NCBI RefSeq assembly: GCF_000001735.4 | Contig: NC_003074.8 | Location: forward strand, 18,855,261-18,919,260 | Source: Arabidopsis thaliana | Taxonomy: Eukaryota; Streptophyta; Magnoliopsida; Brassicales; Brassicaceae | DNA length: 64,000 nt | Reading direction: 5' to 3' | In this document: positions 1-64,000 of the stretch, piece after piece | How the letters are laid out: each line of letters opens with the position of its first letter | How positions within the stretch are numbered: position 1 is the first letter of the stretch | Position numbers and translations under genes: made by a program | The notes under the pieces: model-generated | Databases searched by the model: none | Told to the model about the DNA's origin: nothing | Seen by the model: only the letters and a program-made list of their open reading frames with translations

Positions 1-87
1 AGACTCGGAAACTATATAATACAAGATACCCAAAAGGGTAAAACGACACGCAGTTTATAAGTAACATACTATAAACGGTAAGCGTTC

Positions 88-1551
88 CTAGGCACCACGT
101 GCCATGCACCTGACACGCTCCAAAAGATGCTCGCTCTCGTCGGCGATTCTTGACAACGATTCATGCGCCACTCCACCGTCGCAACTCAGCGATTCGGCAG
201 CGGTCTCTTTCAGCTTCTTTATCTTCTTTCTCATCTCAGCACCTTCCTCCTCCACCATGATCTTTCTCACCAACGCCTCGATCTCCGCCCTCGTAATCAC
301 TCCCTCCGACGGTAGTTTCTTAGAGCGGACGGCAACGCCAAGCTCTTCGTTGAGGAGTGTCGCGTTCATCATCTGCTCCGCAAAAAGTGGCCACGCGATC
401 ATCGGAACGCCACCAACGACGCTCTCGAGAATCGAATTCCAACCGCAGTGAGTTAGAAACCCACCTACGGCTTGGTGGGCCAAGATCTCCGCTTGGGGAG
501 CCCAAGAAGAGACCATAAAGCCTCTCTCATGAGTCCGGCTAACAAAACCTTCCGGGAGATAATCAGGTGTACCGTCTCGTATTTTACCACTGTTAGCGGA
601 TAAATATGCACTGCAAGCTGAACCGTCCACCGGGGGTCGAACCACCCAAACGAACCGTTGCTGACTCATCTCAAGTCCCCAAGCCAATTCGGTTAGTTGT
701 TTAGCCGAGAGAGAGCCACCGCTTCCAAATGAAATGTAAAGTACCGACTCGTCCGGCTGTTTGTTTAACCAATCCAAAACCGGATGATTAGTTTTAGATG
801 GATCAACCGGTCTAGACAAAGGACCAATTGGATAAACCGGTACACCAGCAATTCGACCCAAGAGCTTTGGGTCTTGAAGAGATTTCAAAGTTTTGGGCTC
901 CATATCATCCCATGTATTCACAATAATACCATCACACGTTGGGAAAACCGAACCGAAAGGAACAAATTCCCGGTAGAGTTGGCTGTTTGGGTCAAGGAAT
1001 GTTTCAAGTGTATCTTCAAACCGAACCGGTTCACATCCAGGCATAACCATAGGTTGCTTCTTGATTATGTGCTCTTCTTCCATGTCTTTGTCCAACGTTG
1101 GGAAAAACAAAGCCACCGCGAGAAAACGTGCGTTTGAAGCGATGAAGATATAAGTCAACATGTTGAACTCACCACCGAGCGGTATCGCGTCCAAACCAAA
1201 CAAGTCTACGATCAGAGCCGTTGGTTTGTGTTGCATCTCCTCTATCTTTGACCGGATGGTAGGAATGGTCTCACGCATCATGACCAAGAGCTTGATCCCA
1301 AAAAAGGCTGATGGGTCGACTAAACCGGAGATATCGGGCGTTGGGAGGCCAACGATATCAACAAGGGCCGCGTCGCAGCCTGGTGAGTTAAGGAATTGAG
1401 ATTGAGCTGAGGCTGCGTCGGTTTCAAGGACGAAAATGGTGACATCGAAGCCGTGGGAACCAGCTAAGCGTTTTCCGAGCTCGATCACCGGGATGATGTG
1501 GCCCATTCCGGGGCTAGCGAACATGGCCACATGTGGTTTTGTAATCTTCAT
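88..1551 (-). CDS. UGT72E1: UDP-glucosyltransferase 72E1 (monolignol aldehyde glucosyltransferase)
   Basis: Single-exon gene of 487 residues, the usual length for family-1 plant UGTs. The catalytic His is H18 in the N-terminal PGMGH motif. The PSPG box that binds UDP-glucose runs from W350 to Q393 and contains HCGWNS and the closing AEQ, with Gln last as expected for glucose donors. From knowledge of the family, UGT72E1 adds glucose to coniferyl and sinapyl aldehydes in the cytosol, linking it to lignin-precursor storage and detoxification. Recognition of this exact member is from memory; its UGT72E2/E3 relatives lie elsewhere in the genome. There is no signal peptide, and the frame is intact with no oddities. 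The start is the first ATG after a T/GTT-rich leader. Confidence 0.96.
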   Translation of the reverse strand: MKITKPHVAMFASPGMGHIIPVIELGKRLAGSHGFDVTIFVLETDAASAQSQFLNSPGCDAALVDIVGLPTPDISGLVDPSAFFGIKLLVMMRETIPTIRSKIEEMQHKPTALIVDLFGLDAIPLGGEFNMLTYIFIASNARFLAVALFFPTLDKDMEEEHIIKKQPMVMPGCEPVRFEDTLETFLDPNSQLYREFVPFGSVFPTCDGIIVNTWDDMEPKTLKSLQDPKLLGRIAGVPVYPIGPLSRPVDPSKTNHPVLDWLNKQPDESVLYISFGSGGSLSAKQLTELAWGLEMSQQRFVWVVRPPVDGSACSAYLSANSGKIRDGTPDYLPEGFVSRTHERGFMVSSWAPQAEILAHQAVGGFLTHCGWNSILESVVGGVPMIAWPLFAEQMMNATLLNEELGVAVRSKKLPSEGVITRAEIEALVRKIMVEEEGAEMRKKIKKLKETAAESLSCDGGVAHESLSRIADESEHLLERVRCMARGA

Positions 1552-1574
1552 AGCCTAGATCACTGAACGTTGGC

Positions 1575-1665
1575 CTTTTTTTTTTTTTTTTTTGTTGTTG
1601 TTGTTGTTGTTATTGTGTCGGTTTACTCTCTCATAGTTGCAAGTGAGTTGAATATATAGAACCAA
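1575..1665 (-). promoter_or_regulatory. UGT72E1 leader and TATA region with T-tract and GTT microsatellite
   Basis: Read on the minus strand, a TATATATT-type box lies near 1652-1659, about 100 bp before the UGT72E1 start. Between it and the ATG is an AAC/A simple repeat (on + a run of about 18 T followed by about seven GTT units, 1575-1612). The repeat would fall in the 5' untranslated leader. TATA placement is by eye. Confidence 0.5.
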
Positions 1666-4600
1666 AAGACTTTATAACTCATTTGTAAGTATCTTTAAAG
1701 TCTTATCTATATATCACTTTCATTTTTTTTGTTTTATTTTTGATATCATATACCAGCTTTAATCGTTTTACAAGAAAAGTAAATATAAACATGGAAGTGT
1801 AAATGTATCTAAGTTAATTGCATCCATATCGTGTATTTATTTATATAGAAAAGAATTGACCACATAAGTTGTCGCGTGAATGATAAAAATGTTGAATGCG
1901 TCGACCAGAAGATAATAATGGTAAGCTTCCGACTTGTATATGTATATATGTGAATTACTAGCTCATAGGCCATAATGCATCATATATAGTATGTCATGTC
2001 ATGTATACATAAAGATTCTTAGATGAGTTTCTTGTACTTATTAAACTGACAAACACATCGCTAAACAAATTCGAAACAGGCCATCATCGATACGAGTTAT
2101 GAGATAAAAATGTTAGATAAATACTGAAGTACTGTACAAGAAGCTAAATCTTTGTATTATTATCTTTTTAAAAAAAAAATATGCACTTGATGTAAAAACG
2201 TTGGTTTTTGGGGTTGAATAAATTGTATATTCAGTTCAGAAAAAGAAAAAAAAAAAGAGAAAGAGAGTTTTCTACATGCTTGATCACATTCTCAAATAAA
2301 CGTCTCTTTATGAATTTCATAAATGATGTAATAGTTATATCTTTATTAAGTATAGAATTCAAAAAAAAAAGGTTGAGTTTTATAAATTTCGTGAATTATG
2401 TCAGCAAAATGTATTACTATATACTTAGATGCTTGAACCATGCCACTGCTGTAACGTTGAAATTTGCTAAAATGATGTTGCAATTTGCTCAAACATTTAA
2501 TGTTATTTGACTTATCGCAGTCTAGGTCCTCGTCATCTTGATATTTTCCCTCATTTTAAAATAATAAGTCATCTCTAGTTTTGAATTAGTTTTCGGGATA
2601 AATAGTATTTTCTCTATTTTTTAATATTTATGTTTTTTTAGAGAAAACATACATACTAAAAAAATATATATCAAAAACTGATTATTAATATATTATTTTT
2701 TGTAATTTATATTTTTTATTAATTCTAAACCAATAATATTAAATTATTTATTTTGAAGGTTGATATTCATCATTAATAACCAATTAATATTGCATACAAA
2801 ATTTAAAAAATTAATTTTCTTAAAACAATTTTTTTCTAAATAATAAAATAATAAGAAATAGAGAGAGTATATATCTCATTCATGTTTTCATTTTTGAAAA
2901 ACGTGATTGCGATTCATTCAGCTTTTACGGTTTAGTGTTTTGAAAACGTAATAACTAGACAAAACAAATTAAAACTAACTTTACAACGTTTTATAATTTA
3001 TTCTACAAAATCTATATCTAATTCAGTTTGTTCCTCTAACAATTATTCAATTATTTCCTACCAAAAAATCTTCATTCTAGATATATTTCTATTAAAGAAC
3101 AAAACACTGAGTTTACCCCAATTGAATCTTTACATCTAAGATTGCTAGTTTGCTACACAGCATAATTTGATTAAACTCGAATGAAAAAAATATCTCCTAT
3201 TTATTCTTTGAAGTGTACAATTAGTTAAAAACTTAAAATAGTTGACATATCGCAACCACATTAATGCTCAAGTTCTTTTTTTTCTTTTTTCTTAACATGC
3301 ATGACATCGTTTTGTAAGATGCTATGAGATTTGAGTTTAGAAACAATAAAATTACATAAAAATATGTCGTAGAAAATTGTATTGCAGAATATTATTAGCT
3401 AGTGTATATTGTTTCTTAATGCAAATCTCATATCATCCTTACAAAAAGATGAGACTATGCCCATCCGAGTACAACATGCTTGCGAAATTAAAGAAGTTAT
3501 CACCACTTTCCCTGACACCATTGACTAACTTTTTAACATTTTTCTCAATATGTTCCGATTTCAAATTCATGTAAAAGATCTATACATTTTTTTTTCAAAA
3601 CTAAAAATACATTTCAGCATACGACGGAAACATGCAACCTAGTGATTTATACTGTAAAACGGTTGTCATGTATCATAACTTGAGTTCAAACTCGACGACA
3701 GTGTTGTCAACAATTTAAAAGCTACATTTTAGTATGACATGCCTTGTTCACATGTTTTGTAAGCGGAATTATTCAACTAAATTTATATGATGGACAATTA
3801 GCCTCTCTTAATACATATACATAAATTTTATATAACACATCAATAAATCATAGTTTTAGTTTGAACAGATTAATGGACTTCCTTTTTCCAAAAAAAACAG
3901 ATTAATGGACTTCCGATACGCTCATTTTTATGAACTAATAAAAGTACTTCTACATTACATAGACTGATAAACCTGAACTCATGTCATGTTTATGGGGCAA
4001 TGCATCTTAGAGATCAGACAAATATTATCTTAGCATCAAGCGTCCCCAGCCTCATAATAAAAATGGTTTCTATCAACACTTAGTTGACTTGTATAGTTGG
4101 AGAATTATTCAACATTTGATTTTTTCAAACAAAATCAATCAGCAATGGAATACGTGAGCAGTGCCGTATTGAGACAGAAATATCAGCTTCTCGTCATGGG
4201 CCAGTTGAATATTGGCCTACTAAATGCCGGATTACATAACGACACCGTGTCGGATGCTAATAGCAGCCGAAAATTTTACGATTTTTTTTCTTTTTTTGCC
4301 TGATGAAATTAACGGTATTTCTCTGGAGTTACGTAATATATTTTCTATAACCTCAAGTAGTGGTTATATATAAAAGTCATAATCAAAAAAAAAAAAAAGT
4401 CATTATCAAACATTACATGGTCCAAAAAGCATTCCATATTGATAGAGCATTTATGAAATAGTTTCGGCCCCATATGAAGATTTTGATAATTTCTTTTGAC
4501 ATAACAATTTGGATCAATACTTTCATTAACTGGACTAACTCAAGCTGCTAAATGCGTCATTGTCTTATTGATTATCTAGTGCAATTTTGACGAATAGTTT

Positions 4601-4772
4601 CGGCCCATTATAGTCTACTAAATGACATGTTTGAGCCCACTGAGATGGCGAAAAAAACTAACATACTCCTTTTTTTTTCTTTTGTAAACTATGTATTTAT
4701 TATTTTATATGCAAGAAATGTGGATATCCAAAACCAAATGGTATGTGGAACCAAATTTGATAATAAAAAAGA
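1613..4772. other. Gene-free AT-rich intergenic region
   Basis: I see no gene here. Open frames are short and have no recognisable domain. The stretch 2545-2872 is very AT-rich with weakly mirrored ends and may be a decayed MITE; I could not define its termini. The short frame at 4097-4303 has no family resemblance. The first part up to about 2.5 kb is the upstream region of UGT72E1. Confidence 0.6.
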
Positions 4773-5895
4773 GGGTATATGCACTAGATGACCATGAAAT
4801 TCATAATATTATAGAAACTAACCATGGACGTATAGTACCTGTCGGAAACCAACTTTAAATTACTCTCATATCCTTATAATAGGGTTTTGGTTGAGGGGAC
4901 AAATAACTTTATAGGCAAATAGCTTTACTACTAAAGCTTTCATAACCTCCTCTTCCCTTACAACAATAACCACCACTAGATCTGTAACACCACCGCCTCC
5001 TCCGTATTTAGTATTACTAGATCTGTAAACACTACCGCCTCCGTATTCACCACCATCATATCCATAACACCACCGCCTCTTCCGTATTCATCACCATCGC
5101 CGTTTACTTTTGTTGACATGTATTTTTATTTTAAAACATTGTATTTTTCAAAATTTCTTTTAAATAATACTTGTTCTTTACTAAAATTACAATGATCTGT
5201 GTGTCTCAATTCAAACGATAGCATGTAATTTTTGAATAATTCATGCTATTTTTCTATTTGATATGTATATTTTCCTAAAACGTTTGTATTTTTTGATAAG
5301 ATAATATTTTTTAAAGATAATGTGCATTTTACTAATAATCCATGTTTTCTACTAAAATCACAAGTAAGTTACTGATTCATGATTCATGTTTTTTTTTATA
5401 ATCACATGCAAATTTGTACAATCACATGTAATTTATAAATAACACATATGTGGTTTGCTTATCTCTGTTGAAACCATTTACCATATTGTCAAAACAATAA
5501 ACCTACGTTCTAATGTAATAAAAATAAATAGCATGTCCTTAAATATCTTATGCAACACTTCTATACTCAATCACAACTGTTTCTAAATGGCTATCTTTTA
5601 ACTAAGTTTTTTTTTACGTATACATTTTTAAGGTATAAGAGATATTGCATGTGATTTTAATAAATAGTGGTCTAATATTGCATGATTTTTTAAGAAGTAG
5701 CGGTGTAATCATTACTTCATATTGTCTTTTGTTCCCTACATGTAGCAGCTATTGTCGGAAAGAAAGAGTTTCTCTCATCTGTAAAGGTTAAAATAGTTAT
5801 TTTGCAGGCTCAAAAAAGTTATTTACCCAACTTTTCTGTACAAAAACTATTTTCTTAATAATGCTGTCAAATTTGGTCATCCTCTAATATTACCC
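4773..5895. mobile_element. Non-autonomous Mutator-like element (MULE), 1123 bp
   Basis: The ends are imperfect inverted repeats of roughly 130 bp. The left end reads GGGTATATGCACTAGATGAC and the reverse complement of the right end reads GGGTAATATTAGAGGATGAC. Matching blocks continue inward, including an AAATAACTTT block at 4901 and its complement at 5814. The flanks are TAAAAAAGA (4764-4772) and TAAAAAAAA (5896-5904), an 8/9 match that fits the 9-bp target duplication of Mutator elements. There is no transposase frame, so it is non-autonomous. The interior holds three degenerate copies of a CACCACCGCCTCC-type unit at 4967-5103. Divergence between the ends suggests an old insertion. Confidence 0.75.
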
Positions 5896-6886
5896 TAAAA
5901 AAAATAACATGAAAATGACCCGAAAAATAAATAGTGTGAGTTGTCGCCGAAGACAAAAAACACATTCGTTTCAATTCGTATTAGAGTGTATATAGTTGGT
6001 TTAGTTATGGTTTAGATTGGTTAGTATCTTTGGTTTAGTTTACTATGTATTTAAGTTTAATCATGTATCACATTACGTTTAATGAAGATTTCACGATTAT
6101 TGAAAATTCGTACAAATATAAAACACAATTGTTGACAAATATATATAAACCAAGTGAACTAAAACCAGTCAACCAAAACGTAACAAACCAAAACTAAAAA
6201 TTAAATCTTCGTAAACCTATGAAAAAGCTAAAATAAAATCAGTATTTATGACTGAAAAATAAATAAAATGTGAAAATTAGATTTAAGCCCGAATCAACAA
6301 CTAAAAAGGACGATGCATCATACACAAACAATCTACGAAAAAACAAAAAGGTTAATGATACTGCCTTTTACAAATATATCAGTCTCATTCAAACTTTTAT
6401 AAATTTCCTTTTAAACGTGTATAAGGACAGAAGTCTCAAACCACATGAACCAACCAACTTGTCATGTTTATAGCAAAACAGAATTGTCCAACAATAAGAT
6501 CAAGTCACGCAACGATAGATTCATATAGTTTTTTTGTGTGTTTCTCATTCAATTTCTCAAAAGATAATATCAAAATTACAGGTCCACTAAAAATGGTGTG
6601 TTTATATAGATAGGCACATTGAAAAATCATGCGTGGTTAGAGATCACATTCACATGACCCCATCATCACATGGGGAGTGGTTACTCTCACTTTCACACAC
6701 TTGCATTTTTCATTATCCACCATTACATATAAAAAAAAAAATACTAGATTTTGTGAAATGAAGCATTGATAAATGATAATGACTGTACAAAATAGTCATG
6801 AAGACAAAGACCAATCTATTAGCTACGATTTAACCGGAACCAATCTCGTACCGGACCCGACTAAATAGTTAAACCACGATATTAAC
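5896..6886. other. Intergenic region with an AT-rich foldback
   Basis: About 1 kb without a gene. At 5990-6205 the left half is rich in GGTTTAGTT units and the right half in AAACCAA units, so the two halves can pair as a loose foldback of the kind left by MITE-like sequences. The rest, up to the 3' end of BEH1, shows nothing I recognise. Part of it should hold the BEH1 3' untranslated region and polyadenylation signals. Confidence 0.45.
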
Positions 6887-7802
6887 CTAGCCGCGTCCTT
6901 TGGTGTTGTGACCTAGCGTCAGCTCCAAGTCATCGATACCAACATCGTGAATCTTCTCACCTTCCCACGGCTTCACCGACACATCTACTCCGACGGAGCT
7001 AACGCTTTTTCCGACCAGGTTAAATGTCGGCGACGGAGGACATGTCTGAGAAACGTTAACCGATTGGAAATTTCCCCATCGACAAGAATCAACCGTCGAA
7101 ACATCCGATTCATCGCATTCTGGAATCGATGTGTAGTGATGGAGACGCCGTGTTGGGCTTGACGGAGCTGAGACTGGGAAATTACTGCTTTGCCATCTCG
7201 GAAGTCTCGGATTTGATCTTCTAGGTGAAGAAATCGGCGGTGTAACAGGGGCACTATTGGAAATTCGTAGAGGAGCGAGGTTTCCAGACGAAGCTAGGTT
7301 TTGGAGATAGGGAATGAGATAAGTCGAGGATTGATTCGGGTCAAACCGGGTCGGACTTGGGTAAGATGACGATGAAGGGCTAGCTTGATACGAAGGAATT
7401 GGGCTTTGAAAGGCCGATGATTGTGGACTAAGTTGGATTGACGAACACGGCACTGTTGTTTCTGTTGGTCGAGAACCCTGACGGAAAAAAAAGTCAATTC
7501 AATGTCTGAAAATTGTTTAAAAAGAATCAAAATTTGGATGAATCTGAAGTTAAAGTTGAAACCTTTCGATAAGTGGTGCCATCTTCATGAACGATCCAAC
7601 CAGCTTCAAGACAAAGAGCTTTGAGGACTTCATTGTTGTCACAGTGTTTAGGAAGTTTATAATTGCCTTGAGATCTAAGTCCGGTGAAGATTTTAGCTGC
7701 TATTGCTCTTCTTCTTCTTTCTCTCTTCTTGTTGTTCTCTCTTTCCTTCCACGTCGGCATCCTCCCCGTCGCCGCCGTTGATCCTCCTCCTGATGCCGTC
7801 AT
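6887..7802 (-). CDS. BEH1: BES1/BZR1 homolog 1, brassinosteroid-response transcription factor
   Basis: Two exons, 7563-7802 and 6887-7477, joined in phase 0 across an 85-nt GT-AG intron (7478-7562), give 276 residues. Residues about 15-80 form the BZR DNA-binding domain, with a basic run near 22-33. A Ser/Thr-Pro-rich middle contains [11 protein letters not shown] (151-161), the conserved 14-3-3 and GSK3 (BIN2) target segment. It is followed by a PEST-like acidic stretch near 197-210 and a C-terminal EAR motif LELTL (264-268). Family knowledge: BIN2 phosphorylation holds these factors inactive; brassinosteroid dephosphorylates them so they bind BRRE and E-box promoters in the nucleus. The exon 1/exon 2 split right after the DNA-binding domain is typical for the family. 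Confidence 0.95.
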
Positions 7803-8998
7803 CTTCTATCTCCCACTTTCTCTGTTTTTGTTTTTTACTTTTCAATGTCTGGGTTTTTGTTGTGTTTGCGTAATTCTCGAGGAGAGAAAAAATGACTAAA
7901 GAATTTTCCTTCACGAGGAGAAAAGAGAGGCAAAAGTTAAATAATTTTAATAGAGAAAGTTTCGTATTTATATGATTTGTTACGTATATTATGGACTAAC
8001 CATATTAGTCAAAATAAATTTTGATGTGATTGTATGTTTGTAACTAATTTGGCATAATAAGGAAAACAAAAGGTGAAAAGGAGGTGAGAATCTATGACCT
8101 CACGTACTGATTTTGAAGTTGGGAAGTTTTATTATTAAAAAAAAAAAAAACTACTTTGTTCATCTGACAATGTTCGGTGGAAAAGGGATAATAATGTCTT
8201 TGAGTTTGGTTTCTTCGCCGTAAGATCACAATCTGTGTGGTTTAATCCAACGGACAAAACATGTCGAAGAAGAAAATGGTTGATGAATGATTGGTTAAAA
8301 AAAAAAAGATGCCATTTGGGTTTCTCTGGTAATTGTGGTTCATAAAATGTGACGATGAGGTTAAAAGTTTGAACGGCTCAGATTCAATGGTCCACACTAC
8401 ACAGCACCTTCTGCTCCAGTCAGGTCAACATGGGAATCATGTATATGTTACGTACCAGAGATTTGTGTGCCCTGGTGTGTGTGCCACACACGTGCGACAC
8501 AGAAACCTCGAGCCGGACCGGAGCTATGGGACCCATTAAGCCTTCGAGCCCTACAATGCACGTGACTGTGGGGATCAAAAATTTTAGTATCTTTTTGTAT
8601 TTGTCATGAATTCTGTCTACTACGATAGTATTTCTGTAACTCCCTCCGGTTCGAAAACTGTGATCCTTATTCTTAATTCTCGGTTTAGAATTAGTTCATT
8701 GTTCATAATCATTTATCTGAAATAATTCGATGAGACATGTGGCAATTTGTATTCAGATAAGAAAATAATGTGATAATAATGTTAGAGTTAGTTGACCAAA
8801 AAAAAATAAAAAAAAATGTTAGAGTTAGATCCAGAGTTTAAAATGGGCCGGGATCTTAGGCCCAATGGACATTTGATTTGTATAAAATTTCTCTAAAACC
8901 CCTAATATCCAGATAAATCTCTAGCAAGATTCAGATGTGTATGCAAGCAGTAGAACACGCAACTTATGAGGAGACCTTTCTTGCGCAACACTCGTCTC
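7803..8998. other. BEH1 upstream region
   Basis: This stretch lies upstream of BEH1 (minus strand). It has no gene I can support. A CACACGTGCGACAC stretch near 8486-8500 carries a CACGTG G-box core. A fragment starting CTCCCTCCGGTTCG at about 8641 resembles the start of a common plant MITE class but has no clear partner end. A duplicated GTTAGAGTTAG motif occurs at 8780 and 8818. Confidence 0.45.
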
Positions 8999-10131
8999 GT
9001 ATATTAATATATAGAGATGTAGAATTGATATAAGTCTCTTTTAGCTTATGTTATTCACTACTCTCATGTAACTATAAATACATCTTGTATGTTTCTTTTA
9101 TCTCATTCTCTCATTCTTTTCCAGGAAAATCATAACAAAAACATTTCTGGGAAAATCATCATCAATTTTCAACAATTTCTTCGATTCATCTTCATATCTT
9201 CATCTTCATCATCATATCTTCTCCAAAATTCATCATCCTTATTGTACGATGAGAGAATCAAGCCATTGATGCTCCATTTTCTTCATCATTTCTTTCATCC
9301 ACCAAATCGAAGAAATTGTTACTTTCGCTATCATCTTCATCTTCGTTTTCTTCAATTCAATCATCTATTGATACTTCGGTTCTTCGATTCTTTGATTCAT
9401 CATTGATTCTATCATCATTCATCGATTCTTTCGTTCAACATCATCTTTGGTTCAAAATTACAACAATGTCGACAGATCAATATGATAATTCGTTCTTTCT
9501 TCATAGCTCGGATCATGCTGGGTTGGTTCTTGTATCAGATCGTCTCAACACTGGAGCTGAATTTCATTCTTGGCAACTCTCTGATTTCTTGGAAGTCAAA
9601 GAAGCAGAATGTGGCAAGTAGTAGTAGTACAGAAGCTGAGTACAGAGCCATGGCAGTGGCATCTGATGAAATGGTTTGGTTGAATCAGCTTCTTCAAGAT
9701 CTACATATTACAATCACAACTCAAGCCAAGTTGATGTGTGACAACAAATCTGCTATGCATATTGCAAATAATCCAGTCTTTCATGAAAGGACCAAGTACA
9801 TAGAGATAGATTGTCACAAGACGCATGATCGTATAAAGCTAGGTTTTCACAAGGTTTTTCATGTTTCAACAGCTAACCAGCTTGCGGATATCCTGAAGAA
9901 ACCTCTGCCCCCAGGTCCTTTTCATTCATTGCTTGGACGAATGTCAGTGTCAACTCTCTTCACTCCACAAGAAGGTTTTGATTCTAAGAGTTGAGGGGGG
10001 TGTATTAATAATATATAGAGATGTAGAATTGATATAAGTCTCCTTTAGCTTATGTTATTCACTACTCTCATGTAACTATAAATACATCTTGTATGTTTCT
10101 TTTATAATTAATGAGAAATTCACTTTCATCA
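8999..10131 (+). mobile_element. Ty1/copia LTR retrotransposon remnant (fossil)
   Basis: Two direct LTR copies are visible: the left from about 8999 to about 9108, the right from 10001 (TG) to about 10131 (CA). A GAGGGGGG polypurine tract sits just before the right LTR. The internal part keeps only the C-terminal RNase H portion of copia Pol (recognisable STEAEYRAM and ADILKKPLP motifs, about 9610-9994) plus a TCATC-rich stretch. Gag, integrase and most of the reverse transcriptase are gone, so the element is broken, with at least a few breaks besides the large loss. The aligned LTR parts differ at about one site in roughly 97, which suggests an insertion under about a million years old by the usual plant substitution rate. 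Confidence 0.85.
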
Positions 10132-12813
10132 AGTGTTAATATCGTATGCACAACTATAGTGGTGACGATCGGATTCTTGGTGACAATCAGATTATAATCA
10201 AAGATGATCGTAATAGGATCAATTCCGTGGCCATTCTTTAAAAATCGAGGACCTTACCCTGAAAATAGAAAAAAAAATTCATGAGTTTGGTTGTAGAATA
10301 AGAGTGTACAAGATTGTTCACTGCACTGTGTCATGGAGAACCAGCTTTTGATATGGACCCATATTTGAAAGTAACACGATGGATCAAATGCAAAGTATTT
10401 TAGTTGATAACAACAGACAAGTATAAAAAAAAATAATACATTGTAATATAATTATTGCTCATACGGGCCACCAAAATGGAACCCAGCCCACCCAATACAA
10501 TCTGTATAATCTATTCGAGTTATCAACTAAAATATTAAGACGAAGAGCCTTTTAGTTTATACGTTATGCCATTGTAATGTTGGTTTTAACCGGTTTTTGG
10601 GCCACAAAAACGGGAAGAAAATTTGCTTCAAGTTCAAAATAGACAATGTAGTCTGAAAAAGGATGTGATAAAGACATAAAGTAAATGTCTCATTGTGCAC
10701 AAGCGTGGTAAAGGGTCAGTCCTAGGCTATGATGTAAACTCGCACATAACTTAGGACGTCTGGTTTTTCCATTCTCGCCTTACAAAATAGCGCTTGGATG
10801 GAGAGTTAGGGCAGGGTTTCTTCAGGACTTGACCAGGTTTCCGTTTGGGTTATTTACCTGGTTTGCTATTGTTCAGCTATGTAGAAGTCCTCCGGGATTA
10901 GCCAAACACTCGTTGATCAGGATACCTAGTGCTAACTCTACAAAAAACTTCACATTATATATAATTAGTGTCGAGTGTCGACAATTGGAAGTATCTTATC
11001 CAAATACAGTATATATGGTTAATTAATCTAACCATCTTTGATAAATTAATATCCAATTTTTTTAAATAGCACAATTCAAATGAAACCCCACGTTAAACGC
11101 ACATGCATGGCACATCGTCATTTGGGATCATTAATTAATGACGGTTTTGAATTAGAACAAAGGTCGTAATTAACCGAAAACACGGCTCGTTTTGTTAGTT
11201 GCAAATCAACTAGAGTAGTCCACACATCATTTTCAAACGAGTCTGTTACTTTCCCATCGACGTCTACACATTAAGGAAAAAAACATAAATACAAATCCAA
11301 CGGAACGCTTTTGATGCAAAGCATAAAATTAATTAAAAAAAATATGGTAGATTAAATCGTAATGAGTAGAGACCATAATCATATGTTTTCTTGTAGAAGC
11401 ATCTTTCAACAAGTTTTAACTGATTATTACATTTGTCATTTCAGTATATCTTTTCAATTGAAACTGCATCATATCAAATTATCAATCACCATATTTACAA
11501 AACAAAGTCAATTTCTTTGTTAGATTACCATTTTTCTCCTAGTTTTGGTAAAACTCTCCTAATGGGGTGGTAGGTCAGGTGCCACTCAGAGTAATACAAT
11601 GATACGTGGCAAAGCCTAAGCATGTGTTCTCAACTCCCGCCAATTAATTACGGGTCGAACGGACCGGAAAATCAGTTCATCGCTTTAACCTCAGAATTTT
11701 CAGACAAAAACAAATAAATAGCTTTACTTTTGTAACTACCACGTTCATTTACCTCTCGGAGACACGTTAAATTATAAAGAACAAAAAATGAGAAGAGAAA
11801 ATTACGTAGGTAATAGCATCCCAAAAAACGTTTTATAAGGTTTTAAAAGGTAACAATTTGAATAATTCACGGGAGAGAAAAGGGTGATAAAGTGTTTAAT
11901 ACAATAAGACTGAGTACTCCTCTTAATTTATTAAGCTTTAACACGTAAGGCATCCCATATTAAATGTGATAGTGCTAATACGACCACTCAAAATGTGTCA
12001 CGTACAAACATTGACAACAACTTTATTAACCAGGGAACACACCCATATGTACCTATGTAGAGATCTTAATTATTCTCAAATGTATATGTTATCTGAGGAG
12101 ACAAATAAATATTTTCTCTAAACATACCATATTATATTAAAACTCAAGAGCAATTACATAGTTTCTCCAAAATCCACCATTGGTTGCAACCGAAGTGGTG
12201 CATGAAGATATAAATTTTGCAATTGCATCCACACGTTTATTTCCATATCTTTAATTTTATAAACATATGTTTAGAGAGGTTTTGCAAAATATACATCGCA
12301 GCATATACAGAATCATACCTAATAAAATATCTAATAATAATATATACATATGGCTTATTCATTCAGGCGTGGAAGAGAGTGTTAAAGAGGAGTTAATACT
12401 GTTTAAGAATGATGGTAAATAAAGACTGAATCGGTCCAAAACATTTGATAGATTTTGCGAGTTACCCAAACTTAAACCTTAACTCATATAAATACATATC
12501 TTTTTCCTTTACGGGGGACAACACGCCAAAACTGAAATCTCGAGGAAACAAATCAACATTTAATAATGTTTTTTTTTTCTTTCTTCATGGCTAAAAGATA
12601 AAATAATTTCCTTACATAAACGAATAATATCTCGCCGACAAATTTCATTCAATAACATTGACTTTCTCGTCACCTCCTTTCTATTCAAACTCACTGAAAA
12701 AAATTTCCTAAAGAGTAAAGAAACTTCTCTCCTGTCTTTTCTCCTTCTCTATCTCTCTCCCTCAAAGCTAATAAATACAACATTTGCATCTAACGTTTCT
12801 CTAGCACAAAAAT
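10132..12813. other. Intergenic region and GATL2 upstream region
   Basis: I see no gene. The small frame at 10829-11026 has no family match that I recognise. The last few hundred bases are the GATL2 promoter: a CT-rich leader (12720-12770) follows AT-rich DNA, and an AATAAATA TATA-like stretch sits near 12769-12776, close to the start codon. The 12361-12500 part has no clear feature. Confidence 0.5.
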
Positions 12814-13839
12814 ATGCACTCGAAGTTTATATTATATCTCAGCATCCTCGCCGTATTCACCGTCTCTTTCGCCGGCGGCGAGAGATTCAAAGAAGCTCCA
12901 AAGTTCTTCAACTCCCCGGAGTGTCTAACCATCGAAAACGATGAAGATTTCGTTTGTTCAGACAAAGCCATCCACGTGGCAATGACCTTAGACACAGCTT
13001 ACCTCCGTGGCTCAATGGCCGTGATTCTCTCCGTCCTCCAACACTCTTCTTGTCCTCAAAACATTGTTTTCCACTTCGTCACTTCAAAACAAAGCCACCG
13101 ACTCCAAAACTACGTCGTTGCTTCTTTTCCCTACTTGAAATTCCGAATTTACCCTTACGACGTAGCCGCCATCTCCGGCCTCATCTCAACCTCCATCCGC
13201 TCCGCGCTAGACTCTCCGCTAAACTACGCAAGAAACTACCTCGCCGACATTCTTCCCACGTGCCTCTCACGTGTCGTATACCTAGACTCAGATCTCATAC
13301 TCGTCGATGACATCTCCAAGCTCTTCTCCACTCACATCCCTACCGACGTCGTTTTAGCCGCGCCTGAGTACTGCAACGCAAACTTCACGACTTACTTTAC
13401 TCCGACGTTTTGGTCAAACCCTTCTCTCTCCATCACACTATCCCTCAACCGCCGTGCTACACCGTGTTACTTCAACACCGGAGTGATGGTCATCGAGTTA
13501 AAGAAATGGCGAGAAGGAGATTACACGAGGAAGATCATAGAGTGGATGGAGTTACAAAAACGGATAAGAATCTACGAGTTAGGCTCTTTACCACCGTTTT
13601 TACTTGTCTTCGCCGGAAACATAGCTCCGGTAGATCACCGGTGGAACCAACACGGTTTAGGAGGAGATAATTTTAGAGGACTGTGTCGAGATTTGCATCC
13701 AGGTCCAGTGAGTTTGTTGCATTGGAGTGGGAAAGGGAAGCCATGGGTAAGGTTAGATGATGGTCGACCTTGCCCGCTTGATGCACTTTGGGTTCCATAT
13801 GATTTGTTAGAGTCACGGTTCGACCTTATCGAGAGTTAA
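12814..13839 (+). CDS. GATL2: Galacturonosyltransferase-like 2, GT8 family
   Basis: Intronless, 341 residues, the usual GATL length. A hydrophobic N-terminus (residues 4-20) fits a signal peptide or a short anchor into the secretory pathway. The metal/UDP-sugar binding DxD is D158-S-D160. Other GT8 landmarks are [12 protein letters not shown] (275-286) and HWSGKGKPW (303-311). GATLs lack the long stem and transmembrane part of the GAUT proteins, as here. Family knowledge: these are Golgi/ER proteins involved in pectin and xylan synthesis. The exact donor and acceptor of GATL2 are not shown by the sequence. The frame is intact and GC-rich compared with its surroundings, which is normal for this intronless family. 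Confidence 0.94.
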
Positions 13840-16800
13840 ATTTTAGATGTTAGTTTTCTTTTTTGGGGGGTAAAAGTATATTTTTGACTGAATGTGTAAT
13901 ATAGGAAGATGAATAATAATACTTGAATAAAATGATAGGAAGGATAGGATAGTCGAATGTGTAATTAGTTTGGTGATGGTAGTTACTTACTCTCGTAACG
14001 CATTGCCTACTTCTAAAATAATTAATTCGATACCTATAAGGTAATAATTGTGAATATGTATATCTACTCTACCGAATGTACTACGGCGAGTAATTACAAA
14101 GAAATATACTACAGCTTTTTTTATTGATGAATTTCCAAATATATATGTTTTGTTTTTTTTGCTTTTACAGTTGAATTTAAACACATCATCTTCCATTGAT
14201 TATAGTATGAAAGTTTAATATTGAATTTGAGATTTGAGATTTTAGCAGAATATAGTCATCCACTTGGTTTTTTCCAATTATAAATCTTTGTTTTCCTCCA
14301 TGCATACTTCTGTAGTTTAAGTTACAAAAGAATACCATCAGAAAATCGTCCACTAGTTAAATTATTTACAAAAATACACACTGATTCGTAGGCTTCTAAA
14401 CATTATATGAAAAAGTAAGTTTGCTTAGTCTAAATTCCTTAGACTTGCCACCGTGTTTGTGTCTTATACATTCGGCTAAACAACTTAACAGATGTAATTG
14501 TAAAGAAATTAAATTAGAAACATCATTAGCTTTGTTAACCAAAAAAAAAAAAATCAGAATATGATGGTGTGTTAACGTTAATTTTTTACTAATCTTTTAG
14601 ATGAAGCATTTCAATGTAGCATCATTGAAGGTTTTCTAGTGAACAAGATTGACAATGTTAATGATTTTATTATGTTTTATAATGTGATCTTTTGTATATT
14701 TTTCTATATATCTTAAAATTTTGCGTAGATTTATATAAATAGTCAAATAATTTGTGATTGTATGGGCTTTTTTTTTCTCTTCAAAATATTAGTCAAAGTT
14801 GTAAAGAATTTATCTTCGATAATGTAACATCTAAAAGTTTTTTTTTTTTTTTTTGTCGTGTGAATTGAGACTTTGATAGTTAATTTAATAATACTTTCTA
14901 TATTAAAACTATATACAAGTCATGCAGAATAAATATGATTTGGCAGATAGTGATTCTAATGACGATATTGTCATATGGTAGTTGCAGTTTTTTTTGTTCG
15001 ATTCCATAATTTTGAGCTGTATCCTGTCTAGTCAATAATACCATAATAGTTGCTTTGATCATTGTACTTAATATTCATATAGTACAAATAGTATCCAGTA
15101 ATTTGGTTGTTTTTTCCTTGCGTAAATGAAATAAACTCGCCGGCCAAGAATTACGAGGTTGTCTTGTAGTTAATTACTACACATCAAAAGTCAACAAGTC
15201 AGCGCGTTGTCGACTACTTGATTAAACAAGGAAGCAACTACAAGTCTTAGTCTATATATGATTCTTCTATTTCTGTCACTCAATAATGTTCAAAACTTCA
15301 AATGGATCTTAGGTTTGATATGTCTAATTTGGTAAACAGAACTCACGTAGACTTATTGATCGCTGAGAATAGAACTCACGTAGACTTATATACAATTTGT
15401 TTTATATATTTTGATATTTAGACTTACACATTATCTTACGATTTCTACTGGATTTATGGACATGTCATATATATAGATACGTGAAGGTATATATGTAAAT
15501 CTATAAATCTATGTCATATATACGTGCGATTATAAGATTAAATCACATAATTGAATGATTGATAAGCACATGCTATAACTACATTATACATGGCTATGTA
15601 TTTTTCACGAATATAGAAAATGATGCGTGTGGGTCAACTCAATAGAGATTACGTCTGGATCTCGACGGATTAATATGCAATAGTGTAGTATACCAATGAA
15701 CATGCATGTTATTTAGATCCTTTCGTTAGGTCAACTCAAGGATTATATATAACATGTTAACATGATCTATATAGATATAGTATTAGTCTATTTGATATCG
15801 AAAAGTGCTATTTTAATACTCAACGTACACCGAAAAATGCTTTAACTATTCTATTTAAATTTTAAAGACCAAACATTTAGTTAACAAATACCAAATAAAT
15901 TAAAACCCCAAGTTATCTGGTTAAAAATGACACTAAAGCTGAAAAAATCCCAAATATATAAGCGTTAATCCCTTAACTTCTACTCGGTGCATTCTCTCTA
16001 AATTTTTCCTTTGATTCATCGAACTCAGTTGCGATTAAAGAGATATTGATGGCTTTGAAAAAGAAGTGTGAGGGATTGAGTCAAGTAGGTTTAGGGGTTT
16101 GAGTTCTTAAAGGAGGTAACTTAAGAGTAGTTTTACCAAATTTGTCGTGCAAGAAGAATATTTTTGACACTTCGTGGAAGTTGGGAATGGAAATAGCATT
16201 AACTTATGATGTCTCCTTTCCCATCTTTATTCAAAGAGACCTAAACACATTTGGTATCGTCTTTCTTAAGGGTGTCCCATTACCAACGAGACTAAAATCT
16301 CCGTTTCCACCACGTTCCCACTTTTCTCTCAGTTTTTTATTTCTCCTCTTTGTTTTCCTCTCCAAATGCATATATGAAACAAATCACATATATGAACGTT
16401 AAAATTCATGCATAGACTTGTTGATGACTATATATTTATCGTAGATTTCAAATTAACAGACAATTAATAAAGTATCTTCTATAAGATTTTTCATTAAAAA
16501 GATCTGATCACTACTAAAACGTTGAAAAGTCAAATATGCATATTACATATGAGTGACATATTAGGCCGGTGAACAATATGCCAAAGATCAGCCTAACCAA
16601 CTCTCATGGCCTAATCGGGTCACAAACAAAATTTGACAGACGAAGATTATTACGTTTTTTTGTTTTAGTCAAAATCGGACAGACGTTTTTTTTGTTCCCT
16701 AGTTTTCGTGTACGACATCAAGACTTTAACGCGCAAGGAAACGCACGTTTTCTGAGTGCAAGCTTCGGCATACGAGAGAGGCCATACATTGACATGAATA

Positions 16801-18353
16801 TACAAAGCCCACAACTTATCCATCCCATCATTAAAGAAATTTTATTTTATTTTAGTGGTTTAGGTTTTTCACCTTAGACATTCCAAAATTGATGATAACT
16901 TAAAATTTTCAAATAAGTTAACTGAACTTTGTGATACCTTGTAAAGTGAAATAACAAATCTAAAAGTTTTCGTTTTTTTTGTCAATGTGATAACGATGTT
17001 AAAGCAAACTACTACACTAACGCATTCATATTAAAATGTATGTAAAACTCCAACTAATTTGTCACAAATTTACAAGATATCGAGGCTTGATAAGGGGTGA
17101 AGCTTGAGAAAAACGAGGCTTGTAACAGCTTTACATAGGCCCGCTTATGGCTCCGTAATATTGGGCCTAATGAACATTTTGGGCTTGTATTTAGGTTAAT
17201 TTGGATTTCAATATACGTAGTTTGTATTTGTTTTTGGTGAGTACATTATATTTTGTATTTGATATAAAATATAATTAGGGTAGTCCAATGCGTTTTTCTT
17301 AACAAGTCTAAACACATTTGTTTTTTTGTTTTTCCTGGCTTACAAGTTAGGTATACTCTCTTTTCATTACCTATAATAACAAAGACATCATATAAAGCAA
17401 ATGGTTAAATTTGTTTGTGGTGTAACTTATGAGGGGGAAAAAACCAATAGTGATTAGGAAGACAGCTTGTTTCGTGTGGCTCTGCGAGGATGATCTAGTT
17501 GTATATTAAGATATCAGAAGTTATAAACAAAACAAAGATAATGAAAGACATGAATGCATCAAATTAACGGTATATATAGTGTTGGAATCAAATTAGTGGT
17601 GAATTATCGGGTTTGCATCAAACTAATTTGGTTATTCTTGAGATTAGGAATGTGTGTTCACCTAAAAGCTAGTAATTGATTACTAAAATGTAATGCATGC
17701 AACAAGAAGAGTCAATCGAATTTTATAGAGATAAGTCATATAAAATGATTAATTATCGCTAGAGGAAGCTGCGATGAAATTTCTTACAGCTTTTGTCTTT
17801 TACCCATCTAATCATTTAATCTCTGAGCCTACGCCATCACACATATCTAAAAGCACCTTCTTCGAAATTCCCTTGGAGGACAAAACATGGACCTCTTTTT
17901 TGTTCACTTGGATTTTCTCGGAAAATGACTTGCATGTCTTCTTACTATATTTTATGTATCCCTTCATTCTATACTTTTTCGAAATTCTAATTTAACTCTA
18001 CATATAATCCCACTCCCACCAGCTAAAGTTTAGACATGACAAGTATTTTATCAAATGCTCCTTCAATTCAAACTACTGAATATTGTTTGGATAAGTACTT
18101 TTTGGAGACGTAAGCTATATTTTCCAATCCGAAATGAATGAACCAAATGTCCATAGTTCTGTTTTTTTTTCCTCCTAAAGTGAATATATTAAGAGACACT
18201 AAATTCTAGAAAATATGTTTAAAATATAATAATCAGTAATTGTCCAAAAAAATGTGAATACTTAAATCAAAATCAGGATACGATTGTCACAAGAAACAAA
18301 CTTTCCTAGATAATGTATATTTTATATTATTATCATATTATGTATGCACTTAA
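13840..18353. other. 4.5-kb gene-free region between GATL2 and CML41
   Basis: No gene can be supported. The open stretches at 16142-16402, 16569-16877 and 17774-17995 have no domain I recognise. A 19-bp direct repeat lies at 15338-15356 and 15371-15389. A cluster of GGCCC/GGGCCT/GGGCTT (site II-like) motifs lies at 17149-17190 without an obvious transcript next to it. The end of the region is CML41 upstream DNA, interrupted by a MITE. Confidence 0.5.
15338..15389 (+). repeat. Short direct repeat, two 19-bp copies
   Basis: AGAACTCACGTAGACTTAT occurs at 15338-15356 and again at 15371-15389, a 33-bp spacing. The copies are identical, so it is a recent local duplication or an unequal slippage product. 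Each copy carries a CACGTA core. No gene is nearby to give it a role. Confidence 0.7.
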
Positions 18354-18629
18354 GACATCTCCATCCATGAGAAACCTACAAAGTTTTTCAAACAAAAAAA
18401 ATATTAATATTATATTATAATTTGATTATTTTTATTAAAAAAGTATTTTTGTTAAAAAATTAAACCAATAGTAAGATGAGAATTGTCATGATGGGTTGTA
18501 CAAAGTATCTCAGAGTATCTCAGAGTTTCTCACTTGAGAAACTTTCTACACTCTCTCTCCTTCATTTTTATTATTTTTATTTTTTTAATTGTGAGAAATT
18601 CTTATGAGATACCCACAATAGAGATGGTC
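18354..18629. mobile_element. Tourist-like (PIF/Harbinger) MITE, 276 bp
   Basis: The left end is GACATCTCCATCC and the reverse complement of the right end is GACCATCTCTATTG. The element is bordered by TAA (18351-18353) and TTA (18630-18632), fitting the TWA target of PIF/Harbinger elements with one changed base. The reverse complement resembles the MITE at 24177-24464 along much of its length (a GACCATCTC end, a GGGT-TCTCA block, and an A/T-rich then AGAGAGAG-rich body). It has no coding capacity. It sits about 100 bp upstream of CML41, so it forms part of that gene's promoter region. Confidence 0.65.
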
Positions 18630-18726
18630 TTATAAATTTATCAACATGGTGAATCTCTCATGTTATATATAGAGGTGATTTAAAGGCTAAATAGAATAAC
18701 ACACTACAGCATATAAACTCAATGAT

Positions 18727-19344
18727 ATGGCAACTCAAAAAGAGAAACCTTCCTCCAATTCTTTCAAATGGTTTTCCACCAAAACCTTAAAGTTAAACCT
18801 TAGTTTCCAAAACCGACGAAGATCACCAAAATCAAACTCTTCGTCAACCTTAAACTCTCCAAGAAGCAACAGTGATGACAACAACAACATAAAGAGTCAC
18901 CAGGCCTCCAAAGAAGAGCTCCGTCAAGTCTTCAGCCATTTCGACAGCGACGGCGACGGTAAGATCTCAGCCTTTGAGCTCAGACATTACTTCGGCTCTG
19001 TCGGTGAGTATATATCTCACGAGGCAGCTCAAGAGGCGATAAACGAAGTTGACACTGACGCAGACGGGTCTCTAGGGTTTGAGGACTTTGTTGGATTGAT
19101 GACAAGAAGAGATCTTTACGGTGACGGTGAAGTTGATGGCGATGGAGAGTTGAAGACAGCGTTTGAGATGTTCGAGGTGGAAAAAGGATCAGGCTGCATA
19201 ACACCAAAGGGTTTGCAAAAGATGCTTGTGAAGTTAGGGGAATCAAGAACGTACGGAGAGTGTGAAGCCATGATAAAGTTTTACGATATAGATGGTAATG
19301 GAATTCTTGATTTTCATGAGTTTCGTCAAATGATGACGGTTTAG
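18727..19344 (+). CDS. CML41: Calmodulin-like protein 41
   Basis: Intronless, 205 residues. A basic, Ser-rich N-terminus of about 60 residues precedes four EF-hand positions. Loop 1 is D73-E84 (DSDGDGKISAFE) and loop 4 is D187-E198 (DIDGNGILDFHE); both are canonical. Loop 2 is D109-D120, with Asp instead of Glu at position 12. The third site, around 150-161, has lost its ligands and should not bind calcium. Family knowledge: CML41 acts at plasmodesmata and promotes callose closure after bacterial flagellin. The sequence itself shows only a Ca sensor with about three working sites and an N-terminal extension that may direct location. A TATATATAG TATA box lies near 18664. Confidence 0.94.
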   Translation: MATQKEKPSSNSFKWFSTKTLKLNLSFQNRRRSPKSNSSSTLNSPRSNSDDNNNIKSHQASKEELRQVFSHFDSDGDGKISAFELRHYFGSVGEYISHEAAQEAINEVDTDADGSLGFEDFVGLMTRRDLYGDGEVDGDGELKTAFEMFEVEKGSGCITPKGLQKMLVKLGESRTYGECEAMIKFYDIDGNGILDFHEFRQMMTV

Positions 19345-20401
19345 TGTAATTAAATATTTCTTTTACGTAATTACCCTACTATATGCTCGAAAAATGTTTA
19401 TGGAGTAGTGTGTGTGAGTTTGAATATAGGGATTATGTTAGAAGTGCTATTATTGAATTGTGGTGAAATTTTAGTAGTGTTGGAATGAATTTATGAATGA
19501 AGAATTCATATTTAAGCTTGATTTATGTTAATGACCAAAAAAAATAAAGTGGGAATTATTCTATGTGTATTTACAGTATTGTAGGCATCTATTTATGAGA
19601 TATGCCCACTAATAATTTAATAGAAATGATGCAAAGACAGACCATTAATTGAAAGTTGGAGTATTTATTCTGTCTTTGGCTCTGCTGAACATTTGCCATT
19701 TATTCTTCATTCTTCGTCGTTATTTTTTTTGGGTTTGAAATGCATTGGTATATTATACGAGTTATAGTACAATTCTCTCCGATGCTGTAATTTGCCTTTT
19801 AATGATTAAAAAAAGAATATATATATATATACCAAAAAAGTTGGGAAAACTATTGAATTGGGCTTCAGACGTATGTTGGGTCATTAGGCCCATCATAGAT
19901 CCCTTTTTCAATAAGTTTCTATTTAACCACTTTTATATTAAACAAATTCATTCAAAAATTCAGGTTAAGAATTTAATTTTTATTAAGGGTTTGAGCTTAA
20001 GATTTTCCAGTTTATTAGATTTTATGATTAAGTTTGTATTTCTTAAGGTTAAGAATTTAGAACCTAATTATAGGGTTTACCTTGTGAGCTGTTTTCTGTT
20101 AATCTTGGTAGAGAATTTAGACTATTGTTGATAGTAGTAAGTCACTGAAACATTTAAAATGGTATAAAAATCGAATCAGAAATATACATCCATCATCATT
20201 ATGAAAACTGAAAAATACAAAACATGAAGAAAAAAATCGACCACTAAAAAACCTGCAAGACATTGTCTCGTACATGGTACGATCTAAACCAAACCAAACC
20301 AAACAAAACCAAACCGGAAATCAAGATCACCAAACCAACACATTCCCATAGCTACATTATGCACTGTACAATCTAACAAAGATTACTCAGCTTTCTTTAA
20401 G
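19345..20401. other. Intergenic region between CML41 and the convergent BTB gene
   Basis: This stretch contains the 3' ends of the two convergent genes. TGGGCTT, TGGGTC and AGGCCC motifs at 19858-19892 resemble promoter site II elements, but no gene follows. A CCAAA/CAAAA simple repeat lies at 20287-20317, in the likely 3' untranslated region of the minus-strand gene. The frame at 19745-20131 has no recognisable domain. Confidence 0.45.
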
Positions 20402-22081
20402 TCACTCCTCTTTTGAAGTTGAATCTGTTTGACACGAACCATTAGCTTGACGATCTGAGTAAGGTCTAATGAAAGATCGTCTCCACCAAACCTCAAAAGC
20501 TCTCTGAAGATTCGGACATCCATCTCCTCCGTTTAGAAAACTCCCGAGCCACGACAGTAAAATGCTCTGCTGATCTTCCAATGGTAGTGTCAGTATCGTC
20601 CGACCAATTCCTTCCTCCACTAGTTTACCATCAAACGATCTGCAACCATGTTGAAGCCAGTTATAGTCATTGAACAACGGTTGCAACCATGTTGTTAGTA
20701 GCAGAAGTCGAGTGTCCTTTGAAGGCAACAATTCTCCTCTCCCAATCCCTATAAAGAGCCGAGATGTTACACGGCTTATATGGTAACGAGACATTAAAGG
20801 AAGCTTCTCATGTAACAAAGCGAGCTCCTTTTGGTTTGCCCATGTGACTGAGAATTCCTCTGCAGCTTGTCTTTCCGCTAACACATCAAGGAGCCACGTG
20901 AGGTTATCTGCTTCTACAGCAATCTGTTTGGTATCAGTCTCAGGTTTCTCTCCCTCAGAAGCTTGTTTAAACAGAGACAGAACCGAATCCAAGCAGGTTT
21001 GGCAAGAGGAATAGATTGTATCATTGAAGTTATCAGCTACATTGGCTCCATTCTGTTCTCTAAGAAGCTTCAGAACAATAGATTTCATCTCACGTCGACT
21101 TTTCTCCTCTTTGCTTCTTAAAACAAGCTCAATGATGCGTGATAGCGTCTCCTTTGGTGGATCCACAGCATTAGAAGCAACTCGTTTGAGAACAGGCGTG
21201 ACACCAACTCCTTCAGTTTTTAATCTAAGAATCGATGAGATAACTTTCTCCTCTTCTTCTTCCCCAACCCAAGGCACAGCTTCTAAGTAATCCAAACAAG
21301 ACTGTATACATGAACTAAAACCAAGAAGCTCTGCAACCTGCAATAACAACTAAACTCCTTAGAAGTTCCCCTAAAGCTTTAAAGTTACCAAATTGAGTCA
21401 TTTCTATGAACATCATCAACACCAGAATCTAAAAGAGGGTTATAGCTGCAATACCTTGAGGACACGAAGAACTCTGCTAACATTTTGTTTCATAAGTCGT
21501 TGCTTCATATCTTTACAATACATAAGTCCAATAGTCTCAACGTAAAGCTCAGCATCTTCACAGCTCTCAATCTCAAGACAAGCAAAAACCGAATCTTTCT
21601 CAGCTAGTTTCTTAGCAAAGAAACAACTATGATCAACCAAAACTTTCTTATGAACACTAAGCTTCACACAAAAACCTTGCTTCCCAACCAAAATCACTTT
21701 AGCATCACTACTTCCCGGTTCACCAAACTCAATAGCAACTTTCCTCGGTAAAGTCTCAACCTTTTGCCTCTGTGGTCTCTCTTGAACCGTCGCAGGAACA
21801 GCAATACTATGAACAGTATCAAAACTACCCAAATTCTGTTGAGTTTCATCAGAAGCAATGACGGATCTAATAGTAGTCGAAGATGGTTTCTTCTCCGGCT
21901 TAGGAGGTTGAAGAGCAGGAGAAGATTGCTTGTGTTTGGTGAGAGAGTTGTGAGATTTAAGAGTCTTTTGAAACGCAACAGGAGAAGGACAACACCAGAA
22001 ACCTTCAGGAGTTACAGCTACTGGAACATTCCTAATCTTCGTTTGCCTTTGTTCTACTTTAGCATTCTTGATCTCCGCCAT
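20402..22081 (-). CDS. BTB/POZ domain protein (At3g50780-like)
   Basis: Two exons, 21455-22081 and 20402-21337, join in phase 0 across a 117-nt GT-AG intron (LRVLK|VAELL), giving 520 residues. Residues 1-110 are low-complexity and polar. About 115-225 form a BTB/POZ-like fold (DAKVILVGKQG, VHKKVLVDHSCFF, the YCKDM segment, then VLRVLKVAELLGF). The C-terminal half is helical and is shared by a small plant-only group of BTB proteins. BTB proteins often serve as CUL3 ubiquitin-ligase adaptors; whether this one does is inference. The start ATG at 22081 is preferred over an in-frame ATG six codons upstream because MAEIKNAK begins the family-like sequence. A CT-rich leader lies upstream. Confidence 0.88.
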
Positions 22082-24176
22082 TGTTGTTAAAACACACACA
22101 AAAGCTTAAAGCTTTCACCTTTCACACACCATTAAAGAGACACAAACCTAAACAGAGAGGAGAACAAGTCAATTTGGGGGGAAAAACAAGAACCCTAGAA
22201 AAAAAATCAGAAATTTGTAGATGAATCAAAAACAGCTGTGTGTAGAATGAATGATTGGAGAGGTAATAATGGTGTTTAAAGAATCAAAGTTTATAGTAAC
22301 AATAATGTGATTATAAGAGATTTTTGAAAAGAAGAGAAAAGCCAAAACTATAAAGAACAAAGAAAGAGATGCATCAAATGGCCTTTGTCTCTCTACGATT
22401 CCTTTATCTTCTACTTTACCTTTGTCTCCTCTCTTCTCTCTCTCTCTCTCTTCGCATGATTTTGATGATTACATGTAATTTGTGGGCCTTTTTTGTTGAA
22501 CAAAAATATTCTTCTTTAAAAAGCATTACTTTATTTCTCAGTGACCAGACAGCCACGCCATGTCCATTTCTCTCTCTCATCCTCCAATGTTTTGAAAATT
22601 TATTATTAGTATATGATTAAAAGAGAATAAATCAGGAATTTTGAAATGTTAAAGTTGATGTGTGTTTGTTTATGTTCATGTGGGGACAGTTCTTCTCTTT
22701 CTTTTGTGAGTTTTGAGATTCTTGAGTAATGCTTATAAAACAAACCATCACTTTCTTGTAGATTTGTGTTACATAAAGCACATGATATGCATTTAATTTG
22801 GATTAAAATTTGGTTAATTAGGAGATTAATATTGGGAGATCATTAATTAATGGAACATATATAGCCTATAGCTGTTTTTCTTCTTCTACAAAAGGCTATA
22901 TAGGTTAAAATCTCATTTCTTTTAATTGAAGTATATAAAATATTCCATAATTGGTGTTAGTCGTACGAATTTTTATTGTTAATTTATTGAGATTGTGAGC
23001 TCCATAAATTTAGGGGGTTGGTTGGGTAGTTATAGTATTATTTTGTATAGTTTATTATCATACTATGATATAGACTTACCTTTCTGGTTGAACAAAACTA
23101 CGCATATAGAGTTGGTTATAATTAAATTTTAGGGACATACATCACATATATTTCTCAATGAATATATGAGTACAACTTTAGGTTAGCAAAACATTTAGAG
23201 ATTGTCATAAAAATGGTACGTTGGAATTCTCATTCATAGTTAGAGAGACTTGAAGCTAAACTAAAACAAAATCAGGAAAAAAGAATACTATCATACTTGC
23301 AAAAGAAAAATAATACTATATATATTATACTTCTAAAAAGGAAAAGTCGTATTTTATCTAATTTATGTTATACTTCATATGCTGAAACAAATGGAAATAT
23401 ATGACAAAGAAGATTTGATGGCATTTGCTGGAAGCTAGACCCACGAAAAAAGCATAAGGACTCTTGATGATAGTTGATACCATGTGTTCCACTTCTTTTT
23501 ATTTTTTCGTTTTATTGCAACGAAATTAATAAATAATTTCCCACATGAACATAACAATAATGAAGTCGAAGCTAAGCTAAATAAACCATGAAATGTTTCT
23601 ATATAGTTTTTTCATAATATTCGTGTTGTTTTTTTCTTCTCTAGAAAACTTCCAAGAACTAACAATTTCTTGATCATAAAAGTGACCGGTAACCAATTCT
23701 ATCCCTAAGCTTGAAAGCGAAACGTTTTGGATTTGTTGCTCAGTCCTATACTTAATATGTATGTATATCTGAATATTTAACATAACTATAACTGTTTTTA
23801 TGTATCTTTAAAATACACAAGAACATACAAATTTAAACTCTATGCATCGGCAGAATTACAAGAAGAACACCATGCTTGATCAGTTGATCTTGAAGATGTT
23901 CAAAGCTTTGATATTACTACTCTGGTACGACCTCTGAACAAACTCAAAAATAACTCGGTTCCTTTTATCGAGAGAACCAGAATTAAACCAACGGTAACCA
24001 AGACTCAAATTCAAACCATGCATGCTTTAGTTTACTGATCATATCTTTATCCAGTTTAGCTGAGAGATCATTTATTCTTCATCACTTAAGACTATCAAAT
24101 CTCCATCTTCACCATAACATTTTGATCTTGTGGTCTAAATTCTACAATGGAGAAAGCTTTTTGGAGGAGATTCTAA
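22082..24176. other. Intergenic region upstream of the BTB gene
   Basis: About 2.1 kb with no supportable gene. The first 350 bp are the promoter and leader of the minus-strand BTB gene, including a CTCTCT-rich tract at 22426-22452. The rest is AT-rich. Small frames (for example 23577-23783) have no recognisable motif. Confidence 0.5.
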
Positions 24177-24464
24177 GACCATCTCCAACACGCAGGGTTC
24201 TCTCATCAATTTTAACAATTAAAATAATAATAAAATTCTGAAAAGGAGAAGAGAGAGAGAAACTCATGAAACAATTGTTTCTGAAATCTCTTGGGAGAGA
24301 GACGTCTCTCTACTTTAAAAGATTTTACTTGCCAGATGTTTTATATTTATTGGTCAGATTTAACTAATAACTTTAAATTTAACTAACTAAAAAAACTATG
24401 ATAAAAATAATATTTTTTATCAATAAAGGACATTTTTGTGAGAACCTAACCGTTGTGGATGCTC
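24177..24464. mobile_element. Tourist-like (PIF/Harbinger) MITE, 288 bp
   Basis: The ends are GACCATCTCCAAC on the left and GAGCATCCACAAC as the reverse complement of the right end. Perfect TAA target duplications flank it at 24174-24176 and 24465-24467, the signature 3-bp target of PIF/Harbinger elements. The interior is AT-rich with an AGAGAGAGAG tract and has no coding capacity. It shares ends and body with the copy at 18354-18629, which lies in the opposite orientation. Confidence 0.75.
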
Positions 24465-24813
24465 TAAGCAGCTGAAGTCGAGGAAACTAATCTCTCGTCT
24501 CTTCCATACAGGTTCGATTCTATGAAGAACTGGGAGCTATAACCCTTTGATAAAGCCTCAATATGATCCCACATATCTGCGGTTATCTAAGGGTTTAGAA
24601 ATATATACATAATGTGAATTCGTTGTGGTAAGTGGAAACGTATGGTATGAGGTCATGAATGTAACTAAGGAACTTGAAGATAGTATCATCTATATTAGGA
24701 GGAAATGCAAGAAGTCTTATATACTATGATTCTTTACATGTTTATTATTCTTGTGCGCAACAACAGTGTACAAGTGAAACATACCACTCCAAGTGAAGAA
24801 TGGACAAACAGAA

Positions 24814-26680
24814 TTAGACTTGAATCTGATCATGGACATCCTCGAAAGATCTCTCCCCGTTAATGGTTTCACGATTCTCTACATGTTGCAGAAACTCCAT
24901 AACCACTTGGTCGGTCCAAGGAGCTCCGTTGGGAGCTTCTTCACCTGCCACCCATCCCAAGTGCCCTCCTCTTGGTGTCACAATCAACACGCAGTTTGGG
25001 TTTGCCTGACACTTCTAGTTCTTAGATAGACTCAAAATCATATGATTTTCGTGTAAATGAATGATCATTCATCTCTTACCTTGATGTCATCGCGAGGGAT
25101 ACCTCTCTCAGGAGCAATGGGATCATTTGCTGCCTGCATATCATATAAACAAATGAACATGAGAAAAAACAGATTCTAAGCTTATGGGTTCATCACTCAT
25201 TGTTCAGGAATTCACCTGAATGCAAAGCAAGGGTATGCGGACATGTTTTATAGCTTTGGAGCTGCTCGACTTGGAATAGTACTCATCTACTGATTTGAAA
25301 CCGAACGAGACTGTTACATGAAATAAAGAAACAAATGATTTGTAGCTGTATGCCCTTGTCTTCTCAAAGTATCAAGGAGAAGATATAAGTAGATGTTGAC
25401 AAAGCTAACCTCGGGTTAAGCCATCATCGAAATCCCTAACCGTCTCAGCATTTGCAGCCAAAGGAATGTTAAATTCACCTCCTATGTCTTCAAAAAGAAG
25501 AGAATGTCTGCATAAAGATGAATTAGTGATGTGACAATAACTAAATGGCAAGAAGATAAGACGGATGTGGACAACGAACAATTACTTGCTAAATATTCTA
25601 CGAAGAGATTTCGACAAGGCCTTGTCATAAACATTGTTAAAACCCTTATGGAAATCTTCATCTGCTATAACCAAATCAAAAGGATTGCACAAAGAAACAG
25701 CAGCAGTGAGAGGACAGTTATGAGATTCCTGCAACAAACTAAAAAAGATAAGAACTTGGTAATATCTCCTACATAAATTTCCAAACTCATGGGTTAAGAA
25801 AATAACTAACCTGACCCAAATAGTTAACAAGAATGTTGCCTCCAAGAGACCATCCAGCAGCATACAAATTGGCTTTTGGGAATTTATCAACAACATGATC
25901 AATCACTTCACCAATGTCTCCTAAAAACGAAGCCGAGTAGAACTGCATTAGCAGTATCATAATACTTCAGTAACAAAATGAAGCTAATTGGCACTATTCA
26001 TCTATCATCACCAGACCATGAAACAGTACAAAAAGGAAGCTACTTTATGAATCTAAGATGAACCAAGAAAGAGCAGAGAAAGATCAAAACCTGAGGAGTG
26101 GTCACAGGACTATCTCCACAACCACGGCTATTAAACACAACACAACGCCATTTTTTACTTTGAGCTCTTAACAACATATGTCTAACATACGAATCTTGAC
26201 TTCCTCCTGTTAAACCTGGCTACACATTTTTTTAAAGTTCTGATTTTTAAACTCAATACAAAATCAAAATCGAATTTTTGAAATGTTGAGTGTTACCAAC
26301 AAAATGAGGATTGGTGAATCAGGAGGAAAGTGCCTATCTTCGCCGGCGACCCAATCCAAAGCAACAGAGCCGTTGTCTTTAGTTCGGAGACATTCACGGC
26401 GGAGTCTAACGAAAGGAACAGAACGAAAGAAAGATGCGTAGATTGTCTCCACGTGGCGGTTAAATCCGATTAGAGGAAACGCATTGTACGGTTTAGCGAG
26501 TGAGTCCTTTAACGACGGTAAGAAACGATCACTTCCTCCGCCGATAACTTCGAGAGAGCTGTGGTGAGAGGGACGAGACATTTCTGGATTCGCGGCGGCG
26601 AAAACTGAGAAATGACGGCGGAGAGTACGAACTGATGAGATTAACGGCGGCGATGATGTGGCAAAGGCGACTCTCGCCAT
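24814..26680 (-). CDS. Alpha/beta-hydrolase, EMB8/YheT-type esterase-lipase (At3g50790-like)
   Basis: Eight exons: 26297-26680, 26091-26219, 25811-25942, 25586-25728, 25410-25507, 25216-25310, 25080-25133 and 24814-25005. All introns are GT-AG and phases match, giving 408 residues. The catalytic triad is visible: S203 in the nucleophile elbow GWSLGG, D331 in AANDPIAP, and H360 in RGGHLGW. The oxyanion region PGLTGGSQ follows exon 1. This matches the YheT/EMB8 (UPF0017) group of hydrolases. The substrate is unknown; acyl esters are the family expectation. The Arg/Ser-rich first 35 residues could be a plastid or mitochondrial targeting peptide. An in-frame GTG four codons upstream is not a plausible start. 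Confidence 0.9.
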
Positions 26681-27183
26681 TTGCTTCACCACGTCGTCGT
26701 TTTGGTAACCACAACGAATTTGCCTAACCGAAAAAACAAAGCAACATTTATGTGGTCGGGAAATCTAAACTAATTTGCAATCAAAGCCCTTGAAATATAT
26801 TATTATAACAAAATCATCCTTACTTACAGCGACTACATTTTTCAACCCTATGCGGCTATGCCCGTAGGAACAATGGGCCTTGGGCTTTTATCCCCACTTT
26901 TTGCAACTGTACACTGTGTCTTTCATGTAACCATTACGCGGTGTTGACCAAGAAAAGCCAGAGAGGATTTGATATTTTTACCACTAAATGACTAAATGCA
27001 ATTTATTAGTAGCTTTTGAACACTTCATCCACGTGAAAGTCTCCCAATTTGGTCATTTCTATGTATTAGTTGTATTAAATAACGAAATCAACTTTATATT
27101 TTTTATGGTAAAAATTATGTAAAAGTCAAATTTTCTAATTACAATTTACAAAATTTACACATTGACTAACCAATTTAACCCCT
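26681..27183. other. Promoter region of the hydrolase gene
   Basis: Upstream of the minus-strand hydrolase and downstream of the PADRE gene. ATGGGCCTTGGGCTTTTA at 26873-26890 holds two site II-like TGGGCY motifs typical of housekeeping plant promoters. The remainder is AT-rich DNA with no gene. Confidence 0.5.
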
Positions 27184-27642
27184 CTACTCAGCTATTGAAC
27201 TCAACTCCGCCGTGAACTTTCTCCTCCCTTTACCACCACCACCACAACCTCTTCCGCCGCAACCGTTTCTTTTAACTCTTCTAACTCTACACTCACCAAC
27301 ATCTTCATCGTTGTAACTCAAACCTCCTCCACCGCTTTTCGCAAGCGCAGAGCTTGCTTTAACCGCTAAAGCCGCCATTTCATCTGCTCTCAATGGATGA
27401 TTAAGCCATGTTAATGGTAAAACGAAGTACAATTCTCCTGGTCGAAGATCCTCGCTTCCAGGGACAGCTAAAACGGCGTCGTCGAAATCCATATCGTCGG
27501 AGTTACAAACAAAGCTTGTAGGATTCTTTTGAAGAATCTGCCACACTTTCACCGGCGTTGAAAACTCTTGTAATGTTCCGTCTGGTAATATCAGCTTCGC
27601 CGTCTCTGTTCTCCGAGATTCACGTGAAGCGCAAGCTCCCAT
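27184..27642 (-). CDS. PADRE (DUF4228) domain protein, predicted N-myristoylated
   Basis: Intronless, 152 residues. It begins MGACAS: Gly2 is a myristoylation site and Cys4 a likely palmitoylation site, so plasma-membrane attachment is expected. The PADRE domain fills about residues 13-100 (AKLILPDGTLQEFSTPVKV, then GELYFVLPLTWLNHPL). A Gly-rich basic linker follows, ending in the common tail FTAEL. PADRE genes are often induced by pathogens and stress; the biochemical role is unknown. A TATA-rich box (27768-27783) and a GAA/TTC-rich leader lie upstream. Confidence 0.9.
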   Translation of the reverse strand: MGACASRESRRTETAKLILPDGTLQEFSTPVKVWQILQKNPTSFVCNSDDMDFDDAVLAVPGSEDLRPGELYFVLPLTWLNHPLRADEMAALAVKASSALAKSGGGGLSYNDEDVGECRVRRVKRNGCGGRGCGGGGKGRRKFTAELSSIAE

Positions 27643-30364
27643 TGTTTTAGTACTTCTTTGTACGTAACTCGTTGAGTTGACTCGTGACTTTTAGAAAGTT
27701 TGTAGATAGAGAAAGATAGAGAGAAGATCTCGTCTGTGTGTTTGAAAGAGATACAAACTACTCGTGGGGCTTTATATATATATAGAAGAAAGAAGAAGAA
27801 GAATGAGTGAGCCTCGTGATTCGGAAACTTCAAGTAACGTTAGGTTTTTGTCGTCTAGTGTTCATAATCAGACAGGACACAGCTCACGCAATATTATTTG
27901 TCTTACTGAAACTACAAATATACCCTCATCATGCAATTTAGAAGGAGTAATTTAGATTGGTTAATGTAAGGGGTAGATTTGGAAAATTGGAGATGAAATC
28001 GTGGCGAAGAAGGAGAGAAGAAAGGAAGAAAGTGTCCACGTGCAAACATTAGAGACTTGGGACAAAATCAGAAAGCAGACAAGCTTAGGTGGCCGGAGGT
28101 TTAATTTCCGGCGGATGGGGTGCATGAAGCTTGGCTTATGGAGCCTCACGTGAAGGCCAATAAGACTAAGCATGGGTAGGGACCAAACCGGTCTAATGGT
28201 CCCATTTAGATTCATTCGGTTGCATGGGTCACCGGTCACCTAACGAGAGATTCGGGTCTTTAAGTCTATATACGTGCATCATTCATTAGTTTTAGTTTAA
28301 TTTAATTTGGGTATGAACGTGTGCATCAATAATGTGAATTCAACTCGAAATTATTGTGTGTCGATATGGTATTACGGTCCATCAACGCTGTATCGAATTT
28401 TTTTTTGTTACATTTTAAATATTTTAAGTAGGATTGATTTGTTGAAGAATATCGCTTTCCGTTGAAGTTTTTTTTTTTAGAATTGTTTTGTAGTATCTAA
28501 AGTCGGATACTTGTGTAACAACCAAACCAATATATCAAATCATAAGCTTCAATTATATGAAGTTATGAACCTCTATTATTTCCTACCACTTTATACTTTT
28601 TTTTCTCAAAAGAAACCTATTTTAGTTAAACTAACATTAATGTAACGATTAAAGTAGATATAGTATATTCTCTGCTTTTCATATATGTTTGGGATTAGGA
28701 ACACCCACGTTTCGGCCAAACTTTATTTTTTAGTTTGTGCGTATGATAAATGAAGACAATAACACTGATTTTGTCCGATTTCTGCTGTCCTTTATATATG
28801 ATCATCAGAAAGAACTAGTCCCAATTGATGAATACAGTACAATAATGTGTGTTCATACTATTATATTTTATGGAACAGAATTTGACTAGCCACTAATTAA
28901 TTACTAATATGGCGTAAATTATTTAACCTACCATGACACTTTTATTATATAAAAAACAATTATTGACGTTTATAAATATAGACCACGTACGATGGTTCGA
29001 TCTCTGGAGAGTTAACTGTTGGAACTCAATTTTACATATGTGACTCCGGCCAATTTTCCGGTGACTTTTCCGTTGATGTCCGTCACCGAAATGACCGGAT
29101 TATGGAGTTTTTGGATTCCTTGTAATGAACACTATAAGATAGTGTAGTTACATATAAAAAATAAAGTTATTATAAATGAGTAATTGAGGTCCAAAGTGGT
29201 GAGAAATAAAAGGTCGGTCGGGTTTTTCGATAACAAATTTGCGGATAAGATCATATGAGAAAGTTGTGAGGAAAATTCTCCATAAACAAACTGATGGAGA
29301 GGGTTTGTCTCGGAGTACGTCAGCAAGAATGAGCATGCCAAAGCCACTTGGCAGAGAGTATCCTTAAAGAGCATGTTAGCGGAGAAGAACCTCCCAAAAC
29401 TTTTTTTCTTAATATAGAGTTTCGTCTTTTTTTAAGTATTTTGTTATTAGTATCAAAAGTTGAATATGTGTGTAATATTTTGTAACCAAACACAACATTT
29501 TAATTTTGAAACCCTCCAGCTGTTTTTTTTGTCTATATGGTTATAAACGTTGTTGATTTTGAATCGCGAACATTTTTTGAGGTAAAATAAACATGAGATT
29601 GGATAATAACAATAATAAGATATAAATTCTTCAGAAAAAGACTAAGGAGATCTTCAGTGTCAATCATACACACGCGTACGAAACCTACTGACTACGATCT
29701 CTTGATACTTGATGATCAGTGAATGTTACGATTTGCAGTAACTATATATAAATTGGATAGTATAAAAATTTATTCAAATCATTGTCATTATTGATATGAG
29801 ATGTTAATTAGTTGAGTGTTTAAGAGGTAATATTCTATTTGCATTCTGTAGTGTTATATATGTGCTGTCCCACGCCAATAGAATTGGATCTTTTTGGTTA
29901 AAGACTATAAAATTGTTTATGTTATTACATGTTTCAATAGTTAGTTACTCAATCGCATGGACGACAGTTCATAAAAGAAAATTTTGGAAAATAAAAAACA
30001 CGATAAATTACAATTATTAATTTCCACGTGAAACGGCATTAAACTATTTCTACTTGTCGCGTTAACCTATTTTAAATTACAGGGTGTTGAAACTTGTTTA
30101 TATTCGTAAACACACAACAAAAGTACAAAAAATCAATCCAACCATATAATACACATACTCGTCGTTTTCCCATTGATCATCCAAAGGAAATTGATCCGAC
30201 AATGGAAACATAAATTTGTCAATTTTCGAGTTTTAAACATGTTTGGCCCCCAAAAAGAAGAAGATTTAAACATGCATGTATATAATTTGTTTAACCTTGA
30301 ATTCATTTTTCATAAAAATTAAATCATCTCTGAAACCTAAAAAAAAAAAAAACATGTATACACA
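27643..30364. other. Intergenic region downstream of a Helitron-like end
   Basis: The first 300 bp are the promoter of the PADRE gene. No gene can be supported further on. A frame at 29132-29374 (minus) is moderately GC-rich compared with its surroundings and may be a very old gene relic, but I recognise no family. The rest is AT-rich filler. Confidence 0.45.
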
Positions 30365-30607
30365 CTAGATTTTAACCCGTGGAATAACGCGGGAACAATT
30401 TATTTTTTAAAATTAGTATATATAAAAGTTTATAAATTGTATCTATTTATAAAATATTTTTATTTTATAGTTTACAATTGTTATTAAGTAACGTCTTGCT
30501 AAACCCGTCCCGTAAAAAAACTCATTTATTTTATTAATGTTGATCTTATTTATGATATGTTAATGAATCATTACCTAAATATTTTGTAACTTTGTAGTAA
30601 TAAAATG
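30365..30607 (-). mobile_element. Helitron-like 3' terminus, truncated or interrupted
   Basis: Read on the minus strand, the sequence ends with a small hairpin, CCCGCG-TTATTC-CACGGG (30376-30393), followed by TTAAAATCTAG and then T. A GC hairpin about 10 bp before a CTAG end, inserted next to T, is the classic Helitron 3' signature. The body would extend to higher coordinates, where the MULE at 30608 interrupts it. I cannot find the 5' TC end, so the full extent is unknown. Confidence 0.45.
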
Positions 30608-31998
30608 GGGTAAACGACCTGTGTCCCTTTCGGAAGTTTCATATACCATTAGAACTACACAGAATTTCAACCTCGATCTTGGTCCACACAAATAGAAAGT
30701 TCTAGTCCTATTTCTCCCTAATTTGAAAGTTCGAAACCTCAAAACACATAAACGCTTGATTAATTGGTTTATAACATAAACCGATATTAAACCACTTAAA
30801 CCAATCCTAAACCAAATTAAAAACCTGACCCATCTCCTTCTACCCCATTTGACCCGTCTCCTTCTCCGCCATCACCTCCCGATCACAAAACCAACATATA
30901 CATCTCCATTCCTGGAGTTTCGAAGCTTAAAGGAAGAGAAGCGAGGAAAGGCGATGTATTTGCGGCGGCTCGACAATGGAATCAAAGGACGAGAAGTATC
31001 GATAATGGAATTGAAATTCTCCGTATCGTTGTCCATAGAAGAAACTGAAGAATTTTCCTCCATTGTTTTTGGAAAAACATCATTTGTGAACACATTATTT
31101 GAAAGAGCATTGCGGATATATGAATTTGGAATTAAGTCAATCTCAAATTTTAGTCTTTGACTGAAACTCTATTTTGCTCTTCTTTTTAAATAAATTTTTC
31201 TGGAAATAAAGCAAGTCCTGAGGGGAAACCATGACATCGTTCGTAGAGGAGACAAACCCAACGATTTGGAATCTCATTATTGTCTCATTTTGGTGAATCG
31301 TTATCATTTTGTAGCTTATGACACGGTTTTTGTGCCATTAACATTTCAATAGTTGCAGAGATCAAAAAGCAATGTAAAACAGAGACAAAAATTGCAGAGC
31401 TTGAGTAAATCGAGTTATACAACAAAACAACAAAGCCGACTTAATCATAATCTTAAAAAGCAAAACCAAAAATAAATCCATTGTATCTTCTAATCTTATT
31501 TATCCTTGACTGAAAGTGTCTTGAGAAAGTTTGTTCGGAGAAATAATGCATTGAGAAGGCTCTAATAACTATCTGATTTATCGTGTGGTTGTGGCTGAGA
31601 TGATTTGCAACGTGGCTGATATGATCCGTCTTCATCATCATGAATTTCTCCCTCAACAATCAATTGATTAAATTTCTGGGTTCTCTCAAATTCTAGTGTT
31701 CTTTGATTCTGAGATTTGGGGATTTTCGATCTTAAATCGGGTCTACTCAGGTTAAATCCGGTTCCGTTTAGTCCTAATGTGGTTAATGATGTCTGGGTAA
31801 CAATAAACCGATTATAAACCATGTTTATGTGTGCTTTAGGTTTGAATTTTGATTTTATGTGTTTTGAGGTTTTGAACTTTCAAATTAGGGAGAAATAGGA
31901 TTAGAACTTTTCATTTGTGTGGACCAAGATCGAGGTTGGAATTCGGTGTAGGTCTAGTGTTATATGAAACTTTCGAGGGGCACACAGGTCGTTCACCC
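30608..31998. mobile_element. Mutator-like element with 145-bp TIRs and perfect 9-bp target duplication, possible Pack-MULE
   Basis: The terminal inverted repeats are 30608-30752 and 31854-31998. They open with GGGTAAACGACCTGTGT and GGGTGAACGACCTGTGT and stay about 85-90% alike over 145 bp. The flanks AATAAAATG at 30599-30607 and 31999-32007 are identical, the expected 9-bp Mutator duplication. There is no transposase frame. The 1.1-kb interior has a more GC-rich segment (30830-31030) with an open frame of 103 codons (30849-31160, +), and another of 86 codons (31562-31822, -). This looks like captured host DNA, as in Pack-MULEs, but I do not recognise the donor. Confidence 0.85.
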
Positions 31999-32353
31999 AA
32001 TAAAATGCTATCAAATATCTATGTTGTTTGATGATTATAATCGAATTATTATAGTCATGCAGAAAAATAATATCAAAAATGATAATTTTGTAATAATTAA
32101 ATAATATTAAATATTTTGGAAGTTTTATTTTAGTAACTAATCGTGTAGTTACTGTGTAGAGATTTTGGGAAAATTAAAATCCACTGACAGCCATTGTAAA
32201 TAAGTCTTAACTACATGATTTATTTCACAAAATGACTGCAAAAATGTATATGTAGATGTCTAAAATCTCAGTTATATGAAGCCTCCTAGAACCCTAAAAA
32301 AATCAAAAATCATAACGTTTTGGAATTAAAACCCTAGAAAGAAAAACAAAACC
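31999..32353. other. Intergenic AT-rich DNA downstream of the PLATZ gene
   Basis: It holds the right target duplication of the MULE and the 3' flank of the PLATZ gene. ACCCTA-rich stretches lie at 32290-32357. No gene is seen. Confidence 0.5.
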
Positions 32354-33189
32354 CTAGAAGAATGGAGCTCTATGTGGACTCCCTTTTCTCCTATGTCGTT
32401 TCTTCATCACCGGTTCATCAATCTCTTCTGAAATCTCTGTAACCTCTGATGAATTTTCCATCAGCTCATCAAGTTGTGACCCAAGAACGCTCCTAAACTG
32501 TAAAATTCACAATAAACAATGTTAACTTTACATATAACAAACAAAAGTGTAAGAAAAAAAAAAGGAAAAAAAGACATAATTAACCACAAACCATATACCT
32601 TGCATTCCATAGAACAGAACAAAGCAGAAGAAGCAGCGTCAATTTCCCATTCACAAATTTTACATTTATGCATAACATTGCTTCTAGAACGATGATTATT
32701 ATTGCCACGTCTCTGGTTTATGTAAACAATCGGAAACCCGTTGATCGAATATAGATGTATCCCTGATATATCCATATATTGTGACATCGTCTCTTTCTTT
32801 ACTCCTGTTTGGCGCGAACTTCTATATGTCTGCAATTACATCAAAAGCCATTAAACCATCGTTAGATATTATTTGCTACGAATGTTGGAACTAAATAATA
32901 ATAAAGCAATTTTATAGAAAAGATCGTTTACTTGAATCAAAGTATGGCCTTTGTGATCGTTCTTTTTGAAGCAAGTAGTGCAAAAAGGAGGAATCAAACA
33001 ATCACAACAGAAGTAACATCGCCTTTTTTGTGTTTCGCCTTTTTTTGGTGTATCGTTTTTTTTTGGTGTATCGTGTAACTTTTGATCGCAAATTTCATGG
33101 AAAAGCTTCGACTTCAACATCTCAATAATCCATGGATACCTTCTGATGCAGCTAAGAACTTCAACGGTTTCTTGCATACTTTCTAACAT
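32354..33189 (-). CDS. PLATZ zinc-binding transcription factor family protein (At3g50808-like)
   Basis: Three exons, 32932-33189, 32599-32829 and 32354-32497, all phase 0 with GT-AG introns, give 210 residues. The PLATZ zinc ligands appear as C-x2-C-C-x-C-x5-C-x2-C-x5-H-x2-H within residues about 58-84. YMDISGIHLYSING and the C-x2-C...FCSMECK pair in exon 2 complete the PLATZ pattern. Family knowledge: plant-specific AT-rich-DNA-binding nuclear proteins, often repressors. It is unusual in having a basic insert with a repeated DTPKK unit between the first ligands and the core, and an N-terminal extension. An in-frame TTG upstream is not a start; the ATG at 33189 is chosen. Confidence 0.85.
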
Positions 33190-33320
33190 TATTGAATCAA
33201 TGTTTGGAAGCAACTTGTGACTTTTTTTTTTGTACTTTTATAGAGCAAACAGAGTTTCCGATAAACTTGGTTAGTTGGTTAGCAAATATTTCCTTTTCTC
33301 TTCTCTTTTCCAAAACAGAG

Positions 33321-33358
<38 letters not shown>

Positions 33359-33741
33359 TAAGAATAGGAAAACTTAGGTTTTTGTTGAGCTTCATACTTT
33401 AATCTGAAATTGGTGAGATTATTGGGCTTATTAAGGCTGGAGAAAGTCTCGGCCCATTAAGGTTTTCAAAAGAAGCTACCACCTGAAAACGTCGTCGTTT
33501 CTTTGTGACTAAAACAGAGAATTCATCAGTCAAATGCAATTGCAATGTACAATAGGCTAATAGTTTGGAATCAAAAAACATTTTGTTGTAAAGTGTCTGT
33601 ATATAACATTTGGTAAATTTATTTCAATATTAACAAGACAAGTCTCTAGAGTTGTATATAAAAATGTACATCCATGTCCTATGATTATGATTCCTATCAT
33701 CTATAACTATAAGAAGACATCATAATAAGTCTCTGTTAATG
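33190..33741. other. Promoter region of the PLATZ gene with a long poly(A) tract
   Basis: A run of 27 A lies at 33332-33358, a mononucleotide microsatellite that should vary between accessions. The rest is the PLATZ upstream DNA and the 3' flank of the CASP-like gene. No gene is seen. Confidence 0.6.
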
Positions 33742-34608
33742 TCAATAGTATAAAGAAGGTAAACTCCAAAAATTGAAAAGAGCTGAAGCAAGTAACAGAA
33801 ACCAACACAAGAAAGCCAATGCAGCCGAGACTTGGTATTGGATACAGAGGCTACCATCACAGATCTTTCCATCAGCAGACGCAAGCAGTTCAGTTGCACT
33901 AGCTACAGCACAAGCACCACCAAGAGAAAGAAACGAAAGTACCTGATACAATAGAGATATCACCATAAGAAGAATGCAGAGCACGTTTAGGAGATTAGGT
34001 AAACTCTTTGTTGCATTTTGCTTACGAAATCACCGGCGAAAACGATGGAAAGAACTCTTAATTCTTGAGGAAGGAGTTTCACTAAGACAGAGTATGTGTC
34101 TGTCAAGGCAAGTAAAATGCTCCATGGAGTTACAATTGCCATCACCATCGCTAAATAGCTAAACAACAGATAGACACAGAGAGATCAAAATCAGTCCTTA
34201 TGAATCAGTTATCATGAAACCAACCAAAACCCTATCCTCAAGAGTGACTTTTTGATTACAAACAAAAAACATTGACTTGAGCAAAACCCTATTCTCAAAA
34301 CGTTTTATTGATCAAAACCCTATTTTCATATTTGATCAAAATTCAAACTTTTCAACAAATTAGGTATTGATTAAACAAACCCATATCCAAAGTTCACTCC
34401 TTTCGATGATCAGATTCATCAATTCGAACCCAAAACCCAAAAATCAAAATTGAATAAGAATTTGAACAGAATTTTACCAGAAAGTAGTGAAATCATAGAA
34501 ATCGAAATCAAAGCACATGAAGATCAACGAAGCAGCTGAGAAAATGGTTTGGCCGAAACGGAGAGCGAAGCTGGCGCTAGTGCCGAACGATCCCGGCACA
34601 TGCTCCAT
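33742..34608 (-). CDS. CASP-like membrane protein (At3g50810-like)
   Basis: Three exons, 34478-34608, 34026-34158 and 33742-33942, with GT-AG introns and consistent phases (TG|C makes the Cys of FCYLAM), give 154 residues. Four hydrophobic segments lie at about 18-38, 45-62, 80-105 and 125-148, with short N- and C-tails, the MARVEL-type layout of CASP-like proteins. The second loop carries two Cys (KICDGSLC). Family knowledge: CASPs scaffold membrane domains such as the Casparian strip; most CASP-like members, including the group 5 type that this resembles, have no assigned role. Confidence 0.88.
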
Positions 34609-35747
34609 CCAATTTCAAACCTAATTCTCTTCATCATCACAAAAGCAAAATTCAAATCATTTTCTCGAGAAAATATTTCTGAGAAAAGAAAAAGAAAAGA
34701 GAAAAGTGAGCCAAAGGGTCATACCTGTAACGCCAAATGGACTTGTGTGTTTGCTCTTTATTCTCTTTTGCTCTGTTTTACAAAAATAAATTTACTTTAT
34801 AAACTAAAATAATACTAACACTCTTCACATTTTCATTTAAGTCTTCTTTCTATTAAATTATTTATTTCCTAAAAAGATTTGTAATAATTTCAATATTAAT
34901 GAGAATCTATTGCCAGTCAACAGACTTTTGTAACTTTAAAAATTGGTTTATGAATACCAAATTGTATAGGATGTTGTTTAATGTTTACCAGCTTCTTGTT
35001 ATGTATTTGGAACAAAAACAAATTGTGATTATTTCCCAAAGAAGTTATAATGTTATATGTATTCCTCTTAATAATACAAAATGCAATTATTATCAACAAA
35101 CTGGCTGTTTTAGTTGTTGACTACTTATATAATTGGTATTTAGTGTCATGATGACCATTTTTTTTTTGTGTATGTATAATGAAACTGCTAAACTTTTAGA
35201 ACTTTTGCATTTTCAATTGTGTTCAACTTTAAAATATTTTAATTTAGTTGATTTTTTTATGTACCTAAATTGACACTCTATGTGCTGGTTCCAATCAACA
35301 AAGGTAGGTCGACCACATAATAATGAAACTTAAGTCAACTTTGTAATTATTATAAGAAGAAAATGCAAAACAAATATTTTATACTAAAACATACCATCAC
35401 ACCCTACTTGAATTCACCTAAATCCTATAATCATATCATTTAAATAGAGGAAAATACTTTTTTATAGTTAGACCTAATAAATTCCTATTTGTATGATAAA
35501 TCACAAGTTGTAACCAATAGGTAACTCGATCTTCGTCCTCTCGTTCCAACTTCCAATTCATGTTCCATTTGTTACGGTTCATTAAACTTGCGTGTGTGTA
35601 ACTAAAGAATTGATTAAACTAAAACTTGATTTCTCAAATTATTCACTGATATAAATATTTATTTATCGAGCGTTAATATATATATATATATATTGATAGA
35701 AAGAAGTTGTTTCAATACAATTTTACAAAAGTAACAAATTATATGAA
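34609..35747. other. Intergenic region between PSBO2 and the CASP-like gene
   Basis: About 1.1 kb of AT-rich DNA containing the CASP-like gene's upstream region and PSBO2's 3' flank. A TA-dinucleotide run lies at about 35677-35694, just past the PSBO2 stop. Small frames at 34549-34812 and 34899-35120 have no recognisable motif. Confidence 0.5.
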
Positions 35748-37051
35748 TCACTCAATCTGACCGTACCAAACCCCTTGGATCTTCACATCTTTTGGTACCT
35801 TAGCACCCAAGTCAGTATCCGATGGCTGAAGACTCTCGAACACTCCGATCACTTCACCTGTCTCCGGTTTGCTCTTTGTGATCTTCAAAGTGATCTCTCC
35901 GACGGAAGCCGCCGTGTTCTTGACGTTTTCCTTGGATAGCTCTTCCTCGTCTCCTCTGCCTCCGGCAGGCAAAGCCACTGCATTATCGTACCCAGTGGAT
36001 CCACCACGACCCTTTGGGTCCAAAAAGGACGAGCCACGGTACGATGGAACTAAGAACTTGCCACTGAAGCTTTCGGGTTTCCCTGAAGCCTCGAGCTGCT
36101 TAACCGTGAAGAGGAACGGCACGCGTTCTCCTCCCGGAAGCTGGACTGTGACTGCTGCGTAATCGATACCATCTTCTTCCTTGAACTTCACGCTTCCGTC
36201 TGAACCAACCTGATCAAATGACAACAATTCAATTGACTTGTTATCAGTTTCTTGCGGTAGAAGCAACAACTGGAAACTGAGATTGAACTAAGTGATTGAA
36301 GAAAAACCTCGAAGGGTCCTTCGATCTCATCGAGTGTGTAAGTGAGACGGGTCATGAGCTTGGTGTTTTGGAAATCCGGCGGTGCATTCTTGCTGACGCT
36401 ATCTGCCTTGACGGTGAAGGAAGTGGGCTCGAAGCAGAACTTCTTGCCTGTGTACTTACCAGCTTTGAACGAGAATGTCTCAGAGCCACCATCGATAGTT
36501 GGACACTGGTTTGCCGTACCGGTACCCTTTACCTCCATGTAAGTCTTGCTCTGTATCTCGTCGTACGTTAGCCTCTTTGGTGCTCCCTCCGCACCGGCCC
36601 CCTTCATTACCCAAAACATAGGTTAAAAATACTAGACTTTGCAAATAAACATGCAATGTAATCTACATATATTACTGTGACATAACAAAACCTCTATACA
36701 CTAAGCTATTAGCCCTAGCCAACACAACTTCTTAAGTTTGTTTTCTTCAATAAACACAAGGCCTATAAATTTTGTTAAGTTTGTGAGATGAATGAGAATA
36801 TGAAGTTATACCGAGACAACGAGAGCAGAGGTGGCTAGAGCAAAACCGGCGATCTTGGCGGCGTCGGAGCATTTTCCAGCGAAGTCTTTGAGGTCAGAGT
36901 GGAGAGAGCACGTGAGCCTAGCTTGTGAAGAGTCTAACCCAAAGGACTTGCCCACGGTTTGGTTTGATCGGAGATGGACATTACGAGAAGGAGAAGCGGC
37001 AATCTTCGCCGGTTGAAGAAAAGTTGCGGCGGCTTGGAGAGAAGTTGCCAT
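35748..37051 (-). CDS. PSBO2: Oxygen-evolving enhancer protein 1-2 (PsbO2), 33-kDa manganese-stabilising subunit of photosystem II
   Basis: Three exons, 36812-37051, 36308-36601 and 35748-36209, all phase 0, give the full 331 residues. Residues 1-58 are a stroma-targeting peptide. Residues about 60-84 are a thylakoid-transfer signal ([17 protein letters not shown] then GAGA), cleaved before [15 protein letters not shown] at E85. The two Cys that form the PsbO disulfide are present, at mature positions 29 and 52. The protein sits in the thylakoid lumen and stabilises the Mn4CaO5 cluster of water oxidation. PSBO1 is the main isoform; PSBO2 is recognised here from length and context. The protein is intact. 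Light-response motifs lie upstream (see 37141-37215). Confidence 0.97.
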
Positions 37052-37140
37052 GATGACAAGACTCAGATGTCAATATGTTTGTTTGAGTGATAATGCGAAG
37101 TTGAGTAGTAATAATCAGAGGAGAGATTTTGTTTCGCTAA

Positions 37141-37215
37141 GATAAGGTCGGATAAGTTTTGAAAATTTTCCATTGGATTGTTTTCATGACTATATGGTCG
37201 ATCAATAGCCACGTG
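37141..37215 (-). promoter_or_regulatory. PSBO2 light-response motif cluster (I-boxes and G-box)
   Basis: Two GATAAG I-box motifs (37141-37146 and 37151-37156) and a CACGTG G-box (37210-37215) lie 90-165 bp upstream of the PSBO2 start. This pairing is typical of nuclear photosynthesis promoters and fits light-driven expression. I found no obvious TATA box close to the start, which is common in photosystem genes. Confidence 0.55.
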
Positions 37216-37609
37216 TCTAAAGCTGATGTGGAAATAGAGATACTGTCCCAATCAGTATTGATGACGTGATTATAATGTTATCAATTCCACTGGAATATAT
37301 AAAGTTGAATAAATAGTTTGGTTCTAGAAACGGTTCAAGACCGGTCTGGAATACACCAGAGAAAGGATAACTAAATGTTCGGTTATTATGCTTCTCATAT
37401 CACAACATTTTAATCGCAGAATGAAATCACTTATGCATATCATTAATATTAAGATTTCAATAGTGATGATGAAGGTTGTTTATGAGAAAGAAGACACAAC
37501 GAATGAATAAAGAGTTTATTTTATTATATTAAGATTCTTGAATACAAAATCAAAGTTTACAAGTGATTTCTCAGAGAAGTATCATCGATTGACTTCGAGG
37601 TATACACAT
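37216..37609. other. Region between the PSBO2 promoter and the snoRNA locus
   Basis: No gene is seen. A short hairpin-forming stretch (37570-37632) has AGAGAAG and CTTCTCT arms around a loop of about 40 nt. It may be part of the 3' end of the snoRNA-locus transcript, but no class can be assigned. Confidence 0.4.
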
Positions 37610-37831
37610 CTAGGGCAGTGCTTCTCTAAAGATCAGTTGTTTATCTGTTAGGTTCAGTACATTCATCTCCTGATTCTTACGCAACCATGTCAAATAGTTA
37701 GAATTGAGAGTACATCCATGAAAAGCCGTCCTCACATCCACAATAGTAACATAACAGTTATAATTTCCAGAACCAAGAACACAATAGTAGCTATGAATCC
37801 GACCCAGCTTGCACAGATTATCAAAAATTTC
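37610..37831 (-). other. 73-codon open stretch preceded by a 3' splice-site-like AG (unknown)
   Basis: On the minus strand, a T-rich tract ending ACTAG at 37832 is followed by 73 sense codons and a stop at 37610. The predicted peptide (EIFDNLCKLGRIHSYYC at its start) has no family I recognise. It lies downstream of the snoRNAs and could be the last exon of their host transcript, a relic of a former host gene, or chance. No upstream coding exon could be joined with confidence. Confidence 0.25.
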
Positions 37832-37970
37832 CTAGTTTTAAAAACAAAAACTGCTGAGACAGTCAAACTTCTAGATTTCGATCAATTGATAAGTATCCAA
37901 TTCAATAATTTAGACTATAGAACGAATAAAGTTTATAGACTCAACGAAGTTTCATGGTAAGAAATTAAGA

Positions 37971-38050
37971 AAAGGCACTCAGAATGAGTAGGAGGTATAT
38001 ATTCATCATGAGAATCAGATGACAATAAAACAATCCTCATCATGCCTTTT
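37971..38050 (-). ncRNA. C/D-box snoRNA
   Basis: On the minus strand all four boxes are perfect: C box ATGATGA (38037-38043), D' CTGA (38015-38018), C' ATGATGA (38003-38009) and D CTGA (37979-37982). A 7-bp terminal stem, AAAGGCA with TGCCTTT, closes it. The guide before box D reads ACCTCCTACTCATT. It can pair over about 12 nt with an ATGAGTAGGAGG segment that I remember from plant 25S rRNA, predicting a 2'-O-methylated A there. The guide before D' resembles the complement of TGACAATAAA, remembered from 18S rRNA. Location would be the nucleolus. The rRNA matches are from memory and need an alignment. Confidence 0.85.
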
Positions 38051-38139
38051 TTTCTTCAATTTTCGAGAATCACGAATCAAACAACTTTGAAAAACATTTA
38101 GCAGAAAAAACTAATAAGATTGAAAAAAGTATAAAAGGA

Positions 38140-38227
38140 TTCCTCTCAGACAAATGCCTCGTTTGTCCCCATGATTTAATGAATGGATTTCATCGGACTC
38201 GTCATCTGTGTATTCATCACTGAGAAA
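38140..38227 (-). ncRNA. Candidate second C/D-box snoRNA
   Basis: It lies about 90 bp upstream of the clear snoRNA on the same strand. Box C is GTGATGA (38214-38220), box D is CTGA (38146-38149), and a C'-like CGATGAA lies between. TTTCTC and GAGGAA form a 6-bp terminal stem with one wobble. The D' box is weak. I could not name an rRNA target for the guide before D (ACGAGGCATTTGT). Plant snoRNAs usually come in such polycistrons, which supports the call. Confidence 0.5.
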
Positions 38228-38407
38228 CCCTTTTTTCTAAGATAATCAAACACAAAAAGAAGAACAAATACTAGACTAATGATATGAAATCGAAAACAGA
38301 TTAACCAATAAAACGAAATATCAGAAAGAATTAAGAAGCCAGAGATTCAAATTTGAGTTGCACTCGGAGATCAGAGATGACTTAAGATTATATACGGCGG
38401 AGAGAGA

Positions 38408-38462
38408 AGTATTTATAAGGAGTCAGCCAAACTAGGGTTAGGGTTTTAAGCCGCCCCCCTAC
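38408..38462 (-). promoter_or_regulatory. snoRNA-locus promoter: TATA box, telo-box, GC element
   Basis: On the minus strand, AAAACCCTAACCCTAG (telo-box core AAACCCTA, 38434-38449) lies about 20 bp upstream of TTATAAATA (38410-38418), with a GGGGGGCGGCTTAA element in front (38446-38460). Telo-box plus TATA is the usual promoter plan of plant snoRNA and ribosomal-protein genes. Transcription would start near 38380 and run through both snoRNAs. Confidence 0.6.
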
Positions 38463-38848
38463 TTTTAGACGACATGAAGTCTAGTTATAAAATTCAAACA
38501 GCGTGTAGTTTTCTTCCTATTGAAAACGCCACGTATTGCGAATGTGAATACTCGAAACGGAAGTCACGAGTAATTTTTCAACACTAGGCAAACAACATGA
38601 ACTCATGAAGGCTAGTTTTTTTTTTACAATCATTCAATAAAGAACTTTTTCTTATAGTAGGACAAACAAATAGTTGAAAAATGAGATTTTTTTATACATA
38701 GAACATTGATTGAGCTTGAGGTAGTATTTGGGTATGCAACATAATCAGAAGAAAGGAACACCATAGAGACTTGCTCTGCTCGATGTTTCACGCAGTTTAT
38801 TGGAGCAGCCGAGCAAGAAACAACTTGTCGATGAAAGAGGAATGTGGA

Positions 38849-40095
38849 TTACATGACACGGACGATTAGAGCCCAGACAGGGTAGACCAAAAGAAGAATG
38901 ATCCCTAAAGTGTTTGATACTCCACGGGGCTGTGTGAATGAGTTCCTGAATCCACCCGATGCTCGAATATGTTCTTGAAGAAGGTAACATCCAATGAAAA
39001 GGCTGATTACAGTGCCTATCCAGGTTCCACGTATATGGTGAGCAAGGAAGTGTGGAGAAACTACCAGTAGCAGGATCAGAGAACCTGGCATCTCAAGCCA
39101 ATCTGCACATTTTGAAAACCACAATAACAAAAGTGTGAGACTTTAATTTTGTTTCAGCAATTACACTGACTTGAATGTTAGTATAGATTTGCCTCAAAGC
39201 ATTTTAAAGATTCTCGAGACATCTTCAGCGATTGTATGACAACAATACAAAGATACAAATCAAGAATGATATGAAGATGTCATCACCTGGGAAATGCTTA
39301 GGGAAGAAAAGTCTGAGAACAACCGCAACGAAAGCAATCCATTTCCCAACATCTCCACTGATAACAAAAATCGAAAAATGCCACTTACACCAGTCCAGTA
39401 TATAGACTACAGTTTTAAGAATAGTTGTGTCTTTTGACAAGAAAAGATTGTTACCTGAGAAAGTTGAAAATGACACTAGGAAGGCTAAGGAAGATGTATG
39501 GTATTAGGAGTGATGTAAGCATCTTGGTTTTCCAATTGGTACGATCCAAAATTAACAAGTAACTGCATCAAAAATACCAAAACAAAAACGTTAAGGAAAG
39601 TAGGAAACCATGAATAACCAGAAAGCTTTTCTAAATTGAGTAAAAGAAACAAAGACACTCTCACACCCTTATCATGTTTGTGCTCACTGATCACTGATCA
39701 ATTCTATAGTTTCAACCAATCAGAGATGCTATTGCTAGAAACAATAGGGTTACTGCAAATGTCAACAAATTAACAGAAATAAACAGATTTTTTCGAATTC
39801 AACATGTACGAGATTACACAGTAGTCGACTTATCGAAAAACCCACGAGAAAATCAAATCAAATTCAAAATAAATCGACGAGACACGAAATCAGAGATGGC
39901 GACTTGAAAAACTCACATGGCAGCGAAAGAAGCGAGGAATTTGAGAAAAGAAACACCGAAGCCTAATCCACCAAGCTTCGAAACATCGCTAAACAGTTTC
40001 TTCGCAGCGACCTTGAGCTCTTCCATATCGGAATTGACTAACGCCACCGTATCGACGTCGTCGGTCTTCATCGCTAGATAATCCATACGCCCCAT
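38849..40095 (-). CDS. COR413-PM2: Cold-regulated 413 plasma membrane protein 2
   Basis: Four exons, 39917-40095, 39455-39562, 39287-39357 and 38849-39102, with GT-AG introns and consistent phases, give 203 residues. About six hydrophobic segments follow a soluble N-terminus of about 45 residues. YLLILDRTNWKTKMLTSLL and DWLEMPGSLILLLVVSPH are typical COR413 stretches. Family knowledge: these are multispanning membrane proteins induced by cold and dehydration; the PM members are at the plasma membrane. The upstream ACACGTCAC at 40291-40300 (read on the minus strand) is ABRE-like. The ATG at 40095 is chosen because it begins the conserved MGRMDYLAMK. Confidence 0.93.
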
Positions 40096-41092
40096 TATTT
40101 TTTCTTCTTCTTTCAGAGACTCGAAGCAAATCGATCTTCTTCGTTGGAAGTGTTTTTCTTTTTCTTTTAATTCTCTTCCAGCTGTATCCAGAATCCAGAA
40201 TCGTCTTGTCACACTTCTGCTTCTTTCCCAAATTTGTTTTTTTTTTTTCTTCTCTTCAATCGTTCCTGGTTTATCGCCGCAAACCGATTGTGATTAGTGA
40301 CGTGTCGTTATCTGGTTGAATAATATAGTATTGAAGTGAAAATTAAACCGCCATGTGGCAGGCAAAAACAATTATTCGGTTGACCTAGTCCTTTGATTTG
40401 CGCGTTTTGTTCTGTTACCCAACCTCAATTATTTCAGATAATCGGAGAAAAAAAACAAAAGGTCAAATAAATAAATAAACTAAAAAACAATAGCCGAATA
40501 TTATAATTTAAAAAAAATAAATCAGTTTTTGATGACAACATTATTGAAATATTTTGTTAATTTTTTCTACTACAAAGTACAAACAATGATATTATTCCAA
40601 GGGAAAAATCGAAATAAATTAATAAACTATATGATTAACAATGAACATGATATTATTCCTCTGAATTTTTTTAAAAAAAGAAAGTATTTTAATAAATATT
40701 AGTTTTATAATTAAATTTTTAATTATAAAATAAAATTTAACCAATAATTGATATACACATGCTTTTATTAGTTTCTCATAATTTTTCACTTGAGAGACTT
40801 TTTCTGCTTTCTCTCATACTTTTTAAATATATTTTATTTTTATATTGAACAGTTTCTTAGTGATAAACTATTGATGAAGATGGTTTTATACTCTACTTGC
40901 ACCACTTTAAAGCATCTTACAAATTTACATTCATAATCTCTAAATCATTATACTATGATTCTCTGAATAACAAGTCCATCAGGGTGTGTTTTAGAGTTCC
41001 ATTCAATCTAAAGTATCAATCTTTTTCTTTAAGATATACAGAAGAAGTAAAAATACAATTTTTAGAAGCACAAGATGATTCTGATTTATGTA
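40096..41092. other. COR413-PM2 upstream region with a decayed MITE
   Basis: It holds the COR413-PM2 promoter and the NPH3 gene's 3' flank. A sequence from about 40640 to 40886 resembles the Tourist-like MITE at 18354: shared TTTCTCA...TTCACTTGAGAGACTTT and the end GATGAAGATGGTTTTA. I could not fix its left end or a target duplication, so it is a decayed relative. Confidence 0.4.
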
Positions 41093-43114
41093 CTAACTAA
41101 GAAAACGTCGTGATCTTCTATCGACCATCGTTGCCTCCTGTGAATCACAAACTTGAGCCGAAAATTTGCATCCGAACTTCTTCCCGATTGACCATTTCCC
41201 CGCCCCATGCTTCGCCTTCAACAAACTTTCTTTGTCGATCTTCGCGATCACTTTCTTCAAGTACAAGCATTCTTTCTCTAGCTGGTTCACTCGTGTCCTC
41301 ATCGTATCCATATCCAAACGAAGCACCTGATTCTCCTTCACCGCTTCCTTCCATCTACCCAAGTCCACCACCGTTTTATCACCGTCTTCCTCCGTCAGTA
41401 AAGTCCCAGTGATTACTTGCCGGAGCTGTAGCTGCTCCAAAAACAGAACTTGTACGACGGCTCGTAGTGGTAAACGCTCGTTTTGTGCCGCGTGTGTGCA
41501 TCCTTCAACAGTCAGTTTTCTACAATCCATCACGCTACAAATCTTCTCCTTCTCTTCCTCCAATATCCATGAATGAGTCTATAAAAACAAAAATCACAAC
41601 TCAATCATCAGGTGCTGTGGTGTAGTGGTTATCACGTTTGCCTTACACGCAAAAGGTCTCCAGTTCGACCCTGGGCAGCACCAAACCATAGACAATTTTA
41701 TAAATTTTTATAATTAATTACCTTGAAATATATATCGACGGCTCTGTATAGTCCATCATCGTAAACCCGTGCTTGAACCGGAAGCAAAACCGCCAGATTA
41801 TAAAACTGTTCCGGTTTAAGATTAGCGTCCGATGCAATTTCACCGAGAACTCCGTCGATCAATCTCCCAACCACCGTCAATGACGACGACGACACGGCGA
41901 CGTTTTCGAGAAAACGACGTAAGAGTCTCTCCACCAAATCAATATCGTATAACGTTTCGTTGAGATACGAGTAACTTGGAATGAGAAGATCATCAAGCGT
42001 AGCTTTCTCAAGATTCGATCCGATTTTTTTCTCTAGAAACTTCCTGCAATTCTCGGAGGCGTTGAGAATGATCGCGGCTCGTAACAAACCGAAGAGAGAT
42101 CTCGTAGTCGTCGCAGTTAATGGAAGATCTGAAGTTATCGTCTCTAATAATTCTCTTTGTTGATTCTCGGAAGCTATGGTGGTGGAAGAAGAAGAAGAAG
42201 ATGAAGATGCTGACGATGAACGCGAGATTCCTGGAATGTGTTTCTTCGCGTAAGTAAGTAGAGATCTCTCTACAATCTCAGGACTCAGGACACTCGACTT
42301 CATGGATAAGATCACACGTCTGAAGATTGGAAAACTCAACTCCGTTAGATCTTCGAACCAAAGCTCTGTTTTCGAATCTTTGCTCTGTTTCTTCCGGTCA
42401 ACGGTGAATATACCTCCGTTGTTTATTGGCCAACCGTAAAACGACGACGGATCGGTTGAGGAAGCTTGGAAGACGATGGAGTCTATACACTGTTCCGTTA
42501 TACAGAGTGATTCAGCTAAAGACGAGACTGATTCACAAGCTTTCAACGCTTTGATGGATTCTTGTACGTTAGTGAAGACGAACTCTGAAAGAAACTTCTC
42601 TGTTTTTGAAATGAGATTCTCCGGTGAGTACTCTTCCGTCATTTCTAGATACTCGGCGGCGCAACGGAGTGGAACAGCTGTGGAAACAGAGATGTCGACT
42701 TTGAAACCGTAGCTTATCTTTATCACCATCTCGAAAATCTCTGAACCTCCTGGAAAATTCTCGAGCTTGATGTGAGAATAAACTTTACTCTGTTCTTGCT
42801 CTGTTATTAGTTGGTGAAGTTTTTTGCTTTTTGACATTAGAGGAAACTGAAGAAAGAATGATCAACATATCAGTTTTAGTTTTTAAGAGTAAACTCTGAA
42901 AGAAGAAAAAAAAACAGAGAAGAAGATGAGACCTTATGAAGATGAAATGTTATATCATCAACTTCGATTTCTATGTCACTTGGTAAGCCTGTGGTATAAA
43001 AAAACCTACACAAGAGATAAAGATTTTATAAGTATTTGAATATGAAAACATTACTATTGAAAAAAATGAGTGTTTTGTTCTTCTTCACCATGCTTGCTTC
43101 TTGGAGTTAGCCAT
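41093..43114 (-). CDS. NPH3/RPT2-like BTB protein (At3g50840-like)
   Basis: Four exons, 43089-43114, 42933-43005, 41722-42846 and 41093-41578, with GT-AG introns and consistent phases, give 569 residues starting [19 protein letters not shown]. The BTB domain is at about 17-110 ([18 protein letters not shown]). The NPH3 domain runs from about 195 to 470 and includes [13 protein letters not shown] and the hallmark [20 protein letters not shown]-terminal coiled coil (about 490-530) precedes a basic tail. Family knowledge: NPH3-like proteins are plasma-membrane-linked CUL3 adaptors in phototropin and auxin-transport signalling. The role of this member is unknown. The last intron (41579-41721) contains a tRNA gene on the opposite strand. 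Confidence 0.93.
41611..41683 (+). tRNA. tRNA-Val (anticodon TAC), inside an NPH3 intron on the opposite strand
   Basis: 73 nt. The acceptor stem is GGTGCTG with CAGCACC, followed by discriminator A at 41683. The anticodon stem TTTGC/GCAAA encloses the loop CTTACAC, so the anticodon is TAC, reading GUA Val codons. TTCGACC marks the T-loop and the D-arm TGGTGTAGTGGTTATCA is normal. A TTTT at 41695-41698 is a likely Pol III stop. All stems pair, so it looks functional. It lies antisense within the 143-nt last intron of the NPH3 gene. Confidence 0.95.
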
Positions 43115-44402
43115 TGGAGAAAATCACAGAAAAAAACAAAGAAAGAAAATCTCTCGATGGAAGTGGAAGCTATTGGGAATGAGATTATATTCGGGTTTTT
43201 GAGAAAAGTGAATCGAGTTTTTTGATCAATTCTTTAGCTTAATAATAAATATTTCTGTCTTTTGCTTTTTATAAAAGGAATTGATTGTTTAATATTTGGA
43301 TGCAGAACAGCCAGAATCTCAAGAAATTGGGCATTGAAAAGAGGCAAAGTCGCACTCATTTGTTAATAAACTCCCTCCAAATTTTGCTTTATAAACTTCT
43401 TATTTGTGAATACATAATGATTCTAACTAATCTTTGGTTAGAGTATTTTTTAAAAAAAACACTATAAAAATCTTCAACCAATTATGGTTTTAATGCGGAT
43501 AACAAAGATATGGTGGCCCAAAATTTATTATTTTTTTGTATGTATATATAATGATGATTTAAAATGCCTCAATCATGCTTTGAAAATTTGTTGGGACAGA
43601 ACAATAATATAATTTAAGATATATATGAATGTATCAAAATCAATCATGCTTTCAAAGTCATTCATTTCTTCTTCTTTCTATCAAACCCTTTTGTGAGTTA
43701 TCTCTATGCATGTTACAATTTGTATAAGAATTCATTTGAGAGAGTTAACCTAACAAATGTTGTACTCATTCTTTAGATGACAAACAATTAGACTAACCAA
43801 TGGTTAAGTCAAACTAACTCGTTGATTAAAAACAAGATATTATATTGCCACATAAACAAACGGCCAACTGAATGTTTTTACCCCCAACCACCAAAGTAGC
43901 CTCAGTGATATAAAACAAAATCTACATGACGAAGACAGGGATATGTATGATTAATGTAGACAAGACATTGATATTTATGTCAGAATAGAAAATCTATGGT
44001 CGGAAGAGTTTGCCTTGTACATTGCCTGTTTTGTTAACAACTTTACAAAGAAGTTTGTACAACATCAAGATTTGGTTCATTGTTGACCACACTATATTGG
44101 CATTAGTAGTTTTAAATTGTAGAACTATATGTACTATATTTATATCTCCATTAGCATGTTAAGTATTTTAAATAATGAGTTTATACTTATTATGGTTGGT
44201 TGCTTGGTTCTGCAAGTGAAGTAGTATTATGCTTATTTTAAAACAAAAACATTTTAAAGCTTATATAGAAAAGTTAGAAACAAGAAAAAAATCTCTAAAA
44301 CATCTGCTGTTCGATTATATTGATACAAATGTCATTGTCTAACTCCATTTGAGCACAAGTTCTTCCCATTTTCACTTCCCAATTTTATGGTTTATCAAGC
44401 AG
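43115..44402. other. Intergenic region upstream of the NPH3 gene
   Basis: The first 100-150 bp are the NPH3-gene leader (GAAAAAAAC-rich, read on the minus strand). The rest is AT-rich with no gene that I can support. A small frame at 43285-43467 has no recognisable motif. Confidence 0.5.
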
Positions 44403-44692
44403 GAGTTGAACACAGTCAAGAGGCCTATTAGCAGGAAATTAATGTTCATCAGAGATCTTAATAAAATTTATCCTGTTACCATGGTGAAGGAGCAGTCAAA
44501 GGCAAGTTTTCATATCTCAAGTTGATTTTTAGAGTTTTGGTGAAACTGATGGTACCTAGCGTTCTTATCGAAAGAGTGAACTTCAACAGAAATACTATAC
44601 AATTAAAAGAATTTGATTTACTAACTTTTGCTGATGCTAAAACATTGCAGCAGTTGAACTTTGAAGAAGAAGGAGAAGTAGAAGACCCTTAA
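44403..44692 (+). pseudogene. Possible two-exon gene relic with a GC-AG intron (unknown)
   Basis: After an AAGCAG acceptor, 33 codons (44403-44501) end in AAAG followed by the GC donor GCAAGT. An acceptor ATTGCAG at 44650 opens a 13-codon exon ending in a stop at 44692, in the same phase. The peptide contains RKLMFIRDLNKIYPV and ends FEEEGEVEDP. The IYPV segment faintly recalls UVRAG/ATG14-type proteins, but this is a guess. No upstream exon or start is seen, so it is probably a fragment on the strand opposite to the flanking genes. Confidence 0.3.
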
Positions 44693-44846
44693 AATGTGTA
44701 TTCTGAGATTCTGTATCATTATCAAGTAGAATACAACATTTGAACACACCCTTAATTTGTATTCTGAGATTAAAGAGCGCTCTCTAAGGCATTATATAAA
44801 CCCATGATATGAAGCCTGTACAAGAGAGTAGAAGTAAATGATGTGA

Positions 44847-45949
44847 TCATATCTCATCGGAGTAGATACACTCATCCACGAGCTGACGGAGATTAGGATT
44901 CTCCAATGCAGCCACCACTCTTTCTTTATCATTCAGTTGTTTGTTAACTGCAATACAAAAATGATCCCAATGAGTATTAAAGTTCAGAGCTTAAGACATC
45001 AACTTTCCCAAAAATACAAATATAGAAAACCAGATTTTGCAGTGATGTTAATTAGAAACTAAAATCTATCAAACCAAGGACAAGAGCAATGTTTATAATT
45101 TACACAAATCATCCATTCAATTTGCAATCTCTATATTAGTTAAGGTTTATAGAAAGCATATATGAACTTAAACCATTGCGAAGAGATGGTCTAGTAAACA
45201 TAAGACTTCCTCACCTGAAACTTCATCAGCGTGAGAACCCGGAGACACTCTGATATCAACCTAAACATAAGTAAAACAAAACAGAAGCAATCACACATAT
45301 GTAACAACTAACAAGTGATCTTGAGTATTTGTCTTAATCAGAAAAGAGTTTTTTAAAAGCAAGATGACCTTGTAATGAAGTTGCAAACATTCTTTAAGCT
45401 TAGCTCTCAGACACAGACCAATTATATTTGCCATACTACAATGCTGAATCGTCGGTGTAAACGTTATCCTGAGTTCATCACATAACCCAAACCAGCTTAT
45501 TGTTAAAGATCATGCAAGTAACCACAAAAAGAGGCCTCAACATTAGTTACCAATACAGAGATAAAAATTGGAACTTTCTTCTGATAGTCTCTAAAAATCG
45601 ATTCAACAAAGAATGATGTTTAATATAAACTCACAGGATGCGATCGAGCTTGTCATCGACAGTAACAGATTCTTCAGAGACAACCCTTAGCTGCTCCAAA
45701 GTATAAGGGTGTTCTGGATCTCTTATATCTCTTACATACTTTGTCCATTTTCGTCAAAGATTCCAAAAATATACATTAAACCCCCCAAAAAGAACAAAAT
45801 CCAAAACAAAATTGATCTCAAAATAGAAAAAGGATATCATATATTTCAAGAGGATCAACACCATCATCTCTATATTGATCTTCTCTACGAACAAGCCCTT
45901 CCTTCTTAGCTTGCACCACTGGATTCGCGTTTATCAGTCCCAGAGTCAT
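44847..45949 (-). CDS. AEL1: AE7-like 1, MIP18-family (DUF59) cytosolic Fe-S assembly protein
   Basis: Five exons, 45838-45949, about 45635-45740, 45369-45468, 45215-45260 and 44847-44947, give 154 residues. The MIP18/DUF59 core is clear: DIRDPEHPYTLEQL, then LITFTPTIQHCSMA with the family's reactive Cys, then VDIRVSPGSHADE and NKQLNDKERVAAALEN-like text. Family knowledge: AE7 and its relatives are the CIA targeting complex that puts Fe-S clusters onto nuclear and cytosolic proteins. This is a close paralog of AE7. The first intron has a U12-type donor (see separate entry), so the residue at that junction is uncertain (Glu or Asp). Confidence 0.9.
45741..45837 (-). other. U12-type (minor spliceosome) intron of AEL1
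   Basis: On the minus strand the intron starts ATATCCTTTT, a perfect U12 donor, directly after the codon for Tyr37 plus one base. ATCTTTGAC near its end (45751-45759) is one base off the U12 branch consensus TTCCTTRAC and lies 10-16 nt from the acceptor, as U12 introns need. There is no GT donor in this place. An AC end at GGAC (45743-45746) would break the frame. The frame is kept if the intron ends ...ACAA (AT-AA, junction Glu), or AT-AG with a shifted donor (junction Asp, as in AE7). The exact acceptor is inferred. Confidence 0.7.
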
Positions 45950-46128
45950 TTTCTTCTCTCTTTCCTCAGTCTTCGTTCTCTGTATTTTAATCAGAAGTGC
46001 TCTGCTTACAAGGTCACGGGTTCGAAGCTCCAACATTTATAAAGTGTACATAATTAAATGTTTCTCATAAAGTGTTTCTTATTTAACAAAGAAGCAAATT
46101 TCATTTATCAACATTTGACAAAATCTTC

Positions 46129-46884
46129 TTAAAGGTTTTGATTTTTCGGTGCAAAACGGTAAACTACAACTCCGATTCTAGCACCTTCTTGAGGATCATC
46201 ACAATGTATAACATCAACATCGAAGAATCTCCGAGCTTTCTTGAAAAAAATCGATTCTTTCTTCCATCTCTTGAGGTGAGCCATAAGAAACACTCTCTCG
46301 GATGATCCTTCTAAGAGCAGAAAACGCAGCGTTTTGAGGAGAGGTTCATAAAGATGAACGTGATAAACCACGTCAGACGCTAGAATCAAGTCAACGTTTT
46401 GACCCAAACTTTCCACGTCATCGATTTCGCCCCAACGAAGAGACGCCACGTGGACTTTCCCACCGAACTTAGCCACGACTTGAGCGTTTGCGTCGGCGTT
46501 GAATTTGAGATTCTCGATTACGTTTGGGAGATCCGTCACCGTGACATTAGCACCTAGTGTCGCAGCCGCTGCGATACCGACGATTCCCGTTCCAGATCCG
46601 AGCTCGACGATGTTAATCGGAGAAGAAGAATCTGAACCGTCGGATTGAAAACTCGAGAAGGTGCGATTGAGAGGACTAATGTTTGGGTCACGACGGTAGT
46701 TATCTAAAAGCGTGACGAGAGTTGTTGCAGGTATCCAGAGCTTGAAGGCAATGCCTTGTGTCGGTAACTGACGAATCACAACCGTTGATTCGATCGAATT
46801 GATCCGGTACTTCTGAAGCTCCGATTCTACGTCGACTACTTTTTCTCCGATGTTAACATCGTCGTCGTCTTCTCGGAGAGCCAT
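46129..46884 (-). CDS. METTL21/VCP-KMT-type putative lysine methyltransferase (At3g50850-like)
   Basis: Intronless, 251 residues. SAM-binding motif I is VELGSGTG (93-100), the acidic post-I motif is TDLP (117-120), and WGE (151-153) and SDVVYH (170-175) follow. This is the layout of family 16 methyltransferases (METTL21 type), most of which methylate lysines of chaperones or VCP, though the substrate here is unknown. The GC-rich frame is intact. The start is 201 bp from the divergent AP-3 sigma start, so they share a promoter region. Likely cytosolic; there is no targeting signal. Confidence 0.88.
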   Translation of the reverse strand: MALREDDDDVNIGEKVVDVESELQKYRINSIESTVVIRQLPTQGIAFKLWIPATTLVTLLDNYRRDPNISPLNRTFSSFQSDGSDSSSPINIVELGSGTGIVGIAAAATLGANVTVTDLPNVIENLKFNADANAQVVAKFGGKVHVASLRWGEIDDVESLGQNVDLILASDVVYHVHLYEPLLKTLRFLLLEGSSERVFLMAHLKRWKKESIFFKKARRFFDVDVIHCDDPQEGARIGVVVYRFAPKNQNL

Positions 46885-47085
46885 TGATTGTGACCAATCC
46901 TCACGACGGCCCCGCTACTATTTATTAGGGCACTCAAATTTGGTTACACGTGGAGGGTTGTTATTGGTGATGACGTCATCAAATGTAATTGAAGAAGCCT
47001 CTAAGATAGAGAGAGGGTTTGAAAATGTGAGATTCAGAGTTTGTCAGCGAGAGAGACGAAGAAAGAAAGAGAGGAGAGGTGGAAG
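46885..47085. promoter_or_regulatory. Bidirectional promoter region between the methyltransferase and AP-3 sigma genes
   Basis: Only 201 bp separate the two divergent start codons. It includes TTACACGTGG (CACGTG, 46943-46952) and TGACGTCA (46972-46979), a perfect palindromic bZIP/CRE-type site near the middle. The AP-3 side carries a GA-rich leader (47040-47085). Shared control is inferred from spacing. Confidence 0.6.
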
Positions 47086-48699
47086 ATGATTAAGGCAGTG
47101 ATGATGATGAACACACAAGGCAAACCACGTCTAGCTAAATTCTACGATTACTTGGTACGATGCTTGTTGAGATATGTTTTTCAATTTCGGTTTCTTCGAT
47201 CAAAGTGACCGATTTTGTAAAATTGGGTTTTTGATTTTGTTTTTTTTGGATTTCAGCCTGTGGAGAAGCAGCAGGAGCTTATTCGCGGCGTGTTTTCAGG
47301 TTCTCAATCACTTTCTGCATCTTACGATACCTAACAATTTCATAATCTGTATCGCTAAGATCTGGGTCGATCGTGAAACTTGAGCTGAAATTTTGTTTTT
47401 TTGTTTTGTTTATAATTTACAGTATTGTGCAGTAGACCTGAGAACGTAAGCAATTTTCTGGAGATCGAATCATTGTTTGGACCGGTAATGGCGTCTTCAT
47501 TGTTTATGCTATATAACCACAATACTTAGTTTAACAAAAAAAAACGTTGCTTTGGACACTTATTATTTAGTGTGTTTGCAGGACTCGCGGCTTGTATACA
47601 AGCATTATGCTACACTCTATTTTGTTCTTGTATTTGATGGTTCAGAAAATGAGCTTGCTATGCTTGATCTCATTCAAGGTCCGTTTTTAATCACTATGGT
47701 TCTTAGATTGCAATATAATCTGAAATGGCATGGTGTAAAACCTTTTTCCATTTTCAATTTTTGTGCTTTGGAATGAGAAAAGTTTCATAGATGTAGCTTG
47801 TTTTGAACATCTTTAACCGTTTAGCTTGACTATATATAGAAAGAGGGAATTTGGAATCAGAGTCTTGAATAGTAGAGTTTGTGCAGTGTCTTGGCTCTTT
47901 TATTAAAGCTTGTTGCCGTGAATCTAGTACAAATGCATATGAGTGGTGTGCGAGCTCAGCTGGTCTGCATAGGATGTGTTTAAAAGAGAACTGGGTGTTG
48001 AGTATTTTTGGATTGGTATTGGGTTCAGTCGAGAGTAGAGATTCTCTTAGATCAAATTAGTTCTTCGTTTTTGTGAATACAGAGACTGACTTAGCATGCC
48101 ATCGACTGATGTTACATATGAATCATTGTCTATTCCTCTGCTCGTAAATTCTTTTTGCTTAACGCTTTGAAAATGTATTCTCATTGTATGATGATTTAAA
48201 GTTAGTTTCTTGCATTGGCAGTTCTTGTTGAAACACTGGACAAATGCTTCAGCAATGTCTGCGAACTCGACATTGTGTTCAACTACAGCAAGGTAATCTT
48301 ATTACACAGAACAGTTTGTCCTGCAGTGTAGTTGATATTATTTTCAGAATTTGCTGCTGCAGATTGGTTGGATCTTTTAGATAGCTACATGAAACAAAAG
48401 CGTGTCAATAATATAGCTTTATGCCTTCTTCTTTCTTTCCTTCATTGCAGATGCACGCGGTGTTAGATGAGATTGTATTTGGAGGACAAGTACTGGAAAC
48501 TAGTTCTGCTGAAGTCATGAAGGCTGTTGAAGAAATATCAAAGTAGTTCCCTAATCCTTCTCTCTCAATCAGTCTACTGTTTTCTGCATTTGTGGTGTGG
48601 AAATAAACAGTTGCACTTTCGGCATTGTGCAGATTAGAAGCTGCCTCAAATTCGATTTCACTTGTCCCCAAGTCTGTTTCCGGGTGGCGTGGCCGTTAG
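47086..48699 (+). CDS. AP-3 complex sigma subunit (clathrin adaptor small chain)
   Basis: Seven exons: 47086-47154, 47257-47299, 47423-47484, 47582-47678, 48222-48292, 48451-48542 and 48633-48699. All are GT-AG with consistent phases, giving 166 residues. The sigma/mu longin fold runs through the whole protein: MIKAVMMMNTQGKPRLAKFY at the start, YKHYATLYFVLVFDGSENEL, then LDKCFSNVCELDIVFNYSK and FGGQVLETSS. Family knowledge: AP-3 sorts cargo to the vacuole, and the sigma subunit belongs to the tetrameric core that reads dileucine motifs. The length agrees with known sigma-3 proteins, which are longer at the C-terminus than sigma-1/2. Confidence 0.93.
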
Positions 48700-49074
48700 C
48701 TTCGAAAAAACTTGCCTGAATAAGTCAGAGAACATGTAACAAAAGCTTATCCAAGTCTTGATCCAAACATGTTTGTTTAATGAGCGTGGAATGTTGCGTG
48801 GATGGGCTCAGTAGTCTAACGTGGGCCTGTGAATTGTAATTGGGTAACGGACGGAACTGCTTGCTATTTTTGAGAATGTAACAAAAACGACGAGAAGTTA
48901 AGATCTATAAATGATAAATGATGTCCAAATTCAGATTTTGTTGTGGAGTAATAAAACTAGAATAGAAAGTATAGGGAGCTACAAGGTAAAATATAGGAAG
49001 TACGAAAACGCCGAACGGCGTGCGTTGCGTTGTGAAAAGAGTCAAAACGGAATTCGATGGGAGAAGACTGAAGA

Positions 49075-50046
49075 TTCGAAAATGTTTGAAGTGCCAATTC
49101 ATATCCAATTATCATTTTACCTTTTGAAATTCTTATGATCCATCTCTGCATTTTCCAGTACCAGCTTTTTGACCTTTTTTAGTACCCAATAGATTGATAG
49201 ATACCTATGTGGGTTTTATATACGCAAAAATAAAATTGGTTTTATGTGATTTCAAAGTTTCTAGTGGCTATTGCCTAACCAATGGTAAATGTACACGTTT
49301 AATTGCTCTTTTAAAAAACACCAATAGACTAGTTGTTTACATAGTAGAGATTATACGATGAATTGTGAGGATAATGCGAATAGGAAACATCTAGGTTAAT
49401 TGTTTGGCCATTTTGAGAGTGGATATCGAAATATTTGAAGTTTAAAGTAGTTATAATAATTTTCTATTTAGAGAAAATCGACGATTATCCGAATTAAGAT
49501 GGAATGTTTCCCTCTTTATGCACTAAAAGCTAATGGGCAACAAGAACAAGAAAAAAGTTGGAAATGTTGTGTTGTGTTGAAGACAAAAGAATATAAGTGG
49601 AAGATTCAAAGTGGAGTTATTTAATTGGGAAACGTTAAGAGCGAAACACATATATAAAGAAAGAAACTTGTTGGATAAAGATGATACAAATCCAATATAC
49701 ATTTGTGCCCTAGAAGAATTGGTCAAGCTAGCAAAGATGTACCATGGACCAAAAGTGACCACCTTTGATCGTATTTATATATGCATAACTTATGTTTTTT
49801 TGTTATATCATGATTGATACCTCTCCCAATCTTGGGGCATTCCTCTAGTTGGTCCAACAATTTTTCTTTTTCCACTTTTGCCCTTTTCACTTACGTTGGA
49901 CCACTCCCACATTTGTTTCTCTTCTTTTTTGCATTTTCCTATATTTATCTCCTTTGATTTATGTGATTATTTCATCCATTACACAAATCATTTAAATGTA
50001 TATATTACATTTGAAAATGTTTGAAGTGCAAATTCATATCCAACTA
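49075..50046 (+). repeat. Imperfect 37-bp direct repeats about 930 bp apart
   Basis: TTCGAAAATGTTTGAAGTGC at 49075 and TTTGAAAATGTTTGAAGTGC at 50009 start two stretches of about 37 bp that continue with ATTCATATCCAA and are about 34/37 alike. The 935-bp spacing may mark the ends of an unrecognised element or a segmental duplication. Confidence 0.65.
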
Positions 50047-52344
50047 GAGTAAAGTCTTACTAACACCAAAATTTTTATATTTGATCAATGTTAAGATAAT
50101 TTGTGTTTCTAAATTGTTTTAGAAAAGCAAAATTGGAGCTACAAGTATACTACAGTCAACCATATGTATACTAGTTGACCGAATGCAAAAACTGTAGCTG
50201 AAGTGTTTTAAAAATATACAAAACAGTTCATAACATACGCATCTTTAGGAAATGTGAAGAGACGCTTTCGAGAGGACAACATGAATTTACAGGAGACGTA
50301 GACAAAAAAAAAAGTCTTAACATATGACAGCTGGAATTTGTACTCTTATAATTGTTGTTATTTAATTGCAACAAATAAAAACTTATTTTAAAGTGGTTAT
50401 ACATTAAATTTTGCCATAGACTCTGATTCAATCTAAAATACTAAACGCATTGAAACTCAATAAGTTTAAAATTATTCCTTACATTTTGTGTGAAAACTAT
50501 TACTAATCTAGAGACTAACTACCTCTGTATAGACATCACTATTTTCACATTATTTTTGAATGTGTATAACAGTTCTAAATTGATATTTATATTTTTCACA
50601 TTTTCTAGTGTTTATGATATAATTTGAAAAGCAGAAAGCATTCTTAGTTAGCCCCTATAATGATTTTTTACATTTTTTATGAAGGCTACCATACAAACAG
50701 AATTTTCAAACAAAAAAAATGAAAAAAATAAAGAGAAAGCAGAATCCATCAAAAGGGCAGAGATGAGAAAACATTCCAGTCGTGTTTTGTAACTTTTGAG
50801 GAATGTCCCGAATATTTTAATTAATGTGACCAAGACGACTCCTAAACCAACACACATACTACTATATTCTATTTTAATTAAACAGTTAAGAATAAATTAG
50901 TTGTTGTTTAATGACATATCATTAGATCGCTTTAACATGCATGCATGCGGAGAATTAAATCTCGCGGGCTTCTGTCCACGTGGCGACCCTGATTAACGAC
51001 AAACGGATTAATTCAAGTAAACGTCGTCACCAAAAAACACGATCTCTGTCTTGGAACTCGCGACACTTTTTTGGGGAACGTTGTGGTTCCCACCGAATCC
51101 ACCGAAGCCAACATCATCATCATTTGCATTTGCATCATCCCATCAAACATCGTGTAGTTTTATTGCTCTCGTTCTGGACTACGAGCCGGTCTTCTTTTTG
51201 TTTTGCGTATAGCCGTTTGGTTTTTCCTTTTTGGACTACTAAAATACTCTTGTCCACACAAACGTCAAGATACTTAAAACATCTCAATATTTGCATATGA
51301 ACTAGTTAGTAGTATACATGTATATACTCGTCGGAAGTGACATTTTTTAAGATTGTGAAATATTTTGCGATATTTGAATTTAAAATAGATTAAAAACGAT
51401 TTAAATTTCACTGTAAAAGCAAATCCCGGTGAATAATTACAGAAAGCCGATCTTGTACCGTAGTTAATTACGTAGTTAGTTTATGGGCATTAGAGAAATG
51501 TTTGGTTTATTCAAATCACTAAACAACCACGCGCCATTATAGCTCGTGAGAGTTTTAGAACGTGTGGGTCGATGGGAGCGTATTAGTCACGGGTGGTTGG
51601 GTCGCGTGTGTGATATTTAGTAGTAGCTTTGCATGTAGTGGCGAAGCGTAACGCTTTGTGTCTCGGGGTAATCACGGTTTTATGTTTCGAGTTTATCAAA
51701 TTACTATAAATATAGATTACGTACAATAATTAAGAGTTATAAATTGTATAAATATAAACGTTCGACAGAGCATCTTTTGGAAAGTGGTGGTCGTCCCATT
51801 AGTCGAACTAAGTTTCGGCAATCTCAAGACGATCTGATTTTCACCTTTTTAATAGTATATCTATTTTCAAAAAAAAAATTGCAAGGAATTGATAGGTAAC
51901 TTGCGATTGCGAAACAACTTTAACATAATTTTAAAAAAACTTGAGAAACAATGAGATAGCGTAGTAACAAAATAGCTACCATTTTCATGTATGTGTTGAT
52001 CAACTGCATCGTCATTTGAAAGTTTATTGGATAGGTCTCGCTTTTCAGGTCCGAGTGTTTAGTATGATATTTATCATATGTGTGTTCGACAATGATACAT
52101 ATGTATAAGACTAAGCACTAAGCAGATTCGTCCGGATTACTCAACAAAACAAAATAAGATTGAGATTTGAGTCTTTGGATCATTTTTCTTTTTGGGTCAA
52201 AACGTTGATATTTGTAAGTTTATTGATAATAACAAAAAGATATAAATTATTGTTTCTTAAATAGTCATAAATTACATACAGTTCCTATTTTATCCCATTT
52301 TTTATAGTTAAATAATTAATTGTGCTAAATGATTTACCAATTCA

Positions 52345-52366
52345 ATATATATATATATATATATAG
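52345..52366. repeat. AT dinucleotide microsatellite
   Basis: About 11 uninterrupted AT units in AT-rich intergenic DNA. Likely length-variable. Confidence 0.85.
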
Positions 52367-55300
52367 TATTTTATATTTAAATTATGTTACTGTTAATGAA
52401 ATGTTATAACCAATAACTTTTCATATATATATTTCAAGGATTTTTTTTCAGGTATGATGACTACATAATCAGCTACATAATACTACAAAACGATGAAGTA
52501 TTGGAATGCAAAAATAATCAGCTATTGACTGACCATGATTTGTTATATTTTTGAAACTCAATTGCATGTTTTGTTTTGCCAGCATATATACAAATAACAT
52601 ATCTATTTCGATGAACTATAAAACCCCGTGATTATCCATGGAAACATATATGTGTACCATATCATTATAATTTGGCGATAGAGAACAAAAAAAAGTTATC
52701 ATGTGGTATTACTATTAGGTATAATGATTTAAGAGGTGGGTCCAATAGCTTTTCCTTTGTTTCTTTTCACTAGTTCAAGATCAAATTTATGGGGAGTATT
52801 ATTAGTTCTTTGACCTTTCCTTTTTAGAGAGTCCTTCTTTGACCCATCAAGATTCAAGAGCAGAATCTCTCTCTTGCTAAGCTAAGAAAACATGAAAAGT
52901 GGAATAAATATTTTTAAAAGAAAGAAGAGTATAGCTCATACATGTGTATGCATTGGTTAATTGGGGGTATGTTGCTTTGATGATTGTAGGAAGGTACTTC
53001 ACTTGAATAGAGGGGATTCTTCCCTTTATCTTTTGGGTTCTTCACAATCTAATCTATTAGCTTTTCTTTTCATGCAGTATTTTTCTTGTTACTCTAAACC
53101 TCTTCCAAATCTTCTTGGATATTCTCATATCATTATGATTCCAAATTCGTTTCTCTTTATTAAAAACCCCAATAAGAATTGGATTCTCATGGTTTTCGAT
53201 ACGTTATTCAGCCATACGACGACTATGAGTGATTCTAGTGAGACTAATTGAGGATTTTTTTTTTCTATTTTTACATGAGAATACTGAAGATGTTTAATTT
53301 ATCTCTGATTAAATATAATCCATTATACAGCATATTACGATAAGTAACACCGCCTCGTTTGTTTTTGTTTAGCTAGTAAACCGAAATTTTGATCGAATAC
53401 ATTATATAAAAATTCATGTAAAATACTCTACAATATAATACTCTCTTGTAGTCTGAATGTAATTATAAAAAAATGTTTTGTGTAGACATTAGGTAAACCA
53501 TCTAGAGTATTAGAAACAAAATAATGTAAGTAAACGTAAAACTAAGACGATTTCATGACTAAATTATTTTGAAGGTCGAACCAACCAATCTTAAATACAC
53601 ATATATGAAGAAATATATGTTTTCGAACAAATGGCAATCAAGAAAATGCTTTTTGTGTGTTAATGAAATATAAGGTTGACACATCAATATCGCGTTGATA
53701 TTCTCATTGTAGATTGTTGGTTATGTAGGGAGACTAATAATGCGAACTAGAAAAAGATATGTGAGTCAACTAAGGTTAGTGTTGATATAGCAACTCTCTT
53801 ATGTTTTTAAATTTGCCATAAAATAGGTTGTTAGTCCAAATAGCCGATATAAACATCAATAGAAGAGTAATTAATCGTTCCATCGGAACATCCGATGAAA
53901 TTGGAACGAGACCTATACAGAAGAAAACAAAAGAGCAACTAATCATCTTGATCACATGCCCAATATGCATTTAAGTAAATTGGAGAGAATGATATAGAAA
54001 AACAAGACATTATCTACAACTACAAGATATCAAAGCACTCGGTTAACCGCGTCCCTGTGAAGTGTTAGTTATCAGTACATGAATTGTGATTTCAGCATCT
54101 TGGTCCTTTTTTTTTTGGACAACCGTCATCTTTTTCTTGATCGGTTTTTATAACGTACAAACATATACTATTTCAACAGTTTTCTTTTAATTTTTTTTTT
54201 TTTTGAATATACACTTTCTTTCTTTTATTTGTTTGATTACAAAATTTTCAAAAAATAGTGTTCGGCAAAAAAAAAAATTAGATCGGCCAATGCATTATAT
54301 CCCCTAGCGTAAGCTCTTTTTCAACCAATCGAGAGTCCATGTTTTCAATAAAAATAGGGTTTTATTAGTAACAGTAGTTAAAGCATTTAACATACGTAAT
54401 CCCAAAAAAATAAAATAATTCTGTATAGGGACGAAGACTAGTATTCGTTGACGACAAGAGTAGAGTAGACTCTAGCTAGCTGCAAGTTTTGAAGAAATCT
54501 AATAACCAAATCTAAGTCATTTTACTTACATCATCATGGATCATCATTAACCACATGAGGCTGAGCAGATATCGAACGTGTGATTGCGATGTGGAGAAGT
54601 AAAGGACGAGGCCACGCGCAACTGAGCAGGAGCGCGTGAGATTCAGGGTTTTAGGGCAGAGATACGGAAAGAGACAGAGGTTTTATAGCATTATATTGAA
54701 AGAGAACAAATAAAAATAAAAATATGAGCCTCGTGATCGGAGATTTTTGCAGTGATGACTGTACTCTTCTTCCTCTTCTCTCCCCCTTGTCACGTGGGCT
54801 AAATTTTGACCACCCTTCTTCAATGACCATCAACATCGCATCACACTCTCTCCTTCTTCTTCTTCTACGTTTTTTATTTTCTGTTAAATTTCCTCCACAA
54901 AATCGATAATTTCAATTTTTTCATACAATATCATAGTTCTAGTAAAGTAAACATTCGTGTGTGAGTGACATAATAATTGCTTCAAAAAGAAATAACGAAT
55001 TAATAAGAGTTGTGTGCTTGATGGTCCAAAAGTCGTATGTTTTTCACCATCACAATAAGATTTACCATATCTACTTAAACCAAACTTCAATCTATGATAT
55101 TTGGAAGCTAGCAATGAATGATTTTGTTTTAGCATATGTTACCGAGCCTATTCATCTTTAGATTGAAAGTTTTGTGTCCAACAACTAGCAAACCCTTCGC
55201 TTTTTAAACCAAGATCAGTTTTTCTACATAGTTTCGACTTTTTGTTATTTTACTTCCCATCATATTTTGTTTTATTTACTACTGACATTTTCATAATGTA

Positions 55301-55851
55301 CGGTACATTTTCATATATTAGCATCCTTATCTAAAAGCTAATCAACTCCATAACGTACTTGAAATAGGGATATTTTAGTTGAATTATTCAAAACAATCAC
55401 ACAGTGACACAGACTCTATGTAGACCAAGCATGTGTTATGTAATTAGAAAAAATAAACTGTGATTAAAATATCTTTTAACTTGTTAACTTGGCTGCCTAA
55501 AGAAACTTGATACTGTATCATCGTTCATCGTATTTTGTAATTAATAAAACATAAAAAAGCAAGGAAAACCCATTTGAGTAAATGATATATTAATATTACT
55601 TCGTAAAAAGCTGCGTCCCCACATATTCTATTGATTTTAAATACTATTCGTATTAATATAAACCTGCATATAAGCGTACATATACATTTCTGATTCTATA
55701 TATAGGTGTGAGACCTTCTTCTCCATTCTACACTTCACTCCAACGTGAAACCTGCAAACTGAACTTATCTCTTCATATTTTCTTTAGCTTCTCTTAATTT
55801 TACACTTAGGGTTTTCAAACCAGTAGAGAGAGAGAGAAGTGTGTAAGAGCG

Positions 55852-57109
55852 ATGATGCAGACTCCGTACACTACTTCAACGCAGGGGCAATATTGTCATT
55901 CTTGTGGAATGTTCCACCACCATAGCCAAAGCTGCTGCTACAACAACAACAACAACTCCAACGCCGGTTCTTACTCGATGGTCTTCTCCATGCAAAACGG
56001 TGGCGTTTTCGAGCAGAACGGTGAGGACTATCATCACTCTTCCTCCCTCGTTGACTGCACTCTCTCTCTTGGAACTCCTTCTACGAGGCTTTGTGAGGAA
56101 GATGAGAAACGTAGACGCTCTACTTCATCTGGTGCTTCTTCTTGCATCTCCAACTTTTGGGACTTGATTCACACCAAAAACAACAACTCCAAAACGGCAC
56201 CGTACAATAACGTTCCTTCTTTCTCCGCTAACAAGCCAAGTCGCGGTTGTTCCGGTGGTGGTGGTGGCGGAGGAGGCGGTGGCGGAGGTGACTCTCTTCT
56301 CGCTAGACGCTGTGCCAACTGTGACACTACTTCTACTCCACTATGGAGGAATGGTCCTAGAGGCCCTAAGGTGACTTATTTATTTTAATTTTTATTAAAA
56401 TGCAACTTCTTTTAATCAACACATGAAATGAAGATTTACAATAACCAAAAAGACAGTTCATCCCTTTGTTTTGAATATTTGCCTATCTGTTTTTTCACTA
56501 AAACCAATAAATCCCTTTCTCTATAGTTTAATTTATTGAAAGAAACATTAAATAATGATTTTGATGGTTCAGTAAATTTACTTGAATATAAGTTTTAAAA
56601 CAGATATTTCAATAAAAGACATTAATTTATTTTCTTTTCGAATATTTTCATCACTATATAGAGATTTATGTATTGAACGAACATTAAATATAAGATATAT
56701 TGATGGCTAATGATGATATGGATGGTTTTGGAATTTGCAGTCCCTATGCAACGCATGCGGCATTCGTTTCAAGAAGGAAGAGAGAAGAACTACTGCGGCT
56801 ACAGGAAACACCGTCGTCGGAGCTGCACCGGTTCAAACCGACCAGTACGGGCATCACAACTCTGGCTACAATAATTACCATGCTGCCACTAATAACAACA
56901 ATAATAATGGTACTCCGTGGGCTCATCACCACTCGACGCAGAGGGTTCCGTGTAATTATCCGGCAAATGAGATCAGGTTCATGGATGATTACGGCAGTGG
57001 AGTAGCAAACAACGTTGAATCCGACGGTGCTCACGGCGGTGTTCCGTTCCTTTCTTGGAGGCTTAATGTAGCGGATAGGGCAAGTCTTGTCCATGACTTT
57101 ACCAGATGA
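55852..57109 (+). CDS. HAN: HANABA TARANU, GATA-type zinc-finger transcription factor (GATA18)
   Basis: Two exons, 55852-56370 and 56741-57109, phase 0 across a 370-bp GT-AG intron, give 295 residues. The GATA finger is C154-x2-C157-x18-C176-x2-C179. The intron falls inside it (PRGPK|SLCNAC), a classic GATA-B exon junction. Upstream lie a Cys/His-rich N-terminus, the HAN-type motif CTLSLGTPS near 69-77, and a 12-Gly run just before the finger. Downstream are Asn/His-rich low-complexity runs. Family knowledge: HAN sets boundaries of shoot meristem and floral organs and the apical-basal embryo axis, acting in the nucleus. The protein is intact. Confidence 0.96.
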
Positions 57110-58248
57110 AAGGAGAATAGAAAACGACGTTAGATTCTCTTAAAATTTCCATGTGGTTTAATTATGTCTAATTAAAAAAAAACCAAGAAAATATTTCTGA
57201 AAAAAATAGAAGTGTATATCGAGAGACGATGTTGATGTTTATTGATAGTGACGGTCTAACTTATGGTTTATCTATAAAGTACCGTTCTGGTCAATTTTTA
57301 AAATCATTTTCTAATATTTATTTTAAAAATATAACCTTCTTTTTATGGAAATCTTCTCTTCTCTAGTCTATAAAATAAACACTATAGTTAGATTCTTCTA
57401 TTGATTACACAGTGATCGTCATAAAACATTACAGATGTAATCAAAACATTAGAAAGAAAAACAAAAAATGAAAGATGTGCATAAGAGAAAACACACAGAC
57501 CAAAAATATAGACATAGGATATAACTCTTTTAATGTATATAGTTTAGAGTTGAACGGAGAAGTTTCAGTTCCACCTGAGTCCCTGAATTTCACAACTGAG
57601 ACTTTAATAATAATAATATTCTTACTATTGGTTAATAAAAAATAGAGAAAATAAAATAAAAATTAGGGTGTTTGGTAGTGAAGATTGAAATCTGATCGTC
57701 GAATTGGGGAGAGATTAGATTCTGATCGTACCAATGTGGGTTTTGGTACTGTTGTGTTTTCAGTTTTGGATCAGAGAGCATTGTAGTGATTTAATGAACA
57801 TATATTTGTCGTATTATGCTCTGCTTCTTCCTCCTTTATATTTTGACCGTCGTTTTGTCCTTTACTCACTCCTCTCTTCTTGACCTTTTGTTCGTGTCAA
57901 TATGTGCTCTCAAGAATATTGTTTTTCTTCCTTTTTAATTACTTACTTTTTCCGATTTTTTATTACTGAACCGATTCTGCAACATGTTTTGTACTAGTAA
58001 CCAGCTTTTTAATCCATCTCTCTCTGCACGATCATATAAAATATACGTTATTTTTTTTCAATTCAGGCGTCGACAAAGAAATAACTGTTTTGTTGTACTT
58101 AACATGTTGGATCATATTTTTTTTACTGTAACAGGGCTTTTATTATGGGCTTATCGATTTTCATTAAGGCCCAATGAAGAATATCGTCGCGAGTGATAAA
58201 ATTTCGAATTTCTGCAATTACTAACAATTAACAAACTCGGCCGTCGTC
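57110..58248. other. Intergenic region between HAN and the DNA glycosylase gene
   Basis: HAN 3' flank and AT-rich DNA. Near the end, three site II-like motifs, AGGGCTTTT (58134), TGGGCTTAT (58147) and AGGCCCAAT (58168), lie 80-120 bp before the glycosylase start, a usual housekeeping promoter pattern. No gene is seen. Confidence 0.5.
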
Positions 58249-59070
58249 ATGTCTCTCCGTAAAACCCTAACCGCCGTGAATCAATCTTCGTTACCGCCGG
58301 ATTCTTTAATCTCCGCCGGTAATCTCACTGTTTCAGAGGTCTCTGGTTCATCTTCTAGAATCAGATTTCGTCCTCGTAAAATCAGGAAAGTTTCGTCAGA
58401 TCCGTCGCCGAGGATCATTATCACCGCGTCTCCTCCTCTATCAACAAAATCGACTGTTGATATCGCTCTACGTCACTTACAAAGCTCCGATGAACTTCTC
58501 GGAGCATTAATCACAACGCACAACGATCCTCCACTGTTCGACTCAAGTAATACTCCGTTTCTCTCCTTAGCGAGATCAATCCTATACCAACAACTCGCGA
58601 CGAAAGCAGCGAAATGTATCTACGATCGATTCATCTCTCTATTCAACGGTGGAGAAGCAGGTGTTGTTCCTGAATCTGTGATCTCACTCTCCGCCGTTGA
58701 TCTTCGTAAGATCGGTGTCTCCGGGAGAAAAGCTAGTTACCTCCACGATCTAGCTGATAAATACAACAACGGTGTGCTTTCTGATGAATTGATTCTGAAA
58801 ATGAGTGATGAAGAGTTGATTGATAGGTTAACTTTGGTTAAAGGAATTGGAGTGTGGACTGTTCATATGTTTATGATCTTCTCGTTGCATAGACCTGATG
58901 TGTTGCCTGTGGGAGATCTTGGTGTGAGGAAAGGTGTGAAAGATCTTTATGGTTTGAAAAATCTTCCAGGTCCATTGCAAATGGAGCAGCTTTGTGAGAA
59001 ATGGCGTCCTTATAGGTCTGTTGGTTCATGGTACATGTGGAGACTAATCGAGTCTCGTAAGACCAAATAG
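58249..59070 (+). CDS. DNA-3-methyladenine glycosylase II-like (HhH-GPD superfamily)
   Basis: Intronless, 273 residues. The helix-hairpin-helix is VKGIGVWTV (197-205). The catalytic Asp is D223 in LPVGDLG, the GPD motif of the AlkA-like family. The first 60 residues are basic and Ser/Arg/Pro-rich, possibly a targeting or regulatory tail. RSILYQQLATKAAKCIYDRF is the conserved AlkA-type entry helix. Expected role: removal of alkylated bases in base excision repair; specificity cannot be read from the sequence. No Fe-S cluster Cys set follows the HhH-GPD region, which separates it from MutY/Nth types. Confidence 0.92.
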   Translation: MSLRKTLTAVNQSSLPPDSLISAGNLTVSEVSGSSSRIRFRPRKIRKVSSDPSPRIIITASPPLSTKSTVDIALRHLQSSDELLGALITTHNDPPLFDSSNTPFLSLARSILYQQLATKAAKCIYDRFISLFNGGEAGVVPESVISLSAVDLRKIGVSGRKASYLHDLADKYNNGVLSDELILKMSDEELIDRLTLVKGIGVWTVHMFMIFSLHRPDVLPVGDLGVRKGVKDLYGLKNLPGPLQMEQLCEKWRPYRSVGSWYMWRLIESRKTK

Positions 59071-61045
59071 CACCTGCCTGGTAATAGTTTAACAATACCT
59101 CTCTTTTTAGGTTGATAGTAACTAGAATTGTTATGTTACATAGACAAACTTGATTCTTTATAGAATATTTCATGCTTGACTTGGAAATTTGAACAGTTAC
59201 ATGATTAGAAAGGATAGGAGTATAACATTTGTTTGACATTAAGTTCTCTGGATTGGTTTTTGTTTGGAATGCTTTCTAGAAGTAGAAATCTCCCAAATCT
59301 TAAAACAAGAATCATAAAGTATTTATCTTTTCTTGATGTATCTTGTTTATCTAGCAATAGTATCAATCCTAGTAAGTAACATGACGATACTTTATCACTG
59401 AAGCTTCTATATCTGGTAGTTATCGTTGAAGTGTGATTTGTTGCAATCAATCATTTCAGTAATCGGGCAGTTAATATGATCCTGTGACGAAGAAGCTTTT
59501 CCATGCCCATCACTTCCTTTCCAAGTTTCACTTGCTGGTAATCTGAGTTATTTTGTGTCTGTAAATTATGGAGCACGTAAGAAAAATCCTTCTTGTATTT
59601 TAACTGTATTCCACGGATTATATTTCTGTGACTGTTGTAAACATGTATCATGTATGGGGTTTCATTTGACTTGGATATTGAGAAGCATGGCTTATTTACC
59701 AAGTCTTTTGTTTCTGTCTTGTACTGGGCTTGGCCCAATGTCTCATCCGGCCCAATTGATCAAGTGGTAGATAGCTTGGATCTGATTTTGCCAAGACAGA
59801 TGTGAAATCAACCCTTGCTTTCTTTTAACTTAAAATAGTTATAGGAAGAAATTACTCTTATTCAGAGAGACGAATTTAAAAGTCTAAGATGTCACGCGTA
59901 ACATTCAAACCTCTTAATAAAAGTTTAGTATATGGCTAATCTATTCCCGTTGATTGATTTCAATATTTGGTAAGAAATGAAGATGATCATAAAAGTGCTA
60001 CACAGCTGTGGGAAACAAAGAATCTGAAAAATGAGACATGAGGCATGTGGAGATAAATAAAAGTGCAGGTTTTGTTGTGCTTATGTGGACCAGCTTTTCA
60101 TTCTTTCACACTTTTAATTCTTCAACCCTCCCCACCAGAAAAATAATTTATCATGTCTTCTCTTTCAAGACTATCATTAAACTCTGATTGTTAAAGCTTA
60201 TTTCATTAAACAACTCTATTAGAAACCCTAATTCCATTTGTATGGGAAATTGAAGCTATAGTAGTTAACTTCTAACTCCATGCAAACCATAAATACCTCT
60301 CATAATGATAGTAAGAGTATTATTTTCTCATTGATTATCACAATAAATCTGATCAAAGAATTTGTGGAGATCGATAAATAAAGATACTCCTACTATTATT
60401 ATGACAGCATAAAGGATTGACAAACATTGTTGTTCGAAGTTTTAATCTATTTTATGATATGTTAGAACTTAAAATCATAGTCCTAAAAATTTATAACTAA
60501 CAATACATAAGACATAATTTTAACTTACATTAGAAAAAAGTTTTGAAAACTAACCCATTTAACTAATTTAAAATAATCCCATAACTTTCCTCTCATTTAT
60601 CTCTCTCTCTCCACTCCTCAAGTCTGTACTTAGTAGGTAATAGTTTGACTAAGCTAGGTTTTTTTGCAGACATACATTAATTAGTAACACCATCAATAAT
60701 CATCATAAAAGAAAATAGAGAGAAAGAGAGATAAATGCAATAATGGGAGATGGACCAAAGGTGCAGGTGGTGAAAGATAACAAACATATGACAATGTCTC
60801 GAAATTAAGAGGCACCACCACACATACACACACACTCTCTCTCTCTAGTAGGTTTGTGTTTTTAAAATCAATATTTTTGTTGGATTCTCATGTGAAATAA
60901 AACTTGATGGGTGATAGGAAACAAACACACATACGTCATCATCATCCTTAATTTCTATTTCTCCTTCTTCTTCATCATCAATATCAATCTCATCTTCCAC
61001 TACTCCTCCCCTCTAACAATAAGCAGCATCTCTATAATCCCTAAG
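59071..61045. other. Intergenic region and ZHD7 upstream/5' untranslated region
   Basis: No gene can be supported. TGGGCTTGGCCCAATG and CGGCCCAATT (59724-59757) resemble site II promoter motifs, but I see no transcript next to them. A CT microsatellite lies at 60833-60848. From about 60900 the CTTCTTC-rich sequence is probably the ZHD7 leader. Frames at 59205-59738 (-) show no domain. Confidence 0.5.
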
Positions 61046-61152
61046 GTGAGTCCAAAAGTCGTCTATTAATTATTAAAGGAGAGATTTTTGCATGCATTAT
61101 TGAATGATTTATAAGTATTAATATTTAACAAAGTTTTGTTGTTTTGGGTCAG
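61046..61152 (+). other. ZHD7 5'-untranslated-region intron
   Basis: A donor AAG|GTGAGT at 61045/61046 and an acceptor GGGTCAG at 61152 bound a 107-nt intron that ends 7 bases before the ZHD7 ATG. This explains why an apparently longer frame from 61136 is not the real start. Confidence 0.65.
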
Positions 61153-61159
61153 ATTCACA

Positions 61160-61909
61160 ATGGAGCTTGGAGGAAAATGCAATGCAATTACAACCACAAC
61201 AATGATCTCAACAGAAGTAAAGCCACATACGGATCCGGAACCAGAAGCCAAACCCGAATCAGATCCATCCATGGCTTTATTCCCGATCAAGAAAGAAAAC
61301 CAAAAACCAAAGACACGTGTCGACCAAGGAGCTAAGTACCGGGAATGTCAGAAGAACCACGCGGCCTCAACCGGAGGACACGTGGTGGACGGATGCTGCG
61401 AGTTCATGGCCGGCGGAGAAGAAGGTACACTCGGTGCTTTAAAATGCGCCGCCTGTAACTGTCACCGGAGCTTCCACCGGAAAGAAGTGTACGGACACAG
61501 GAACAGTAAACAAGATCATCAGCTGATGATAACTCCGGCGTTTTACAGCAGTAACAGCTCGTACAAGCCACGTGTAATGCATCCAACGGGTGAGATTGGA
61601 CGGAGGACTTCATCTTCAAGCGAGGATATGAAGAAGATTCTGAGTCATCGTAACCAAAACGTTGATGGGAAAAGTTTGATGATGATGATGATGAGGAAGA
61701 AGAAGAGAGTGAGGACAAAGATCAATGAAGAACAAAAGGAGAAGATGAAGGAATTTGCAGAGAGATTAGGGTGGAGGATGCAGAAGAAAGATGAAGAAGA
61801 GATTGATAAGTTTTGTAGGATGGTGAATCTGAGGAGACAAGTTTTTAAGGTTTGGATGCATAATAACAAGCAAGCAATGAAGAGAAACAATAGTAACATT
61901 AGTGAATAG
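61160..61909 (+). CDS. ZHD7: Zinc-finger homeodomain protein 7 (HB28)
   Basis: Single coding exon, 249 residues. The ZF-HD dimerisation domain is at about 60-107 ([34 protein letters not shown]). The homeodomain is at about 180-242 ([17 protein letters not shown] ... [18 protein letters not shown]) and lacks the usual Phe of metazoan homeodomains in the third helix pattern, as all ZHDs do. A five-Met run at 174-178 comes from a GAT/ATG microsatellite. Family knowledge: nuclear homo/heterodimeric regulators of flower development. The start at 61160 is chosen because the upstream in-frame ATG lies inside the leader intron. Confidence 0.94.
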
Positions 61910-62172
61910 TTTGATGATCTGATAAAAGTGAAATAAATTTTTACAATCCTGTTTTGCTTTTATATATAATTTTTGCCCTTCAAATTATTCAAAATCTTGA
62001 GTATAAATCTGTGGAATCTTGTATGTTTTGATTGTTTTATATTGTATCTGGGATTATTTTTTTCTTTTACTTAATTTGTGGTTGAACAAAGTGATAAAAT
62101 TGGACCTTCAAATAAAGAGGGAAAAACGTGTGTAATTAATAATTTAATGCACAAGTATGGTTAGTACAATTA
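61910..62172. other. ZHD7 3' flank
   Basis: AT-rich sequence with TATATAAT and AATAAA-like signals (61933-61940) near the likely ZHD7 polyadenylation site. No gene. Confidence 0.5.
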
Positions 62173-62189
62173 GCTGGAATAGCTCAGTT

Positions 62190-62222
<33 letters not shown>

Positions 62223-62246
62223 GAGGTTCGACCCCTCCTTCTAGCG
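62173..62246 (+). tRNA. tRNA-Asn (anticodon GTT)
   Basis: 74 nt. The acceptor stem GCTGGAA pairs with TTCTAGC with one G-T wobble; the discriminator is G. The anticodon stem TGTGG/CCACA carries the loop CTGTTAA, anticodon GTT. The D-arm TAGCTCAGTTGGTTAGAGC and T-arm GGAGGTTCGACCCCTCC are canonical, and TTTT follows at once as the Pol III stop. It looks fully functional. Confidence 0.97.
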
Positions 62247-62861
62247 TTTTTTATCCTTCAAATGGCTGTTTTAAAATTCTGATTCATACTTTTTTTTTTC
62301 TGTCTGAATAGAAAGTTGATTTTGTTTGAAAAATCTGATTCATAATCATGTACATGCATGATAACAGTCTGATGTTAAACCATCGTAAGGAGCAGATTTA
62401 GCATTCTAGAATAGATCTATTCTGCTTACTTTTACCCCAAATTTAGATTTTTCCATGATTAATATATTGTTAGATATGGATCAGACAAAGAAGATTAGTC
62501 TAAACTCTAAAGCCATTGTCCATTTGATTTGTCTAAAAGATGTAGACGTAATAGTCAGCATAAACACACATTTGACCGGCGATTTAATAGGGACGAACAA
62601 GAAGATGTATACATCATGTGGGTGTAACACTAACACATGCTTTATTAATTACATATACAAAAATTTAATTTAGTTAGTTGGAGATCTCATACACACAACA
62701 ATAATTAAAATAAAAGTCAAACAGATCTACTATTTTCCTTTTCATATCACAAAGCAAACTTGTCCTACTACTTAAATCAACACCATCACGAAGAAAGTTT
62801 CAAGAACTCACCTAAAACACAAACAAAGGAACTCCACTTTTTTTCCACACCACATCACACC
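62247..62861. other. Region between tRNA-Asn and the small unknown gene
   Basis: AT-rich DNA, with no gene that I can support. The last 100 bases are a plausible leader of the next gene (CATCACACC just before the ATG). The frame 62455-62673 has no recognisable motif. Confidence 0.5.
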
Positions 62862-63206
62862 ATGTTTAGAGCCATGAGCACAAGGAAAATCCATGGTGGC
62901 TACGAAAAGCTCGGCGATGAAGAAGCGAGACTGAAGAGGGTCTCTAGCGTTCCGGCTAGTGTTTATGGTCATTCAAGAAACCCGGTTCAAGAAGTGAAGA
63001 AGACACCGACAGCGAAACCAACCGGTGGTTCTGTTCATCCTTTGTTTAGTTTCTTTGACGTTCATTTTCAAAGAAAGAAGAAGAATACGGCGAAGAAGAA
63101 GAGTTTAGCAACGGCGAAACCAGAGTTTGCTAGGTATATGGAGTATGTGAGAGAAGGAGGTGTGTGGGATCCGAGTTCTAACGCACCAGTGATTCATTAC
63201 AGATAG
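62862..63206 (+). CDS. Small basic plant-specific protein of unknown function (At3g50900-like)
   Basis: Intronless, 114 residues. The sequence starts MFRAMSTRKIHGGYEKLGDE and ends EYVREGGVWDPSSNAPVIHYR. The tail WDPSSNAPVIHYR is conserved among small plant proteins of this group. It is strongly basic in the middle (RKKKNTAKKK), suggesting nucleic-acid or membrane binding, but no function is known to me. An in-frame TTG 34 codons upstream is not a plausible start. A relative next to PSBO1 on chromosome 5 would fit the old chromosome 3/5 duplication; this is from memory. Confidence 0.85.
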   Translation: MFRAMSTRKIHGGYEKLGDEEARLKRVSSVPASVYGHSRNPVQEVKKTPTAKPTGGSVHPLFSFFDVHFQRKKKNTAKKKSLATAKPEFARYMEYVREGGVWDPSSNAPVIHYR

Positions 63207-64000
63207 ATTCGTCAAGGAAAATGAATAAAAGATTTGTATATCGTCTTTTTTTTCCAAATATATAATCTATGAGAAAGCCAAACAATCCTTGATTCGATTC
63301 GAAAAGATGCATCAAACAATGTATTAGTCATTTTTGCACGAATTGATGAGTGTTTTGTACACTCTCATGGAGATTCCGTGAAGAATAAGATAAGTTCAAG
63401 GGTCTTGACTTTAATATATGATCAAAAAGTTGATTTTGGTTTTCTTATTTAAAAGGATATGTTATATGAACTGAATCAATTCGTAGTAGTTGCTAATATA
63501 GAAGCGGTCCCAGAGCTGATATCTTTGAATCATGTTCTATATTCTTCATTTCCCACCTTAGCTTTTATTTTAAGAATTCAAAATCAAGTGAGAACAAATT
63601 CAAAATAAAGTGAAGAAAAATTCAAAATTTCCAGTAACAGATGCATATTTGATTTTCCCTTTTCATCAAAAAATAAAGTTACGAATAAAATATTATTATA
63701 TTAAGGAGAAAAAAATAGATATGATCATAGTCTCATATTTCTTGTGAAGACCAGTTTTTTTTTAAAACTATATTGTTAACCAAGTTTGAATACTCGCTCT
63801 TTATTAAAAGCGTGTTCACATGGGTCACGTAACACGTTTAAGAAAAACCTGGCTCTAAAAATATTATCAAAATCCCAGATTTGACGAAGACAAGAAAATA
63901 AAAAAAGACTTTTAAAATCGTTTTCAAAATGGGCTTTACAGATTCGTGAACAGACAAAAATTGGGCCATGGGTTAATTTGCTTTTTAGGCCACGTCACCG
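63207..64000. other. Right-edge intergenic region
   Basis: 3' flank of the small gene, then AT-rich DNA with no gene. At the far right, TGGGCCATGGG and AGGCCACGTCACC (63962-64000) look like the start of a promoter for a gene beyond the window. Confidence 0.5.

Follow-up and report, generated by a model that had tools for sequence, protein, structure and literature searches.

The last intron of an NPH3-family gene of Arabidopsis thaliana, 143 nt long, encloses a complete 73-nt tRNA-Val(TAC) gene on the opposite strand. We consider it likely that this is a probably active tRNA-Val(UAC) gene, an independent and mostly passive antisense Pol III unit that was gained by a conserved intron of minimal size after the host had split from its closest paralog, and that is tolerated there.

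Results

Host gene and nested tRNA

In the window, that is, the whole 64,000-nt stretch of DNA analysed, which spans C3:18855261-18919260, the host gene (which we take to be AT3G50840) has four coding exons (Table 1) that join into a single open frame of 569 aa; the ends of exons 1 and 2 were also set by what we take to be homology within the family. Both parts of the Pfam NPH3 match (PF03000, cut-off 27) are above the cut-off, with 225 bits before the last intron and 29.1 bits after it, and since the match ends at profile position 231 (having begun at 1) and resumes at 232 (ending at 258), the splice is supported. The intron begins at the donor AAG/GTAATT and ends at the acceptor TTTTTATAG/ACTC. 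No relatives of exon 4 were found in the genomic-contig and viral-contig collections searched.

Table 1. Features of the host gene, the nested tRNA gene and their surroundings; positions are those of the window.
Feature	Position	Strand	Basis
Coding exon 1, NPH3-family host	43114-43089	minus	reading frame, splice-site words
Coding exon 2, NPH3-family host	43005-42933	minus	reading frame, splice-site words
Coding exon 3, NPH3-family host	41722-42846	minus	Pfam NPH3 match, reading frame
Coding exon 4 (last), NPH3-family host	41093-41578	minus	NPH3 domain end and C-terminus
Last intron, GT..AG, phase 0, 143 nt	41579-41721	minus	sequence, Pfam, joined frame
Branch-like motif CTGAT, sole CTRAY motif of the intron	41607-41611	minus	motif only
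tRNA-Val(TAC) gene, 73 nt, without tRNA intron	41611-41683	plus	ARAGORN, Rfam
TATA-like element TATAAAAA, starting at -31 of the tRNA	41580-41587	plus	sequence; TATAWA survey
Two CAA motifs, at -14 and -9 of the tRNA	41597-41604	plus	sequence; leader survey
Putative Pol III terminators T4 (41696-41699) and T5 (41705-41709)	41696-41709	plus	sequence
PSBO-like exon (name presumed)	35748-36287
C/D-box snoRNA snoZ105	37979-38048	minus	78.3 bits
C/D-box snoRNA SNOR75	38141-38225	minus	106.3 bits
tRNA-Asn(GTT) gene	62173-62246	plus	Rfam 71.1 bits, ARAGORN
ORF of 195 aa, copia-like (motif presumed)	9407-9994	plus	by eye

The tRNA gene scores 64.3 bits against Rfam RF00005 (gathering score 29, E 1.1e-11) and is called by ARAGORN as well, so that a chance tRNA-like sequence is ruled out. 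It lies entirely inside the intron, on the strand opposite to the host as read from the sequence, with 38 nt between it and the donor end and 32 nt between it and the acceptor end of the intron. The initial annotation had described an intact plus-strand tRNA-Val(TAC) within a 143-nt minus-strand last NPH3 intron, with about 30-38 nt left on each side for splice signals and with the tRNA oriented head-on against the NPH3 pre-mRNA; its coordinates, strand and lengths were confirmed, and the spacing and the orientation hold as well.

The genome has seven tRNA-Val(TAC) matches, the nested copy included. Five copies are identical, and the nested one differs from them by a single T to C change in the T-loop, at position 59 by our own count, a change that leaves the B-box consensus intact. 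Counting the nested copy, C is found at this position in 7 of the 52 tRNAs that could be parsed among 53 examined. Another TAC copy, L007:1497-1569, has two acceptor-stem changes that by eye are compensated on the other arm, so that pairing is kept. A table in the available part of PMC3777163 names AT1G01870, AT3G50835 and AT4G16235 as TAC genes among the putative precursors of tRNA-Val fragments, three names that match the count of three sequence versions found here. The nested gene fits AT3G50835, as chromosome and anticodon agree and the number stands just before AT3G50840; the intronic location is not discussed in that part of the paper.

Besides the nested gene, the window has a second tRNA gene, tRNA-Asn(GTT), and an ORF that by eye resembles the end of a polyprotein of what we take to be a copia-type retroelement.

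Family introns and history of the tRNA

It had been suggested in the initial annotation that the tRNA was inserted into a family-conserved intron, and the comparison of NPH3 loci supports this. An intron at the same site (exon ending at the same codon, phase 0, then GT) is present in 26 of the 30 loci, the four without it being L008, L009, L029 and L032; two more genes with NPH3 matches, at C5:3217565-3218509 and C5:19517149-19517907, lie outside these 30. The 26 are made up of 23 measured introns, the host's included, and of L011, L033 and L035, whose 3' ends were left unsettled by the script: the lengths called for L011 (525 nt) and L033 (965 nt) were considered erroneous and left out, and L035 gave no call. 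The 22 other measured introns range from 68 to 237 nt with a median of 82.5 nt, and the host intron without its tRNA (143 - 73 = 70 nt) would fall at the short end of the family, where the lengths are 68, 70, 70, 71 and 71 nt. ARAGORN found no tRNA in the other 29 loci, which leaves the host locus (L025) as the one in 30 that carries it.

The paralog closest to the host is L017, with 70.8% identity across 212 alignment columns and a node support of 1.000. Its intron, 82 nt long, is empty, and ARAGORN finds no tRNA anywhere in the locus. Because the tRNA is present in a single locus and the intron of the closest paralog is empty, the sequences suggest that the tRNA most likely entered after the split or duplication that separated the host from L017; alternatively, it may have been lost on the L017 side rather than gained in the host. 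The PSBO-like exon of the window has a 92% match at C5:26569642-26570121, which lies about 3.5 kb away from the exons of L017; the sole other match besides these two is a weaker one (76%) on C4. Such a shared neighbour would fit the duplication of a block, with the synteny amounting to one neighbour. The snoRNAs snoZ105 and SNOR75 lie close to each other in the interval that separates the PSBO-like exon from the NPH3 gene.

Two routes of arrival were considered and rejected. Retro-insertion of a mature tRNA does not agree with the missing CCA, as base 73 is directly followed by AACCATAG and no CCA is encoded there, and no telling target duplication is present: the two flanks inside the intron share no direct repeat longer than 6 nt, a length equalled in 64.8% of 1000 shuffles (intron only). 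As to segmental duplication that carried flanking sequence along, the seven TAC copies appear unrelated by eye in their 60-nt flanks, with the short extensions past the tRNA in the L003 and L004 matches taken as chance. When the flanks were joined into an empty-site intron, the alignment with the L017 intron scored 12.0 (shuffles 0.1 +/- 4.3); this score need not mean orthology, since among the 16 introns shorter than 100 nt that were compared L026 also reached 12.0.

Leader and terminators of the tRNA gene

The comparison sample of tRNAs was drawn from 63 scored matches out of 7744 candidates, with the nested tRNA not among the 63. Left out were 8 matches on C6 and C7 and 3 on C2 near 3.44-3.50 Mb, all presumably organellar, 1 in the window and 8 others. 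The remaining 43 places, in 40 loci, gave 46 tRNAs with ARAGORN, and together with the 7 TAC copies these form a sample of 53 that is biased toward high scores.

Judged against the 52 other tRNAs, the nested gene has a plant-type leader, AT-rich (72% AT in the 50 nt upstream) and with CAA, and a downstream T-run. A CAA in the last 20 nt upstream was found in 43 of the 53 and TATAWA at -45 to -18 in 10 of the 53, the nested gene counted in both, and a T4 run within 60 nt downstream in all 53, and in these three features the nested gene is inside the range of the sample. By its own definitions PMC11700998 gives, in the part available, TATA boxes upstream of 22%-32% and CAA upstream of 78%-82% of detected plant tRNA genes. 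The T4 run of the nested gene lies 12 nt past the tRNA end (the T5 run 21 nt), which is more distant than in 44 of the 53, and a first T-run that is both short and far counts against reading the gene as active. Together with the one-base difference from the five identical copies, it would suit a silent relic that is tolerated as intron filler; we hold such a relic to be quite unlikely, with the cloverleaf intact, C59 found in other tRNAs too and the promoter-like elements in place.

One stretch with signals on both strands

A detail newly noted here is that the tRNA leader and the 3' signal region of the intron appear to share 31 nt on opposite strands. On the plus strand these nucleotides are the tRNA leader, and on the minus strand they are the region of the putative branch site, the pyrimidine tract and the 3' splice site, reading CTGATGATTGAGTTGTGATTTTTGTTTTTATAG up to the exon. 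Read on the minus strand, the TATA-like element forms the final bases of the 3' splice site, and the complement of the leader CAA motifs sits between the branch motif and the pyrimidine tract. We infer from the motif that CTGAT is the branch-like motif of the intron. The A of CTGAT stands at 41608, at a distance of 30 nt from the exon. The C with which CTGAT opens is complementary to G1 of the tRNA, so that the motif is completed by the first base of the tRNA.

Plant introns require U-rich sequence. In antisense the tRNA is 45% AT and 19% T, the adjoining exon ends are 55% AT, and the 70 nt of intron outside the tRNA reach 81% AT and 50% T, against family maxima of 76% and 49% among the 22 introns. 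Such a composition could reflect either the need of the intron for U or the AT-richness of the sequence next to tRNA genes.

The sharing allows a more far-reaching reading, in which the 3' ends of plant introns, taken in antisense, are ready-made Pol III leaders and TFIIIB and Pol II compete for them, which would make the tRNA a Pol III-dependent brake on one NPH3 gene. A reversed pyrimidine tract is A-rich with CAA, and here the TATA box, the CAA motifs and the first tRNA base would also serve, on the other strand, as the 3' splice site, the pyrimidine tract and the branch site. In the 22 family introns the antisense-read 3' ends contain CAA in 16 cases (11.7 +/- 2.2 in composition shuffles, with 18 of 500 reaching 16), compared with 3 of 22 for the same ends on their own strand and 10 of 22 for the 5' ends as sense leaders. 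TATAWA occurs in 0/22 in antisense and 3/22 in sense, and a T4 terminator would be on offer in 12/22 and 14/22, respectively. CAA thus mildly favours antisense nesting, whereas TATA and terminators do not, and we look on the brake as an improbable reading.

Folding of the antisense copy

According to the initial annotation the antisense copy would fold strongly in the pre-mRNA and might affect splicing. The first part was not borne out, as an unusually strong antisense fold is not supported against shuffled sequences: for the whole intron z is -1.50 (14 of 200 shuffles as stable), and for the antisense tRNA alone, at -23.0 kcal/mol compared with -26.4 kcal/mol for the sense tRNA, z is -1.34 (27 of 300 as stable). 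What survives is the predicted folding near the splice signals. When the intron is folded together with 50 nt of each neighbouring exon, most bases of the donor and the branch motif are paired in the predicted ensemble, the first six donor bases being unpaired with a probability of 0.12-0.29 and the branch-motif A with 0.05, and the pyrimidine tract is mostly open.

This predicted pairing of donor and branch motif does not look passive, and it would agree with an antisense tRNA structure that modulates splicing, as would the report in the available part of PMC7722341 that intronic mitochondrial-type tRNAs change splicing in human cells. However, the stability of the fold is ordinary, and in the same source one mt-tRNA, tried in antisense, brought no increase in exon inclusion, for which the authors cite lost antisense-stem G-U pairs. 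We therefore regard splicing modulation as very improbable.

Discussion

The observations can be brought together in a simple scenario. A tRNA-Val(UAC) gene would have arrived in antisense in the minimal intron of one NPH3-family gene after its separation from the closest paralog. Using the internal A and B boxes together with a CAA and TATA-like leader, Pol III would transcribe the tRNA gene and would stop at the T-runs while still inside the intron, and the host pre-mRNA would be spliced normally, the effect of the tRNA on the host being presumed small. We propose two reasons why the nesting may be tolerated: the antisense copy in the pre-mRNA is no tRNA, and hence tRNA-processing nucleases would not act on it, and the 70 nt left over may be AT- and U-rich enough for splicing. 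A tRNA nested in sense would be present in the pre-mRNA, where RNase P and RNase Z could attack it. That sense nesting is avoided does not hold in general, as 56% of intronic tRNAs in Caenorhabditis elegans are in sense according to the available part of PMC4999229, and the orientation seen here therefore proves little.

The main rival, possible by analogy but in our view unlikely, is transcriptional interference: the head-on Pol II would be slowed by Pol III itself, or by TFIIIB sitting on the leader and thus on the DNA of the 3' splice site, with less NPH3 mRNA or altered intron retention as the result. The closest parallel is the antisense MIR of the mammalian Polr3e gene, which has the same geometry, a unit transcribed by Pol III from A and B boxes of its own that lies in antisense in an intron of a Pol II gene and meets Pol II head-on, and whose deletion in the mouse gene removed the Pol II pile-up and raised expression, with an effect of about 1.5-fold on the protein (PMC5358760, available part). 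There, interference was demonstrated for a SINE in intron 1, whereas the NPH3 locus has a tRNA gene in a 143-nt last intron. In human cells, five nuclear tRNAs placed in a reporter intron lowered the mRNA, from a cause that the accessible text of PMC7722341 does not establish. An effect on splicing would matter here, since intron retention would append VINYKNL to the protein, followed by a stop at 41698-41700. Against interference, very few Pol III units cause such pile-ups in human cells, as far as the excerpt of PMC5358760 goes.

The influence could also run the other way, with the passage of Pol II and the chromatin of the host limiting when the tRNA copy is active. This would resemble C. 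elegans, in which tRNA genes are found in protein-coding introns on either strand (44% and 47% of worm tRNA genes are given as intronic), Pol III occupies intronic tRNAs less than tRNAs outside introns, and one intronic tRNA that was studied relies on the host promoter (PMC4999229, in the part available). The same source gives opposite-strand tRNAs a higher occupancy than same-strand ones, though, and with six other TAC matches in the genome there is no evident need for such control, so that we find control by the host hard to credit. Neither interference nor host control is exclusive of the passive gene that we prefer.

A Pol III gene nested in antisense in an intron is a known type, of which the NPH3 locus is a real and compact case. 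Dependence on the host promoter was tested in C. elegans, and the available part of PMC4999229 says nothing of signals shared by a tRNA leader and a splice site. The human nimtRNAs likewise are tRNA sequences inside introns, yet they are of mitochondrial origin and act as pre-mRNA structures (PMC7722341, excerpt), whereas the NPH3 locus has a nuclear tRNA gene in antisense. No description of a tRNA nested in an NPH3 intron was found in the titles and starts of abstracts among the top-ranked literature matches, which mostly leave subscription papers outside their coverage, and the available part of PMC4809280 has nothing on point about such nesting.

The rarity of the arrangement was surveyed with a home-made hexamer coding score in the 53 tRNAs, at 47 loci. 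With a score of at least 20 on both sides, on one strand and within 250 nt, a threshold that was picked after the scores had been seen, the nested tRNA-Val locus was the only one in the sample. The locus L064, with scores of 22 and 17, came near the threshold. Its tRNA-Asn has the coding-like score in sense, 22 at 36 nt upstream and 17 at 207 nt downstream, and might also be nested in an intron. This suggests that such tight nesting is uncommon, as far as an uncalibrated score and a biased sample allow.

If the tRNA is a mere passenger, the locus is an ordinary nested gene, and it is not surprising in itself. It is nevertheless unusually compact, with 143 nt accommodating both a tRNA gene and a spliced intron in what seems to be the best-studied plant, and a stretch of 31 nt would bear signals for both on opposite strands. 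Its interest lies in its use as a test bench: C59 is unique to the nested copy among the seven TAC matches, so that tRNA-seq could in principle read its output separately, and interference between Pol II and Pol III would thereby become directly testable in a plant.
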